The position numbers were made by a program, and so were the translations under genes. Of a DNA stretch of 64,000 bases, positions 1 through 64,000 are shown one piece after another. The stretch spans positions 1-64,000 of the forward strand of contig JAETPY010000003.1 of the NCBI GenBank assembly GCA_021770925.1, written 5' to 3'. How positions within the stretch are numbered: the first letter of the stretch is position 1; every line of letters begins with the position of its first letter. Source of the stretch: Erysipelotrichaceae bacterium. GTDB lineage: Bacteria > Bacillota_I > Bacilli_A > Erysipelotrichales > Coprobacillaceae. A model generated the notes under the pieces. It saw nothing but the letters and a program-made list of their open reading frames with translations. It made no database searches and was not told the origin of the DNA.

Positions 1-6
1 GATGTC

Positions 7-837
7 ATGGCTAAAGATGAATTCGATCACCCTATCGATATCGAAATTCAAATGCGGTGCTATGAAACAACTGAAAAGAAACGATTTCAGTTCTATGGTG
101 CCAGAATGCTGGTAAACCAGCTGGAACAGGGTAAAAAGTATTATGAACTAAACAAAGTGTATCAGTATATTTTAATAAATGAAAAGAATCCTCATCGTCA
201 TGATTTAGTAGAATGCTATATGTTTAGAAATGAACAAAGTGAAACAGAAACAGCGAATCTAAATGAAAGATACTATGTTTATATGAAGGAGATCAGAGAG
301 ATATTAAAGGATAAGAAAAAAGGGGAACTAAACGATCTGGAAAGACTCTGCTGCCTGTTTATAAAAAACAGTTATGATGATATAATAAAAGGCGAAGAAA
401 ACGATATCATAAGGCAGGTGGTAGAAATGTATAATGAATTTAAAAAAGACAAGAAGCTGTGGGATTTAGGAAATGAAAGAGAACTGGCCTTGATAAGAGA
501 AGAATCATTAAAAATGGAGTATGAAGACCGAGTAGCAAAAGGGATTAAGGAAGGCATTGCTCAAGGAATCGAGGAAGGAATCCAGCAGGGAATTAAACAA
601 GGTATAAAACAAGGTATTCAAGAAGGAATTAAACAAGGCGTGAAACAAGGTTTAGGACAAGGTTTAAAGAAGGCAAAAATAGATAATTGTATGAAATTAA
701 TAAAAAATAAGTATAACAAAGATTGTTTAAAATGGATTAAAGAGTTAACAGATAAACAGTTGGAAGGAATAATTGAATTGATTTTTAAGGAAGATGAATT
801 CGAGGCTTTAAAACAAAAAATAGATACGATTAAATAA
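7..837 (+). CDS. Rpn/PD-(D/E)XK nuclease family transposase-like protein with C-terminal GIxQG repeats
   Basis: ORF; N-terminal FDHPIDIEIQMRCYETTEKKRFQFYGARMLVNQLEQGKKYYELNKVYQYILIN matches the Rpn/transposase_31 nuclease style; C-terminal G-I-K-Q-G repeats typical of the family. N-terminus probably lies upstream of the window. Confidence 0.7.
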   Translation: MAKDEFDHPIDIEIQMRCYETTEKKRFQFYGARMLVNQLEQGKKYYELNKVYQYILINEKNPHRHDLVECYMFRNEQSETETANLNERYYVYMKEIREILKDKKKGELNDLERLCCLFIKNSYDDIIKGEENDIIRQVVEMYNEFKKDKKLWDLGNERELALIREESLKMEYEDRVAKGIKEGIAQGIEEGIQQGIKQGIKQGIQEGIKQGVKQGLGQGLKKAKIDNCMKLIKNKYNKDCLKWIKELTDKQLEGIIELIFKEDEFEALKQKIDTIK

Positions 838-957
838 TAAATAGGTACCTGTTATAAAGCAGGTATCTATTTGACATAAAATTAACAACCTGATTTTTAA
901 TAATATGATTAATATTTTATATCTTATAGTAAAATATTAATATTGGAGGGCACATTT

Positions 958-2259
958 ATGAGAATGGTAGATCTAATTGAATTAAAGAAAAATAATCGAG
1001 CTTTAACCAAAGAACAGATTCATTTCATAATTGAGGGATATTGTAAAGAGAATATTCCTGATTATCAGATGAGTGCATTTTTAATGGCAATATGTTTTAA
1101 TGGTTTAACAAAACAGGAGGCTACTATTTTGACTGATGAAATGATACATAGTGGTGAGATAGTTGATTTAAAAGGTATTGAAGGAGTTAAAGCAGATAAG
1201 CATTCAACGGGTGGTGTTGGTGATAAAACATCATTAGTTTTAGGACCAATGGTAGCGGCATGTGGTGTAAAAGTGGCAAAAATATCTGGTCGTGGTTTAG
1301 GACATACAGGTGGAACATTAGATAAATTAGAATCGATTCCAAAAATTAAAACTCAAATATGTAAAGAGGATTTTATTGAGCAGGTTAATGAAATTGGAAT
1401 TGCAATAATTGGTCAAAGTACAAAACTTGTACCTGCCGATCAAAAATTGTATGCATTGCGTGATGTAACAGCAACTGTTGATTGTATTCCTTTGATAGCA
1501 TCGTCAATCATGTCTAAAAAAATAGCTTCTGGCAGTGATACAATATTGTTAGATGTAAAATATGGTAAAGGTGCTTTTATGAAAACTAAAGAAGATGCTA
1601 TAGTATTAGCACGTACTATGATTGAAATTGGGCAGCATTTAAATAAAGATACTCGTGCAGTTATTTCCGATATGAATCAGCCTCTAGGTAATGCAATTGG
1701 TAATACTTTAGAAGTAATTGAGGCTATTAATACTTTAAAAGGCAAGGGACCAGAAGACTTATTAAATTTGTGTTTACAAACTGGCAGTAATATATTAGTC
1801 CAGGCTAAAAGATGTAAAAATGAGACTGAAGCAATAAAATTATTAAAACGGGTTATTAAAGAAGGCAGGGCATTAATGAAATTAAGAGAAATGGTTAGTT
1901 ATCAACATGGTGATGTAAGTTATATAGATGATCCTACACTATTTAAAAGTGCTAGAATCATTAGACCTGTTAAAGCAAAAACTAAGGGGTATATAAAAAG
2001 TATCGATGCTAAAATATTAGGGATTATTTCAATGAAGCTTGGTGGAGGAAGATTAACGAAAAATGATGTAATTGATCATGAGGTTGGAATTGTTTTAAAT
2101 AAAAAAATTGGAGATAGGTGTGATGATGAGGATATTTTAGCTTATATTCATGCAAATAATGAAATTAATCAAGAAATTATTGAAGAGTTTTATCAAGCTT
2201 ATCAAATAGTTGATTTTTTTGTAAAAAAACCGATACTAATTGATGAAATCCTTGTATAA
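958..2259 (+). CDS. pdp: Pyrimidine-nucleoside (thymidine) phosphorylase
   Basis: MRMVDLIELKKNNRALTKEQI..., KHSTGGVGDKTSLVLGPMVAACGVKVAKISGRGLGHTGGTLDKLESI signature; GGAGG 9 nt upstream of the ATG. Confidence 0.93.
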   Translation: MRMVDLIELKKNNRALTKEQIHFIIEGYCKENIPDYQMSAFLMAICFNGLTKQEATILTDEMIHSGEIVDLKGIEGVKADKHSTGGVGDKTSLVLGPMVAACGVKVAKISGRGLGHTGGTLDKLESIPKIKTQICKEDFIEQVNEIGIAIIGQSTKLVPADQKLYALRDVTATVDCIPLIASSIMSKKIASGSDTILLDVKYGKGAFMKTKEDAIVLARTMIEIGQHLNKDTRAVISDMNQPLGNAIGNTLEVIEAINTLKGKGPEDLLNLCLQTGSNILVQAKRCKNETEAIKLLKRVIKEGRALMKLREMVSYQHGDVSYIDDPTLFKSARIIRPVKAKTKGYIKSIDAKILGIISMKLGGGRLTKNDVIDHEVGIVLNKKIGDRCDDEDILAYIHANNEINQEIIEEFYQAYQIVDFFVKKPILIDEILV

Positions 2260-2281
2260 TATAGGTATAAGGAGGTTGAAA

Positions 2282-2893
2282 ATGAGTGAAAATTTATTTT
2301 TTGATATTGGCAGTACATTAATAAGAATATGCGAGTGTATTAGCAAGAAAAAAGCAGCTGTAATCCTGCAGATGCATAAAAATGAATATAAAGCATTTTT
2401 ATGCATTGAAAGTGTGCCGATATCGATTATGAAAATAATTAAAAATATTGGATTTAATGGAATGATTTCATTAGCTGGTGGTTTTATAAAAGAAAATTTA
2501 GAGTTAACACATTTTTTGAAAAAAAGAAAGAATAAGGGAGTAAGGATACCAGCTAATAAAGTTGATATTTTAAATAATAAAGTGAACTTTATTTTTGAAG
2601 ATAGATTAGCATTTTATAATCGGGTTAAATATTTAAGTAGAAATTTTAATATAGTTATTTTTTCAAAAGAAACAGACGATTTTATTAATGATGAGATTGT
2701 ATTAAAGAACTGCACTAAAGATGCTATTGATTTTAGTGATAGTATGAATGATTATCAGATGATTGAAGCAGCTGAATTTGACATTGTTTCATATTTGGCA
2801 CCTGAAAAATTAAAGGCAATTACAAACGATACATTTGTGGAATCTGGTAATAAAGGTATATACAAATGTATGAAACAACTTAAGTTAATTTAA
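2282..2893 (+). CDS. HAD (Cof-like) superfamily protein with degenerate catalytic motif
   Basis: MSENLFFDIGSTLI aligns by eye with Cof-type FFDIDGTLI; GFNGMISLAGGFIKEN resembles GFDGIIAFNGAYIKDN; C-term NDTFVESGNKGIYKCMKQLKLI resembles the Cof C-terminus. AGGAGG upstream. Confidence 0.5.
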   Translation: MSENLFFDIGSTLIRICECISKKKAAVILQMHKNEYKAFLCIESVPISIMKIIKNIGFNGMISLAGGFIKENLELTHFLKKRKNKGVRIPANKVDILNNKVNFIFEDRLAFYNRVKYLSRNFNIVIFSKETDDFINDEIVLKNCTKDAIDFSDSMNDYQMIEAAEFDIVSYLAPEKLKAITNDTFVESGNKGIYKCMKQLKLI

Positions 2894-2906
2894 TGGGTGA
2901 TATATA

Positions 2907-3281
2907 TTGCCAGTAGGACTAGTCTTAAAACAGATTAGAAAGTCAAAAAATATTTCACAAAAAAAGATTGCTGAAATATTAAATTTGAGCGTAAGCTCAG
3001 TCTATCGTTTTGAAAATGGTGGACAAATTAGTTATGATAATTATCTTAAGTATTGTAAATGTTTGGGAATCTTTCCATATATTCCCTTAATTATTTGCAG
3101 TAATGATAAAGTGTTGCTTTTATATGATAAAATTAATCAGGCAATATTGGATAAAGATATGTTTGAAGTGATTTTATTGATACTTATTCAGGAGCTGAAT
3201 CAAGGAATAACAGAACAAATTGAAAAGATATTCCTAAAGTTAGATAAGAAAATTAGTGACGATTTTATTAAGATGATTTAA
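2907..3281 (+). CDS. XRE-family helix-turn-helix regulator
   Basis: LKQIRKSKNISQKKIAEILNLSVSSVYRFENGG HTH_3; TTG start. Confidence 0.8.
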   Translation: MPVGLVLKQIRKSKNISQKKIAEILNLSVSSVYRFENGGQISYDNYLKYCKCLGIFPYIPLIICSNDKVLLLYDKINQAILDKDMFEVILLILIQELNQGITEQIEKIFLKLDKKISDDFIKMI

Positions 3282-3409
3282 TGAGAGATATTTGTGAGAG
3301 TTTATTTTAGATGAAAGTAAAATATTTTAATCTAGAAATAATTTAATGATTATTTCTTTTTTTATTAAAATAAAATGTCTGAAACGATGTTGCATTTCAG
3401 ACGACTTAA

Positions 3410-4582
3410 TTAAAATAAAGTTTTAAAGGTTTTAATCAGTTTAGAAAAATAAGTAGCTTTGTTGGCATCATTATCACTGTATACACTATAATTTGCAGCT
3501 TCTTTACCATCAATCATGACAGTTAAAGTGCCCACAATATCGCCTTTTTTTACAGGTAATATATTATCGTTATAAGTTATTTTAGTTGTATATTTGTTAT
3601 CACTGTTTTTAGCCTTAGTAAAAGCTATATCCTGTTTACATTTTACATCAATTGTTATATTATCCATTTTATCAACTACATGTTTTTCAATAACATCATC
3701 TTTTTTAAAAATAATTTCCTGTTTAAAATTATTAAAACCATAATCTAATAAATTACACATTTCCTCATTTCTTGTTTTAGGTGCACTTTCTTTCATTAAA
3801 ACTCCAATAATTCTTTGATTATCACGTTTAGAAGTAGTAACAAGACAATATCCAGCTTCTTTAGTATAACCAGTTTTTAAACCATCAACTCCATCATATA
3901 ATTTTAAAAGTTTATTTGTGTTAACAAGCCAAAAACTCTGCTTAGTATTTTCACGAATATAGCTGTCATAAAGTGAAGTAACGCTTAATAAATCATTTCC
4001 GCCAATTTCAATTAAATAAGCTGCCATTAAAGCTAAATCATGAGCACATGTATAGTGATCATTATCATGTAAGCCAGTAGCATTTTTAAAGTGTGTATTT
4101 TTTAAATTTAGTTCTTTAGCTTTATCGTTCATCATTTCGACAAACTTATCAATGCTTCCGGCAATATGTTCTGCCACTGCAACACTGGCATCATTAGCAC
4201 TAGCAATAGCAATTGATTTAAACATATCTTTTAAAGACATACTTTCGCCCTGTTCAAGATATACTTGAGATCCGCCCATACTAGCTGCATATTTTGATGT
4301 AGTTATTTCATCTTCAAAAGATATTTTTTTATCTCTAATAGCTTCAAACATCAGGATCATAGTCATTATTTTTGTGGTTGAAGCAGGGTATAGCTTTTCG
4401 TTAGAGTTTTTATCGTATAATACTTGTTTGGAATTAGCTTCAATTAAAATCGCTGCTCTAGCATTAGGAGTAACATCATTATCTAAAGCATTTACATTAG
4501 TTATAGGTAATAAACATATAATTAGTAAGGTTATAAATATTTTTCTTATCAATTTGATCGCCTCAATAAATAATATGTCCAA
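3410..4582 (-). CDS. dacF: D-alanyl-D-alanine carboxypeptidase (DacF-like)
   Basis: YPASTTKIMT (SxxK), SANDASV (SxN), DGLKTGYTKEAGYC (KTG). True start may be an internal TTG near 4555 behind GAGGCGAT. Confidence 0.88.
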   Translation of the reverse strand: MDILFIEAIKLIRKIFITLLIICLLPITNVNALDNDVTPNARAAILIEANSKQVLYDKNSNEKLYPASTTKIMTMILMFEAIRDKKISFEDEITTSKYAASMGGSQVYLEQGESMSLKDMFKSIAIASANDASVAVAEHIAGSIDKFVEMMNDKAKELNLKNTHFKNATGLHDNDHYTCAHDLALMAAYLIEIGGNDLLSVTSLYDSYIRENTKQSFWLVNTNKLLKLYDGVDGLKTGYTKEAGYCLVTTSKRDNQRIIGVLMKESAPKTRNEEMCNLLDYGFNNFKQEIIFKKDDVIEKHVVDKMDNITIDVKCKQDIAFTKAKNSDNKYTTKITYNDNILPVKKGDIVGTLTVMIDGKEAANYSVYSDNDANKATYFSKLIKTFKTLF

Positions 4583-4836
4583 GATTGATAAAAATACATC
4601 AAAAAATCAGAAAAATATAGACTCATGTTTAAAAGTAACTGCAAAAAAATATAATATAAATAGAAATTATTTTGAAATAGGATTATAAATATAATTATAG
4701 AAAGAATTGTTAAAACCTAAGGTTTTAAACTAATTTGGCTAAATCGTTTCTATTTTTGTTGCCATTATTCTAGTTTTGTCGAAAGCATTTATTCATTTTT
4801 TTAAAAGTTGTATGATAGCTTGGAGGAGATGAGATA

Positions 4837-5160
4837 ATGGAAAATAAGATAGAATATAAGATTTTAGATGATAAGATTATTGTCTGTTTTTATGGTGAAT
4901 TAAGCTGCAGTAATGTAATCAAATACCGCAGTTTATTAAATAGTATTTTAGATAAAGGTAATGGATCTGTATACTTTGATTTTTTACATACAAGTTTTAT
5001 TGATAGCTCAGGAATTGGATTAGTGTTAGGACGTTATAATCAATTGATTAATGATAATCGAAAACTGATTTTAGCAAATCTATCAAAAACTTCTTATAAA
5101 GTATTTGAATTATCAGGTATGTTTGATTTGATGGAATATGTAGAGGGGGTAAAAGAATAA
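4837..5160 (+). CDS. spoIIAA: Anti-sigma F factor antagonist SpoIIAA
   Basis: STAS domain with DSSGIGLVLGRY phospho-Ser motif; first gene of AA-AB-sigF. Confidence 0.93.
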   Translation: MENKIEYKILDDKIIVCFYGELSCSNVIKYRSLLNSILDKGNGSVYFDFLHTSFIDSSGIGLVLGRYNQLINDNRKLILANLSKTSYKVFELSGMFDLMEYVEGVKE

Positions 5161-5594
5161 TGAATCAGATGGAACTTAGCTTTAATGCCAAAATTGAAAA
5201 TGAACCCTTTGCAAGGACGAGTGTAGCAGCTTTTATCGCATCTTTAAATCCTACTATTGATGAATTGGTAGAAATAAAAACAATTATTTCTGAAGGGGTG
5301 AGTAATGCCATAATTCATGGATATCAAAATAATGCGGATTGTAAAGTGGTTATTAAGGTATCGATTGAAGAAAATCGTGAAATTAAAATTGTAATTCAAG
5401 ATTATGGTAAAGGAATAGAAGATATTGAAGAAGCAAAAATACCTATGTATACTTCATTAAAAGAATTAGAACATGCGGGGATGGGATTAACAATTATCGA
5501 AGCTCTTTGTGATAATTTAGAAATTCATTCAACTTTAAATTTAGGAACAAAACTAACTATTAAAAAACAATTGAAAGATTCTAACATTGGCTAA
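5160..5594 (+). CDS. spoIIAB: Anti-sigma F factor SpoIIAB
   Basis: GHKL ATPase: ISEGVSNAIIHGY, DYGKGIED, HAGMGLTIIEAL. Confidence 0.94.
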   Translation: MNQMELSFNAKIENEPFARTSVAAFIASLNPTIDELVEIKTIISEGVSNAIIHGYQNNADCKVVIKVSIEENREIKIVIQDYGKGIEDIEEAKIPMYTSLKELEHAGMGLTIIEALCDNLEIHSTLNLGTKLTIKKQLKDSNIG

Positions 5595-6306
5595 AATAAA
5601 TACAATTGAACTAATTGAAAAGGCAAGATGCGGGGATGATCATGCTAAAGAATTAGTTGTAAGTCAAAATCTAGGTTTAGTCTGGTCAATTGTACATCGT
5701 TTTAAAAATAACTACTATGATAAAGAAGATTTATTTCAAATTGGCTGTATTGGTTTGATGAAGGCAGTCAATAATTTTGATACGAATTATGGAGTTCAAT
5801 TTTCAACCTATGCAGTACCAATTATTATGGGTGAGATCAAACGCTATTTTAGAGATGATGGAACGATTAAAGTAAGTCGTTCATTAAAAGAATTGAATTT
5901 AAAAATTAATAAAGCTCGAGAATTATTAATCAATCAAAGTGGGCAAGAACCTACTGTTGAAGCAATAGCAAAATATTTAAATGTTGATGTTCAAGAAATC
6001 GTTGAAGCAATTGATTCCTCATATTATCCAACATCATTGAGTGAGCCGATTTATGAAAAGGATGGTTCGTCTATTTCAATGGAAGAGAGGATAGAAGATA
6101 AACACAATAAAATGTGGTTTGAAAAGATTGCTTTAAAGATGGAAATAGACAAATTAGATGAAAAAGAAAAATTGATTTTATATATGCGTTATCAATTAGA
6201 TTTCAATCAAGAAAAGGTTGCTAAAAGATTAAATATTTCTCAAGTACAGGTATCACGTTTAGAAAAGAAAATTATCGCAAAATTACGTAATCACTTGAAC
6301 GAATAA
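5587..6306 (+). CDS. sigF: RNA polymerase sporulation sigma factor SigF
   Basis: Sigma-70 regions 2 and 4; TTG start overlapping spoIIAB. Confidence 0.93.
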   Translation: MAKINTIELIEKARCGDDHAKELVVSQNLGLVWSIVHRFKNNYYDKEDLFQIGCIGLMKAVNNFDTNYGVQFSTYAVPIIMGEIKRYFRDDGTIKVSRSLKELNLKINKARELLINQSGQEPTVEAIAKYLNVDVQEIVEAIDSSYYPTSLSEPIYEKDGSSISMEERIEDKHNKMWFEKIALKMEIDKLDEKEKLILYMRYQLDFNQEKVAKRLNISQVQVSRLEKKIIAKLRNHLNE

Positions 6307-6338
6307 TAAAACATGTTATAATGTCATCAGGTGATAAA

Positions 6339-6893
6339 ATGGATGAAGAAGTAGAAGTCAAAGATGAAGAAGTAGTTGTAAGAAAAGTAATAAGAAAAAG
6401 AAAACGAGCATGGGTAGAATATTTTCAAGTAATTGTAGTCACTTTGGTGATTACGTATGGAATATTGCATTTTGTCCAAATTTCAAGAGTTTATGGGACC
6501 TCGATGATACCCACTTATCATGAAGGGAATATAGTGTTAGTGGATAAAGTTTTTTATAAGCAGGGTGAGCCCAAAAGAAATGATATTGTTGTAGTTGATT
6601 ATAAAGATGCAAATTTAAAAGAGACATTTATAATCAAAAGAGTCGTTGGTATCGGTGGTGATCATATCGAAATCAAAGATAATGAACTTTATTTAAATGG
6701 TAAATTATTGGAAGAAGACTATATCAATGAAGTAATGACTAGTACTGAAGATATGACTGTTGATGTTCCTGAAGGTAAAGTATTTGTGATGGGAGATAAT
6801 CGTAATAACAGTCTCGATTCTCGGAAATTAGGTTATTTTGATTTTGATGATGATGTAATAGGTAAAGTATTTTTTACAGTTCCTTTCTTTTAA
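6339..6893 (+). CDS. lepB: Signal peptidase I
   Basis: GTSMIPTYHEGNIVLVDK catalytic Ser; IIKRVVGIGGD catalytic Lys; MGDNRNNSLDSRKLGYF. Confidence 0.94.
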   Translation: MDEEVEVKDEEVVVRKVIRKRKRAWVEYFQVIVVTLVITYGILHFVQISRVYGTSMIPTYHEGNIVLVDKVFYKQGEPKRNDIVVVDYKDANLKETFIIKRVVGIGGDHIEIKDNELYLNGKLLEEDYINEVMTSTEDMTVDVPEGKVFVMGDNRNNSLDSRKLGYFDFDDDVIGKVFFTVPFF

Positions 6894-6989
6894 AGATGAT
6901 GTAGCAGGCAGGATTGTCTGCTTTTATCATATTCGCAGGTAGTTTTTCTAAGAAAAATATGTTAATCTAGAAGTAAGGATGTGATATAT

Positions 6990-8411
6990 ATGATTGGTTC
7001 TACAAAATATACAACTGTATCAGAAGTTGAAAAAACATTTTCTTCTCGTAAATATATATTTTATTTTGTAATTATTATATTATCTTTCTTTATCTTTAAT
7101 ATCTTATATACTGCTAAAAATGATGCAAATATCAGAAAAAAAGTTGAAACAAAAAAAGAAATAGAAAAATTATTTGAAGATTTAAAAGATAATGAATTAT
7201 TTGAACAACTTGAAATTATAAATAAAAATAATGATTTAGAAGGTTTGCTTGAAGAGGAACATCAGTATATTGCTAAAGCAAAAGTTCGTATGAATATAAA
7301 TAAATATATTTATAATAGAGAAGCTATAGTTATTGAAGTATTTAATAATCAAAAAGATATGGAATTACGAAAGAATTATTTGATGGCTCGAAATGAATAT
7401 TTAGAGGAACTTTATGGTAATGATTATGGTTATTTGCCAAATATACTTGAATTACCTACCATATGTAATATTTATTCTAGAGGAAAGGCTTTAATGTTAA
7501 TAGATCCAAGTATGGGGGGAAGTAAAATTTGGGATTATCAAAACCTCTTTTATCAATTAGCTGATAAAATTGATAATAAAGAAATTTTTATTCCTAGTAG
7601 TAATACAATTGACAAAATTAAAGCTGATAATGATCAAAGGCTATTAGCATGGAAAAGGAAAAATGTAAATGTTGAAGAAATATTAACTTCATTGGAAGAA
7701 TTGAAAAATAAAATGAGTAAACGAGTAGAAATAGCGTATGCATCGAATAACAATGTTTTTATTACAAATGTTTTAGATGAATTAAAATATTATAATGTTA
7801 GAAAATACCAAAAGGAATATACTTTATGGAACGATCAACTTACAAAAGCTAAACAAAGTCTAGATGAAGGTATATTATTACCAGATATGATAGAAAAGCA
7901 CGACCGCTATAAACAAACAATATATAAAGATGGTGAGTATGTTGTAGGTGTAGATATTATACCTGGAGAATATGTTTTAATTAAAAATAAAGATGCTGAA
8001 AAAGCAGAAGTAGTAATTGGATATAATGAGCATAATCCTTATATTTTTGAAGGGGCAATTAAAATTGAAGGCAATACAATTATAAAGATTGGTATAAATT
8101 CTAACGGAGATCCCTTTTATAAAAATGTTTCATTAACTGGTGCTACAATGTATCATATTGATAACTCACCACAGTTGGAATTAAAGTCTCCAGGTACTTT
8201 TAAAGTTGGAAAGCATATTGAACCTGGAGAATATGAGATGATTGCAAGTACTTATACAAAATCCTATCTTATATCTAATTTTATAGGGGTATTAGATTAT
8301 CACATATTAACAGATCCGTTTATTGTTTCAGTAGAAACAGTAACAAAGACCTTAAAAGAGGGAGAATACTTGGTATTACTAGATGAAAGGGTTCAGATTA
8401 AAAAGAAATAG
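6990..8411 (+). CDS. Membrane-anchored protein with repeated 'GEY/PGEY' C-terminal domains
   Basis: N-terminal TM; DGEYVVGVDIIPGEYVLIK and KVGKHIEPGEYEMIAS repeats; ATG preceded by AAGGATGTG. Confidence 0.55.
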   Translation: MIGSTKYTTVSEVEKTFSSRKYIFYFVIIILSFFIFNILYTAKNDANIRKKVETKKEIEKLFEDLKDNELFEQLEIINKNNDLEGLLEEEHQYIAKAKVRMNINKYIYNREAIVIEVFNNQKDMELRKNYLMARNEYLEELYGNDYGYLPNILELPTICNIYSRGKALMLIDPSMGGSKIWDYQNLFYQLADKIDNKEIFIPSSNTIDKIKADNDQRLLAWKRKNVNVEEILTSLEELKNKMSKRVEIAYASNNNVFITNVLDELKYYNVRKYQKEYTLWNDQLTKAKQSLDEGILLPDMIEKHDRYKQTIYKDGEYVVGVDIIPGEYVLIKNKDAEKAEVVIGYNEHNPYIFEGAIKIEGNTIIKIGINSNGDPFYKNVSLTGATMYHIDNSPQLELKSPGTFKVGKHIEPGEYEMIASTYTKSYLISNFIGVLDYHILTDPFIVSVETVTKTLKEGEYLVLLDERVQIKKK

Positions 8412-8420
8412 GGTGAAAAA

Positions 8421-8981
8421 ATGATTGAAAAGAATATTGTTGCTAAAATTCATGAAGATGATCCTAATTTTAGTAAAACTGAATTTAAGCGGTGGTGTAA
8501 TCAAGTGTTAGAAAAACTTCAAGAGGCGTGGTCTAAAAAAGATTTAGAAACACTGAAATATTATGAAACTAAAACACTTTATGAACTTCATGAAAAGCAG
8601 TTAAATGTTATGAAAGAACGTAAAATTGTTAATGTTGCTAAAGAAATGGAATTTATAGAAACAAAAATTATTGATTTTGAACGATTAAGTGATTGTGAAG
8701 TAATTACTGTGGAGATGTTAGTGAATTTAATTGATTATTATCAAGAAGAAGGCAATGGAATTATTTTATCAGGGAAGGTTGATCAAAAGGTCGGTGCTAA
8801 TTATAGGCTAAAAATCTCACGAGATAAATATTTTTTGACAGAGTGGCTAGTAAATAATAATTCTGTATGTTCTTTTTGTGGAGCACCAGTCAATGATATT
8901 ACGCAAATAACATGTGAATATTGTGATAATGTTTTGAAAACAATGGACAATTGTTATAAAGTTTTTTCACTACAGATATAG
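8421..8981 (+). CDS. TIM44-like domain protein with C-terminal zinc ribbon
   Basis: NFSKTEFKRWCNQVLEKLQEAWSKKDLETLKYYETKTLYELHEKQL; CSFCGAP...CEYC. Confidence 0.6.
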   Translation: MIEKNIVAKIHEDDPNFSKTEFKRWCNQVLEKLQEAWSKKDLETLKYYETKTLYELHEKQLNVMKERKIVNVAKEMEFIETKIIDFERLSDCEVITVEMLVNLIDYYQEEGNGIILSGKVDQKVGANYRLKISRDKYFLTEWLVNNNSVCSFCGAPVNDITQITCEYCDNVLKTMDNCYKVFSLQI

Positions 8982-9364
8982 TTTGATTAAGTAAGGAATT
9001 AAAGTGGTAATTTTATCTGTGCTTAGTACGGGTATTTTAAGACTTGGATTATTTTTTATAAATATATATAATTTAAAGACAGCTGTTATTTAAGGAATAA
9101 TTATATTTGGATCTTGTTATATATGAAGGTAGAATTCTTTCTACCTTTTTAAAATGCTAATTATAAATAAAGTTTTTTTAATATGGTAATGAATAATTTG
9201 TAATTCTTTACATATAATTTATAAGGTCTTAACGACTTTTTTTAGTTTATCAATAAATTTAATTTTTTTTACAATAAGTATTGTATACAATATAGCTTTT
9301 GTGTTAAAATGACAAAAATCAATAAGTGGGGGAAATGCTTATTGAATAAAGAAAGGGTGGTTAC

Positions 9365-11119
9365 ATGGGTTACAAATTTAAAATTACACGTGGAAATGCA
9401 ATCTTGAATTTTTCTGAAGAGTATTGTCAATCTCGCTGTCAATTAATTGAAAGTGAATCATTTGCAAGAGTTTTAAAAGGCTTTATACATGTATGTAAAA
9501 GAAAAGAAAATACTACTTATACGTATTTAAGAGAAGTAAAAGCAGAAAGTATTGATATTGTTGCTGATTTAAGAACAATTTTTAAATTATTATTAGTTAT
9601 GTCAGTAGAAGAAGTACTGCAGTCTTATCCACAATTCACAGGTTATTTTAGAAATCGTGATGAATTTGTTAAGGTTATTGAAGAAGTATATCTTTTTTGG
9701 AGAAAATTACAGCGTTATAGTATTGTTTATAATGAAAGTACAAGCCGTGGTTATCAAAATGTTCAATTTGCTGACGCTCAAGCTAAGTTTGAAGAATTAG
9801 TTCTTCAAGTATATCGTACAATTGAAGAAACAGCTTTGGGATATCGTCATCAAGTATATCGTCAAATTACAGCAGGGGTCAATGCTGGTTTAAGAGTAAC
9901 TAATATGCGTTCGTTTTTGCCATATGAATATCGTAATTTAGATGATATTCCATTTATTGAAACAGTTATTATACATCCACCATTTATTACCTATTCAAAA
10001 CGTAATAAACGTGATGGAGTTTTCCCAGAGATGAAACATAATCCAATTGAGGATTTAAAATTCGATCCAGAACAATGGTTCTGTTATCCAGCTAAGGTTG
10101 GTGATTTATTAGCATTTGTATATTTTAATGTTGCTTTCATGGCTCAAGGAGTTGCTTTATGTAATTTGTTTGAACTAGCAAGTGAAGAAGAATATCGTAA
10201 TCGTAAACCAGATATTATTTATGTATATGGATATGAAGATGGTAAAATGAATCAAAGTTTTTATCAAGATGATGAAAATGATATGATGGTAGCATTATTA
10301 TCAGCTAGTGATGAATTTGATTATTTTGGATATATGAAAAAAATGATGTTAACTTTACACAATGTACGTAAAATTAACCAGCATCAGTTGCCAATTCATG
10401 GGGCAATGGTTAAGATGACCTTACATAGCGGCGAGGTTAAAAATATTGTTGTCATGGGAGATAGTGGGGCTGGTAAGTCTGAAACAATTGAACAAATAAA
10501 GGTTTTCGGTGCTGCTTATATTCGAGATTTAGTTACTGTCTATGATGATATGGGGGTATTGTCATTGGATGAAAGCGGTAAAGTAAAAAGCTCAGGTACA
10601 GAAATTGGAGCCTTTGTAAGACTTGACGATTTAGATGCTGGGTATAGTTTTAAAGAATTAGACCGTTCAGTCTTTATGAATCCCGATAAAGTTAATGCAC
10701 GAATCGTAATTCCGATTACTGATTATAAAGATGTAGTTGCTAAACATGATGTAGATTTCTTTTTATATGCTAATAACTATGAAGAAGGTGGAGAATCATT
10801 AAGCTTCTTTGATAATGTTGATGATGCTTTAACAGTATTTAGAGCAGGCAATCGAATGGCAAAAGGAACAACTACTGAATATGGATTAGTTGGAAGTTAT
10901 TTTGCTAATCCATTTGGCCCTGTACAACGTCAAGAACAAACAGAACCTATCTTAGTGGATTATTTTAATCATATGTTTGATCAAGGAGTTAAAGTGGGTC
11001 AATTAAGAACACGTTTAGGTATTAAAGGAAATGAACATAAAGGACCTCAAGAAGCAGCTATTGCAATTCTTAAATATATTACTGGTGAAACTGAATTAAA
11101 ACAATTAGAAGATGAATAG
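9365..11119 (+). CDS. Phosphoenolpyruvate carboxykinase / HPr-kinase-like P-loop protein
   Basis: 584 aa; VVMGDSGAGKSETIEQIKVFGAAYIRDLVTVYDDMG P-loop close to HPrK/P (GDSGxGKSE) and the PEPCK fold. Confidence 0.6.
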   Translation: MGYKFKITRGNAILNFSEEYCQSRCQLIESESFARVLKGFIHVCKRKENTTYTYLREVKAESIDIVADLRTIFKLLLVMSVEEVLQSYPQFTGYFRNRDEFVKVIEEVYLFWRKLQRYSIVYNESTSRGYQNVQFADAQAKFEELVLQVYRTIEETALGYRHQVYRQITAGVNAGLRVTNMRSFLPYEYRNLDDIPFIETVIIHPPFITYSKRNKRDGVFPEMKHNPIEDLKFDPEQWFCYPAKVGDLLAFVYFNVAFMAQGVALCNLFELASEEEYRNRKPDIIYVYGYEDGKMNQSFYQDDENDMMVALLSASDEFDYFGYMKKMMLTLHNVRKINQHQLPIHGAMVKMTLHSGEVKNIVVMGDSGAGKSETIEQIKVFGAAYIRDLVTVYDDMGVLSLDESGKVKSSGTEIGAFVRLDDLDAGYSFKELDRSVFMNPDKVNARIVIPITDYKDVVAKHDVDFFLYANNYEEGGESLSFFDNVDDALTVFRAGNRMAKGTTTEYGLVGSYFANPFGPVQRQEQTEPILVDYFNHMFDQGVKVGQLRTRLGIKGNEHKGPQEAAIAILKYITGETELKQLEDE

Positions 11120-11176
11120 AACTCGAATGAGTTCTATTTTTTTTATCTATGAATATGTTTTGGTGAGGAGATAAAA

Positions 11177-12571
11177 GTGTCAAAATATAAGTTTATATTA
11201 ATTATTTTAATTTTAATCATTTCCTTAATAACTTTATCCATTCATCAAACTAATCAGATTATTTTATATAATTATCATCCAACAATAGAAATATCAAACA
11301 AATTTGACCCTCAAGCAAATATAAAAAAAGTAATTGGTGGTTCAATCAACGATGTCAATGTTGATACTAGTAAAATCAATTTTAGTAAAACTGGTAAATA
11401 TCCTATCACGTATTCATATAATAATATCAAGACAACAATCACAATTGAATTAAAAGATACTATTAAACCAGATTTAGAAGTTCAAGAATTAACAGTTGAT
11501 TTAGGAATGAAGGTAGAAGCTTGTGACTTAATTAAAACTAGTTACGATTCAAATAGAACCATAGTTGAATTTAAGAAAGATTATCAATTTGATCAGATTG
11601 GTGATTATGAAGTTGAAGTAATTATTTGTCGAGGTAATAATTGTATTTCTAAAAAATCAGTCGTTCATGTACTAGCTAAAGATACAACACCTCCTGAAAT
11701 TTTAGGAATTCGTAATTTGACAGTTTTAAAAGATAGTGATATTGATTTATTATCTAGTGTCAGTGTTAAGGATAATCAGGATGATAGTCCAATTTTAACG
11801 ATTGATAGTTCAGATCTTGATATCTCTAAAGTAGGCGATTATCAGATAACATATCATGCAAAAGATCGATCATTAAATATTACTAAAGAGACCTGCATTG
11901 TTAGCGTCGTTGAAAATAAAAAAATTGGAACTTTTGATCAAAGTGATCAAAAAGTTGTTTACTTAACTTTTGATGATGGTCCATCAAAAAATACTCAAAA
12001 AGTTTTAGATATTCTTGATGTTTATGATGTTAAAGCAACTTTTTTTGTTACTGGAACAAATGAAGACTGTTATTATTTAATTAAAAAAGCATATGATGCT
12101 GGTCATACGATTGGATTACACACATTTATCCATGAATATGATCAGATCTATAATTCATCATCAGCATATTTTGCTGATTTAAAAAAAATTGAGGATCTTG
12201 TGTATAGTCAAATTGGTTCGATTCCTAAATATATTCGGTTTCCTGGAGGAAGCAGTAATAATGTTTCTAAAAAATACTGTCATAGGATTATGACTAAATT
12301 AACTAAAGAAGTAATTAATCGTGGTTATCAGTACTATGATTGGAATGAGGATAGTGAAGATGGTTCAGGTCAATTATCTGTAAAACAGTTAATTAAAAAC
12401 GCTACAGCGTCTAATGATAATAATATTATTTTATTATTTCATGATGCTAATGGTAAAGAGAATTCTCTAAAAGCACTTGGTCCAGTAATTCAATATTATC
12501 AAAAAAAAGGATATGTTTTTAAAGGAATTGATGACAGTTCGTATGTTGTTCATCACAGTGTAAATAATTAG
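11177..12571 (+). CDS. Polysaccharide deacetylase with Ig-like repeats
   Basis: NodB motifs TFDDGPSKNTQKVLDIL, HTIGLHTFIHEY, RFPGGSSN; N-terminal TM and bacterial Ig-like repeats. Confidence 0.88.
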   Translation: MSKYKFILIILILIISLITLSIHQTNQIILYNYHPTIEISNKFDPQANIKKVIGGSINDVNVDTSKINFSKTGKYPITYSYNNIKTTITIELKDTIKPDLEVQELTVDLGMKVEACDLIKTSYDSNRTIVEFKKDYQFDQIGDYEVEVIICRGNNCISKKSVVHVLAKDTTPPEILGIRNLTVLKDSDIDLLSSVSVKDNQDDSPILTIDSSDLDISKVGDYQITYHAKDRSLNITKETCIVSVVENKKIGTFDQSDQKVVYLTFDDGPSKNTQKVLDILDVYDVKATFFVTGTNEDCYYLIKKAYDAGHTIGLHTFIHEYDQIYNSSSAYFADLKKIEDLVYSQIGSIPKYIRFPGGSSNNVSKKYCHRIMTKLTKEVINRGYQYYDWNEDSEDGSGQLSVKQLIKNATASNDNNIILLFHDANGKENSLKALGPVIQYYQKKGYVFKGIDDSSYVVHHSVNN

Positions 12572-12625
12572 AATTCTAGTAAGAATTCTTTTTATTTTTA
12601 TACATATAATGTTACTGGTGATTAG

Positions 12626-13624
12626 ATGAAAGATAAATTAGTTAAATATGCATATTATTTGCTGCTTTTAATTATTGCTGTTATCGGTACATATGTGTTG
12701 ATTAACTGGTTAATTCCGCTTTTTTTTAGCTGTTTGATTGTTTTGATTTTGCAACCTTTGCTGGCTAAAGAAATTGAGGTATTAAAAATTAGAAATGTTT
12801 TTTTAACTAAAGGAATAATTATATTTAATTACTTATTATTTATTGTCATGATTATTGTAATAATCGTTTTTAGTGTTATTCAAATATACACAGTTTTAGA
12901 ATTATTACCAGATTATTTATTTCGTTTATATAATTTATTTAGTCAAAATGACTATATTATTGATGCTACTAAATATCTTGATATTATTTATAGCGGTTCA
13001 ATGAGTATTATTGAAAGTGTTTCAAGTGAATTTATTACTGGTTTAATTGCAGTCATTATGAAAATACCTAGTATTTTGTTTGATTTGATTTTTATGGTTA
13101 TTACTTCATTGTTTATTTTGCTGGATTATCAAAGAATCGATAAATTAGTGATTCAAAAGTATCCAATGGTTTCTTTAGTTATTGATACGATCAAAGGTGT
13201 TTTAAGTAATCTGTTTAAAGCATATTTTATTATCATGATTATTACTTTTATTGAATTATGGGTAGGGTTTATAATTATGAGATTAAACAATCATATGATG
13301 TTAGCATGTATTATTGCTATTTTTGATTTTATGCCGGTTTTAGGAATAGATATGATTATGATTCCATGGATCGTTATTAGTGCTTTAACAAATAAAATGT
13401 CGATGGCATTGGGGTTGTTAATTATATATATGATAATTGTTATTACTAAAAATATTTTAGAGCCTAAATTAGTTGCGAAAAATTTAGGAGTTAGTCCATT
13501 AGTGTCATTGGTTGGAATGTATTTAGGAATGAAAATTTTGGGAATAACAGGATTAATAATCGTTCCGACAATATTAATGATTATTATCCAGATTATTAAA
13601 GTAAAATATAAATTGAAGGAGTGA
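12626..13624 (+). CDS. AI-2E family transporter
   Basis: Multi-TM; DFMPVLGIDMIMIPW and NILEPKLVAKNLGVSPLVSLVGMYLGMKILGITGLIIVP. Confidence 0.85.
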   Translation: MKDKLVKYAYYLLLLIIAVIGTYVLINWLIPLFFSCLIVLILQPLLAKEIEVLKIRNVFLTKGIIIFNYLLFIVMIIVIIVFSVIQIYTVLELLPDYLFRLYNLFSQNDYIIDATKYLDIIYSGSMSIIESVSSEFITGLIAVIMKIPSILFDLIFMVITSLFILLDYQRIDKLVIQKYPMVSLVIDTIKGVLSNLFKAYFIIMIITFIELWVGFIIMRLNNHMMLACIIAIFDFMPVLGIDMIMIPWIVISALTNKMSMALGLLIIYMIIVITKNILEPKLVAKNLGVSPLVSLVGMYLGMKILGITGLIIVPTILMIIIQIIKVKYKLKE

Positions 13625-13628
13625 AAAT

Positions 13629-14561
13629 ATGCATCAAAGAAAACAAGAAATACAACTGCATTTAAAAGATAAAGGAATGTTTGAGGGGTGGTATTTTAGG
13701 GTTAGTGATCGTAAGGTTTCTTTAGCAGTTATTGTGGGAATTAGTGAAACCATGGCTTTTATTCAAACGATTGACACGTATACTAATATTAGTCAAATGA
13801 TTGAATTTGACTTGAATGAATTCGAATATGGGGATAATCCATTTTTTATAAGAATAAAAAATAATTATTTTTCTAAAGAAAAAATGATTTTAAATCTTGA
13901 TCAGGGTACAATTATAATAAGAGGAATATTAGAAAATGATGCTTTTACACCATTAAAATCATCATTATATGCGCCAACTATTATGGGTCCTTTCTATTAC
14001 TTATCGAAGATGGAATGTAATCATGGCATCATTAGTTTATCACATCAAATTAAAGGGCGTTTAATCATCAATCAACAAAAAATAAATATAAATGGAATTG
14101 GTTATATGGAAAAGGATTGGGGATATTCATTTCCTAAAGATTATTTATGGTTACAATCAAATGATTGTAACCAGTGCCAAGCATCACTGTTTTTAGCAGC
14201 GGCTAATATTCCAATTAAAATTACTAGTTTTACGGGAATTATTATGATTTTAAGGATAGAGGATAAACAGTACCGAATTGCTAGTTATTATGGAGCATAT
14301 TTAAAAAGATGGCTGATAAAAAAGGGCCAATATTATTTAATCATTAAACAGTATCCTTACAGTTTTTATATTAAAATTATTCCTGGTGATAGTTATTTGT
14401 TAAAAGCACCACAGCTTGGAATGATGAGCAGCGATGTAAAAGAGAGTTTAAATTCTAAGGTTACTGTGTTAATATATAAATATTATAAACGAATCGATAA
14501 GTTAGATTTTATTGCTTGTGGAACAGAGCTATTTGGAGGATTTAATGATATTAAAGAGTGA
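13629..14561 (+). CDS. Tocopherol cyclase-like protein
   Basis: GMFEGWYFRVSD, GIGYMEKDWGYSFPKDYLWLQSN. Confidence 0.75.
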   Translation: MHQRKQEIQLHLKDKGMFEGWYFRVSDRKVSLAVIVGISETMAFIQTIDTYTNISQMIEFDLNEFEYGDNPFFIRIKNNYFSKEKMILNLDQGTIIIRGILENDAFTPLKSSLYAPTIMGPFYYLSKMECNHGIISLSHQIKGRLIINQQKININGIGYMEKDWGYSFPKDYLWLQSNDCNQCQASLFLAAANIPIKITSFTGIIMILRIEDKQYRIASYYGAYLKRWLIKKGQYYLIIKQYPYSFYIKIIPGDSYLLKAPQLGMMSSDVKESLNSKVTVLIYKYYKRIDKLDFIACGTELFGGFNDIKE

Positions 14562-15057
14562 GCGGTTAATTCTTAAAAGACCAGAAATAAAAGATGTTGA
14601 CGAAATTTTAAAAATTCATAACAGTGAATATGTACAGCGTTATAATGCGATGAAACTTCATAGTCGGGAAGACATGCTTAAAGAGATAATTAATACTTGC
14701 AAAAGTGCTTATTATTTACAGCTGCCTGATTCTAAACAGATAATTGGAGCGGTTTTTATGAGAAAGGATCAATTACGATACCAGGTAAATGCTATTTGTC
14801 TTTCATATTATTTAGATGAAAATTATCAGGGTCAGGGATATATGTATGAGGCTTTAAAACTTGTAATTAAAGAATTATTTGATCAGGGAATTGAAGTTGT
14901 TAGTGCTAGAACTTTTGCTAGTAATACAGCTTCAAAAGAACTATTAATAAAGTTAGGATTTATTTTGGAAGGACATTTAAGAAGAGCTGTTAAAGGATAT
15001 CAGGGAATTATCTATGATGATTTACTTTTTTCTTTGCTCAAGGATGATAATGGTTGA
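14545..15057 (+). CDS. GNAT family N-acetyltransferase
   Basis: LKSERLILKRPEIKDVDEI...YYLDENYQGQGYMYEALKLVI; GGAGG before the ATG at 14545. Confidence 0.88.
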   Translation: MILKSERLILKRPEIKDVDEILKIHNSEYVQRYNAMKLHSREDMLKEIINTCKSAYYLQLPDSKQIIGAVFMRKDQLRYQVNAICLSYYLDENYQGQGYMYEALKLVIKELFDQGIEVVSARTFASNTASKELLIKLGFILEGHLRRAVKGYQGIIYDDLLFSLLKDDNG

Positions 15058-15138
15058 TTTGACAGTGATAGAATTAATTGATATAATGCTCACATTGCGT
15101 TGATTATTCAGCGCTTTTATTATGAGGAGGTAAAAAGA

Positions 15139-15981
15139 ATGCTAAAATTATGGATCGTTGGTTCAAATGGTCAGGTTGGAACTGCTTTAAATGAATTAAT
15201 TGAACCCTTGGATATAGAAGTATTTAATACTGATAAAGAAGAAATAGATATTGTCAATACTAATGATGTCATCCGCTTTGGAGAGATAAATCGACCTGAT
15301 GTAATCATTAATTGTGCTGCAATTACAAATCTTGATGAGTGTGCTAGTGATAAAGATCAGGCTTTTAGAGTAAATGCTTTAGGACCCCGTAATTTGTGTA
15401 TTGTTGCACGAAAAATTGGGGCTAAAGTAGTTCAGCTATCTACTGATGATGTTTTTGATGGGACAAATGATCGACCATATAATGAATTTGATCGTACCAA
15501 TCCCAAAACTATATATGGTTGTTCTAAAAAAGCGGGTGAAGATTATGTAAAAGAATTTACACATAAGCATTTTATTATTCGAAGTAACTGGGTATATGGT
15601 AAAAATGGAAAGAATTTCGTTAATGATTTTTTAAATTGTGATAAGGCAGTCTTAGATGTTGCTGGTGATCAGCTAGGTTCACCTACTAGTGCTAAAGATT
15701 TAGCTCGTGCTATTTTATATTTAATTAACACAAATGAATATGGTACTTACCACATTACCTGTAAGGGTGTTTGCAGCCGCTATGAATTTGCTCAGTTTCT
15801 TAAAGAAAGAGTTAATAAGAAAATTGAGTTAAAAAAAGTAAAAGCTAAAAATATTAATGATATGGTTAGGCCTGCATATGCAGTTTTAGACAATTTTATT
15901 TTACGGTTAGTAAATGAATTTGAAATGTCGGATTGGAAAATATCATTAGATGAATATTTAAAAGATATAAAGGAGGAGTAG
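15139..15981 (+). CDS. rfbD: dTDP-4-dehydrorhamnose reductase-like (RmlD)
   Basis: GSNGQVGTALNE, STDDVFDG, YGCSKKAGE. Confidence 0.85.
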   Translation: MLKLWIVGSNGQVGTALNELIEPLDIEVFNTDKEEIDIVNTNDVIRFGEINRPDVIINCAAITNLDECASDKDQAFRVNALGPRNLCIVARKIGAKVVQLSTDDVFDGTNDRPYNEFDRTNPKTIYGCSKKAGEDYVKEFTHKHFIIRSNWVYGKNGKNFVNDFLNCDKAVLDVAGDQLGSPTSAKDLARAILYLINTNEYGTYHITCKGVCSRYEFAQFLKERVNKKIELKKVKAKNINDMVRPAYAVLDNFILRLVNEFEMSDWKISLDEYLKDIKEE

Positions 15982-15982
15982 G

Positions 15983-17263
15983 ATGGCGTTGGATAAAAGA
16001 AAGAAAAAATTAGGTTTAACAACAAAGATCTTTATTGCTTTATTATTAGGGGCAATTTTAGGAATTGCTTTATATAATTTGCCGGCCAACTCTGTTCGTG
16101 ATGAAATTGTAATTGATGGGATTTTGTATGTAGTTGGCCAGGGATTTATAAAACTAATGAAAATGCTAGTTGTACCACTAGTGTTTTGTTCATTGGTTTG
16201 TGGCAGTATGGCGATTGGAGATACAAAAAAATTAGGATCAGTAGGGGTTAGAACAATTATTTTCTATCTTCTAACTACAGCACTGGCAATAACTGCAGCT
16301 TTATTGGTAGCAAATTTGATTAATCCCGGAACAGGATTGGATATGTCGACACTCCAGGCAAATGTAACAAGTGTTGATAGTGTGGAATCAGCATCATTAG
16401 TTGAAACGATTTTAAATATTATTCCTGATAATCCTATTAACTCATTAGCTAGCGGAAATATGCTGCAAATTATCGTATTTGCTTTGCTGGTGGGAGTAAT
16501 CTTAGCTAAATTAGGTGAAAAGACAGAAGTTGTAGGTAATTTCTTTAGTCAATTTAATGATATTATGATGGAAATGACAATGATGGTTATGGCTGTTGCG
16601 CCAATTGGAGTGTTTTGCTTGATTGCTAGAACTTTTGCAGGGATTGGTTTTAATGCTTTTTTACCATTAGGAAAATATATGATTGGTGTTTTACTGGCAC
16701 TAGCAGTGCAATGTATTTTTGTTTATTTAGGTTTATTAAAGCTGTTTACAGGAATAAATCCAATAAAATTTATCAAAAACTTTTTTCCTGTTATGGCGTT
16801 TGCCTTTTCAACAGCGACTTCAAATGCAACAATCCCTTTATCAATCGATACTCTAGCTAAAAAGATGGGGGTTTCAAAACGAATTTCTTCTTTTACGATT
16901 CCTTTAGGAGCAACAATTAATATGGATGGAACAGCCATTATGCAGGGGGTAGCAGTGGTTTTTGCTGCTCAGGCTTTTGGTATTAATCTAGATCTCACTG
17001 ATTATATTACTGTAATTGGAACAGCAACTTTAGCTTCGATTGGTACAGCGGGAATTCCAAGTGTTGGATTAGTGACTTTAACAATGGTTTTCAATTCAGT
17101 GGGACTTCCAGTTGAAGCAATTGGAATGATTATGGGAATTGATCGAATCTTAGATATGACGAGAACAGCAGTAAATATTACTGGTGATGCAGTTTGTACA
17201 ACGATAGTTGCACACCAAAATAAGGCAATAGATAAAAATATTTTTATTAATAGTAAATCTTAA
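15983..17263 (+). CDS. Dicarboxylate/amino acid:cation symporter (DAACS)
   Basis: MKMLVVPLVFCSLVCG; TSNATIPLS; NMDGTAIMQG; GIPSVGLVTLTMV; DRILDMTRTAVNITGDA. Confidence 0.93.
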   Translation: MALDKRKKKLGLTTKIFIALLLGAILGIALYNLPANSVRDEIVIDGILYVVGQGFIKLMKMLVVPLVFCSLVCGSMAIGDTKKLGSVGVRTIIFYLLTTALAITAALLVANLINPGTGLDMSTLQANVTSVDSVESASLVETILNIIPDNPINSLASGNMLQIIVFALLVGVILAKLGEKTEVVGNFFSQFNDIMMEMTMMVMAVAPIGVFCLIARTFAGIGFNAFLPLGKYMIGVLLALAVQCIFVYLGLLKLFTGINPIKFIKNFFPVMAFAFSTATSNATIPLSIDTLAKKMGVSKRISSFTIPLGATINMDGTAIMQGVAVVFAAQAFGINLDLTDYITVIGTATLASIGTAGIPSVGLVTLTMVFNSVGLPVEAIGMIMGIDRILDMTRTAVNITGDAVCTTIVAHQNKAIDKNIFINSKS

Positions 17264-17294
17264 TATTAAATGGCTTTTACATATATTTTTTGTT

Positions 17295-17325
17295 ACATCT
17301 TGTAAATTTACAAGATGTTTTTTGT
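17295..17325. terminator. Rho-independent terminator after the symporter
   Basis: ACATCTTGTAAA/TTTACAAGATGT perfect palindrome followed by T-rich tract. Confidence 0.8.
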
Positions 17326-17399
17326 TAAATTTATTAAACATTATTTTTAAACGTTATCAAATTTTAGATCTTGATTTTTTTGATAAATATGTTACTATG

Positions 17400-17803
17400 G
17401 CCCAAGGTTATCAAAGGGAAGTTGGGAATGTTAAAGTTTTGGCCATGAAAAAATGGTTTAATATGAACTGTTATTAGTTTCTGAGATTAAAGATGATATT
17501 CAAAGGGAATTAAATCGAGCTAAAATATTTGATGAATTTCAAAAAAATAAAGACTTAAGTATAGATATCATATCAGTAATTATTGGATTTTATCCATTAA
17601 TTAGTTTATTACGTTTTTCAGGAATTATTAGTGAGGAATTAAATGTAGAAAATATTATTGCGATTTCCTTTAATGTTGATAAAGTGATTAGTGCTGGTTA
17701 TTATTGTTTATGAAGATACAATTCGTAGTAATTTAGGCCAAAAATTTATTGAAGCTTTAAAATACGCTAGGATTAATTTAGATGGGTCAATATCGTTCAA
17801 GTA
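17400..17803 (+). pseudogene. Decayed ORF of unknown family
   Basis: Coding-like segments in shifting frames (e.g. EIKDDIQRELNRAKIFDEFQKNKDLSIDIISVIIGFYPLISLLRFSGIISEELNVENIIAISFNVDKVISAGYYCL, then EDTIRSNLGQKFIEALKYARINLDGSI). Confidence 0.45.
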
Positions 17804-17831
17804 AATTTTTCTTATTTATGTTATATTAATT

Positions 17832-18665
17832 ATGGTGATGATGATGAAAGAAAAGAGAATTATTGTTTATGATGAGCAGTTAAAGATCGAGGCTTATCAG
17901 TTTAAAGGAATAATACAAAAATTTCCTAACCATTTTCATGATTATTATGTAATTGGTTTTATCGAAAAAGGGAACCGGATTTTATCTTGTAAAAACAATG
18001 AGTATGTTTTAAAAACAGGAGATATATTATTATTAAATCCTTTAGATAATCATACTTGTTATAGCGAAGATGGAGAGACTTTAGATTATCGCTGTTTAAA
18101 TATCAGTAAAGCAGTAATGAAAAAAATAGTTGAAGAAATATTTACAATCGATTATTTACCCGAATTTAATGATCCTGTTATCTTTTCAAGCGATTTAGTA
18201 GAAGCTTTAAAATTATTACATGAAATGATTATGAAAAAAGAAACGGAATTTTTTAAAGAAGAACTGTTCTATCTTTTATTAGAACAGCTGATTAAAGAAT
18301 ATGCTATTTTAGCATCAAATAAAAAATTAGAATTTAAAGAACCAATAAAAAAAGTAAAACAATTTTTAGATGATAACTATGAAAAACAAATATCATTAAA
18401 TGAATTGAGTGAACTTTCAGGAATGAACAAATATACACTAATTCGTAATTTTACTCATGAAATGCAAACAACTCCTTATCAATACCTAGAAACAATTAGA
18501 ATTAATCATGCTAAAGAGCTATTAGAAACAGGTATTAATTTAACTGAAGCAGCAATGCTTTCGGGATTTAGTGATCAAAGTCTTTTTACACGATTTTTTA
18601 AAAAGTTAATTGGTTTAACTCCAAAACAATATCAAAACATTTTTAGTGGTGGTAATCATGAATAA
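17832..18665 (+). CDS. AraC family transcriptional regulator
   Basis: Cupin N-terminus (FPNHFHDYYVIGFIEKG) and AraC HTH (ISLNELSELSGMNKYTLIRNFTHEMQTTPYQYLETIRI). Confidence 0.93.
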   Translation: MVMMMKEKRIIVYDEQLKIEAYQFKGIIQKFPNHFHDYYVIGFIEKGNRILSCKNNEYVLKTGDILLLNPLDNHTCYSEDGETLDYRCLNISKAVMKKIVEEIFTIDYLPEFNDPVIFSSDLVEALKLLHEMIMKKETEFFKEELFYLLLEQLIKEYAILASNKKLEFKEPIKKVKQFLDDNYEKQISLNELSELSGMNKYTLIRNFTHEMQTTPYQYLETIRINHAKELLETGINLTEAAMLSGFSDQSLFTRFFKKLIGLTPKQYQNIFSGGNHE

Positions 18666-19701
18666 AAATTTAAAAGGACATTTATCGGCTTTGATAACTA
18701 TTTTTATTTGGGGAACAACTTTTATTTCGACAAAGATATTATTAGTAGATTTTAAACCAATAGAAATTCTTTTTTTCAGGTTTCTGATAGGATTATTAAT
18801 GCTTATTATCATATATCCTAAAAAGATACCAAGGACAACTAAAAAGCAGGAAATTACTTTTGCTTTAGCTGGTTTAACAGGAATTACATTATATTATTTG
18901 TTAGAAAATATTGCTTTAACTTATTCTTTAGCGTCTAATGTTGGGGTAATTATTTCCATAGCACCTTTTTTTACTGCTGTTTTATCATGTTATATTTTAA
19001 AAGAGGAAAAGCTGAGTCGTAATTTTTTTCTTGGTTTCATTGCAGCTATAATAGGAATTTCATTAATTAGTTTTAATACCAGTACTAATTTTAAACTAAA
19101 TCCGTTAGGTGATTTTTTAGCTTTATTAGCAGCAATAATTTGGTCAGTTTATTCTATTTTGATTAAAAAAATAAGTGAATATGGTTTTAATACGATTCAA
19201 GTAACCAGGCGAATATTTATGTATGGAATTGTTTTTATGTTATTTACATTGATTCCATTTGATTTTACATTGGATTTGAAAAGATTTTCTAATCCTGTTT
19301 ATTTAGGAAATTTTATCTTTCTAGGAATTGGGGCTTCAGCAATATGTTTTATAACTTGGAACTGGGCAGTTAAAATTCTTGGGGTTATAAAAACTAGTAT
19401 TTATATTTATATCGTACCTGTAGTTACAGTAGTAACATCGGTTGTTGTTTTGAATGAACATATTACAATGATAGCTTTTGTTGGAACAATATTGACTTTA
19501 ATTGGATTATTTTTATCACAAAGTAAAGAGGATAAAAAATGCATAATGATTGTTGATGGAACCTTGTCACTTGGCTTAATTGTAAATACAATAGCAGTTT
19601 TAGCTGCAACATTGGCTAAACTAGATAGAACAATCATAGGTGGAGATGTATATGATTTAGAAAATAATGAGTATCATGGTATTGTAACATTCCAATTTTA
19701 A
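18658..19701 (+). CDS. EamA/DMT family transporter; ORF reads through into a DUF2000-like remnant
   Basis: Two EamA repeats; last ~52 codons after LSQSKEDKK are not transporter-like. Confidence 0.85.
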   Translation: MNKNLKGHLSALITIFIWGTTFISTKILLVDFKPIEILFFRFLIGLLMLIIIYPKKIPRTTKKQEITFALAGLTGITLYYLLENIALTYSLASNVGVIISIAPFFTAVLSCYILKEEKLSRNFFLGFIAAIIGISLISFNTSTNFKLNPLGDFLALLAAIIWSVYSILIKKISEYGFNTIQVTRRIFMYGIVFMLFTLIPFDFTLDLKRFSNPVYLGNFIFLGIGASAICFITWNWAVKILGVIKTSIYIYIVPVVTVVTSVVVLNEHITMIAFVGTILTLIGLFLSQSKEDKKCIMIVDGTLSLGLIVNTIAVLAATLAKLDRTIIGGDVYDLENNEYHGIVTFQF

Positions 19702-19911
19702 AAGGGAAAGAAGAGCTGATTAGAAAAAGCAAATAATTATAATAATGAAATATCAGCTATTGATTTTAGTGATTTAGCTCAAAGTTGTTATAGTTATCCT
19801 GAATATATTTCCAAGACGAAAGTAACAAGTGAAGCAAAGTTAAATTATTCAGATATTGTTTACACGGCAATAAATAATAAGTTAACAAGTAATTTACTTT
19901 TGCTAAAATAG
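19546..19911 (+). pseudogene. DUF2000-like protein, frameshifted
   Basis: MIVDGTLSLGLIVNTIAVLAATLAKLDRTIIGGDVYDLENNEYHGI, +1 frame PILKGKEELIRKSK, further frame NYNNEISAIDFSDLAQSCYSYPEYISKTKVTSEAKLNYSDIVYTAINNKLTSNLLLLK*. Confidence 0.7.
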
Positions 19912-19965
19912 AAAAAAAGTTATCTTTATTTTTAGATGAGTTATCCTATATATAGGAGGATTAAA

Positions 19966-20688
19966 ATGGAGAAGATTGAATTAGATGTACATACACATAC
20001 TTTAGCTAGTGGTCATGCTTATTCAACTATTAGCGAAATGGTAAATGAAGCTAAAAATAAACGGTTAAAATTACTTGGGATTGTTGAACATGATCAAGGC
20101 ATTCCAGGTACATGTAATCCGATATATTTTAAAAATCTTGGAGTTGTACCAAGAGAAATCAATGGAATAAAATTATTATTAGGTATTGAAATTAATATTC
20201 TTGATTATGATGGTAAATTAAGTATTGATGATGATTTATATAAGTATGTTGATTATTGTATGGCGGGAATTCATTTACAATGTTATCATGCGGGAACAAT
20301 TGAGCAAAATACAAAAGCAATAATTGAAACGATTAAAAATCCTTATATTAGTGTAATTGTTCATCCTGATGATGGAAATTGTCCTCTTGATTATCAGAAA
20401 ATTGTTTTGGCGGCTAAAAAATATCATACTTTATTAGAGGTTAATAATAATGCATTACGCAGTTCATCAAGACTAAATTCGCGTAATAATGTAATTGAGA
20501 TGCTTAAGTTATGTAAAGAATATCAAGTTAAGATTATTTTAGGTAGTGATGCTCATATTCATTTTGATATTATTAATTATGATCAAATTGAAAGTATTTT
20601 ACAGGAAATTGCTTTTCCTAAAGAATTAATTGTTAATTATGATATAAATAGTTTTTTAGAATATATTAAAGATAGTAAAAACAAGTGA
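19966..20688 (+). CDS. PHP-domain phosphatase (YcdX-like)
   Basis: ELDVHTHTLASGHAYSTI, VEHDQG, HPDDG, GSDAH metal-binding motifs. Confidence 0.88.
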   Translation: MEKIELDVHTHTLASGHAYSTISEMVNEAKNKRLKLLGIVEHDQGIPGTCNPIYFKNLGVVPREINGIKLLLGIEINILDYDGKLSIDDDLYKYVDYCMAGIHLQCYHAGTIEQNTKAIIETIKNPYISVIVHPDDGNCPLDYQKIVLAAKKYHTLLEVNNNALRSSSRLNSRNNVIEMLKLCKEYQVKIILGSDAHIHFDIINYDQIESILQEIAFPKELIVNYDINSFLEYIKDSKNK

Positions 20689-20715
20689 GATTTAAATTCT
20701 CACTTGTTTAATTTA
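20679..20715. terminator. Rho-independent terminator
   Basis: AAACAAGTGAGA-tttaaat-TCTCACTTGTTT, 12-bp perfect stem. Confidence 0.8.
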
Positions 20716-20777
20716 TTAAATTTATATTAAACTGTTTAATTCACATCAATCAATTCTTTTATTTATAAGACCCAGCC

Positions 20778-21029
20778 TTAGTGGGCCACCAATATAATTG
20801 GGGGTCTACGTTTCATATTTAGTCGATAATTCTTTTTTTCATTGATTTTAAGAATTAATGGAGTAATCTTAATATGAATTAAATTAATAAAATTCTTTTT
20901 TGGATAAATAAATTTATCTTCGATTGTATTGCTTTCATTCATTAATAAGCTATATATACTTAGTAATGTTTCACTTAAAACTAATAATGTATACAACATT
21001 AATACTGTAATTACATACATTTCATTCAT
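20778..21029 (-). CDS. Small putative membrane protein
   Basis: AAGGAG upstream of ATG (minus strand), hydrophobic N-terminus MNEMYVITVLMLYTLLVLSETLLSIYSLLM. Confidence 0.4.
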   Translation of the reverse strand: MNEMYVITVLMLYTLLVLSETLLSIYSLLMNESNTIEDKFIYPKKNFINLIHIKITPLILKINEKKNYRLNMKRRPPIILVAH

Positions 21030-21301
21030 ATTATCAACTCCTTTCTTCTAATCCTTTCCTCACTATTATAATAACATATATGCCATGAAAATGAAAGCGT
21101 TTCCAGATAAAAAATATTGATTTTTTCAATAAAAATTTATCTAGAAACAATATTTTAACGAATATTAAAAAATATATTATCAATCAAAGAATAAGCAGGT
21201 AGACTAGACTTTTATTGCAGCAAATATGTGAGGCTGTTATAATGTGGATACGAAGAAATAAGTATATTGTAAAATTGAAATTTATGAAGGAGACTTGTAT
21301 C

Positions 21302-21637
21302 ATGAATATTGGGTTTTGGATGTGCGTAGCTTTAGGTGTTTTATTTATGATTATAGGTTTGCCATTTGTTATATTTAAAGAAAAAGCGGCTAAATTTGTT
21401 TCTGGATTTAATACTTTATCTAAAGAAAAACAAAGATTGTATGACAAAGCTTATATTTCGCGAGATATGAGAAATCAGTGTTTTATTTGGGCTGTAATCA
21501 TGTTTATTGGGGCAGTACTGTCTTATTTTGTAACACCATATATGGCTATTCCTGCGTTCATTATTTGGTTAGTTGTATTCTTTAAACAGATCTATTTAGA
21601 TGTGGATAAAGCATTTGAAAAATATCTAATTAAATAA
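21302..21637 (+). CDS. DUF3784-like membrane protein
   Basis: MNIGFWMCVALGVLFMIIGLPFVIFKEKAAKFVSGFNTLSKEKQRLYDKAYISRDMRNQ. Confidence 0.65.
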   Translation: MNIGFWMCVALGVLFMIIGLPFVIFKEKAAKFVSGFNTLSKEKQRLYDKAYISRDMRNQCFIWAVIMFIGAVLSYFVTPYMAIPAFIIWLVVFFKQIYLDVDKAFEKYLIK

Positions 21638-22329
21638 ATTGGAATTTATAAAAATACTTGATGGATTTTCAAAAAATAGTGAATATTGATATAAGCAAAA
21701 TAGAATTCAATATTGTGTTTATATTTGAATATAAGTTGAGTAGCGCTGTATTATCTCCTTTCAGGGGAGGAATGATAGCGTTGTTATTATACTTTATAGT
21801 ATATACTGAAATGATATGTTTTTATTTTGAGCTTTAGTTTTTTATGAATTATAAAAGAATAGGTTATAATGAGTTCAATGAATAAAAAGGTGAAACAACA
21901 ATTTATTGGTTTAAAATAATATTAATGTGAAATAAATTGTTTATTTAAGAAGAACTGATGGCATTAATAAAAATGTTAGTACTGCTTTATAGTAGAAAAT
22001 TTATATTCTAATTAGATGGGATATATCATGGATGAGTATAGCAAAAAATCATTATGCAAAAGTTATAATAAAAGATGTTTTTGTTGTTTTTTTCTGGGGA
22101 ATGTTTTTATCTTTGTATAAAGGATCAAGTTCTAGTTTGACATTTTAATTTTTAGAATTATATCAAGGGTTGGTTGTGTTAAAATGGGTAAGTATTATTA
22201 AAAATATTATGCTTATGTAAATAATCTTAAATTATATAAAAATGTATTAAAATAAAAACATTAGATAAAATAACAATAAATTATTGACACTAATAAAAAA
22301 TAGTTATATGATTTTTATAAGAAAACCGA

Positions 22330-22585
22330 TGAAGTGGAGATAAAAATAGATCGTGCACTTACAGAGAGCTTGGATGGTGGAAACAAGCAGAACGCAGCCT
22401 ATTAAATGGACCACGGAGGGCAAAGTGAAAAGCAGCAGCTTAGTATTCTTTGACGTGAGACTTACGTAAGTAGTCATAGATGTGATAGCATCTACTAAGG
22501 GCACGAGTGTATCGTGAAACAAGGTGGCACCGCGGAATTTATCCGTCCTTGACAGAATTAATTTCTGTCGGGACGGTTTTTTATT
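22330..22585 (+). promoter_or_regulatory. T-box leader (tryptophan) upstream of trpE
   Basis: T-box core AAGGTGGCACCGCGG (22521-22535), terminator CCGTCCTTGACAG...CTGTCGGGACGG-TTTTTT; likely specifier TGG at 22407-22409 followed by ACC. Confidence 0.93.
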
Positions 22586-22604
22586 TAAGAAGGGGGAAAT
22601 AGAA

Positions 22605-24068
22605 ATGTATTATCCAACATTAGATCAAGTAAAAGAAATTGTAAAGGATGAAAAATATGATTTGGTTCCTGTCTGCAAAGAAATTTATGGTGACAGCATT
22701 ACACCGATTGAAGTTATGCGAATTTTAAAAAATTATAGTAAGCACTGTTATATGTTAGAAAGTGTGGATGATACAAAACGTTGGGGTCGCTATACTTTTA
22801 TAGGATATAAGCCAAAAAGTGAAATAACTTGTTTAAATAATGTTATGAATGTTGATGGTAAAGAGTTTAAAGTTGATCATCCAGGAATATATATAAAAGA
22901 ATTATTAAAACATTATCGAAGTCCTAAAATTACTGGTTTACCAACTTTTACAGGTGGTTTAGTAGGTTACTTTGCTTATGATTATTTTAAATATAGCGAA
23001 CCAGTATTAAATTTGAAAAATGATGATAAAGAAGGATTTAATGATGTTGATTTAATGTTATTTGATCAAGTTATCTGTTTTGATAATTATAAGCAGAAGA
23101 TTATTTTGATTGTAAATGTCAAAGTTAAAGATCTTGATGATAGTTATCAAAAAGCTGTTTTTAAGCTTGATGAACTTCATGAATTAATTACAAAAGGAAT
23201 AAAGGCAGGAGTTGAGCCGCTAAAGTTAAAGGGACAATTTAATCCTTTATTTAGTCAAGATGAGTATTGTTTGATGGTAAATAAAGCCAAGCAATATATT
23301 AAAGAAGGAGATATTTTTCAAATTGTTTTATCAAATCATTTGGAGGCAGAGGCTTCTGGTAGTTTATTTGACACATATCGAGTTTTAAGAACTATGAATC
23401 CTTCTCCTTATATGTTTTATTTTTCTAGTAATAATCAGGAGATTGCGGGAGCATCACCAGAAACTTTAGTAAAGCTTGAAGATAAAACTTTATATACTTA
23501 TCCTTTAGCGGGGACACGACCAAGAGGTAAAGATGAAAGTGAAGATAGACGATTGGAAGCTGAGTTATTAGCAGACCAAAAAGAACTGGCTGAACATAAT
23601 ATGCTGGTAGATTTAGGAAGGAATGATATTGGCCGGATTGCAAAGTTTGGTAGTGTTAGTGTAGAAAAATATTTGGAAATCTTAAGATTTTCACATGTTA
23701 TGCACATTGGTTCTACGGTATCTGGAACGATTTTAGATAATTTAGAAGCTATTGATGCTATCGATGCTTTACTTCCAGCAGGTACTTTATCAGGAGCACC
23801 CAAGATTAGGGCTTGTCAAATTATTAATGAATTAGAAAATGATCGTCGTGGTATCTATGGTGGAGCTGTTGGATACATTGATTTTACTGGAAATTTAGAT
23901 ACTTGTATTGCCATTCGTTTGGCTTATAAAAAGAATAATAAAGTTCATGTTCGCAGTGGTGCTGGAATCGTATATGATAGTGTACCGGAAAATGAATATC
24001 AGGAATGCTTAAATAAGGCAAAAGCTGTTATTAAAGCATTAATGATAGCAGATGGAGGAATAGAATAA
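22605..24068 (+). CDS. trpE: Anthranilate synthase component I
   Basis: DIFQIVLSNHLE, AGASPETLVKLE, YPLAGTRPRG, GTLSGAPKIRA. ORF-track start at 22524 lies inside the T-box; ATG 22605 with AGGGGG is preferred. Confidence 0.95.
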   Translation: MYYPTLDQVKEIVKDEKYDLVPVCKEIYGDSITPIEVMRILKNYSKHCYMLESVDDTKRWGRYTFIGYKPKSEITCLNNVMNVDGKEFKVDHPGIYIKELLKHYRSPKITGLPTFTGGLVGYFAYDYFKYSEPVLNLKNDDKEGFNDVDLMLFDQVICFDNYKQKIILIVNVKVKDLDDSYQKAVFKLDELHELITKGIKAGVEPLKLKGQFNPLFSQDEYCLMVNKAKQYIKEGDIFQIVLSNHLEAEASGSLFDTYRVLRTMNPSPYMFYFSSNNQEIAGASPETLVKLEDKTLYTYPLAGTRPRGKDESEDRRLEAELLADQKELAEHNMLVDLGRNDIGRIAKFGSVSVEKYLEILRFSHVMHIGSTVSGTILDNLEAIDAIDALLPAGTLSGAPKIRACQIINELENDRRGIYGGAVGYIDFTGNLDTCIAIRLAYKKNNKVHVRSGAGIVYDSVPENEYQECLNKAKAVIKALMIADGGIE

Positions 24069-24643
24069 TGATATTATTAATTGATAATTATGATAGTTTT
24101 GCTTATAATCTGTATCAATTAATCGGATCAATTAATGAAAAAATTAGAGTAATTCGTAATGATGAAATGACAGTTGATCAGATTGAAAGATTGAATCCAG
24201 ATGCAATTATTATTTCTCCAGGGCCAGGAAAACCGAGTGAAGCTGGCAATATAGAACGAGTAGTCAAATATTTTTATAATAAAAAACCAATCTTGGGCGT
24301 ATGTTTAGGACATCAGGCTATTTGTGAGGCTTTTGGTAGTACAATTACTTATGCTAAAGAATTAATGCATGGCAAAAGTTCGATAATCGAGGTAACTGAT
24401 GATGAGATTTTTAAGGGGGTTGAAAAAAATACAAGAGTTGCAAGATATCATTCTTTAGCAGTAAAAAAAGATACTTTAGCTAAAGAATTAAAAATTATTG
24501 CATTAGGTGATGATGATGAGGTTATGGCAGTTAGACATCAGGATTATCCAGTTTATGGATTTCAGTTTCATCCAGAATCAATTTTAACTAGCCAGGGTAA
24601 ATTAATGATAAAAAATTTCTTGGGGGTAAATGAAAATGATTAA
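24068..24643 (+). CDS. trpG: Anthranilate synthase component II (glutamine amidotransferase)
   Basis: [37 protein letters not shown]. Confidence 0.95.
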
Positions 24644-25667
24644 AGAAGCGATTATTAAATTATCAAAAAAAGTTGATTTAACTAAAGAAGAAGCTTATGA
24701 ATGTATGAATGAAATTATGAATGGTGAAGCTAGTGAAATTCAGATGAGTAGTTATTTAACGGCTTTAAGTTTAAAAGGAGAAACGATTGAGGAAATTACG
24801 GGAAGTGCTGCGGGAATGCGTGAACACTGTATAAAGTTATTAAATGATGAGGATGTTTTAGAAATCGTTGGAACTGGTGGAGATGGTTCTAATTCATTCA
24901 ATATTTCAACAACATCATCAATTGTAATTGCTGCTAGCGGCATAAAAGTAGCTAAACATGGTAATCGAGCAGCTAGCTCTAAATGTGGAGCTGCTGATGT
25001 TTTAGAAAAATTAGGTGTAAAAATTGATGTATCTCCTAAAAAAAGTGCTACAATATTGAACAAGATTAATATCTGCTTCTTATTTGCCCAAAATTACCAT
25101 ATTGCGATGAGATATGTTGCGCCAGTAAGACGAGAGTTAGGAATTAGAACAGTATTTAATATTCTAGGGCCTTTGACTAATCCAGCGGGAGCTAGTAAAC
25201 AGGTAATGGGTGTGTATGATGAGACATTAGTCGAACCATTGGCTAAAGTTTTAAGCAATTTAGGTGTAAAACGGGCTATGGTAGTATATGGACAGGATTG
25301 TTTAGATGAGATTTCCCTTTCTGCTCCAACTAGTGTTTGTGAAGTAAAAGATGGTACGTATACAAGTTATACGATTACACCAGAACAGTTTGGATTTAAA
25401 CGTTGTACAAAAGAGGATCTAGCTGGTGGTGATCCTGAATATAATGCTAAGATCACTCGTGAAATCTTTGATGGTAAAAAGGGTCCTAAGCGTGATGCCG
25501 TATTATTAAATGCAGGAGCTGCTATTTATATTGCTGGATGTAGTGAAACAATACAAGAAGGGATTGATTTAGCAGCAAAAATAATTGATGAGGGAAAAGC
25601 TTTAGCTAAACTCGAACAGTTCATAGAAGAAACTAATAGACAAAGGAGTTATGAAAATGATTATTGA
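24636..25667 (+). CDS. trpD: Anthranilate phosphoribosyltransferase
   Basis: [36 protein letters not shown]. Confidence 0.96.
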
Positions 25668-26457
25668 TGATATTGTTGAAAGAACTAAAGAAAGAGTTGC
25701 TGAAAATAAGAAAAGAAATTCAATTGATAAATTAGCAAAACTTGCTTTTGATAAACCGATTAGTAAAGAATATCCTTTTGAAAAAGCTTTACGTAAACCA
25801 GGAATGTCTTATATTATGGAAGTGAAAAGGGCATCACCTTCAAAAGGCGTAATCACACAAAATTTTGATTATAAGACAATTGCTAAAGAATATGAAGAGA
25901 TTGGAGCAGCAGCTGTTTCTGTTTTGACAGAACCTGACTTTTTTAAAGGGGATGATGATTTTTTAGCTGAAATCGCAAAAATTGTTAAAATACCAGTTTT
26001 AAGAAAAGATTTTGTTGTTGATGAATATATGATTTATGAAGCTAAATTATTAGGTGCTGATGCAGTATTGTTGATATGCAGTGTCTTAGATGAAATAACT
26101 TTAATGCGTTGTTTAAATTTGGCTGAGCGCTTAGGTATGAGTGCTTTAGTTGAAGCTCATAGTTCAATGCAGGTAAAAAAAGCATTAAGAGTAGGAGCTA
26201 AGATCATAGGTGTTAATAATCGTGATTTAAGAAATTTTCAGGTAGATATGAAAAATAGTATTGAACTACGTTCAATGGTACCTAATGATATTGTTTTTGT
26301 TTCTGAAAGCGGCATTAAAACATATGATGATATCAAGGTTTTAGAAGAAAATGAAGTTGATGCGGTTTTAGTTGGAGAATTGCTGATGCGTAGTCATGAT
26401 AAACGAAAGACTTTTGAAATTTTGCGGGGATTAAGAAAACCAGATCATGAAAATTAA
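25657..26457 (+). CDS. trpC: Indole-3-glycerol phosphate synthase
   Basis: [42 protein letters not shown]. Confidence 0.96.
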
Positions 26458-27043
26458 GATTTGTGGGTTGTTTCGAAGTGATGATATTGATTATGTAAAT
26501 GAAGCTAAACCTGACTATGCTGGATTTGTTTTTGCAAAAAGTAATCGGCAGATAAATTTTGATCAGGCACAACAGTTAAAATCAAAGTTAGATAAACAAA
26601 TAAAAGCAGTAGGTGTTTTTGTTGATAGTCCAATTGAAAATATCGTAGAATTAGTGAATAAAGAAATAATTGAAATAGTTCAGCTTCATGGCAGTGAAAA
26701 TAATATATATATAAAACAGTTAAAACAATTTATTGATGTTCCTATTATCAAAGCAATTAAAGTTAACTGCTCTAGTGATTTAGATAATCTAAATTATAAT
26801 GCTGATTATTATTTATTAGATAATAAAATTAGTGGTAGTGGTGAAAGCTTTGACTGGTCGTTGATCAAACAATTAGACAAGCCCTTTTTTCTAGCAGGAG
26901 GAATTGGTTTAACTAATTTAAACGACGCTTTAAAAATAAAATGTTTTAGTTTGGATGTCAGCAGTGGAGTGGAAACTAATGGCATTAAAGATCGTAATAA
27001 AATTATCGAAATAGTAAGGAGAGTTAGAAATGGCGACAGGTAG
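26447..27043 (+). CDS. trpF: Phosphoribosylanthranilate isomerase
   Basis: [32 protein letters not shown]. Confidence 0.95.
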
Positions 27044-28214
27044 ATATGGAATACATGGGGGTCAATATATTCCAGAAACATTGATGAATGAGATCCATAA
27101 TGTAGAAAAAGCATATGAATTTTATAAAAATGATCCTGAATTTAATCAGGAACTTGATAAATTATTAAAAGAATACGCAGGGAGACCGTCACTTTTATAT
27201 TATGCTAAAAAAATGACCGAAGATATAGGTGGGGCTAAGGTTTATTTAAAACGTGAAGATTTAAATCATACGGGGTCACATAAAATTAATAATGTATTAG
27301 GACAAGTATTGATGGCTAAAAAAATGGGGAAAACACGAGTTATTGCGGAAACTGGAGCTGGACAGCATGGGGTAGCTACAGCAACAGCAGCAGCTCTTTT
27401 AGGACTTGAGTGTGAAATCTTTATGGGGAAAGAAGACACTGATCGTCAGGCTTTAAATGTTTATCGAATGGAGCTTTTGGGAGCTAAAGTTCATAGTGTA
27501 ACTAGTGGAACGATGACTTTAAAAGATGCTGTTAATGAAACGATGCGGGAATGGACTAAGCGGATTGATGATACATTATATGTTTTAGGTTCTGTTATGG
27601 GACCTCATCCTTTTCCTATGATTGTAAGAGATTTTCAAAGTATTATTTCTAAAGAAGCAAGAGCCCAGATTTTAGAATATGAAGGTAAATTACCAGCGGC
27701 TGTTATGGCTTGTGTTGGCGGTGGCAGCAATGCAATGGGAATGTTCTATAATTTTATTAACGATTCTTCTGTCCAGTTAATAGGGTGTGAAGCGGCTGGT
27801 AAGGGGGTTGATACAGCTTTAACAGCTGCAACAATTAATACGGGAACATTGGGTGTATTTCATGGGATGAAGTCGTATTTTTGCCAGGATGAATATGGTC
27901 AGATTGCTCCAGTCTATTCAATTTCAGCAGGTTTAGATTATCCTGGAATTGGACCAGAGCATGCACATTTACATGATCTTGGCAGGGCAAAATATGTGCC
28001 TGTAACTGATGATGAAGCTGTATCTGCTTTTGAATATTTAGCTAGAACAGAGGGAATTATTTGTGCAATTGAAAGTGCTCATGCTGTAGCTTATGCTCGT
28101 AAAATTGTTCCAACCATGAAAAAGGATGATGTTGTTATTATTTGTTTATCAGGGCGTGGCGATAAAGATGTAGCTGCCATTGCAAGATATCAGGGGGTAA
28201 ATGTACATGAATAG
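27030..28214 (+). CDS. trpB: Tryptophan synthase beta chain
   Basis: [50 protein letters not shown]. Confidence 0.97.
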
Positions 28215-28974
28215 AATTAGTAAAGCATTTAAAGATAAAAAGGCATTTATTGGTTTTTTAACAGCTGGAGATCCATGTCTTGAAAAAACTGTTGAATATA
28301 TTTTAGAGATGGAAAAAGCAGGTGCTTCTTTAATCGAAATTGGTATTCCTTTTAGTGACCCAATTGCTGAAGGTCCAGTTATCCAGGAAGCTAATATTAG
28401 AGCTTTAACAAATAATATGACGAGTGATAAAGTATTTGAAATTGTTAAAGAAGTTAGAAAGGTTTCTAATATTGCTCTATGTTTAATGACATATTTAAAT
28501 CCAGTATTTCATTATGGCTATGACAGTTTCTTTAAAAAATGTCAGGAAGTTGGAATTGATGGTATTATTATTCCTGATTGTCCTTTTGAAGAAAGTAAAG
28601 AGGTTAGTGACATTTGCCATAAATATGATGTTATTTTAATTTCGATGATTGCCCCAACATCTAAAGAAAGAACATTAGAAATTGCAAAACAAGCAAAAGG
28701 ATTCATTTATCTTGTTTCTTCAATGGGAGTAACTGGTATACGCAATGAAATTATTACTGATATTGAAGGAATCATAGAACTGATTAAATCTGTAACGGAT
28801 ACACCAGTAGCTGTTGGTTTTGGAATTAATAACCAGGAGCAGGTCAAACATTTTGCAGCAATTTCTGATGGAGTAATTGTAGGCAGCGCAATTGTTAATA
28901 TCATCAAGGAAAATGGATATGATGCTAATAAACCACTACATGATTATGTAAAATCACTAACTGATGTTATGTAA
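28207..28974 (+). CDS. trpA: Tryptophan synthase alpha chain
   Basis: [43 protein letters not shown]. Confidence 0.96.
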
Positions 28975-29010
28975 AAAGACTAGTTGTTATAAGACTTCTA
29001 GTTTTTTTAC
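28973..29010 (+). terminator. trp operon terminator
   Basis: AAAGACTAG-ttgttataaga-CTTCTAGTTTTTTT hairpin with T-run. Confidence 0.65.
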
Positions 29011-29155
29011 TATTTTATAAAGGTAATTAAACAAACCGAATGACAAATTTCATAATAAATAATAGATAAAATAATGTTGTAGTTATACCTGCTTTAATTT
29101 TGATGATATTTTACATAAAAAATGTAAAAAGAACTTACTAGTGAAAGGAGATACA

Positions 29156-29683
29156 ATGAAAAAAATTATAAAATTATTTATTATTTTAATAATAATAACT
29201 GGCTGTACATCATCGAATACAGCAGCTGAATTAACTTTAATACATAATAACGGAGTTTTAGAAAATAGGGATGAAGATAAACAAATATTGGTTCTTTATT
29301 ATGATTCTAATAATATGCTTGATAAGTTAAATAAAATGATTCAAAAAAAGATGGCAGTGGATTTGTATGAGATAGGAACTGTTGATGATATATCATTAGA
29401 AAAATATGACCTGATTTTAATTGGTAGTATTGCTCATAATGATTATCCTTCTTTAGAATTACAACAATTTTTAATTCAATATGACTTTAATGGTAAAGAT
29501 GTATCATTTTATTGGATTGATAGAGATGATTATGAGGAATATGAAAAAAATATTAGTACTTATGTCAATAAAGCTAAAATATTGCCCAGCTTAGTTTTGA
29601 ATAGTGATGAAGTTTCAAAGATAGAACTGGTTAGTGATTTATTAGATGGATGGTTAACTTCTGTTTATACACCAGTTAATTAA
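29156..29683 (+). CDS. Lipoprotein with flavodoxin-like domain
   Basis: Lipobox IITGC; ILVLYYDSNNMLDKL...DLILIGSIAHNDYPSLELQQFL flavodoxin-like; AAAGGAGA RBS. Confidence 0.5.
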   Translation: MKKIIKLFIILIIITGCTSSNTAAELTLIHNNGVLENRDEDKQILVLYYDSNNMLDKLNKMIQKKMAVDLYEIGTVDDISLEKYDLILIGSIAHNDYPSLELQQFLIQYDFNGKDVSFYWIDRDDYEEYEKNISTYVNKAKILPSLVLNSDEVSKIELVSDLLDGWLTSVYTPVN

Positions 29684-29762
29684 AAAGATTGACTGATTAT
29701 TTGCTGTATAATTAATTAATATGTTATTATGTGACTATATAATAATTGATCTAGGGGGCATT

Positions 29763-30248
29763 ATGAAAGAATATCATTTAATTGAGCCAGTATACAATAA
29801 AGAATCACAAATATTAATTTTAGGGTCATTTCCTTCGGTAAAATCAAGAGCAGGTAATTTTTTTTATCATCATCCTCAAAATCGTTTTTGGAAAATTTTA
29901 GCTAATATATATAGTCAGGAACAATTAGAAACGATTTCTCAAAAGAAACAGTTTTTATTAGAACATAAAATTGCTCTTTGGGATGTAATTGCTAGTTGTC
30001 AAATAACAGGATCTAGTGATAGCAGTATCAAAGATGTAACAGTTAATGATTTAAAAAAAATTATTAATGAAAGCAGGATAATTCATATTTATACAAATGG
30101 AAACTTAGCAGATAAGTTATATCATAAATATTTTGATGATAAAATTAACTTGCCAGTAACTAAACTTCCATCTTCTTCACCAGCTAACGCAGGTTATTCA
30201 TTAGAAAAGCTGATTGGTTATTGGAAAATTATTAAAAATATAGAATAA
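29763..30248 (+). CDS. DNA-deoxyinosine glycosylase (UDG superfamily)
   Basis: ILILGSFPSVKSR...FFYHHPQNRFWKIL, LWDVIASC, LPSSSPANAGYS. Confidence 0.85.
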   Translation: MKEYHLIEPVYNKESQILILGSFPSVKSRAGNFFYHHPQNRFWKILANIYSQEQLETISQKKQFLLEHKIALWDVIASCQITGSSDSSIKDVTVNDLKKIINESRIIHIYTNGNLADKLYHKYFDDKINLPVTKLPSSSPANAGYSLEKLIGYWKIIKNIE

Positions 30249-30517
30249 TAGTTTTAAGCTAAGAGGCAAGAAAAGCTAATTATAGTTATTAGCTTTTTAT
30301 TTATCATAACTATTAAGGAAAATATATGTCCAGGCAATTAAAGTTGGAAAACACTTAAAACTCATTTCCTTAAATAAAGCAATAGTTTCTTTATATTTCC
30401 ATATTTTGTTTACCTTTATTTTATGTTATTATCATACTATGATAAATAGATTAAAGTTATTGTTATTTTAAATCTTGAAATACTATTTGTAAAAATGATT
30501 TTAAATGGGGTGGTAAT

Positions 30518-31840
30518 ATGGAAACAGATCTTACAAAAGGGAATATAACAAAATCATTATTATTATTTTCATTACCAATGATTTTTGGAAATCTATTACA
30601 ACAGCTGTATAATGTAGTAGATACATTTATTGTTGGTAAATATATAGGTTGGGATGCTTTAGCAGCTGTTGGGTCTTCATTTACATTAATGACTTTTTTG
30701 ACTTCGATTATTTTAGGTTTATGTATGGGAAGCGGTATTTTATTTTCAATGTTATATGGAGCTAAACAGACAGATAAAATGAAAGTATCTTTTTTTGTTT
30801 CCTTTATAGCTGTAGGAATTATTACTTTATTATTAGAAGTAATTTGTATATTTGCAATTCATCCTATTTTGACTTTTATGAATATTCCTAAAGATATATA
30901 TCAAATAACATATGATTATTTAATTATTATATTTATCGGACTTATATTTACATTTATTTATAATTATTTTGCTTCATTGCTAAGGGCGTTAGGAAATTCT
31001 AAAATACCGTTATTATTTCTAGCGATTGCATCAATCATTAATATTGTTTTAGATATCTTTTTTATTGTAAATGTCAATATGAAAGTATCCGGTGCAGCTC
31101 TGGCGACATTACTTGCACAAATTTTTAGTGCTTTAGGAATCATGTTATATGTTTTTGTCTTGAAAAAAGAACTTTTGCCTCAAAAACAGCATTGCCATTT
31201 TGATTATGATATTTTTAAAAAAATTAAAGATTATTCATTGTTAACATGTATTCAGCAGTCAGTAATGAACTTTGGTATTTTAATGATTCAAGGATTAGTA
31301 AACAGTTTTGGGATAATAACGATGTCTGCTTTTGCAGCGGCTGTTAAAATTGATTCGTTTGCTTATATGCCGGTTCAAGATTTTGGTAATGCATTTTCAA
31401 CATTTATTGCTCAAAATAAAGGTGCAGATTTACAAGATAGAATAAAAAAAGGATTAAAAGCAGCAATCAAAGCAGCAGTAATTTTTTGTTTAATTATCTC
31501 TTTTTTAGTTTTTGTTTTTGCAGATAAGTTAATGATGATATTTATTGATGCATCTAAAGCAGAAATAATTAAACAAGGAGTTGCATATCTTAGAATAGAA
31601 GGTGCTTGTTATTTAGGAATTGGCTGTTTATTTTTACTGTATGGATATTATCGTGGTGTTGGTAAACCAGGTATATCGGTTGTATTGACAGTAGTATCTT
31701 TAGGTACTAGGGTTCTATTTGCATATTTATTAGCACCACTATTTGGGACGATAGCAATCTGGTGGTCGATACCAATCGGCTGGTTTTTAGCTGATATGAT
31801 AGGAATTATTTATGGTATAAAAAAAGAAGGCTGGTTATAA
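30518..31840 (+). CDS. MATE family efflux transporter
   Basis: 12-TM; LFSLPMIFGNLLQQLYNVVDTFIVGKYIG. Confidence 0.93.
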   Translation: METDLTKGNITKSLLLFSLPMIFGNLLQQLYNVVDTFIVGKYIGWDALAAVGSSFTLMTFLTSIILGLCMGSGILFSMLYGAKQTDKMKVSFFVSFIAVGIITLLLEVICIFAIHPILTFMNIPKDIYQITYDYLIIIFIGLIFTFIYNYFASLLRALGNSKIPLLFLAIASIINIVLDIFFIVNVNMKVSGAALATLLAQIFSALGIMLYVFVLKKELLPQKQHCHFDYDIFKKIKDYSLLTCIQQSVMNFGILMIQGLVNSFGIITMSAFAAAVKIDSFAYMPVQDFGNAFSTFIAQNKGADLQDRIKKGLKAAIKAAVIFCLIISFLVFVFADKLMMIFIDASKAEIIKQGVAYLRIEGACYLGIGCLFLLYGYYRGVGKPGISVVLTVVSLGTRVLFAYLLAPLFGTIAIWWSIPIGWFLADMIGIIYGIKKEGWL

Positions 31841-31885
31841 AATATCGAGAAAAGTATCGTTTACTTTCTCGATATTTTATATTCA
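31839..31885 (+). terminator. Rho-independent terminator after MATE gene
   Basis: AAAATATCGAGAAA-N12-TTTCTCGATATTTT perfect 14-bp stem. Confidence 0.85.
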
Positions 31886-31963
31886 AAGAAACAGTTTTAA
31901 GAATTTTGTTATTTTAGTAACTGATCATATAATAAAATTACTGTTATAAATATAATATTGTTA

Positions 31964-31992
31964 TTGACACATAACATTTATAAAGTTATAAT
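31964..31992 (+). promoter_or_regulatory. Sigma-A promoter in copy A
   Basis: TTGACA, 17-nt spacer, TATAAT. Confidence 0.8.
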
Positions 31993-32139
31993 TTAAGTAT
32001 AAAAGAAATAAAAAATTTTATATAATAATAAAATTTAAAGAGTTTAATAAATTAGAAATATAAATTAATAACAGAAATTAAAAGCAATTCAACAATCAAT
32101 TAGATGGGTTAGGAGGGAAGACTTTTATATCGCGATTGT

Positions 32140-32166
32140 AAAACAATAATTTGTATTGTTTTTATT
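32140..32166 (+). terminator. Conserved leader hairpin (terminator/attenuator-like), copy A
   Basis: AAAACAAT-aatttgt-ATTGTTTT followed by T; conserved in copy B with compensatory change. Confidence 0.55.
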
Positions 32167-32455
32167 AGAAACGCTTTTAAAATAAATTATATAGTAGATT
32201 CAATTGACTACTATATAATGGAATTTAGTAAAAATAACTAGGGATGCATAAAGTGTATCAGAAATGGAGAAAAATTATGAGAAAGCAAATATTAAAAATT
32301 TTTCTCAATATTTTATGATGATTTTACAATGGTTTTACGTGAATATTTATAGTAATGATAAATTACATTGTATGTCTGACATGGTATTGTTATTTTTAAC
32401 ATTATTGTTGAATATTATTAAGCGAAATATATTTTAAAATGGAGGTTAATGAAAA

Positions 32456-32686
32456 ATGAAAAAAATCGTAATTATAGTTTGTTTGTATATAGGGATTTTA
32501 TTACCTGTATATCCAATTTCAGCAGAGCAAATTACTGATATTGATAAATTTGATGCTAATGCAATAAGTAATAATACGTATGAAACTATTAAATTATTAG
32601 AAGAGGAAATGTCAAAAAATAATACAGATGTTATCTCTGAATTAGAAAAAATGGAACTTGATTATAAAGAAGATTTAAAAAAATAA
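32456..32686 (+). CDS. Secreted protein, N-terminal part (split by A7 / -1 frame)
   Basis: Signal peptide MKKIVIIVCLYIGILLPVYPISAEQ; GGAGG RBS; ends TTA AAA AAA TAA; the -1 frame continues as INSSDEEIKINRILSEITKMKIEYGLYK. Confidence 0.7.
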   Translation: MKKIVIIVCLYIGILLPVYPISAEQITDIDKFDANAISNNTYETIKLLEEEMSKNNTDVISELEKMELDYKEDLKK

Positions 32687-33228
32687 ACTCAAGTGATGAA
32701 GAAATAAAAATTAATAGGATATTAAGTGAAATTACTAAAATGAAAATAGAATATGGACTATATAAAGAAAATGAGTCTATGCAAAGAAGTATATGGTATG
32801 AAGCTTCAGTTGCAGCTTGTATTACTTATTTTAATATGAATGGATATAAGTTATCTACTGAACTTTTAGTACAAGCTAAAGTAAATAAAAAATTAGACTC
32901 ATATTATAATCCTTCAGCACGTGCTTTAACTTCTATTACACAATCATCAAAATATTGGGAAATTAGAGATGGCAAATCTACTAGTGGATCTGCAGCTTTT
33001 CCGAATTTTGGAAGTGTTTCTGAAAGAGATTGCTATTATGCTATTCACAAGTTTAGTTATACTAAACCTAGTTCATCAAGTAAAAAAGTTATTATTACTG
33101 ATAGATATGATTATGATAATACAAAAAATTATAGTGGTATTGAAGGCGTTGCTGTTAATGCAATGTATGAGGCACAACAAGCAGGATATTTAACACCATT
33201 TAAATTAAAAATTACATTGGGAAGTTAA
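32684..33228 (+). CDS. Secreted protein, C-terminal part (reachable by -1 shift); ORF-track version starts at 32740
   Basis: Continuous -1 frame to 33228; C-term VIITDRYDYDNTKNYSGIEGVAVNAMYEAQQAGYLTPFKLKITLGS. Confidence 0.65.
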
Positions 33229-33257
33229 TAAAATATAATTTTAGGAGAAATTTAAAT

Positions 33258-33719
33258 GTGAAAAAAATTAAATGGATAATTTTATTTGTGGCTGGCGTAA
33301 GTATTTTAGGAGTGGGGTTCTTTTTTACAAACTTATATGATTTTGTATTAAAAAATCATTCTATACAAGAATTGATCAATGAATCTTTTGCAACATCATT
33401 AGATGAAAGAGCATCTGTTATTTATGAAGTAGATACCATAAAAGGTTTTGATCGGGATGGTGAAAGATATTTAATATTGGATTATAGTAGTAGTGATATT
33501 AGAGATATTGAAGAAAATTTTGTTAAAGAAAGTGATTCTTCATTTGAAAATGAAGTAAGTAAAATTTTGAAAGAGATTGATATTGATAATAAATATTTAC
33601 CCTCATTTACAGATGATTACTATTCAAAAGAAATATATTATTCAAATAAAGACGATAAACTTTATTTAATGTATTTTCCAGAAAAGAAACAATTATATGC
33701 TTTAGCTTATTATATATAA
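33258..33719 (+). CDS. Small membrane-anchored protein of unknown function
   Basis: Single N-terminal TM then acidic soluble region; AGGAGAAA RBS; directly downstream of the secreted gene. Confidence 0.55.
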   Translation: MKKIKWIILFVAGVSILGVGFFFTNLYDFVLKNHSIQELINESFATSLDERASVIYEVDTIKGFDRDGERYLILDYSSSDIRDIEENFVKESDSSFENEVSKILKEIDIDNKYLPSFTDDYYSKEIYYSNKDDKLYLMYFPEKKQLYALAYYI

Positions 33720-34167
33720 TTTAATGAAAATGTTTAAACTATAATTTAAAGTAATAAAAGTAGCCGGTTCTGAGAAAATATTTTATTAAATTTTACGCAT
33801 ATTATTTAACATTTTAATTGATTACTTATATGCGCTTTAAAGTGATGAAAAGTTGATACTCAAAGCTAGAATAATAATATTGTAATTTTGGATTACAGAA
33901 AGAACGATAACTATATGCTGAAATATATAGCAGCAGTATTTGTAGCTATAATCGTTTTTTTATCATTTCTGGAGAAATAGTTTTTGTTGTAAGTTAAGGA
34001 ATCGATAATTCAAAACAAGTTCATTGATAGAATTATCAAGTTGTTTTTTTAAAGTTTAAATTGTTCATATGTAAATACTCGTGTTCACATAGCTATAAAC
34101 AATTGGCGTATTATCAATGATAGATTGAAAATACGCCACACATTTTCATGTCAAAGTCAACATTTTT

Positions 34168-34209
34168 TACAAAAAATAAAAAAAGAGGGTACATCTTCAT
34201 GTACACCTC
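34168..34209 (-). terminator. Terminator of the radical SAM/RiPP operon
   Basis: Minus strand GAGGtGTACAT-GAAG-ATGTACCCTC followed by TTTTTTTATTTTTT. Confidence 0.75.
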
Positions 34210-34274
34210 GATAGTCATCAAATACTTAACTTAATGACATTGGGGGTTGCCCCTTTTTTTCGTTTTCTACTCAA

Positions 34275-34382
34275 CTAAAAATTAATAAACATTACAGTTT
34301 GAGAAGTCCAAGGACACCAGCAAGATCCCTTAGCGATAGCTTCTTGTTTTTTGTTTTCAACAATAACTTTAACCTCTTTCAT
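34275..34382 (-). CDS. Candidate RiPP precursor peptide (35 aa) MKEVKVIVENKKQEAIAKGSCWCPWTSQTVMFINF
   Basis: ATG with GAAAGGAGAAATATC RBS 35 nt after the rSAM stop on the same strand; charged leader-like N-term, then G-S-C-W-C-P-W core. Absent from the ORF track because it is <60 aa. Confidence 0.75.
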   Translation of the reverse strand: MKEVKVIVENKKQEAIAKGSCWCPWTSQTVMFINF

Positions 34383-34417
34383 GATATTTCTCCTTTCTTT
34401 TTTATTAACAAATCAAA

Positions 34418-35881
34418 TCAAACATCAGCTGATTTGATAATGTTTACAAGTAATTCCGGATTCTTTTCCAATAACTCGTGATAAATTATTAAGCAGTCTT
34501 TTACAAAATCTTTTACTCTAGTACAATCATTTTTCTTAGCGATTAAATTAAATCCATTTCCATCATAACAATTTGAAAAACATAATGGACATAATTTTGA
34601 AGCCCAGCAATGTGTACAATCATCTTTAGACTGTTCTATATAATCATAGTAATAATGTTTCATTAGTTCATCTTTGTTAAAACCAGTTTCAATATTACCA
34701 ATTGATGGCGAATATCCAACTTTTTCACAAACTTTAAATTCACCATCAGTTGTGATATAAATTCTTTTTTGTCCTGGTATACAGCAGCCATTCATAGGAA
34801 TTATACAATCTGGCTCTTGGCTAATTCTACGGTTATTGATTTTTATAATTAATCTTCTAATAGCTTGAACTGCATAATCAAATGGATCAGTAGTTTCTAA
34901 AGATTTTCTCAAAAAGAAATCTTTTATTGGTTCTGATAACAATTTGTTAGAGTAGATGGTGTTATCTTCGATTTCGTATGTTCCTGCTTTTACCTTTGTG
35001 TTTTCATAGTTCACTTCTTTTGGCAGCCATTCTAAATTTGTAAAGAAATCATAAACCGCTTGTAATCTTTCATCTGTAAATGGCGGACAAATCACCGTAT
35101 AGATTGATAAACATCTTTTAGTTCTTTCTCCAAATGCATCTACTAAATTGTGTAAACCTTCTATTGTCTTGTCAAATGTGCCTTCATTGTTGGCTGAAAC
35201 TCTAAAATTATCATGGATGATCTTAGGACCATCAATACTGCAAGTAATAGTACAATCTTCTAAATTAGCGAAAAATTCTGCTCTTTCTCTAGTCATCAAA
35301 GATAAGTTGGTTGTCAAAGCATATTTAATCTTTAAATCTTTAGGTTTGTGCATATTTACATAATTTACAGTTTCTTCTATTAAATCAAATCGAACTAAAG
35401 GTTCACCACCATAAAATCCTATAACTAATAATCCTTTAGCTAAAGGTATTATATAATTTAAAGCTTTTTTTATAGTTTCTACATCCATATTTTTGGCAGA
35501 AAAATTTCTAAAATAATCACTTTGTTCATTGTAAATACAATATTTACATCTAAAATTACAGTTTTCCGTTAATTCAAATACAACTTGAATAATCATTTCA
35601 GTTGAATGCTCAATAAGTTCTTTGTATCCATCATAAAATTGGAGTTCTTTTTCATTAGATAATATTTTCGAGTTTTCAACTATTGTTTTAACTTCTTCTA
35701 TTTCTTCATCTAAATATTTACCATGAACTTCTACACCATTTAATATATCGTTTAAAATATTATACTGTATTGGTTCACATCTAAACACTTTTTCAGTTTT
35801 AGTATCATAAAAATATTTAGAATTAGATGTAGAAAAAGTAATACCCAAATTAGATAAATTCATTTTATCACTCACTTTCAT
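34418..35881 (-). CDS. Radical SAM/SPASM peptide maturase
   Basis: CNFRCKYC (CxxxCxxC); GFYGGEPL; SPASM cysteines CCIPGQKRIYITTDGEFKVC and CTHCWASKLCPLCFSNC. Confidence 0.92.
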   Translation of the reverse strand: MKVSDKMNLSNLGITFSTSNSKYFYDTKTEKVFRCEPIQYNILNDILNGVEVHGKYLDEEIEEVKTIVENSKILSNEKELQFYDGYKELIEHSTEMIIQVVFELTENCNFRCKYCIYNEQSDYFRNFSAKNMDVETIKKALNYIIPLAKGLLVIGFYGGEPLVRFDLIEETVNYVNMHKPKDLKIKYALTTNLSLMTRERAEFFANLEDCTITCSIDGPKIIHDNFRVSANNEGTFDKTIEGLHNLVDAFGERTKRCLSIYTVICPPFTDERLQAVYDFFTNLEWLPKEVNYENTKVKAGTYEIEDNTIYSNKLLSEPIKDFFLRKSLETTDPFDYAVQAIRRLIIKINNRRISQEPDCIIPMNGCCIPGQKRIYITTDGEFKVCEKVGYSPSIGNIETGFNKDELMKHYYYDYIEQSKDDCTHCWASKLCPLCFSNCYDGNGFNLIAKKNDCTRVKDFVKDCLIIYHELLEKNPELLVNIIKSADV

Positions 35882-35931
35882 TTAAATGAGATATCTCTAC
35901 ATTTAGTATAAAACTTTTTTGATAATACAAT

Positions 35932-35953
35932 ATCTAAAAATCATATTTTAGAT
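35932..35953. promoter_or_regulatory. Candidate operator palindrome upstream of the radical SAM gene
   Basis: ATCTAAAA-atcata-TTTTAGAT perfect 8-bp arms. Confidence 0.45.
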
Positions 35954-35999
35954 AAATTTAAATATAGATATAATTAATTCTTTGTCAAATAAACAGAAT

Positions 36000-36345
36000 A
36001 AATAATTGGTATTTCACTAGATAGTAAGAGACATGGCGAGCTGGTAAAGCAAAGCACATAAGTTCATAATGTGATTTTTGTTTTGTAAAGTTTTTAACTC
36101 GCTTAAAACAGCTCGACAAATACCATAGTCAGTTACATAATTAATATTTAAACAAATTCTCATAGCAAAATAAGTGCCTTTCTAATTACAGTATTAACTT
36201 TTTTATCAGTATATTTTTGTGATTTTAGATACTTGCATTTTACAAGTTGAGTAATTTTGTTTTACTGCAATATCGATAGCAGCAGTTATAACAATTAAAG
36301 ATATTATAGTAACTAGGTTTAAGATTATCTAAAAAATCCTTTAAC
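36000..36345 (-). pseudogene. Decayed membrane-protein-like reading frame downstream of copy B
   Basis: Minus-strand fragments LVTIISLIVITAAIDIAVKQNYSTCKMQVSKITKIY / DKKVNTVIRKA / MRICLNINYVTDYGICRAVLSELKTLQNKNHIMNLCALLYQLAMSLTI* in shifting frames. Confidence 0.35.
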
Positions 36346-36716
36346 ATAATCTTTTTCATTTCATAAAGTATCCTGTGTATCACCAGTTATTTTTACTAAC
36401 ATCCATTATGCACTAATCAATTGAACAACTATATAATTTATCTATTTATAAATAAGAAATTTATATTAAAAGCTTTTATAATAAAACCATGCAAATTATG
36501 ATTTTACAATCATGATATAAAAACCTTTCCTCCTAACCTATCTAATTAATTGTTAAACAGCTTTTAATTCCTGTTATTAATTTATATTTCTAATTTATTA
36601 AACTCTTTAAATTTTATTATTATATAATATTTTTAATTTCTTTTATACTTAAATTATAAATTTATAAATGCTATGTGTCAATAACCATATTATATTTATA
36701 ACAGTAATTTTATTAT
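36345..36716 (-). repeat. Promoter-leader element, copy B (inverse of copy A)
   Basis: See copy A; minus-strand TTGACA (plus 36676-36681), 17-nt spacer, TATAAT (plus 36653-36658), AGGAGG (plus 36529-36534), hairpin (plus 36483-36505). Confidence 0.85.
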
Positions 36717-36869
36717 GCTTTCAATGAGTTAATAAAATAAATTATAATTATGATATACATGGCTATTCCACTCTTTCATATTAAGTATACTGGTTCTTGA
36801 AATGTTTCTATCGCTTTATAGGTATGGTAAAAGGAAAAGATAAATAATACTAGTTCAAAAGGTCTAGAT

Positions 36870-37180
36870 TAAAGCTAAAATAGATTCTTATAAATTGAAT
36901 GAAGAACTTGAACAAGCAAGTAATTTAATTGCTGTTGGTATATTAAAATTAAAGAATTGGAATCTGATGCTGTATATGATAATGGTGTTCATCAAATTGG
37001 TGAAATAAAAAATATAATGAAGTATTACATATTTTAGAATATATGAATATGATAGACAGTAATAAATATATTTTATATCTTAAATTAATAGATGATAACT
37101 ATTATGCTCCTTTATCAGTAACAATTGATAAAGTTCTATTGACTGACTTGAAAATCAATCATAGCAACTTGATATAATGA
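36870..37180 (+). pseudogene. Decayed gene of unknown family
   Basis: IKAKIDSYKLNEELEQASNLIAVGI / KIKELESDAVYDNGVHQIGEIKN / NEVLHILEYMNMIDSNKYILYLKLIDDNYYAPLSVTIDKVLLTDLKINHSNLI* with two frameshifts. Confidence 0.5.
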
Positions 37181-37185
37181 GTGTG

Positions 37186-37292
37186 AAACTAAGATGCGCT
37201 TTGCATGGTGAATATCATATATTCGCTCATGCGATGCAAAGGACGTCTTAGTTTGATTGTACGAAAGAGTGCTGAGGCACGATTTCGTACAA
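37186..37292. repeat. Two adjacent long imperfect palindromes (hairpin element)
   Basis: AAACTAAGA...CTTTGCAT...ATGCAAAG...TCTTAGTTT (37186-37254) then TTGTACGAAA...TTTCGTACAA (37257-37292). Confidence 0.7.
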
Positions 37293-37540
37293 TAACAAAA
37301 GTAATGAAGTTATAAAAAATTTCTACAAATAAAATATATGGCATATAATTTGTGGTAATAGGATATTCAGGATCATGGGAGATATTATTTTTTGGTTATT
37401 AATAATGAAAAATAATATTAAGATAATATTTTTAAACAAATTCTAAAATTAATTTATATTACAAATATTAATGATAGAAGTTTTACTTAAAAATATTAAC
37501 TAATTTGAGATAGTTTATGCTAATTATATATGTAAATAGT

Positions 37541-37570
37541 AAAACCAGGTGTGAATGCCTGGTTTTTAGA
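37541..37570 (+). terminator. Terminator-like hairpin
   Basis: AAAACCAGG-tgtgaatg-CCTGGTTTTT. Confidence 0.65.
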
Positions 37571-37571
37571 A

Positions 37572-37611
37572 TATAAAAAAGGATAATTAATCAAGATTTA
37601 ATTAATTATCC
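37572..37611 (-). terminator. Terminator-like hairpin (minus strand)
   Basis: GGATAATTAAT-N9-ATTAATTATCC with TTTTTT on the minus strand. Confidence 0.55.
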
Positions 37612-37815
37612 CTATACACAATATTATGATAATATTTTTTTCTAATGAAAGCCATTTTTTTAAAAAACAATATAATTATTTAAAAGAACCAATATGTTTA
37701 ATTAGTATAACATAACACAAAATGAGTATTTATTCTTGTTTATATGATAACTGCTTTTATAACGTTTTCGAGATTTGCAGTTATAATAAAACCTCTATCA
37801 TATATTTCACTTTAT

Positions 37816-38277
37816 TTATGATAAATTTCCGTTTTTATCACAAGTAAGAGTAACTGTTTTGGTTACTGTTGTAACTAAACTACCATCATAATAGTATTTT
37901 GCAGTAGCTTTAGCAGTAGCTTTATTTCCTGATTTAGAAGCACTTTTACTTGTAATCTTCCAGTTAGAAGTATAACTTGTAGCAGCTACACTAGCAGCTG
38001 TACATGTAGATGTTGAACCGTTATAAGTAAAAGTACCTGTAACACTTACTTCCCATACTGTTACATTGGAACTATCAACATATTTAGTTCTTTTAGTCGC
38101 AGTCTTTGTACCACTGGCTCTTGTCATAGTGTTTTCTAAGATTGTAATTTCATAGTATGAACCATCTTCTAAATATTCATAATATACGTTTTCGCTGGTA
38201 TTAGATTCTAATCCACAAATTTCAATAGGACTAAAGATTAATAACATTAATAATAAACTAGTTAAAATTTTTTTCAT
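37816..38277 (-). CDS. Secreted Ser/Thr-rich protein of a PadR-associated cluster
   Basis: Signal peptide; RASGTKTATKRTKYVDSSNVTVWEVSVTGTFTYNGSTSTCTAAS; GGGGAGAA RBS. Confidence 0.65.
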   Translation of the reverse strand: MKKILTSLLLMLLIFSPIEICGLESNTSENVYYEYLEDGSYYEITILENTMTRASGTKTATKRTKYVDSSNVTVWEVSVTGTFTYNGSTSTCTAASVAATSYTSNWKITSKSASKSGNKATAKATAKYYYDGSLVTTVTKTVTLTCDKNGNLS

Positions 38278-38314
38278 TTTTATTCTCCCCACACATTTTA
38301 TTTTTTAATAATTT

Positions 38315-38695
38315 TTATTCTTCGATAATTTCTGTTTCTTCATGCAAATATAACTCATTTTTTGCTGTTTCATAAAGTTGATTTAGTCTATACATTTTAA
38401 ACATACTGATTACAACAATAAAAATAATCAAAATCGATACTACCCACTTTATATATTGTTTTCTTTTTAATATTTTTAAAATTGTATCTGTATCGATTTC
38501 TTCAATATATGAAGCTGCTACTTCATTAGGCCTTCCAAATTCTTTTACAATATTATCATAATCACACTTATTTTCTAAACTTGAAGATTCTAAGATTCTT
38601 TGTTCCATCATTTTCAAAAAATCTTTTTTATCTTTTGAATTGATTGGAATTATTCTCTTAATTTCATTTATGTATCTTTTTATATCACTATTCAT
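38315..38695 (-). CDS. Small membrane protein, HAAS/DUF1700-like, partner of PadR
   Basis: MNSDIKRYINEIKRIIPINSKDKKDFLKMMEQRILE...EFGRPNEVAASYIEEI then TM. Confidence 0.55.
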   Translation of the reverse strand: MNSDIKRYINEIKRIIPINSKDKKDFLKMMEQRILESSSLENKCDYDNIVKEFGRPNEVAASYIEEIDTDTILKILKRKQYIKWVVSILIIFIVVISMFKMYRLNQLYETAKNELYLHEETEIIEE

Positions 38696-39029
38696 CTACA
38701 CTTTCCCTTTCACCATACTCCAAAATATCAAAAACACCTTGGATGTTTTTTCTAAATTCTTGTTTGACAGTTATTAAATAGTCCTTACCTGATGCTTCTA
38801 ATTTATAATAAACTCTAATTCTTTTTCCTGCTATAATATCATAACTGCTTATATATCCCTTTTTTAACAATGTATGAACAACAGGATATAAAGTTCCTTC
38901 TTTTATATTTAAAGCACCATGTGAAATTTCTCTAATCATTTTAACAATTTCGTATCCATAACAGTCTTTTGCGTTAAGAATGCTTAAAACAAGCATATCA
39001 AAATTAAAAAAAGTATTTGCTTTTGCCAT
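38688..39029 (-). CDS. PadR family transcriptional regulator
   Basis: DMLVLSILNAKDCYGYEIVKMIRE...EGTLYPVVHTLLKKGYI. Confidence 0.9.
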   Translation of the reverse strand: MAKANTFFNFDMLVLSILNAKDCYGYEIVKMIREISHGALNIKEGTLYPVVHTLLKKGYISSYDIIAGKRIRVYYKLEASGKDYLITVKQEFRKNIQGVFDILEYGERESVDE

Positions 39030-39421
39030 TTTCATCACCTATTCAAAATTATCATAAAATTAACAGTAATATAAATCATATTAAATTATATACATATTAA
39101 TATTATTATACACTTCACTCAATTACAATGCTTTTGTTATAATAGTATTATTGACATAAAGTAATGTAATGGTATAATAAATGTATATTTCTAATTGAAG
39201 AACTTTGGAAAAATGATGAAATCTATATAGCAAAAAAATATGCTGGTATTGTGAATCTATTGATAATTGCTTAGTTAATTAAAAATATAAGTTTAGTTGG
39301 ATTGCTAAGTTATTTAAATATAAACAGATATTAAAATAATGGAATTAATGTTTCATAATCTAAATTGATTAGCAGATAATATTTTGTTATATAAACTAAG
39401 TAAAAGTGGAGGAATTTGTTA

Positions 39422-40102
39422 ATGAGATTTTTAGTAATGGAAGATGATATTCTTTTTGCAAAGGAGTTAAAATTAATTATAAAAGAATATTTTAATAATA
39501 TTCGAATCGATATTAATGCTTATAGCAGTAATGATATTAATATTAATAAATATGATGTCTTTTTCTTAGGGTTAAATAATAATGGTAAAAATGGCTTTAA
39601 ATTTGCACAGATTATCAATCAAACATTATTAGACTACAGACCAATTATCTTTATTGCATCAGATGTTGAATTATGGAAAGAAATTTTTGCATATCATCCA
39701 TTTTGGTGCATAGATAAAACAACTTATCGAGAAGATCTGATACCAACGCTTAAAAATTTAAAGAAAAAACTTATTTGTGATTATGCAAGCATAAAAGTAG
39801 ATTATAATGGAATTATTAGGAGAATTAGACTAAAAAATATAAATTATATTTATAAGGATAAAAACTATACTTATATACATACAGAAAATAATGAATATAA
39901 AGTACATATATCATTAAAAAATTTATTACAGCAGATAGATTTCACGAATTTATTCATTAAAATCAATTCAGGTATTTTAGTGAGAAAAAAATATATAAAA
40001 GAATATAATTTAAGAACAAATGAAATTCTTTTAATAGATAATCAGTCTTTTTTAGTTAGTCGTAGTCATAGAAAAGATTTGATAAATTTAATGAGAAATT
40101 GA
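39422..40102 (+). CDS. LytTR DNA-binding response regulator with degenerate receiver
   Basis: C-terminal LytTR (IRRIRLKNINYIYKDKNYTYIHTENNEY...RKKYIKEYNLRTNEILLIDNQSFLVSRSHRKDL); receiver lacks the phospho-Asp (FFLGL). Confidence 0.8.
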   Translation: MRFLVMEDDILFAKELKLIIKEYFNNIRIDINAYSSNDININKYDVFFLGLNNNGKNGFKFAQIINQTLLDYRPIIFIASDVELWKEIFAYHPFWCIDKTTYREDLIPTLKNLKKKLICDYASIKVDYNGIIRRIRLKNINYIYKDKNYTYIHTENNEYKVHISLKNLLQQIDFTNLFIKINSGILVRKKYIKEYNLRTNEILLIDNQSFLVSRSHRKDLINLMRN

Positions 40103-40255
40103 TAATGTATTTTATATAATTTTTAATATTAGCAATATTGTAACAAAAGTTATATTTAATAGATTTAATCAAATAAATTAGATTATGGAAATAAGAAAAT
40201 ATGCAACAAGACTGTAAATAGCTTTTTGGGTTATTTACGGTCTTATTTATTAATT

Positions 40256-40530
40256 TGAAGATGATTCTTCATTTTATTGTAAATAATCTATTTTACCAAT
40301 GAAATCATGATTTCCTGACATGTTCCATGTATTGATAAAAGATGTATAACGTTTTTTAACAATAACATCAGCATTATTTTTGTCTGATTGGCATAAATAT
40401 AATAAATTATTAACAAAAATATACTAATTTCTGCAGTTATCTGTGATTAATATTAGTGCCACTTGGGATATTTTTTAATTTCGTTTATATCATCAGTTTG
40501 CTGTTTATAAAATGCTTGTCTTTTTTTAAT
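40256..40530 (-). pseudogene. Decayed metallophosphoesterase-like remnant
   Basis: Minus-strand ...NNADVIVKKRYTSFINTWNMSGNHDFIGKIDYLQ* with GNHD motif; upstream frames broken. Confidence 0.35.
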
Positions 40531-40822
40531 TATTCAATGATTCTATTGTATTTATAGGGAAGACGATATGTCATTTTGTGTTTAGATGATATAGAATTGG
40601 TACTAAATTTACAATCTGTTAGAGCAGATGCTATTGTTTGATGAATTTTTATTACTAGTGGTAACGTATCAATTATTAAAAATAATGATAAAGTAAATTA
40701 ATTTGGATATGATTATGTCGTGGATATCTTTAATAATTTTTTAATAAGAATTATGGTTTATAGTTTGTTAAAAGTAGTCTTAATTTTTATATATAGTTGT
40801 AAAATATTATGTTATTAGGTAT

Positions 40823-40858
40823 AAATGTAAACCTATTATAAAACATTAGTTTACATTT
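40823..40858. promoter_or_regulatory. BirA-type operator upstream of the biotin cluster
   Basis: AAATGTAAAC-N16-GTTTACATTT, perfect 10-bp arms, directly upstream of birA. Confidence 0.85.
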
Positions 40859-40896
40859 GTATTTGTTTTTGTTATTCTTATAACGAGGTGATAAAA

Positions 40897-41868
40897 GTGA
40901 GTGTTAAACACGAAATTATCAGCATTTTAGAAAAGAATAGAAACAAAGCAGTTTCGGGACAGGAGTTAGCAGATAGTTTAAAAGTTAGTCGAGCAGCTGT
41001 TTGGAAAGCAGTTAAAACATTAAAGGGTGAGGGATATCATATAGAAGCAGTACCTAATAAAGGATATATATTATTAGAAAATAGTGATGTTTTATCAAGT
41101 GAGGGAATTGCTTGTTATTTAAATGAAAAGATTGATATTTATACATATAAAAGTATTGATTCCACTAATACACAAATGAAAAAATTAGCTATTGATGGTG
41201 GAAATGATCATTGTGTAATTGTGGCTGAAGAACAAAGTGCAGGACGAGGACGGTTTGGACGTAGTTTTTATTCGCCAGCTAAAAAAGGAATCTATATGAG
41301 TGTTTTATTGAAACGTCAGGAAATGATTCAGGATGCAACTTTTATTACAATTCAAACAGCAGTAGCGATAAACCGGGCAATTAAAAAGTTATATGATTTA
41401 GAAACGGAAATTAAATGGGTCAATGATCTTTATTATCATGGTAAAAAGATTTGTGGCATATTGACAGAGGCAATCAGTGATTTTGAAAGTGGTATGATTG
41501 AAGCGATTATTATTGGTATAGGTATAAATGTTTCTACTAAGGAATTTCCTGATGAGCTTCAGGATAAAGCTGCATCATTAAATTTAGATAAAGCTAATCG
41601 GAATCAATTTATTGCTGAAATTTTAAAACAATTATTTAAAATAATCGATGAAGATTTTAAACAGATTTTAGCCGAATATAAAAATTTATCATGTGTTTTA
41701 AATAAGGATATTGAATTCACTTTAAAGGGTCAATTGTATATGGGAGTAGTTAAAGATATAAATGATTTTGGTAATCTGGTTGTTGAATGTGATAATCAAG
41801 AATTAATTTTAAGTTCTGGTGAAGTCAGTATTGTAGGGGGGAGAATATGGAACAAAATAAAATTTTAA
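40897..41868 (+). CDS. birA: Biotin-[acetyl-CoA-carboxylase] ligase / biotin repressor
   Basis: N-term HTH (SGQELADSLKVSRAAVWKAVKTLKGEGY); EEQSAGRGRFGRSFYSP; KWVNDLYYHGKKICGIL. Confidence 0.95.
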   Translation: MSVKHEIISILEKNRNKAVSGQELADSLKVSRAAVWKAVKTLKGEGYHIEAVPNKGYILLENSDVLSSEGIACYLNEKIDIYTYKSIDSTNTQMKKLAIDGGNDHCVIVAEEQSAGRGRFGRSFYSPAKKGIYMSVLLKRQEMIQDATFITIQTAVAINRAIKKLYDLETEIKWVNDLYYHGKKICGILTEAISDFESGMIEAIIIGIGINVSTKEFPDELQDKAASLNLDKANRNQFIAEILKQLFKIIDEDFKQILAEYKNLSCVLNKDIEFTLKGQLYMGVVKDINDFGNLVVECDNQELILSSGEVSIVGGRIWNKIKF

Positions 41869-42413
41869 CCACAACTAAGATCGTTCAGTGTGCAATCTTT
41901 ACTGCCTTGATTGCAATTGGAGCCTTTATTCAAATACCAGTACCATATATGGATTATTTTACATTACAATTTTTCTTTGTTTTATTATCAGGAATTTTAT
42001 TAGGATCAAAGCTAGGCGGTTTGGCAGTTTTGCTGTATGTTGTTATCGGTTTGACTGGTATACCAGTCTTTGCTGCTGGTGGTGGTTTGGCATATATTGT
42101 AAGACCTAGTTTTGGTTATTTATTAGGATTTATTGCGGGATCATATTTTACAGGTTTAGTTATTGAAAAGACATCATTTTCGTCTTTAAAAAAATATGCG
42201 TCAGGAGTACTTTGTGGACTGCTTGTAACTTATATCATAGGGTTAGGTTATAAGTATTTGATTTTAAATTATTATACTGGTACACCAGTTTCGTGGAAGC
42301 TGGTATTATTATCATGTTTCCCGATTGATTTACCAGGAGATATATTTTTAAGTATTTTAGCGATGATGGCAGGAATTAGATTTGAAAAGGTATTTAAGAG
42401 AGGGAAAAGATAA
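41847..42413 (+). CDS. bioY: Biotin transporter BioY
   Basis: TALIAIGAFIQIPVPYMDYFTLQFFFVLLSGILLGSKLG; GGGLAYIVRPSFGYLLGF. Confidence 0.94.
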   Translation: MEQNKILTTTKIVQCAIFTALIAIGAFIQIPVPYMDYFTLQFFFVLLSGILLGSKLGGLAVLLYVVIGLTGIPVFAAGGGLAYIVRPSFGYLLGFIAGSYFTGLVIEKTSFSSLKKYASGVLCGLLVTYIIGLGYKYLILNYYTGTPVSWKLVLLSCFPIDLPGDIFLSILAMMAGIRFEKVFKRGKR

Positions 42414-43372
42414 TGCTGGAAAAGATTTTAAAAGATATTTTGGCGGGTCAGAAAATTAGTAAATCTGATGCAGTTTTATTGGTTGATGCTGATTTAGTAT
42501 GGTTAAAACAAGCTGCTAATCTAATTCGTAAACAAATTTGTGGTAATAATTTTGATTTATGTTCAATTATCAATGGTAAAAGTGGCGGATGTAGTGAAAA
42601 TTGTAAATATTGTGCACAATCAACTCACTATCGAACTAATGCTGGAGTTTATGACCTGCTTAATGAATCAACAATTAAAGATATGGCTTTACATAATGAA
42701 AATAAAGGAGTAGGACATTTTTCAATTGTTACTTCAGGACGCTGCTTAAATAATCAGGAATTTATGGATATCATTAAGATATATCAAAATCTTCATGATA
42801 CAACAAAAATATCTTTATGCGCATCACTTGGTTTGCTGGATTTAGAACAGTTAAAACAGTTAAAAGCAACGGGGATAAAAAAATATCATAATAATTTAGA
42901 AACTTCTCGTAACTATTTTCCAAATATTTGTACTACGCATAGTTATCAGCAAAAGCTTGAAACTATAAAGGCTGCTAAAAAAGCGGGATTAGAAGTATGC
43001 AGTGGAGGAATTATGGGAATGGGTGAATCATGGCAGGATCGCATTGATCTAGCTTTTGAATTGAAAGAATTAGAAATAAAATCGATTCCGATTAATATTT
43101 TAAATCCTATTCCTGGTACTCCTTTGGAATATCTTAGTCCTTTATCAAAAGAAGAAGTTGAACGAATTTTTGCAATTTTTAGATTTATCCTTCCTAATGC
43201 TGTAATCAAAATGGCTGGTGGAAGGAGTTTATTAAATGATCAGGGGTTAAGTATTTTTAAAAGTGGCGCTAATGGTGCGATTACTGGAGATATGCTAACA
43301 ACTCAGGGAATTACAATTGATGAAGATCAAAGAATTATTAAAGAACTAGGATTTGAGGTGGTCAAGTTATGA
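42413..43372 (+). CDS. bioB: Biotin synthase
   Basis: GGCSENCKYCAQS; NLETSRNYFPNICTTHSY; AGGRSLL. Confidence 0.95.
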   Translation: MLEKILKDILAGQKISKSDAVLLVDADLVWLKQAANLIRKQICGNNFDLCSIINGKSGGCSENCKYCAQSTHYRTNAGVYDLLNESTIKDMALHNENKGVGHFSIVTSGRCLNNQEFMDIIKIYQNLHDTTKISLCASLGLLDLEQLKQLKATGIKKYHNNLETSRNYFPNICTTHSYQQKLETIKAAKKAGLEVCSGGIMGMGESWQDRIDLAFELKELEIKSIPINILNPIPGTPLEYLSPLSKEEVERIFAIFRFILPNAVIKMAGGRSLLNDQGLSIFKSGANGAITGDMLTTQGITIDEDQRIIKELGFEVVKL

Positions 43373-44040
43373 TTAAGGGTTTATTTATAACAGGAACTGA
43401 TACAGATATTGGTAAAACATATGTGACATCTAGAATCATCAAAGAATTAAAAAAGAAATATCGTGTTGGCTATTACAAGGCAGCATTAAGCGGTGCTAAG
43501 ATAGTTGATGATAAAATGATTCCTGGTGATAAAGAGAATGTATCTAAATTTGCAAATTTACAAAAAGAGGATTGTAAAGTATCTTATATTTATGAAGATG
43601 CTTATGCGCCGCATTTAGCAGCTAAAAAAACAGATAATCCTGTTGAATTGACTGTGGTGGAAAAGGATTTGAATTATTTGCAGAAAAATCATGATATAGT
43701 TGTTATTGAAGGTAGTGGCGGGATTATTTGTCCATTACGTGATGATGATAAACAAGTTATGTTGACTGACGTGATGAAGCTTGCTGGATATCCTTTGATT
43801 ATTGTTACTTCATCTGGTCTAGGAAGTATTAATAGTGCTGTTTTAACGGTTTTGCATGCTAAAAGTTTAGGTTTAGAAATACTAGGTTTTATAATGAATT
43901 ATTTTGAGGAAGATAATCTGCTTCATCAGGATAATCGAAAAATGATAGAAAAATTAAGTGGATACAGGGTGTTGGGATATCTTAGTAAAAATGGCAAAAA
44001 GATTAAAAAATTTAATAAATCAGATGAAATCTATAAGTAA
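43369..44040 (+). CDS. bioD: Dethiobiotin synthetase
   Basis: GLFITGTDTDIGKTYVT; IEGSGGIICPL. Confidence 0.93.
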   Translation: MIKGLFITGTDTDIGKTYVTSRIIKELKKKYRVGYYKAALSGAKIVDDKMIPGDKENVSKFANLQKEDCKVSYIYEDAYAPHLAAKKTDNPVELTVVEKDLNYLQKNHDIVVIEGSGGIICPLRDDDKQVMLTDVMKLAGYPLIIVTSSGLGSINSAVLTVLHAKSLGLEILGFIMNYFEEDNLLHQDNRKMIEKLSGYRVLGYLSKNGKKIKKFNKSDEIYK

Positions 44041-44114
44041 TGGCTTTTTTGTACTATTCAAGAGAGCCTTTTTTAATTTATTATAAAATATGTTAATATA
44101 AAAAGGGTGATATT

Positions 44115-44639
44115 ATGAAGACAATGACAGAATACGTAACAAGTAGATTATTAGCTGAAAAATATGAAATTGCAATTGATTTTACGATGGGAAATGGTAA
44201 TGATACTTTGACTTTAAGTAGGGTGGCCAAAAAAGTGTATAGTTTTGATATTCAAGAGACGGCATTAATCAAGACAAGCAAATTGATTAACGGTATTGAT
44301 AATGTAGAACTTATTTTAGATGGTCATGAAAATTTTGATAAATATATTCATAGTTTTGATATGGGAGTTTTTAATTTAGGTTATTTGCCTCAGGCAAGTC
44401 ACGAAATTACTACTAAAGTTTCAACTTCTTTAATTGCAATTGATAAAGCTGTTAAATGTTTAAATAAAAAGGGGCATCTTTTTATTGTTGTTTATACTGG
44501 ACATCCAGAAGGAAAAGTAGAAAGTTTAAAAATTGATGAATATGTTAGTGATTTAAATCATATGGTTTATAATGTAGCGTTGTTTAAAATGATGAATAAA
44601 TTAAATGCACCATATGTTATTGAAATTGAGAAAAGGTAG
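44115..44639 (+). CDS. Class I SAM-dependent methyltransferase (YtqB/MnmM-like)
   Basis: AIDFTMGNGNDTLTL; MGVFNLGYLPQASHEITT. Confidence 0.82.
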   Translation: MKTMTEYVTSRLLAEKYEIAIDFTMGNGNDTLTLSRVAKKVYSFDIQETALIKTSKLINGIDNVELILDGHENFDKYIHSFDMGVFNLGYLPQASHEITTKVSTSLIAIDKAVKCLNKKGHLFIVVYTGHPEGKVESLKIDEYVSDLNHMVYNVALFKMMNKLNAPYVIEIEKR

Positions 44640-44713
44640 TTAAAGTTTACCGTTAATAATGCATTAAACATAAAACAATGTTATAATAAAAGTAACAGAA
44701 GGAGGAAAGCGAT

Positions 44714-44983
44714 ATGGTAAAAAGAATTAATGTTACCGTGACTGATCCTGTTGGTCTTTATGCTACTCCAGCAACCGAACTGGTTGATCGAGTGAAAGCT
44801 TTTAACAGCGATATTAAATTAGTCTATGCTTCTAAGACAGTGAATATGAAATCATTAATGGGGGTTTTATCTTTAGGAATCCCAACTAAAGCAAAAATTG
44901 AAGTAATTGCTGAAGGCGAAGATGAAGATGCGGCTATAGATAAGGTGACTGAATTAATGAAAGATCTAGGTATCAGTAAATAA
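44714..44983 (+). CDS. HPr-family protein lacking the active-site His (Crh-like)
   Basis: VTDPVGLYATPATELV vs canonical GLHARPAT; TVNMKSLMGVLSLGI retains the Ser46 region; TAT codon at 44759-44761. Confidence 0.88.
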   Translation: MVKRINVTVTDPVGLYATPATELVDRVKAFNSDIKLVYASKTVNMKSLMGVLSLGIPTKAKIEVIAEGEDEDAAIDKVTELMKDLGISK

Positions 44984-45079
44984 AACTGTCGAATAATTGG
45001 GACTTTGTCCCTTTTATTTTGCCTATTATTTGATAATATGGTATAGTAAAGACGAGTTAAAAAAAAGGGGACATATAAA

Positions 45080-46069
45080 ATGGAAAACTTTATAAAATTA
45101 ATTTTTGCTTTTGGTGTAGGTTTTATTTTAGTTTTGATTGCTATGCCTAAAGTAATCCCGTTTCTACATAAGATGAAATTTGGTCAGGTTGAACGTGAAG
45201 AAGGACCTGAATCACATAAGGCTAAAAATGGTACGCCAACTATGGGCGGGATTGTTTTTGTGTTAGCTGCGATTTTAGGAACATTGATTAGTACATTGAT
45301 TTTTGATATTGATAATATCTTTAATCCAGAATTGATTTTAACAACGATCGTTTTAGTTGGTTATAGTTTGATTGGACTAATCGATGATGCTTTAATTATT
45401 GTCAAGCATAGTAATAAAGGATTACCACCATTAGCTAAATTATTAGCACAGATTGCATTAGCAGTTATTTGTTATTTTTATGCAATGAATTTTATTCCTG
45501 GATTTACATCTGTAGTTACTATTCCGCTAATAGATATTAATATTGATTTTGGTTATTTTTATCCAGCTTTGATTTTAATCATGTTTGCAGGTGAAAGTAA
45601 TGGTGTTAATTTATCTGATGGATTAGATGGATTAGCTACAGGACTTTCAATGGTAGCAATTGCACCGTTTATTATTTTTGCAATCATGACAAAAGATTAT
45701 ACTTTGGCAAGTTATGCTACAGCAATGGTAGGAGCATTGCTTGGGTTTATGATGTTTAATTATCATCCAGCAAGAATTTTTATGGGTGATGTTGGATCGC
45801 TCGGTCTAGGCGGTTTTTTAGCAGTGCTGGCGATTCTTACTAAACAAGAATTATTATTGATTTTAGTTGGCGGAGTTTTCTTGATGGAAACTTTATCAGT
45901 AATCATTCAGGTAGGTTCGTTTAAATTGCGTGGAAAACGTGTATTTAAAATGGCACCAATTCACCATCATTTTGAAATGTTAGGCTGGTCAGAACAGCAG
46001 GTTACTATTTCATTTTGGTTTATTGGATTTATTTGTGGGATATTATCGATTGTAATTGGAGTGTTATAA
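45080..46069 (+). CDS. mraY: Phospho-N-acetylmuramoyl-pentapeptide transferase
   Basis: GTPTMGG; ESNGVNLSDGLDGLA; MAPIHHHFEMLGW. Confidence 0.96.
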   Translation: MENFIKLIFAFGVGFILVLIAMPKVIPFLHKMKFGQVEREEGPESHKAKNGTPTMGGIVFVLAAILGTLISTLIFDIDNIFNPELILTTIVLVGYSLIGLIDDALIIVKHSNKGLPPLAKLLAQIALAVICYFYAMNFIPGFTSVVTIPLIDINIDFGYFYPALILIMFAGESNGVNLSDGLDGLATGLSMVAIAPFIIFAIMTKDYTLASYATAMVGALLGFMMFNYHPARIFMGDVGSLGLGGFLAVLAILTKQELLLILVGGVFLMETLSVIIQVGSFKLRGKRVFKMAPIHHHFEMLGWSEQQVTISFWFIGFICGILSIVIGVL

Positions 46070-46070
46070 A

Positions 46071-47414
46071 ATGTTAACAGGAAAAAAGGTATTAGTAATT
46101 GGTCTAGCTAAAAGTGGTAAAGCGGCAATTAGACTGCTGCATAAACTTAATGCGGCAATTACAGTAAATGAATTTAAAGAAGCTAAGGATATTCCTGATT
46201 ATCAGCAGTATATTGATATGGGAATTGAAATGGTAACAGGGTCACATCCTGATGAATTATTTGAACGTGATTTTGATTTTGTAATTAAAAATCCGGGTAT
46301 CAATTATCACAAGTCGTTTATTTTAAGGCTGAAGGAAAGAAAAATACCAGTTTATACAGAAATTGAATTAGCTTTTCAGGTTGCTAAGAAGCAACACTAT
46401 ATTGGTGTAACTGGTACTAATGGTAAAACAACAACAGTTACTTTAATTGATAAAATATTAAAAGGACAGTATGCTAATGTCCATTTAGCTGGTAATGTGG
46501 GAACACCTTTATGCGATATCGTTTTAGAACATAATCTATTAGAGGAGGAAAACCATTATATTGTAATTGAAATGAGTAATTTTCAATTACTTGATATAGA
46601 TACTTTTAAACCTCATATTTCAACGATTATTAATTTAACGCCGGATCATTTAGATTATATGGCTTCACTTGACGAATATTATGCTTCAAAAACAAATATT
46701 TATAAAAATACTGATCAAAATGACTATTTTGTTATTAATCAAGATGATTCAGTATTATTAAAATATTTAAAGAAATATCCAGTTCCATGTAATCAAATTA
46801 CGATGTCATTAATTAATAATGCTGATTGTATGATTAAGGATAACACAATTTATTATCAAGGCGAATTTATTATTGATCTTAATGATATTAAGGTGGTAGG
46901 TAATCATAATATCCAAAATATTATGATTGCAATTTGTATTGCTAAAAAATGTGGTGTAACTAACGAAATTATCAATCAGGAAATTGCTTCATTTATTGGC
47001 GTTGAGCATCGCATTGAATTTGTTAAAGAAGTGAAAGGAATTAGAGTGTATAATGACTCTAAAGCTACTAATACTGATGCTAGTATTATTGCTTTGAAAG
47101 CCTTTGATCAACCTGTTATATTATTGATGGGTGGTTTTGATAAAGGTTTAGATCTCCAGGAAATGGCAACTTACAATAATAAAATTAAACGTTTAGTTAC
47201 TTTTGGGGCTGCAGGTAAACGCTTTAAAGATGAAATGCATGTTGAAAATAGCATTTGTCTAAAAAATCTTGAAGAAGCTACGCTAGAAGCGATTAATAGT
47301 GGACAGCCAGGTGATATTGTTTTATTATCACCGTCAACAAGCAGTTTTGATGAATTTACTGGTTATGAACAGCGGGGAAGAGTGTTTAAAGAAATTGTTA
47401 ATAAAATCCTGTAA
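46071..47414 (+). CDS. murD: UDP-N-acetylmuramoylalanine-D-glutamate ligase
   Basis: GVTGTNGKTTT; NLTPDHLDYM; YNDSKATN; LLSPSTSSFDEFTGYEQRG. Confidence 0.95.
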   Translation: MLTGKKVLVIGLAKSGKAAIRLLHKLNAAITVNEFKEAKDIPDYQQYIDMGIEMVTGSHPDELFERDFDFVIKNPGINYHKSFILRLKERKIPVYTEIELAFQVAKKQHYIGVTGTNGKTTTVTLIDKILKGQYANVHLAGNVGTPLCDIVLEHNLLEEENHYIVIEMSNFQLLDIDTFKPHISTIINLTPDHLDYMASLDEYYASKTNIYKNTDQNDYFVINQDDSVLLKYLKKYPVPCNQITMSLINNADCMIKDNTIYYQGEFIIDLNDIKVVGNHNIQNIMIAICIAKKCGVTNEIINQEIASFIGVEHRIEFVKEVKGIRVYNDSKATNTDASIIALKAFDQPVILLMGGFDKGLDLQEMATYNNKIKRLVTFGAAGKRFKDEMHVENSICLKNLEEATLEAINSGQPGDIVLLSPSTSSFDEFTGYEQRGRVFKEIVNKIL

Positions 47415-47501
47415 CAAAGATTACAGGATTTTAGTTTTTGGTTTTAAATTATAGAATTATGATGACGATAATTGTATAATTTAAGTGGAGGGATAAAGGA
47501 A

Positions 47502-48452
47502 ATGAAAAAAATTTATAATTGGATCTTAAATAATAAATTTAAGACATGTGTTTTAGCTGTTTTATTATTAGGGGTAATTGGACAAAGTTATAAACAACCC
47601 AAATTTGAATTAAAAAAAGAGATAATTAATCTTGAGTATGGTGAAAAATTAGATGATATTGAAACTTATGTTAAAGTAGATGATTTAGATGATCTTTCAT
47701 ATAGTTGTAATACAATTGATGAAAATGATCAATATCCTGAAGTTGGTAAACATGTAATAAAATATAAATATCGTGGTAAAACTAAAGAATTAAAAATAGA
47801 TGTAAAAGATACCACTGCACCAAAACTGACGAAATTAAATGATGTTAATATTATTGAAAGTGATAATGTAAACTATGAAAATTATATTGATGTAGATGAA
47901 TTGTCCGATTATAAAGTTGAAGTTGATGATCGTGATGTAAATTACTCATTAGCAGGTACATATAATGCAAATATAAAAATAACAGATAAGTATGGTAATT
48001 CGTCAGATATTACACTTCCTGTTATAATTAATAAATTAGAATTAGAAATTTCGGCTAATTCATTAATTTTAGAGACTGATCAAAGTAATAAAATAGATAT
48101 TAAAACAAATAGTAATGTACCTGTGCAGTATTCTTCAAGTGATGAATCTGTAGTAAGTGTAGATAATAATGGAAATATAAAAACTTTAAGAGCAGGTAAT
48201 GCTACGATAACAGCTAGAATTAATGAAAGATCTGTGGTTTGTGATGTTACTGTTAAAGATAAATATACATCTAAAGTACCTTCTATTAGTAGTAGTAATA
48301 ATGATGATGTTTCTTATACAGTATATATTACTAAAACTGGTGATTGTTATCATAGTAGTAATTGTGGATATTTATCTAGAAGTAAAATTTCGATATCTAA
48401 ATCATCTGCAGTTTCACAGGGGTACCGTCCTTGCAGTAGATGCAATCCATAA
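47502..48452 (+). CDS. Membrane-anchored Ig-like (BIG_2) surface protein with C-terminal Cys motif
   Basis: TM; VPVQYSSSDESVVSVDNNGNIKTLRAGNATITARI BIG_2; C-term VYITKTGDCYHSSNCGYLSRSKISISKSSAVSQGYRPCSRCNP. Confidence 0.75.
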   Translation: MKKIYNWILNNKFKTCVLAVLLLGVIGQSYKQPKFELKKEIINLEYGEKLDDIETYVKVDDLDDLSYSCNTIDENDQYPEVGKHVIKYKYRGKTKELKIDVKDTTAPKLTKLNDVNIIESDNVNYENYIDVDELSDYKVEVDDRDVNYSLAGTYNANIKITDKYGNSSDITLPVIINKLELEISANSLILETDQSNKIDIKTNSNVPVQYSSSDESVVSVDNNGNIKTLRAGNATITARINERSVVCDVTVKDKYTSKVPSISSSNNDDVSYTVYITKTGDCYHSSNCGYLSRSKISISKSSAVSQGYRPCSRCNP

Positions 48453-48540
48453 AATATAAAAATTAATGTTGTTAAGTTTAAAAAATAAAAGGACATAGTG
48501 TAACAAGATACTTATTCGATAATGGGTAATAAAGTTTAAT

Positions 48541-48586
48541 ACAAACAATAAAGATGATTTAAAATTAAATCATCTTTATTGTTTGT
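48541..48586. terminator. 20-bp perfect inverted repeat between convergent genes
   Basis: ACAAACAATAAAGATGATTT-aaaatt-AAATCATCTTTATTGTTTGT. Confidence 0.65.
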
Positions 48587-48633
48587 AACCTAAATTAAGA
48601 AAAGAACAGGTAACAAAATTATCCCATCTGCTG

Positions 48634-48963
48634 CTATTTTTGGTTTTCTTTATAAGCAAGAATAGCAAATACTCCATTTATAAAATATTTAAATTCTTTA
48701 ATAGTATTTTCAAGATATTCAATACCACTTTGTTCAATATGATAATATACTCTAATTCTTCGATTTATAATCTCTTCTCTACTTGTGATATAGCCTTTTT
48801 TTAAAAGATTATATACTATTGGATATAAAGTGCTTTCTTTGATATTTAGCGTGTTATTTGAAAATTTGCGTATTAATTTTACTATTTCATAACCATAGCA
48901 GTCTTTTTGCTTAAGAATACTAAGTACAAGCATATCAGTTTTAAAATAAGAATTTGCTCTCAC
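48634..48963 (-). CDS. PadR family transcriptional regulator (paralogue of 38688-39029)
   Basis: DMLVLSILKQKDCYGYEIVKLIRK...ESTLYPIVYNLLKKGYITS. Confidence 0.9.
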   Translation of the reverse strand: MRANSYFKTDMLVLSILKQKDCYGYEIVKLIRKFSNNTLNIKESTLYPIVYNLLKKGYITSREEIINRRIRVYYHIEQSGIEYLENTIKEFKYFINGVFAILAYKENQK

Positions 48964-49222
48964 AACAACATCACCCCATATATATTATAATGTATATAAA
49001 GAAATAAAACAAATAATATTATCATGTATGTATATTATGAATTTAAGAAACGATGGCGAACGGTAAATAAAATGTCTTGAATAAAAATATTATAGGTAAA
49101 TTAAAAGTGAATCTGGTATTTTATATTTATTTTAAGATCTTTTTATTACTATTTGATTAGAATAAAAAGCTTTTTTCATTTATTAAAATTATCAATCATA
49201 TACTTATATTGGAGGTAAGTAT

Positions 49223-50299
49223 ATGAAAAGTAAAAGAGTAGTCATCTCAGTACTGATAATTGTTGTAATAGGCTTAATGATGGTATATAGTGCTTCTAAT
49301 ATTTGGGCTGGCTATAAATTTAATGATTCACTGTATTACATTAAACGACAGGGAATTTTTGCAGTGATTGGTATAATTGCGATGTTTGTTTTTGCTAAAA
49401 TTGATTATCATGTTTATCAAAAGAATGCAAATAATCTTTTGACTGGTTCTTTTATCTTGATGATTTTAGTATTGATTCCAGGAATTGGGGCAGTAAGAGG
49501 GGGATCAAGAAGCTGGTTTAATTTAGGAATAATTTCTTTACAGCCTTCAGAGCTGTTTAAAATCGCAATGATTATTTATAGTGCTAATTATATTGGTAAC
49601 CATTATCATGAATTAAAAAAGTTAAAAGCCAGTTTTAAATTATTGCTGGTATTAGGTTTAGGATTTGGCTTGATTATGCTGCAACCGGATTTTGGAAGTG
49701 GAGTAGTTATGGCTTGTTCAATTATTGTTATGTTAATTGTTAGTCCGTTTCCATTTAAATATTTTATTATGCTGGGAGCTGTTGGTGTAGTTGGGATAGT
49801 TTTGATGATTGCTTCTGCTCCTTATCGATTGGCACGAATTGTGGCATTTTTAAATCCTTTTGCTGATCCATTGGGCAGTGGATTTCAGATTATTCAATCG
49901 TTATATGCAATTGCTCCTGGGGGAATATTAGGAGTAGGGTTTAATAATAGTGTACAAAAACATTTTTATTTGCCAGAACCTCAGACAGATTTTATTTTTG
50001 CAATCTTTTTGGAGGAGTTTGGTTTGATTGGTGGAATCTTATTGGTAAGTCTTTATGGTTATTTGTTCATTACAGTATTTAGTCAGGCTACTAAAGTAAA
50101 AGATTTATTTGGAAGTTTTTTAATGATAGGAATTATTTCAATGATTGGAATTCAGACTTTAATTAATCTTGGAGTTGTGGTAGGATTATTTCCGGTAACA
50201 GGTGTTACACTTCCATTAATGTCATATGGAGGATCGTCATTGACGATTACGCTTATTGCTGTAGGAATTGTTTTAAATATTTCAAAATCAATGTATTAA
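49223..50299 (+). CDS. ftsW: FtsW/RodA/SpoVE-family peptidoglycan glycosyltransferase
   Basis: SLYAIAPGGILGVGFNNSVQKHFYLPEPQTDFIFAIFLEEFGLIG; LPLMSYGGSS. Confidence 0.94.
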   Translation: MKSKRVVISVLIIVVIGLMMVYSASNIWAGYKFNDSLYYIKRQGIFAVIGIIAMFVFAKIDYHVYQKNANNLLTGSFILMILVLIPGIGAVRGGSRSWFNLGIISLQPSELFKIAMIIYSANYIGNHYHELKKLKASFKLLLVLGLGFGLIMLQPDFGSGVVMACSIIVMLIVSPFPFKYFIMLGAVGVVGIVLMIASAPYRLARIVAFLNPFADPLGSGFQIIQSLYAIAPGGILGVGFNNSVQKHFYLPEPQTDFIFAIFLEEFGLIGGILLVSLYGYLFITVFSQATKVKDLFGSFLMIGIISMIGIQTLINLGVVVGLFPVTGVTLPLMSYGGSSLTITLIAVGIVLNISKSMY

Positions 50300-50327
50300 T
50301 GATATACTATTGCATAGAGGTGAGACG

Positions 50328-51413
50328 ATGAAAGTAATTGTTGGAGCTGGCGGAACAGGAGGGCATCTTTACCCTGCTTTGGCGCTGGTTGATTATATAA
50401 AAGAAAAAGAGCCAGATAGCGAATTTTTGTTTGTGGGAACTAAAGATCGTTTAGAATCAGTTGTAGTTCCTCAACAAGGATATGATTATGTAGGGTTAAA
50501 TGTTCGAGGATTAGTTGGTAATCCAATAAAAAAAGGAATTGCCGCAGCTGTTTTTGTAAAATCTATTTTTACAGCTAAAAAAATAGTAAAAAAATTTAAT
50601 CCTGATATTGTAATTGGGTTTGGTGGTTATCCAAGTGCTAGTGTTGTTGAAGCTGCTAGTAGATTAGGCTATAAGACGATGATTCACGAACAAAATTCAA
50701 TTATTGGTTTAACTAATAAGATTTTAATCAAACATGTAAATAAGATTGTTTGCTGTTATGATTTAGCTTATAAGCATTTTCCTAAAGATAAAACTTATAA
50801 GTTAGGTAATCCAAGGGCTAGTGTTATTGCTTCGATTAAACCTAAGGATATTTTTCAAAAATATGGTCTAGATAAAAATAAGCCTTTAGTAACAGTTGTA
50901 ATGGGATCATTAGGTTCAAAATCAGTTAATGAAAAGATGTTAGAATCATTGCGCAGCTTTGAAAAAAAAGATTATCAGGTATTATATGTAACAGGAAAAT
51001 CTTATTTTGAAGAAATGAATGTTAAATTAGGAAATCTAAATCATAATGTCAAACTAGTTCCTTATATAGATGATATGCCTTCAGTTTTAAAAAATACAAC
51101 ATTGGTTGTATCAAGAGCTGGTGCTTCAACCATTGCAGAAATCACTTCAATTGGTATACCAGCAATTTTAATCCCAAGTCCTTATGTTGCTGCTAATCAT
51201 CAGGAATATAATGCTCGTGAACTGGCTGATCGAAATGCAGCAATGATGATTCTTGAAGATGATTTAAATAGTAAGGATTTTGTAGAAAAAGTAGATCGCA
51301 TTTTGAATAATCAGATAGTTCAGGAAAGTATGCAAAAAAATGCTAAAGCATTAGGAAAACCTAATGCTCTTGATGATATATATAAATTAATAAAAAAGAT
51401 GATAGGAGCTTAA
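50328..51413 (+). CDS. murG: UDP-GlcNAc-lipid II GlcNAc transferase
   Basis: GAGGTGGHLYPALAL; GFGGYPSASVVEAA; IHEQNSIIGLTN; SRAGASTIAEI. Confidence 0.95.
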   Translation: MKVIVGAGGTGGHLYPALALVDYIKEKEPDSEFLFVGTKDRLESVVVPQQGYDYVGLNVRGLVGNPIKKGIAAAVFVKSIFTAKKIVKKFNPDIVIGFGGYPSASVVEAASRLGYKTMIHEQNSIIGLTNKILIKHVNKIVCCYDLAYKHFPKDKTYKLGNPRASVIASIKPKDIFQKYGLDKNKPLVTVVMGSLGSKSVNEKMLESLRSFEKKDYQVLYVTGKSYFEEMNVKLGNLNHNVKLVPYIDDMPSVLKNTTLVVSRAGASTIAEITSIGIPAILIPSPYVAANHQEYNARELADRNAAMMILEDDLNSKDFVEKVDRILNNQIVQESMQKNAKALGKPNALDDIYKLIKKMIGA

Positions 51414-51414
51414 A

Positions 51415-52329
51415 ATGAAGTTTTCAAAAATAAAAGATGATTTGATTGATTTAGATATTGGAAAAATAATTGAGGATGAACCACTTTATAAACATACTAC
51501 TTATAAAGTAGGCGGACCAGCAAGAATTTATTTGATGGTTAAAGATATTGAAAGTTTAGTAACGGCAATTAAATATTGTCGTAAACATCGAATTAAACAT
51601 ATGATAATTGGTCGTGGTTCTAATTTGTTATTTTCAGATAAAGAATACGAAGGAGTAATCATCTCTTTAAATGAATGTTTTGATAAGATTGAAATAAATG
51701 GTTCAATTATTAAAGCCCAGGCTGGTGTACCAATGATTTCATTAGCTTATCAAGCTGCTAAAACAGGGCTTAGCGGCTTTGAGTTTATGGGAGGAATTCC
51801 TGGATCTATTGGTGGTGGCGTTTTTATGAATGCAGGTGCTTATAAATTTGATATTGCCAGTGTGATAAAAACAGTTACCTTATTAAATGAAAACTGCGAA
51901 GTAGTAGTTTATGACAGGGAGCAGATGCAATTTTCTTATCGTCATTCTATTTGTCAGGATAATCATAAATTAATTATTCTTGAAGCTAAATTTGAATTAA
52001 CGACTAAAGATCCAAATGAAATCAAAGCGGTTTTAGATAAACGAAAAGAGAGAAGAATGGCAAGTCAGCCTTGGAATATGCCTAGTGCTGGAAGTGTTTT
52101 TAGAAATCCAGAAACTAAAGCAGCCTGGCAGTATATTGATGAATGTGGTTTAAGAGGGTATGAAATAGGCGGTGCTCAAGTATCGCCAAAGCATTCTAAT
52201 TTTATTGTTAACAATGGTTATGCTAGCGCTAAAGATATTTATGATTTGATTATGTTAGTACAGGAAAAAGTATATGAACAGTTTAATGTTAAATTAAAAC
52301 GTGAGGTTGGTTTGATTAATTGGGAGTAA
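51415..52329 (+). CDS. murB: UDP-N-acetylmuramate dehydrogenase
   Basis: HTTYKVGGPA; GRGSNLLFSD; GGIPGSIGGGVFMNAGAY; PSAGSVFRNP. Confidence 0.96.
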   Translation: MKFSKIKDDLIDLDIGKIIEDEPLYKHTTYKVGGPARIYLMVKDIESLVTAIKYCRKHRIKHMIIGRGSNLLFSDKEYEGVIISLNECFDKIEINGSIIKAQAGVPMISLAYQAAKTGLSGFEFMGGIPGSIGGGVFMNAGAYKFDIASVIKTVTLLNENCEVVVYDREQMQFSYRHSICQDNHKLIILEAKFELTTKDPNEIKAVLDKRKERRMASQPWNMPSAGSVFRNPETKAAWQYIDECGLRGYEIGGAQVSPKHSNFIVNNGYASAKDIYDLIMLVQEKVYEQFNVKLKREVGLINWE

Positions 52330-52333
52330 GAGT

Positions 52334-53095
52334 ATGGCAAGAAAGCAGCAAACAATCTATAATGACTATGATCGTAATCAGGTTAAAGCAATTTTAAAAA
52401 AAAGAAGAGCTAGACGCAGAAAAAGAAGATTAAAAATATTATTAATTATTTTAATAATTATTTTGATTATTGCTTTTTTTGTAAGTGATTATAGTCGTTT
52501 GAAATCGATTACTGTTAGCGGTAATAATCGGGTAGAACGTCAGGAAATTATTGATGCTGCCAAAATCAAATTACATCAGGATTATACTTTTTTTACAAAT
52601 ACTGATGTGATTGCAGCAAAAATAAAAAAGGTATCTTTGGTTAAGGATGCACGGGTTTCTAAAAATATATTTGGTGAAATCTCAATTAAAATAGTTGAAG
52701 CAGATCCAATTGGTCAATGTATAATTGATGGTGTTTTGTATGTAATCGATGAAACAGGACGTGTTACCAAGGATGAAGAAGGTAAATTTGTAAGTTATGT
52801 ACAGCGCTGTCCGCGTTTAAATAATTTTGATTATGATCATTTAGAGGCGTTTAGTAAAGAATTTGTCAAACTTCCTACACAAGTTATAAATCAGGTTTCA
52901 GATATAAATTATGCGCCATTATCGGCAGATGAAACACGTTGTGAGTTTATTATGGATGATGCAAAAATTTTATATTTGCGTTATGATGATATGGCTGATC
53001 AATTAAAAGGAAATTATTATGCTTTATTGATGGAAAAATATCCTGATGATAAATATTATGATTTTTTAGGGAAATATGTGTATCGCAGCAAGTAA
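52334..53095 (+). CDS. divIB: Cell division protein FtsQ/DivIB
   Basis: Basic N-term, TM, POTRA (LKSITVSGNNRVERQEIIDAA). Confidence 0.85.
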   Translation: MARKQQTIYNDYDRNQVKAILKKRRARRRKRRLKILLIILIIILIIAFFVSDYSRLKSITVSGNNRVERQEIIDAAKIKLHQDYTFFTNTDVIAAKIKKVSLVKDARVSKNIFGEISIKIVEADPIGQCIIDGVLYVIDETGRVTKDEEGKFVSYVQRCPRLNNFDYDHLEAFSKEFVKLPTQVINQVSDINYAPLSADETRCEFIMDDAKILYLRYDDMADQLKGNYYALLMEKYPDDKYYDFLGKYVYRSK

Positions 53096-53179
53096 TTTTT
53101 TTACTTATGATAATTAAAGGAGTTTAAAAACCGTCGTTTTTATGCTAGAATTGTATATATTAAGAAAAGGAGATACGTG

Positions 53180-54439
53180 ATGAAAAATATTTACGCTGTT
53201 TTGGACATCGGTAGTGCAACATTAAAGTTCCTTGTTGCAGAAGTAAGTAACATTAATGTAAATGTATTATTTGTTAAAACAATTCCTAGTCATGGCGTGA
53301 AAAAGGGAATTATTGAAGATGACCGTATCTTAACACGTGATATACGAAAAGTGATTGATGAAGCAGAAGCTTTTTTGGAAACAAAAATTACTAGTGTTGC
53401 TTTAACAATTCCAACGATAAAAGCTAAATTATATCAAAGTGACAGTAGTATCAGTCTTTTGGAGGGAGGTTCTAAAATCACTAGTGATGATATTGTTAGG
53501 GTCTTACGCTTATCATCAAAGTTTAAACGTTCTAAAGATGAAGAAGTAGTATCGATTATTCCAGTTAGATATCATAGTGATAAGGGAGCAACGATTGAGG
53601 CTCCAATTGGAGAGATTTCAAGAAACCTAATTGTCGATTCACTAGTTATTACAACTAGTAAGGAATTGCTTTATCCATATATTTCAGTAGTAGAGAAATG
53701 TGGAATTGAGGTACTTGATATTACTATCAATGCTTTTGCCTGCGCTAAGGAAGCATTCGATGCAGTCTATCTTCAAGAAGGTGCAGTTTTAATCGATATG
53801 GGTTATAAGACTTCAACAGTTTCGTTTTATAAAGATGGATATTTACAATACTTGACAGTATGTCAGGTTGGAGGGTATGATTTTACTAGAAATATTGCAC
53901 AAAATATGCAAATTTCTATGAATCAGGCTGAAGCTTATAAAATTAAGTATGGTTCATTAGATATTACCAAAGGTCAAAACGACATTATTCATACTACTGT
54001 TGTAGATGGTCAAAAACGTGATTATACACAGCAGGATCTGGCAGATTTATTACATGAAACTGCATATGAGGTAATGAATAAAATAAAAGAAAAAATAGCT
54101 GTGATCGATGATGGAGGCAAATATGAGACTTTAATTGTTGGGGGTGGCGGTGAATTGGAGATGCTTGATACCATTGCTAGTGAAGTATTAGGGTGTCCAG
54201 TTAGAATATATCGTCCAGAAACAATTGGAGCTCGTGATATGTCATTAGTAGCAGCAATTGGAATGATTTATTATTTAATGGAAAGAAAACAGATTGTTGG
54301 TGAATATACACCATCACTGGTTTTACCGGATATTACAAGCACCATGTCAATTAGATTTAAGGGTTTGACAAAAACAACCCCTAAAAATCAAAATGGCAAG
54401 GTATCAAAGTTATTAGATTCGTTTTTTAGTGAAGATTAA
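53180..54439 (+). CDS. ftsA: Cell division protein FtsA
   Basis: VLDIGSATLKFLVAEV; VLIDMGYKTSTVSFYKDG; LIVGGGGELEMLD. Confidence 0.92.
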   Translation: MKNIYAVLDIGSATLKFLVAEVSNINVNVLFVKTIPSHGVKKGIIEDDRILTRDIRKVIDEAEAFLETKITSVALTIPTIKAKLYQSDSSISLLEGGSKITSDDIVRVLRLSSKFKRSKDEEVVSIIPVRYHSDKGATIEAPIGEISRNLIVDSLVITTSKELLYPYISVVEKCGIEVLDITINAFACAKEAFDAVYLQEGAVLIDMGYKTSTVSFYKDGYLQYLTVCQVGGYDFTRNIAQNMQISMNQAEAYKIKYGSLDITKGQNDIIHTTVVDGQKRDYTQQDLADLLHETAYEVMNKIKEKIAVIDDGGKYETLIVGGGGELEMLDTIASEVLGCPVRIYRPETIGARDMSLVAAIGMIYYLMERKQIVGEYTPSLVLPDITSTMSIRFKGLTKTTPKNQNGKVSKLLDSFFSED

Positions 54440-54465
54440 TATAAAAAGAGAGGAAACAAGTTATC

Positions 54466-55560
54466 ATGAGTGAAGAATTAGGATTTGAACAAGTAGCACG
54501 AATTAAAGTGATTGGTGTTGGTGGTGGTGGTAACAACGCTGTAAATCGAATGGTGGAAGAAGGAGTAGAAGGGGTAGAATTCTATGTTGCTAATACTGAT
54601 TTACAAGTGTTAAAACGTTCACCAGTTAAAAACAAAATTGAATTAGGTCGTGACTTGACTAAAGGATTAGGAGCTGGAGGGGAACCAGAAATTGGTAAAA
54701 AAGCAGCTCTTGAATCTGAGGCTGATATTCGTCAGGTCTTAGAAGGTGCTGATATGGTATTCATTGCTGCTGGTATGGGTGGTGGAACTGGAACTGGTGC
54801 TGCTCCTGTTTTTGCTAAGATTGCTCGTGAGTTAGGGGCGTTAACAGTAGGGGTAATCACAAAACCATTTACTTTTGAGGGAATGAAAAGAAAGAAGCAG
54901 GCGATTGCTGGGATTGAGGAATTACGTGCTAATGTAGATTCAATTATTACAGTATCAAATGACCGCCTATTACAATTGATTGGCGGACGTCCAATGCAGG
55001 AAGCTTTTAGAGAGGCTGATAATGTTTTACGTCAAGGGGTACAAACAATTACTGATTTAATTGCAATTCCGGCGTTTATCAACCTTGATTTTGCAGACGT
55101 TTCGGCAGTTATGAAAAATCGTGGAAATGCTTTGATTGGTATTGGTATGGCTTCAGGTGATGATAAAGCTAAAGAGGCAGCTAAACGGGCTATTTCTTCA
55201 CCTTTATTAGAAGTCTCAGTGGCTGGTGCTAAAGATGCAATTATTAATGTAACAGGTGGACCAAATATTTCGTTATTTGATGCTAATATTGCTTTGGAAA
55301 CCATTTCTCAAGAAGTTGGTGATGATATTAATACATATTTAGGTATTGCAATTAATGATAATTTAGATGATGATATTATTGTTACGGTTATTGCAACTGG
55401 TTTTGAAGAAGAAAAAGAGGATGAATTTGAACAACGTGCTAATATGTTAAAATCACGCAGCAGTGAAGATGTAGTACCATTGTCTGCACGTTTTGAAATG
55501 GACGATGATGAGGATGATGGTGATTTTCCACCTGCATTCATCAAAAATAGAAGAATTTAA
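54466..55560 (+). CDS. ftsZ: Cell division protein FtsZ
   Basis: [36 protein letters not shown]. Confidence 0.98.
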
Positions 55561-55606
55561 ATAAGCTAACTCGGTTAGCTTATTTTATTAAAAAGGGGAT
55601 ATAAAA

Positions 55607-56383
55607 ATGAAAAAAATAGGTTTTATTGGTATGGGTAATATGGCTAGTGCTATTGCTGGGGGAATTATTAAAAGTGGTTTTATTGATGGACAAAAGGTTT
55701 ATGCATTTGATATTGATCGAGTAAAACTAGCTAAAATGAATGATGAATTTGATATTCAGGGCTGTGATAGTGAAATTGATTTAGTTGATAAAGTAGATTT
55801 AATTGTTATTGCAGTCAAACCCAATATTGTTGAAGAAGTTATAACTAAGATCAAAGATAATTTAGCAAATAAAGCAGTTATTTCAATTGTGGCAGGGTAC
55901 AATAATGATAGATACAATCAATTATTTTTATCTACAACACGTCATTTGACAATTATGCCTAATACACCAGCTTTGGTGTTGAATGGAATGACATTATTTG
56001 AAAAAGAAAATTCACTAACAAAAGAAGAACTAGAGTTTGTTAAAAAGATGTTTTCTAGTATTGGTGAAGTAGTGGTGCTGCCTAGTTATCAAATGAAAGC
56101 AGGCGGCAGTATTAGCGGTTGTGGACCTGCTTTTGTATATATGTTTATTGAAGCAATGGCAGATGGTGGTGTAAGTTTAGGGTTACCTCGTGATGTTGCT
56201 TATAAACTTGCAAGCCAAACCTTGGTTGGTTCAGGAATGATGCAAAAAGCGACTAATCTTCATCCAGGTATTTTAAAAGATCAGGTTTGTTCACCAGGGG
56301 GAATTACAATTAAAGGTGTAGAGACGTTAGAAGAAAATGGTTTTAGAAATGCTGTTTTTAAGGCGATAAAAGAATCAAATTAG
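55607..56383 (+). CDS. proC: Pyrroline-5-carboxylate reductase
   Basis: GFIGMGNMASAIAGGII; MPNTPALVLNGMT; SGCGPAFVYMFIEAMADGGVSLGL. Confidence 0.95.
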   Translation: MKKIGFIGMGNMASAIAGGIIKSGFIDGQKVYAFDIDRVKLAKMNDEFDIQGCDSEIDLVDKVDLIVIAVKPNIVEEVITKIKDNLANKAVISIVAGYNNDRYNQLFLSTTRHLTIMPNTPALVLNGMTLFEKENSLTKEELEFVKKMFSSIGEVVVLPSYQMKAGGSISGCGPAFVYMFIEAMADGGVSLGLPRDVAYKLASQTLVGSGMMQKATNLHPGILKDQVCSPGGITIKGVETLEENGFRNAVFKAIKESN

Positions 56384-56464
56384 TATCCTATTTATTTAGG
56401 ATACTTTTTCTTTTACTGACATATTTTTAAACTTAAAAGAGATATGATAATTAGGGGTGAAGAG

Positions 56465-57202
56465 ATGGAGGTATATATAGAATTTACTTATATAAGCAGT
56501 TTTTTAATTATTTTAGTAGCATTAGAGATGATGGGAATGTTACTTAGTATAGAAATGTCTTATTTACAGGTATTAAAACATAGTTTTTTATTAAGTTTAA
56601 TTATTTTGCTATTATATGTAGATAAATATAGTTGGGCTGTTTTAATTATTTGGATGATTATTTTTTATTGTTTGTATCACAAGCAAATATTTTTATATTA
56701 TCCCATCTTCATTTTTATTTATTTTTCAATTTTGTTTTTTACTAGTTCTCTTATTCCTGAAGCTTTTATTTATAATGGTGTTTTAATTACACCATTAAAA
56801 TCAAGTAGTATGATGTTGTTTGTAATTAGTTTGCTAGTGGTTTTGATGCAGGTAATGTTTATTATTTATTTGAAAAGAAAGGTAAGAATTAATAGTTATT
56901 TGTATCCGATTGAATTAGGTTATAATGGTAAGGAATATTTATTTGAAGGTTTTTTAGATAGTGGAAATGAGGTTTATTATGACGGCTTTCCATTGATTTT
57001 GATAAAAACAGGAATAATTGAACAGTATGATATTATTGATGTTATGGAATTAAATGATTTAAGAAGTAATCTAATTGAAGTTATAAAAGTGGATCAGTTA
57101 GTTGTTAATAAGCAAGTATTAAAAGATGTTTATGTGGGAATTATTACAGGAATTCATTATGATTGTTTATTAAATAAGGCGTTAATGGGAGGAATTTTGT
57201 AA
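56465..57202 (+). CDS. spoIIGA: Sigma-E processing peptidase SpoIIGA
   Basis: Multi-TM N-term; [20 protein letters not shown] aspartic-protease motif; upstream of sigE. Confidence 0.85.
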
Positions 57203-57897
57203 TGATAAAATTTATTTTAAAACTATTAAATAAAACTAGATATCTTTATTATATTGGTAGACATGATATTTTACCGCCACCACTTAAAAGTCTAGAAGAA
57301 AAAGAAGCTTTAGACAGATTGTCTAAGGGTGACAGCGAAGCCCGTGATTTACTGATTGAACATAATTTACGTCTAGTAGTTTATGTTGCTAAAAGATATG
57401 ATACAAGTCAAAACGGTGGAATTGAAGATTTAATCAGTATTGGAACGATTGGTTTAGTAAAAGCAATTAATACTTTTAAAGCTGATAAAAATATTAAATT
57501 AGCTACCTATGCTTCACGATGCATTGAAAATGAAATTTTGATGTTTTTAAGAAAGAACAATAAATTAAGACATGAAATATCATTAGATGAACCATTGAAT
57601 ATTGATTATGACGGTAATGAATTATTGTTATCAGATATTATTGGAACTGATAGCGATATTGTTAAAAATGAATTAGAACAAAGTGATCAAAAAACAATGT
57701 TCTATGAAGCATTTAAAGATTTGTCAAAACGTGAAAAAGAAATTTTGATGTTTAGGTATGGTTTGATGAATTATGATGAATTAACGCAAAAAGATGTAGC
57801 TAAAATGATGGGAATTTCACAATCTTATATATCAAGACTGGAAAAGAAAATTATAAAAAAATTAAGAAATAAATTAAATTATAATGAAATAAAATAA
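57202..57897 (+). CDS. sigE: Sporulation sigma factor SigE
   Basis: [29 protein letters not shown] pro-region/sigma-70. Confidence 0.95.
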
Positions 57898-57945
57898 GTA
57901 TAAATTTGTCATATTTGCTAAAAATAATGATGAAAGAAGGCAAAT

Positions 57946-58722
57946 ATGAATAATTATCAAGTTATTATAAATGGTTATCATGAACCAAAAAAGAAACTTA
58001 CAACTAAAGAAACATATAAATTAATAGATCAGTATCAAGCTACTAAAGATCCAGCGATTAAAGAAATATTAGTCAATGATAATACTAAATTAGTCATTTC
58101 AATGACTAAACGTTTCTATGGACGATGTGATAGTAGTGAAGACTTATTTCAAGTTGGGATGATCGGCTTAATTAAAGCTATTGAAAACTTTGATACTAGT
58201 TACGGGTTAAAGTTTTCAACTTATGCAGTTCCTTTAATTATTGGTGAGATGAAACGTTATTTACGAGATAATCATCAAATTAAAATATCACGTTCAATTC
58301 GTGATTTAGCCTATAAAATTTTAAAGGTGAAAGACCGTTATTTGGTTAAATTCCAACGTGAGCCGACAGTTAAAGAATTGTCTCATGAATTAGAAGTTGA
58401 GCAAGATGCGGTTATTGAAGCTCTTTTATCAACTAACAGTATTTCTTCGTTACAAGAAGAAGTTAAGAATGATGATGGTAATAATTTGAAGATGATTGAT
58501 TCCTTAAGTGATGATAAAACAGTTGTATCGAGAACTAATGAAAAGATTGATTTGTATGATGCATTAAGAATGCTTGATCAAAAAGAACATCAAGTAATAA
58601 AACAGAGATATTTCGAAGGTTTATCACAAAGTGAAATTGCTAAAGAATTATTTATTTCACAGGCTCAAGTATCAAGAATTGAAAGAAAAGCGTTAAACAA
58701 TCTACATAATTACCTAAAATAG
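57946..58722 (+). CDS. sigG: Sporulation sigma factor SigG
   Basis: LFQVGMIGLIKAIENFDTSYGLKFSTYAVPLIIGEMKRYLRDN; follows sigE. Confidence 0.94.
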   Translation: MNNYQVIINGYHEPKKKLTTKETYKLIDQYQATKDPAIKEILVNDNTKLVISMTKRFYGRCDSSEDLFQVGMIGLIKAIENFDTSYGLKFSTYAVPLIIGEMKRYLRDNHQIKISRSIRDLAYKILKVKDRYLVKFQREPTVKELSHELEVEQDAVIEALLSTNSISSLQEEVKNDDGNNLKMIDSLSDDKTVVSRTNEKIDLYDALRMLDQKEHQVIKQRYFEGLSQSEIAKELFISQAQVSRIERKALNNLHNYLK

Positions 58723-58745
58723 GCATATATTATAATGGTGATTTG

Positions 58746-58985
58746 ATGAGATTTGTAAAACTGCAATCAAAAGATGTAGTCAATGTAGTTGATGGCTGTA
58801 AAGTAGGGTTTATCAGTGATATTGAAATAGATTGGTGTACAAGAACTATTCAGGCTATAGTTGTAGAAAAATACAGTTTTTTTAAATTATTTTGTTTTTT
58901 TAAAGAAGCGCCATGTATCGTTATACCATTTGAGTGTGTAGTGAGCATTGGTGGTGATGTTATTCTGGTTTCAATTGAGCCATAG
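58746..58985 (+). CDS. YlmC/YmxH-family sporulation protein (PRC-barrel)
   Basis: LQSKDVVNVVDGCKVGFISDIEID. Confidence 0.82.
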   Translation: MRFVKLQSKDVVNVVDGCKVGFISDIEIDWCTRTIQAIVVEKYSFFKLFCFFKEAPCIVIPFECVVSIGGDVILVSIEP

Positions 58986-59152
58986 GTAGTTAAAGACAAT
59001 GTAATTTTATTTGGAATTATGTTGTCTTTTTGGTTTTTAGATTTGAAGATAATGTGAATTTATTTTTTTTAAAAGAGAGATGTTAATTATACTTTTATGA
59101 TGTGTTTTTTTGTGCTATAATGAGCTGGTAATGAAATAAGGAGGATTACTTC

Positions 59153-59584
59153 ATGGGATACGGACAAAAAGTAAAAAAATGGTTCTTTGATGAAGATGGT
59201 GATGAAGTTGAAGAATACGATGAAGTAGAGATTGATACTGAGCCAAAAACCAGTTTATTTGAACAAGCTAAATTTTCAAAAACTAGTGATGCTATAAAAG
59301 CATTAAATGCTAATAAAGATAGTCAATTAATTTTATTTGAACCTAGAGCTTTTGCTGAAACACAAGATATTGCTAATTATTTAAAACAGAAAAAAGCTGC
59401 TGTAATTAATTTACATCGTTTACAAAAAGAACAGTCTAAACGTGTGGTAGATTTTTTAAGCGGAGTAATCTTTGCAATTGAAGGAGATATTCAACGAATT
59501 GGGCCTAGAATTTTCTTATGTACGCCTAAAAACATCGGTGTTTCAGGAACAATTGATTTAGATGAAGAGGATACAGATGAATAA
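59153..59584 (+). CDS. sepF: Cell division protein SepF
   Basis: LFEPRAFAETQDIANYLKQKKAAVINLHRLQKEQSKRVVDFLSGVIFAIEGDIQRIGPRIFLCTPKNI. Confidence 0.93.
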   Translation: MGYGQKVKKWFFDEDGDEVEEYDEVEIDTEPKTSLFEQAKFSKTSDAIKALNANKDSQLILFEPRAFAETQDIANYLKQKKAAVINLHRLQKEQSKRVVDFLSGVIFAIEGDIQRIGPRIFLCTPKNIGVSGTIDLDEEDTDE

Positions 59585-59616
59585 ATAAGTATTAGTTATA
59601 CTAATACTTTTTAATT

Positions 59617-60375
59617 ATGTTTGAGCATTTTAAAGGTGAAGAAGTTTTTGTTAAAAAGGTTCTAGAATTTAAAGATCAGGCTTTAAATAAACAAAGAATT
59701 GTTTTAACAAAGTTTTTAAACCCATATCATCAATCAATTGTTTATAGTGTTATTGGTAAATCTGATGATTTAATAGTTTTAGAAGATGGAGGTTTAATTA
59801 ATAGTGAGGCTAAAAGATTGATTATTGCACCATCATTTTATCAAATTGAAAAAGTGGATTTTGAAATAGCGTTAGTTAAAATTACATATGCTAAGCCTTT
59901 TGGTAAATTGGGTCATCGTGATATTTTAGGAGCTTTGATGTCTTTGGGGGTTAAAAGAGAGTTATTTGGGGATATTTATGAATATAATGATGATTTTTAT
60001 GTTGCTATGGATTTGAAAATTTATGACTATGTTAAAGATAATCTTACGATGATAAAAAAAAGTAAAGTGAAATTATCTTTGTCTGATGAAAAAATTGAAA
60101 TCATTCATCAATATACAAGTAAAACATTTATTGTTTCTTCGCTTCGCCTTGATAAAATAGTTAGCAGCTTTTATAACCTGCCTCGAAACAAAGCTGTAAG
60201 TTATATTCATGCAGGTTTTGTAAAAGTTAATCATAAAGAAGTTGAAGAAATAAGTTATTTGTGTAATAATAGTGATATAATATCGCTTCGGCGTTATGGT
60301 CGTGTTAAATTTATAGATACTAAAAGAAAAACAAAACAGGATAATTACGTTGTAGAAGGATATTTTTATAAGTAA
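59617..60375 (+). CDS. ylmH: YlmH-family S4 RNA-binding protein
   Basis: LGHRDILGALMSLGVKRELFGDI; S4: SSLRLDKIVSSFYNLPRNKAVSYIHAGFVKVNHKEV. Confidence 0.9.
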   Translation: MFEHFKGEEVFVKKVLEFKDQALNKQRIVLTKFLNPYHQSIVYSVIGKSDDLIVLEDGGLINSEAKRLIIAPSFYQIEKVDFEIALVKITYAKPFGKLGHRDILGALMSLGVKRELFGDIYEYNDDFYVAMDLKIYDYVKDNLTMIKKSKVKLSLSDEKIEIIHQYTSKTFIVSSLRLDKIVSSFYNLPRNKAVSYIHAGFVKVNHKEVEEISYLCNNSDIISLRRYGRVKFIDTKRKTKQDNYVVEGYFYK

Positions 60376-60387
60376 GGGAGTGAGACG

Positions 60388-60819
60388 ATGAAAGAAATAA
60401 AAAAGCAGTTTAGAGGCTATGATATGCAGACAGTTGATAATTTGATGATTGATTATGAAGATCAAATTAATAAGTTAAAAAGGCAGGTGGCCGCTTTAAC
60501 AAATGAACTTGATCATGCCAAAGAACAAAATTCTTTATTGCAGCATCGTGTCAACATTACTGAAAAAACAAATGAAGAGATAGCTCGTTTAGCTTTAAAA
60601 GAAGCTAGTGCTTTAATTGATAAAGCCAAACGAAATGCCAATATGATTTTAAAAGAATCATTAGATTATGTTCGTTCACTTTCAAGTGAAATGAATGATT
60701 TTAAGGATCAGGCAATTAAGTTCCGATCATCGGTTCAAAAAATGTCACAGGATATTTTGGATACGATTGATAATTCGGAAGTCTTTAATCTTATTAACGA
60801 AGAAGATGAAGATGAATAA
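60388..60819 (+). CDS. divIVA: DivIVA domain protein
   Basis: KKQFRGYDMQTVDNLMIDYEDQINKLKRQVAALTNEL coiled coil. Confidence 0.88.
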   Translation: MKEIKKQFRGYDMQTVDNLMIDYEDQINKLKRQVAALTNELDHAKEQNSLLQHRVNITEKTNEEIARLALKEASALIDKAKRNANMILKESLDYVRSLSSEMNDFKDQAIKFRSSVQKMSQDILDTIDNSEVFNLINEEDEDE

Positions 60820-60829
60820 ATACGATGAA

Positions 60830-61029
60830 AGAGACTGTTTATAATAAGATGTTTATAGAGAGCTGATGGCTGGTGTAAATCAGTAACTATTATTATAATG
60901 AATCACTCTGGAGTAGCACCTTGAAATTAGTAGGGGTCGCCGTTGATCGCGTTAAGATTATAAAGTGCGTATTGTAAAATACGAATTAAGGTGGTACCGC
61001 GATACATTCGTCCTTTTTAAGGACGTTTT
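60830..61029 (+). promoter_or_regulatory. T-box leader (isoleucine) upstream of ileS
   Basis: AAGGTGGTACCGCG (60988-61001); terminator CGTCCTTTTTAAGGACG-TTTTTT (61009-61030); likely specifier ATC at 60902-60904. Confidence 0.92.
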
Positions 61030-61049
61030 TTATTTTATGGAGGAGAAAA

Positions 61050-63779
61050 ATGAATTATAAAGACACATTATTGATGCCAAAAACAGACTTTGAAATGCGT
61101 GGGAATCTTCCTAAAAAAGAACCTGGGTATGTAAGTCGCTGGCAAGAAGCAAACATGTATGAAAAAGTTGTTAAACAAAATGAAGGCAAAGATGCTTTTG
61201 TTTTCCATGATGGGCCACCATATGCTAATGGAAATATGCATATGGGACATATGTTAAACAAAGTCATTAAAGATGTAATCTGTCGTTACAATAATATGGA
61301 AGGGCGTTATACCCCATATATTCCTGGTTGGGATACTCATGGTTTACCTATTGAAAATGCAATCCAAAAATTAGGTGTTAATCGTAAAGAAATGTCTACG
61401 GCGGCATTTAGAGAAAAATGTGATGAGTATGCTCATGAGCAGGTTAATAAACAAAAAGAACAATTAATTAGAATGGGAACATTTGCAGATTATAAACATC
61501 CATATTTAACTTTAACACCAGAATTTGAAGCTAATCAAATTGATGTATTTGCTAAAATGGCAATGGATGGATTGATCTTTAAAGGATTGAAACCAGTATA
61601 CTGGTCACCATCAAGTGAATCTGCTTTAGCTGAAGCAGAAATTGAATATCATGACATCAAAAGTCCAACTATCTTTGTAAAATTCCAAGTTAAAGATGGT
61701 AAAGGAATCTTAGATAATGATACTTATTTTGTTATTTGGACAACTACACCTTGGACAATTCCTGCAAATCTTGCTATCTGTTTAAATGAAGTATATGACT
61801 ATGCTTTAGTTGAAACAGATAAAGGAAAATTAATTGTTTTAGATGAATTAGTTGATTCATTGATGGAAAAATTCGAAATTACTGAATATAAAGTAATTAA
61901 TCATTTTAAAGGAAAAGAATTAGAAATGATTACTTGTAAACATCCTTTATATGATCGTGAATCATTGATTATTTTAGGAGACCATGTTACTGCAGAAGCT
62001 GGAACTGGATGTGTTCATACAGCACCAGGGTTTGGGGCTGATGACTTCTTTGTTGGACAAAAATATGGATTGCCAGCTTATTGTAATGTTGATGAACATG
62101 GTTGTATGATGGCTGATTGTGGTGAATGGTTAGAAGGCCAATATGTTGATGATGCTAATAAAACAGTAACATTAAAACTTGATGAATTGGGAGTTTTATT
62201 AAAATTAGAATTCATTACCCATAGTTATCCACATGACTGGCGGACTAAAAAACCAATTATTTTTAGAGCGACTGATCAATGGTTTTGCTCATTAGATAAA
62301 ATTAGAGATAAATTATTAAATGAAATCGATAAAGTAAACTGGCTAAATGAATGGGGTCATATTCGTATTTATAATATGATCAAAGAGCGTGGTGACTGGT
62401 GTATTTCTCGTCAAAGATCATGGGGGGTACCAATTCCAATTATTTATTGTGAAGATGGAACACCAATCATGGAAGAAAAGGTATTCAAACATATTTCTGA
62501 TTTATTTAGAAAACATGGTTCAAATGTCTGGTTTGAACGTGATGAAAAAGATTTATTACCAGAAGGATATACTAATGAACATTCACCAAATGGTATCTTT
62601 AAAAAAGAAAAAGATATTATGGATGTTTGGTTTGATTCTGGATCAAGTCATACTGGATGTATGTTAGAAAGAGGATATCCATATCCAGTAGATTTATATT
62701 TTGAAGGTAGTGATCAGTATCGTGGCTGGTTTAACTCATCACTGATTGTTGGTACTGCTGCCCATGGATGTGCACCATATAAAACAGTTTTATCACATGG
62801 TTTTGTTTTAGATGGTAAAGGAAATAAAATGTCTAAATCTTTAGGTAATACAGTTGATCCAATTAAATTAGTTAATCAGTATGGTGCTGATATTGTAAGA
62901 TTATGGGCTACATCAGTAGCATATCAGCAAGATGTTCGTATCAGTGATGAAATTATGAAACAGATTTCTGAAAACTATCGTAAGATTAGAAATACATTGC
63001 GTTTTGTTCTTGGTAACTTAAATGATTTTAAACAGGTAGATTTAGTGTCTGTTGAAAAACTAACTGATGTTGATAAATATATGTTAGTTGAATTAAATAA
63101 TTTAATTGATGGATATCATCAAGCTTACGATAATTATGATTTTGCTGATGCTAACCAGCAAATCTTAAATTACTTTACTAATTTATTGAGTTCATTCTAT
63201 ATGGATTTTACTAAAGATATTCTTTATATTGAAAAAGCAGATAGTTTACGTAGAAGACAAGTACAAACAGTATTATATTATCATGCTAAGACAATGATGA
63301 AGTTAATCTCACCAGTATTAGTATTTACTGCTGAAGAATTACATGATCATTTCCATTGTGATGATCAAAAAGCTGAATCTGTTTTCTTAGAACCGAATGT
63401 AGAAAAAGTATCAATTGAAAATAGTAACGAGTTAAAAGAATATTTTGATCGTTTCTTATTGTTACGTAAAGATGTTTTAAAAGCATTAGAAGGATTACGT
63501 AATGAAAAAGTAATTAAATCAAATATGGAAGCTAAAGTAACTATTTCATTAAAAGATGAATTTAAAGATATGGCTTCAATGTTAAATGATTTGAAACAAT
63601 TATTTATTGTAGCTAAAGTTGAATTAGTAGATGATACATCACTAGAAGAATTTGATAGTGCTTATATTAAGGTTGAAAAATTCAATGGTCATCAATGTCC
63701 TCGCTGTTGGAACTATTTTGAAGAAGATGAAATGGAAGGCGAATTATGTCATCGTTGTCATGATGTAATTAATGGATAG
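61050..63779 (+). CDS. ileS: Isoleucyl-tRNA synthetase
   Basis: GPPYANGNMHMGHMLNK; KMSKS; C-terminal zinc motif CPRCWNYFEEDEMEGELCHRC. Confidence 0.98.
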   Translation: MNYKDTLLMPKTDFEMRGNLPKKEPGYVSRWQEANMYEKVVKQNEGKDAFVFHDGPPYANGNMHMGHMLNKVIKDVICRYNNMEGRYTPYIPGWDTHGLPIENAIQKLGVNRKEMSTAAFREKCDEYAHEQVNKQKEQLIRMGTFADYKHPYLTLTPEFEANQIDVFAKMAMDGLIFKGLKPVYWSPSSESALAEAEIEYHDIKSPTIFVKFQVKDGKGILDNDTYFVIWTTTPWTIPANLAICLNEVYDYALVETDKGKLIVLDELVDSLMEKFEITEYKVINHFKGKELEMITCKHPLYDRESLIILGDHVTAEAGTGCVHTAPGFGADDFFVGQKYGLPAYCNVDEHGCMMADCGEWLEGQYVDDANKTVTLKLDELGVLLKLEFITHSYPHDWRTKKPIIFRATDQWFCSLDKIRDKLLNEIDKVNWLNEWGHIRIYNMIKERGDWCISRQRSWGVPIPIIYCEDGTPIMEEKVFKHISDLFRKHGSNVWFERDEKDLLPEGYTNEHSPNGIFKKEKDIMDVWFDSGSSHTGCMLERGYPYPVDLYFEGSDQYRGWFNSSLIVGTAAHGCAPYKTVLSHGFVLDGKGNKMSKSLGNTVDPIKLVNQYGADIVRLWATSVAYQQDVRISDEIMKQISENYRKIRNTLRFVLGNLNDFKQVDLVSVEKLTDVDKYMLVELNNLIDGYHQAYDNYDFADANQQILNYFTNLLSSFYMDFTKDILYIEKADSLRRRQVQTVLYYHAKTMMKLISPVLVFTAEELHDHFHCDDQKAESVFLEPNVEKVSIENSNELKEYFDRFLLLRKDVLKALEGLRNEKVIKSNMEAKVTISLKDEFKDMASMLNDLKQLFIVAKVELVDDTSLEEFDSAYIKVEKFNGHQCPRCWNYFEEDEMEGELCHRCHDVING

Positions 63780-63797
63780 TAAAAAATAAATACAGTG

Positions 63798-63845
63798 AAA
63801 AAGACAATGAATCAGTTTGAATACTAGATTGCATTGTCTTTTTAT
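63798..63845 (+). terminator. ileS terminator
   Basis: AAAAAGACAATG...CATTGTCTTTTT. Confidence 0.8.
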
Positions 63846-64000
63846 TGTAATCAGGTTTTATCACAAACAAAAAGAGACTAATAACCATATAATAATTTAT
63901 ATATCGTTATTGTCTTCTTTTTATAAATCAAAAGTTTAAAAATTACTTCTCCCTTATTTCTTTGTTCAATATGTCTGCAAAATCCTGTAACTCTTTTTTA

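Follow-up and report, generated by a model that had tools for sequence, protein, structure and literature searches.

Does the reading frame for 35 residues that directly follows a radical SAM/SPASM maturase gene encode a peptide on which that maturase acts, and what would the enzyme make of it? This question is raised by a locus in a 64,000-nucleotide stretch of DNA of an Erysipelotrichaceae bacterium (the whole stretch that was analyzed, hereafter the window). We conclude that the two genes are a real pair of precursor and maturase that is not yet catalogued and is a variant of the RumC-like sactipeptides; its product chemistry is a prediction. The features involved are:

34275..34382, minus strand: 35-aa precursor peptide, with a predicted leader (residues 1-19/20) and a core (G)SCWCPWTSQTVMFINF
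34389..34396, minus strand: Shine-Dalgarno sequence AAAGGAGA, 6 nt 5' of the precursor ATG
34418..35881, minus strand: RumMC-like radical SAM/SPASM maturase of 487 aa, with an RRE-like N-terminal domain (residues 1-95) and CxxxCxxC at 108-115
35961..35988, minus strand: sigma-70-like promoter TTGACA-16-TATATT, ~80 nt 5' of the maturase start
34176..34209, minus strand: hairpin resembling a rho-independent terminator (10 bp stem with one bulge), with a T-run behind it

The peptide encoded at 34275-34382 (minus strand) is MKEVKVIVENKKQEAIAKGSCWCPWTSQTVMFINF. Its frame lies 35 nt beyond the stop of the maturase gene, on the same strand and with no terminator between the two, and its start is preceded on the upstream side by AAAGAAAGGAGA-AATATC-ATG. 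An earlier sequence-only reading had proposed this unlisted ORF with its strong ribosome binding site, and the proposal was borne out in other species, where an ORF with the same core follows the maturase gene immediately. The hairpin and T-run that it placed behind the ORF held in part: for the hairpin adjoining the stop codon (GGGGGTTGCCCCT) the T-run is on the plus strand, and a minus-strand terminator lies slightly beyond it, at 34209-34176 (dG -13.5 kcal/mol, z -4.8). The promoter fits the consensus at 11 of 12 positions; sites of this kind are no more frequent in the region than expected by chance. When the precursor locus is compared across relatives, the upstream flank aligns well and the conservation of the DNA ends a few bases past the stop codon. 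The synonymous and non-synonymous changes are too few for a strong codon test alone. Judged by sequence comparison, the ORF is a real gene, the stronger evidence being its position and a core that is conserved across three genera.

The maturase was found (E <= 1e-60) in 6 of the 316 genomes of the order, and the short peptide is present in the same six, next to the maturase on its downstream side wherever the contigs allow; the peptide was searched for in 196 relatives, in a class sample of 395 genomes and in a set of 12 genomes, not in all 316. In the ~190 relatives that lack the maturase the peptide searches yielded weak matches only (E 0.003 and above), none of them adjoining such a maturase. 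A search of the 196 genomes with the single sequence returned a match in G063 (E 0.009), 76 nt downstream of the only such maturase of that genome. The ORFs directly downstream of the maturase encode MKEVKVIVESKKQQTIAEGSCSCPFTSQTVMFFTF in T. cocleata, MEEVKVIVENKKQETVALGSCWCPWYTQTVMFINY in G006, MKLVNPLNKVVIEKAGNEFYSAACSCPFMSQTVMFNF in G063 and, in L018, a 42-aa peptide with ...ICNCPFASQSAMFGGGWYLVNKG; the maturase and peptide sequences of L018 are the same as those of G067. The peptides of the window, T. cocleata and G067 had no match in NCBIfam. In VE202-01 (G007) a peptide identical to that of the window is encoded on a separate contig (the next one), right at its beginning, and the maturase at the contig end (L003, 5873-7337) reads as two overlapping frames, owing to a true frameshift or to an error of assembly. 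The same genome holds a second maturase copy (L042, 1-163, on contig C145), 39% identical and located beside mannose-family PTS genes; of its precursor, a ribosome binding site and GTG AAA are visible before the contig ends, and the precursor was not found elsewhere in the VE202-01 genome. Within Lachnospiraceae, the peptide profile yielded one match in 348 genomes, which was discarded as chance-level (E 9e-4; a short frame inside the coding region of a larger gene).

In the maturase tree the window enzyme groups with that of G063 (96/93). A single origin of the short-peptide maturases is rejected when L042 is left out (p 0.04) and not rejected when it is included (p 0.22). Outside this group (Lachnospiraceae, Peptoniphilaceae, Oscillospiraceae) the maturases are mostly followed, in the same downstream position, by longer precursors of the RumC, CA_C0660 or Apre_1838 type (62-73 aa, four or more Cys). 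The sequence-only reading had named as its refutation homologous maturases that lack a co-located small ORF with a GSCWCPW-like core; all close maturases (genus, order) with downstream sequence have a C-x-C-P small ORF, and the distant ones mostly have RumC-type precursors. The pairing of a RiPP precursor with a SPASM radical SAM maturase is well supported by this comparative genomics.

The best NCBIfam model for the maturase is that of RumMC (NF035951), with 460 bits over the full length, which is below the curated cut-off of 720 bits; a RumC-type relative (L004) reaches 900 bits. The scores for the other models were: CcpM 239, PapB 117, SCIFF 112, YhhB 74 and XyeB 53 bits, the models of cyclophane maturases (53-74 bits) remaining far from their cut-offs of 445-450. 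The cysteine motifs CX3CX2C and, in the SPASM domain, CX13GX4CX36CX2CX5CX2CX18C match exactly the spacing published for RumMC (PMC8188230). The maturase can be assigned to a RumMC-like lineage. The structure model (pLDDT 83.6) contains a beta3-alpha domain within the N-terminal residues 13-71, and its best match in the PDB, over ~490 columns, is CteB (5wgg), the SCIFF maturase of Clostridium thermocellum. An N-terminal RRE is predicted from this domain together with the full-length match to the RRE-bearing CteB. CteB is the closest solved structure and aligns with the whole chain, including the RRE, but it is only 20% identical to the window maturase and its substrate is a six-Cys SCIFF peptide.

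The short peptides share the core C-x-C-P-[FW]-x-[ST]-Q-[ST]-[VA]-M-F, in which C21, C23, P24, Q28, M31 and F32 are invariant. The likeness to the system of Ruminococcus gnavus in which the sactisynthases RumMC1 and RumMC2 build the antibiotic ruminococcin C (RumC) (PMC6779426, PMC8188230) lies in the order RRE-radical SAM-SPASM with identical Cys spacing, in a C-x-C at 21/23 (22/24 in RumC) after a leader of ~19 aa and in a small or aliphatic residue seven positions beyond the second Cys (Ala31 in RumC1). The window peptide is shorter (35 aa against 63 in RumC), has two Cys in place of the four, lacks the second hairpin and has a distinct core with conserved P, SQ and MF; the two-Cys count holds for all members, which thus lack the four-Cys, two-hairpin layout of RumC. 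Moreover, the window has one peptide and one maturase where RumC has five and two, and its cassette lacks adjacent transporters and proteases. A second likeness is to the CA_C0660 putative sactipeptides (NF035954) and the Apre_1838/CLOSPO_01332 peptides (TIGR04067), which have the MKxVNPxxK-type leader of G063 followed by the first C-x-C, and the maturases of TIGR04067-type loci are 34-35% identical to that of the window; those precursors, however, have ~60-70 aa and further Cys, whereas the window peptide matches no NCBIfam model. The RumC precursor model (NF035950) is likewise unmatched by the peptides of the window, T. cocleata, G067 and G063, and that of G063 matches NF035954 alone. The G063 leader is of the RumC type (MKLVNPLNK; NF035954 E 4e-4, below the family cut-off; pairwise E 6e-5), which suggests that the short and RumC-type precursors are homologous. 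A profile-profile comparison of the two was not significant (E 0.19), so that the case for homology of the precursors comes from the leader of G063 and from synteny.

We consider it fairly probable, with the chemistry drawn by analogy, that the locus is a minimal two-gene, one-hairpin cassette for a sactipeptide-type RiPP. The RRE-bearing, RumMC-like maturase would bind the 35-aa peptide by its leader (roughly residues 1-19) and abstract C-alpha hydrogens from the peptide, and two nested thioether bridges would run from C23 and C21 onto downstream residues to form one hairpin; the product would correspond to the N-terminal hairpin of RumC alone. In that hairpin the second Cys is bridged to the residue at +7 (Ala31/Glu31) and the first to that at +13 (Asn35), and the RumC leader is removed after Lys19 (PMC6779426). 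In the window peptide (Cys 21/23) this register predicts V30 (C23 +7) and N34 (C21 +13) as acceptors and has K18 just before the core, making two nested thioethers in a single hairpin the best prediction. All five sequences have V or A at +7, the +13 residue varies (N/T/N/F/G) and K18 is not conserved; the outer acceptor (+13) would be the least certain part of the bridge prediction. A RumC fragment of residues 1-40, with the first hairpin only, is an extremely poor substrate of RumMC2 (PMC6779426), from which it follows that the window enzyme would need to be adapted to a one-hairpin peptide. Export and leader removal would have to be performed by proteins encoded elsewhere, or the product would stay in the cell.

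The short-peptide cassette occurs in four different neighbourhoods (window and T. cocleata; G006; G063; G067/L018), which have only the pair in common. No RiPP exporter, leader protease or immunity gene was recognized beside it in any of these, in agreement with the early observation of no adjacent transporter or protease; beside several of the distant RumC-type loci there is an ABC transporter or an M16 peptidase. The only C39 transporter of the genome was dismissed as the exporter of the cassette, since members of the genus without the cassette have it too and G067 lacks it. Mobile carriage was dismissed as well: the peptide had no match on plasmids, phages or viral contigs, and the related maturases that plasmids and viral contigs carry are only 25-34% identical.

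Some further elements surround the cassette. Genes for a PadR regulator, a DUF6120 protein and a secreted-looking protein of 158 aa (37816-39038, minus strand) are kept beside the T. cocleata cassette and are absent from the neighbourhoods of G006 and G063. An inverted repeat of 261 nt (31902-32162 / 36483-36743, 88% complementary) flanks the cassette and three small ORFs; the genome has just two full copies and T. cocleata has one, upstream of the maturase, and the repeat is possibly a duplication or inversion scar. The three ORFs (76, 162 and 153 aa) lie side by side at 32456-33719 on the plus strand and have no Pfam match; that of 76 aa, the first, opens with a signal-peptide-like stretch and may form one broken gene with that of 162 aa.

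Conservation within the peptide is concentrated in its core. Of the 10 non-Cys positions among the first 12 core residues, on average 6.1 are kept in the short family versus 1.3 in RumC-type precursors, and of the first nine leader residues 2.7 versus 4.6, at maturase identities of ~37% in both cases and for a small sample (seven pairs from five sequences, which are not independent). In bacteriocin precursors, leaders are usually conserved and cores variable. The reverse pattern in the short family is in keeping with a product whose partner is fixed, and such strong conservation of the core suggests that the product has a conserved molecular partner and is not a diversifying bacteriocin.

Which linkage the cassette would produce can be weighed from the family of the enzyme and the variation in the core. 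The sequence-only reading had left both Cys thioethers and aromatic crosslinks as candidates, and only the former fared well: the RumMC-like lineage favours Cys thioether (sactipeptide) chemistry. Aromatic C-C crosslinks of the cyclophane/triceptide kind at W22, W25 or F32-I-N34 would agree formally with an aromatic-x-N motif in the window peptide and in G006, and with a position 25 that is always aromatic, but they are disfavoured because neither W22 nor F-x-N is conserved: relatives have S or N in place of W22, and F32-x-N34 gives way to F-x-T, F-x-F or F-x-G. With both Cys invariant and the low scores for XyeB (53 bits) and YhhB (74 bits), this chemistry was rejected as most improbable. That the same cassette yields a ranthipeptide, with a C-beta or C-gamma thioether, instead of a sactipeptide, is unlikely to a lesser degree. 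SCIFF peptides, the substrates of CteB, are now regarded as ranthipeptides and form gamma-thioethers. Since CteB, the closest solved structure, acts on SCIFF peptides, the fold match does not settle between C-alpha and C-beta/gamma linkage, and the PapB and SCIFF models do match the maturase, albeit weakly; the RumMC model, however, gives approximately fourfold more bits, and the core lacks the regular Cys-x3-Asp/Glu/Thr spacing that is typical of PapB/SCIFF substrates.

The role of the product is a separate matter, and here the peptide could possibly, if doubtfully, be the precursor of a small cofactor or of a signal, either intracellular or secreted, comparable to PQQ or mycofactocin, rather than of an antibiotic, a thioether still being possible. 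The core is far more conserved than the leader or the maturase, the four contexts have no recognizable exporter, leader protease or immunity gene beside the cassette, and the one C39 transporter is unlinked to it; on the other hand, no adjacent peptidase or cofactor-dependent enzyme was recognized, among the genomes sampled the cassette occurs patchily and in a few species only, and the lineage of the maturase otherwise makes bacteriocin-type peptides. It is very unlikely that the locus is the remnant of a decaying RumC-type operon of which the precursor lost its second hairpin and the transporter was lost: the two-frame maturase of VE202-01 and the lack of a transporter beside the cassette would be in line with decay, but the maturase and the core are kept across three genera at maturase identities of 35-40%, the maturases of the other species have no frameshift and the ribosome binding site is kept.

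The sactipeptide-type cassette, which by analogy probably makes a small sulfur-bridged peptide, represents an uncatalogued precursor family in gut Erysipelotrichales that escapes both the usual ORF cut-offs and NCBIfam. The core strings were found in no paper of the open-access literature that was searched. The peptide would provide a RumMC-like enzyme with a natural substrate of one hairpin, unlike the isolated N-terminal hairpin of RumC, which is published as a very poor one, and would hence be a compact system to study the choice of bridge positions. A more speculative proposal, which we put forward as rather unlikely, is that the stand-alone cassette yields a two-bridge mini-sactipeptide of ~17 residues, with the core as its most constrained part, that serves the Erysipelotrichales as a signal, cofactor or chaperone-like factor and not as a bacteriocin. 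The conservation of core over leader and the lack of an adjacent exporter raise the question whether some sactipeptide-type modifications may serve roles other than antibiosis.
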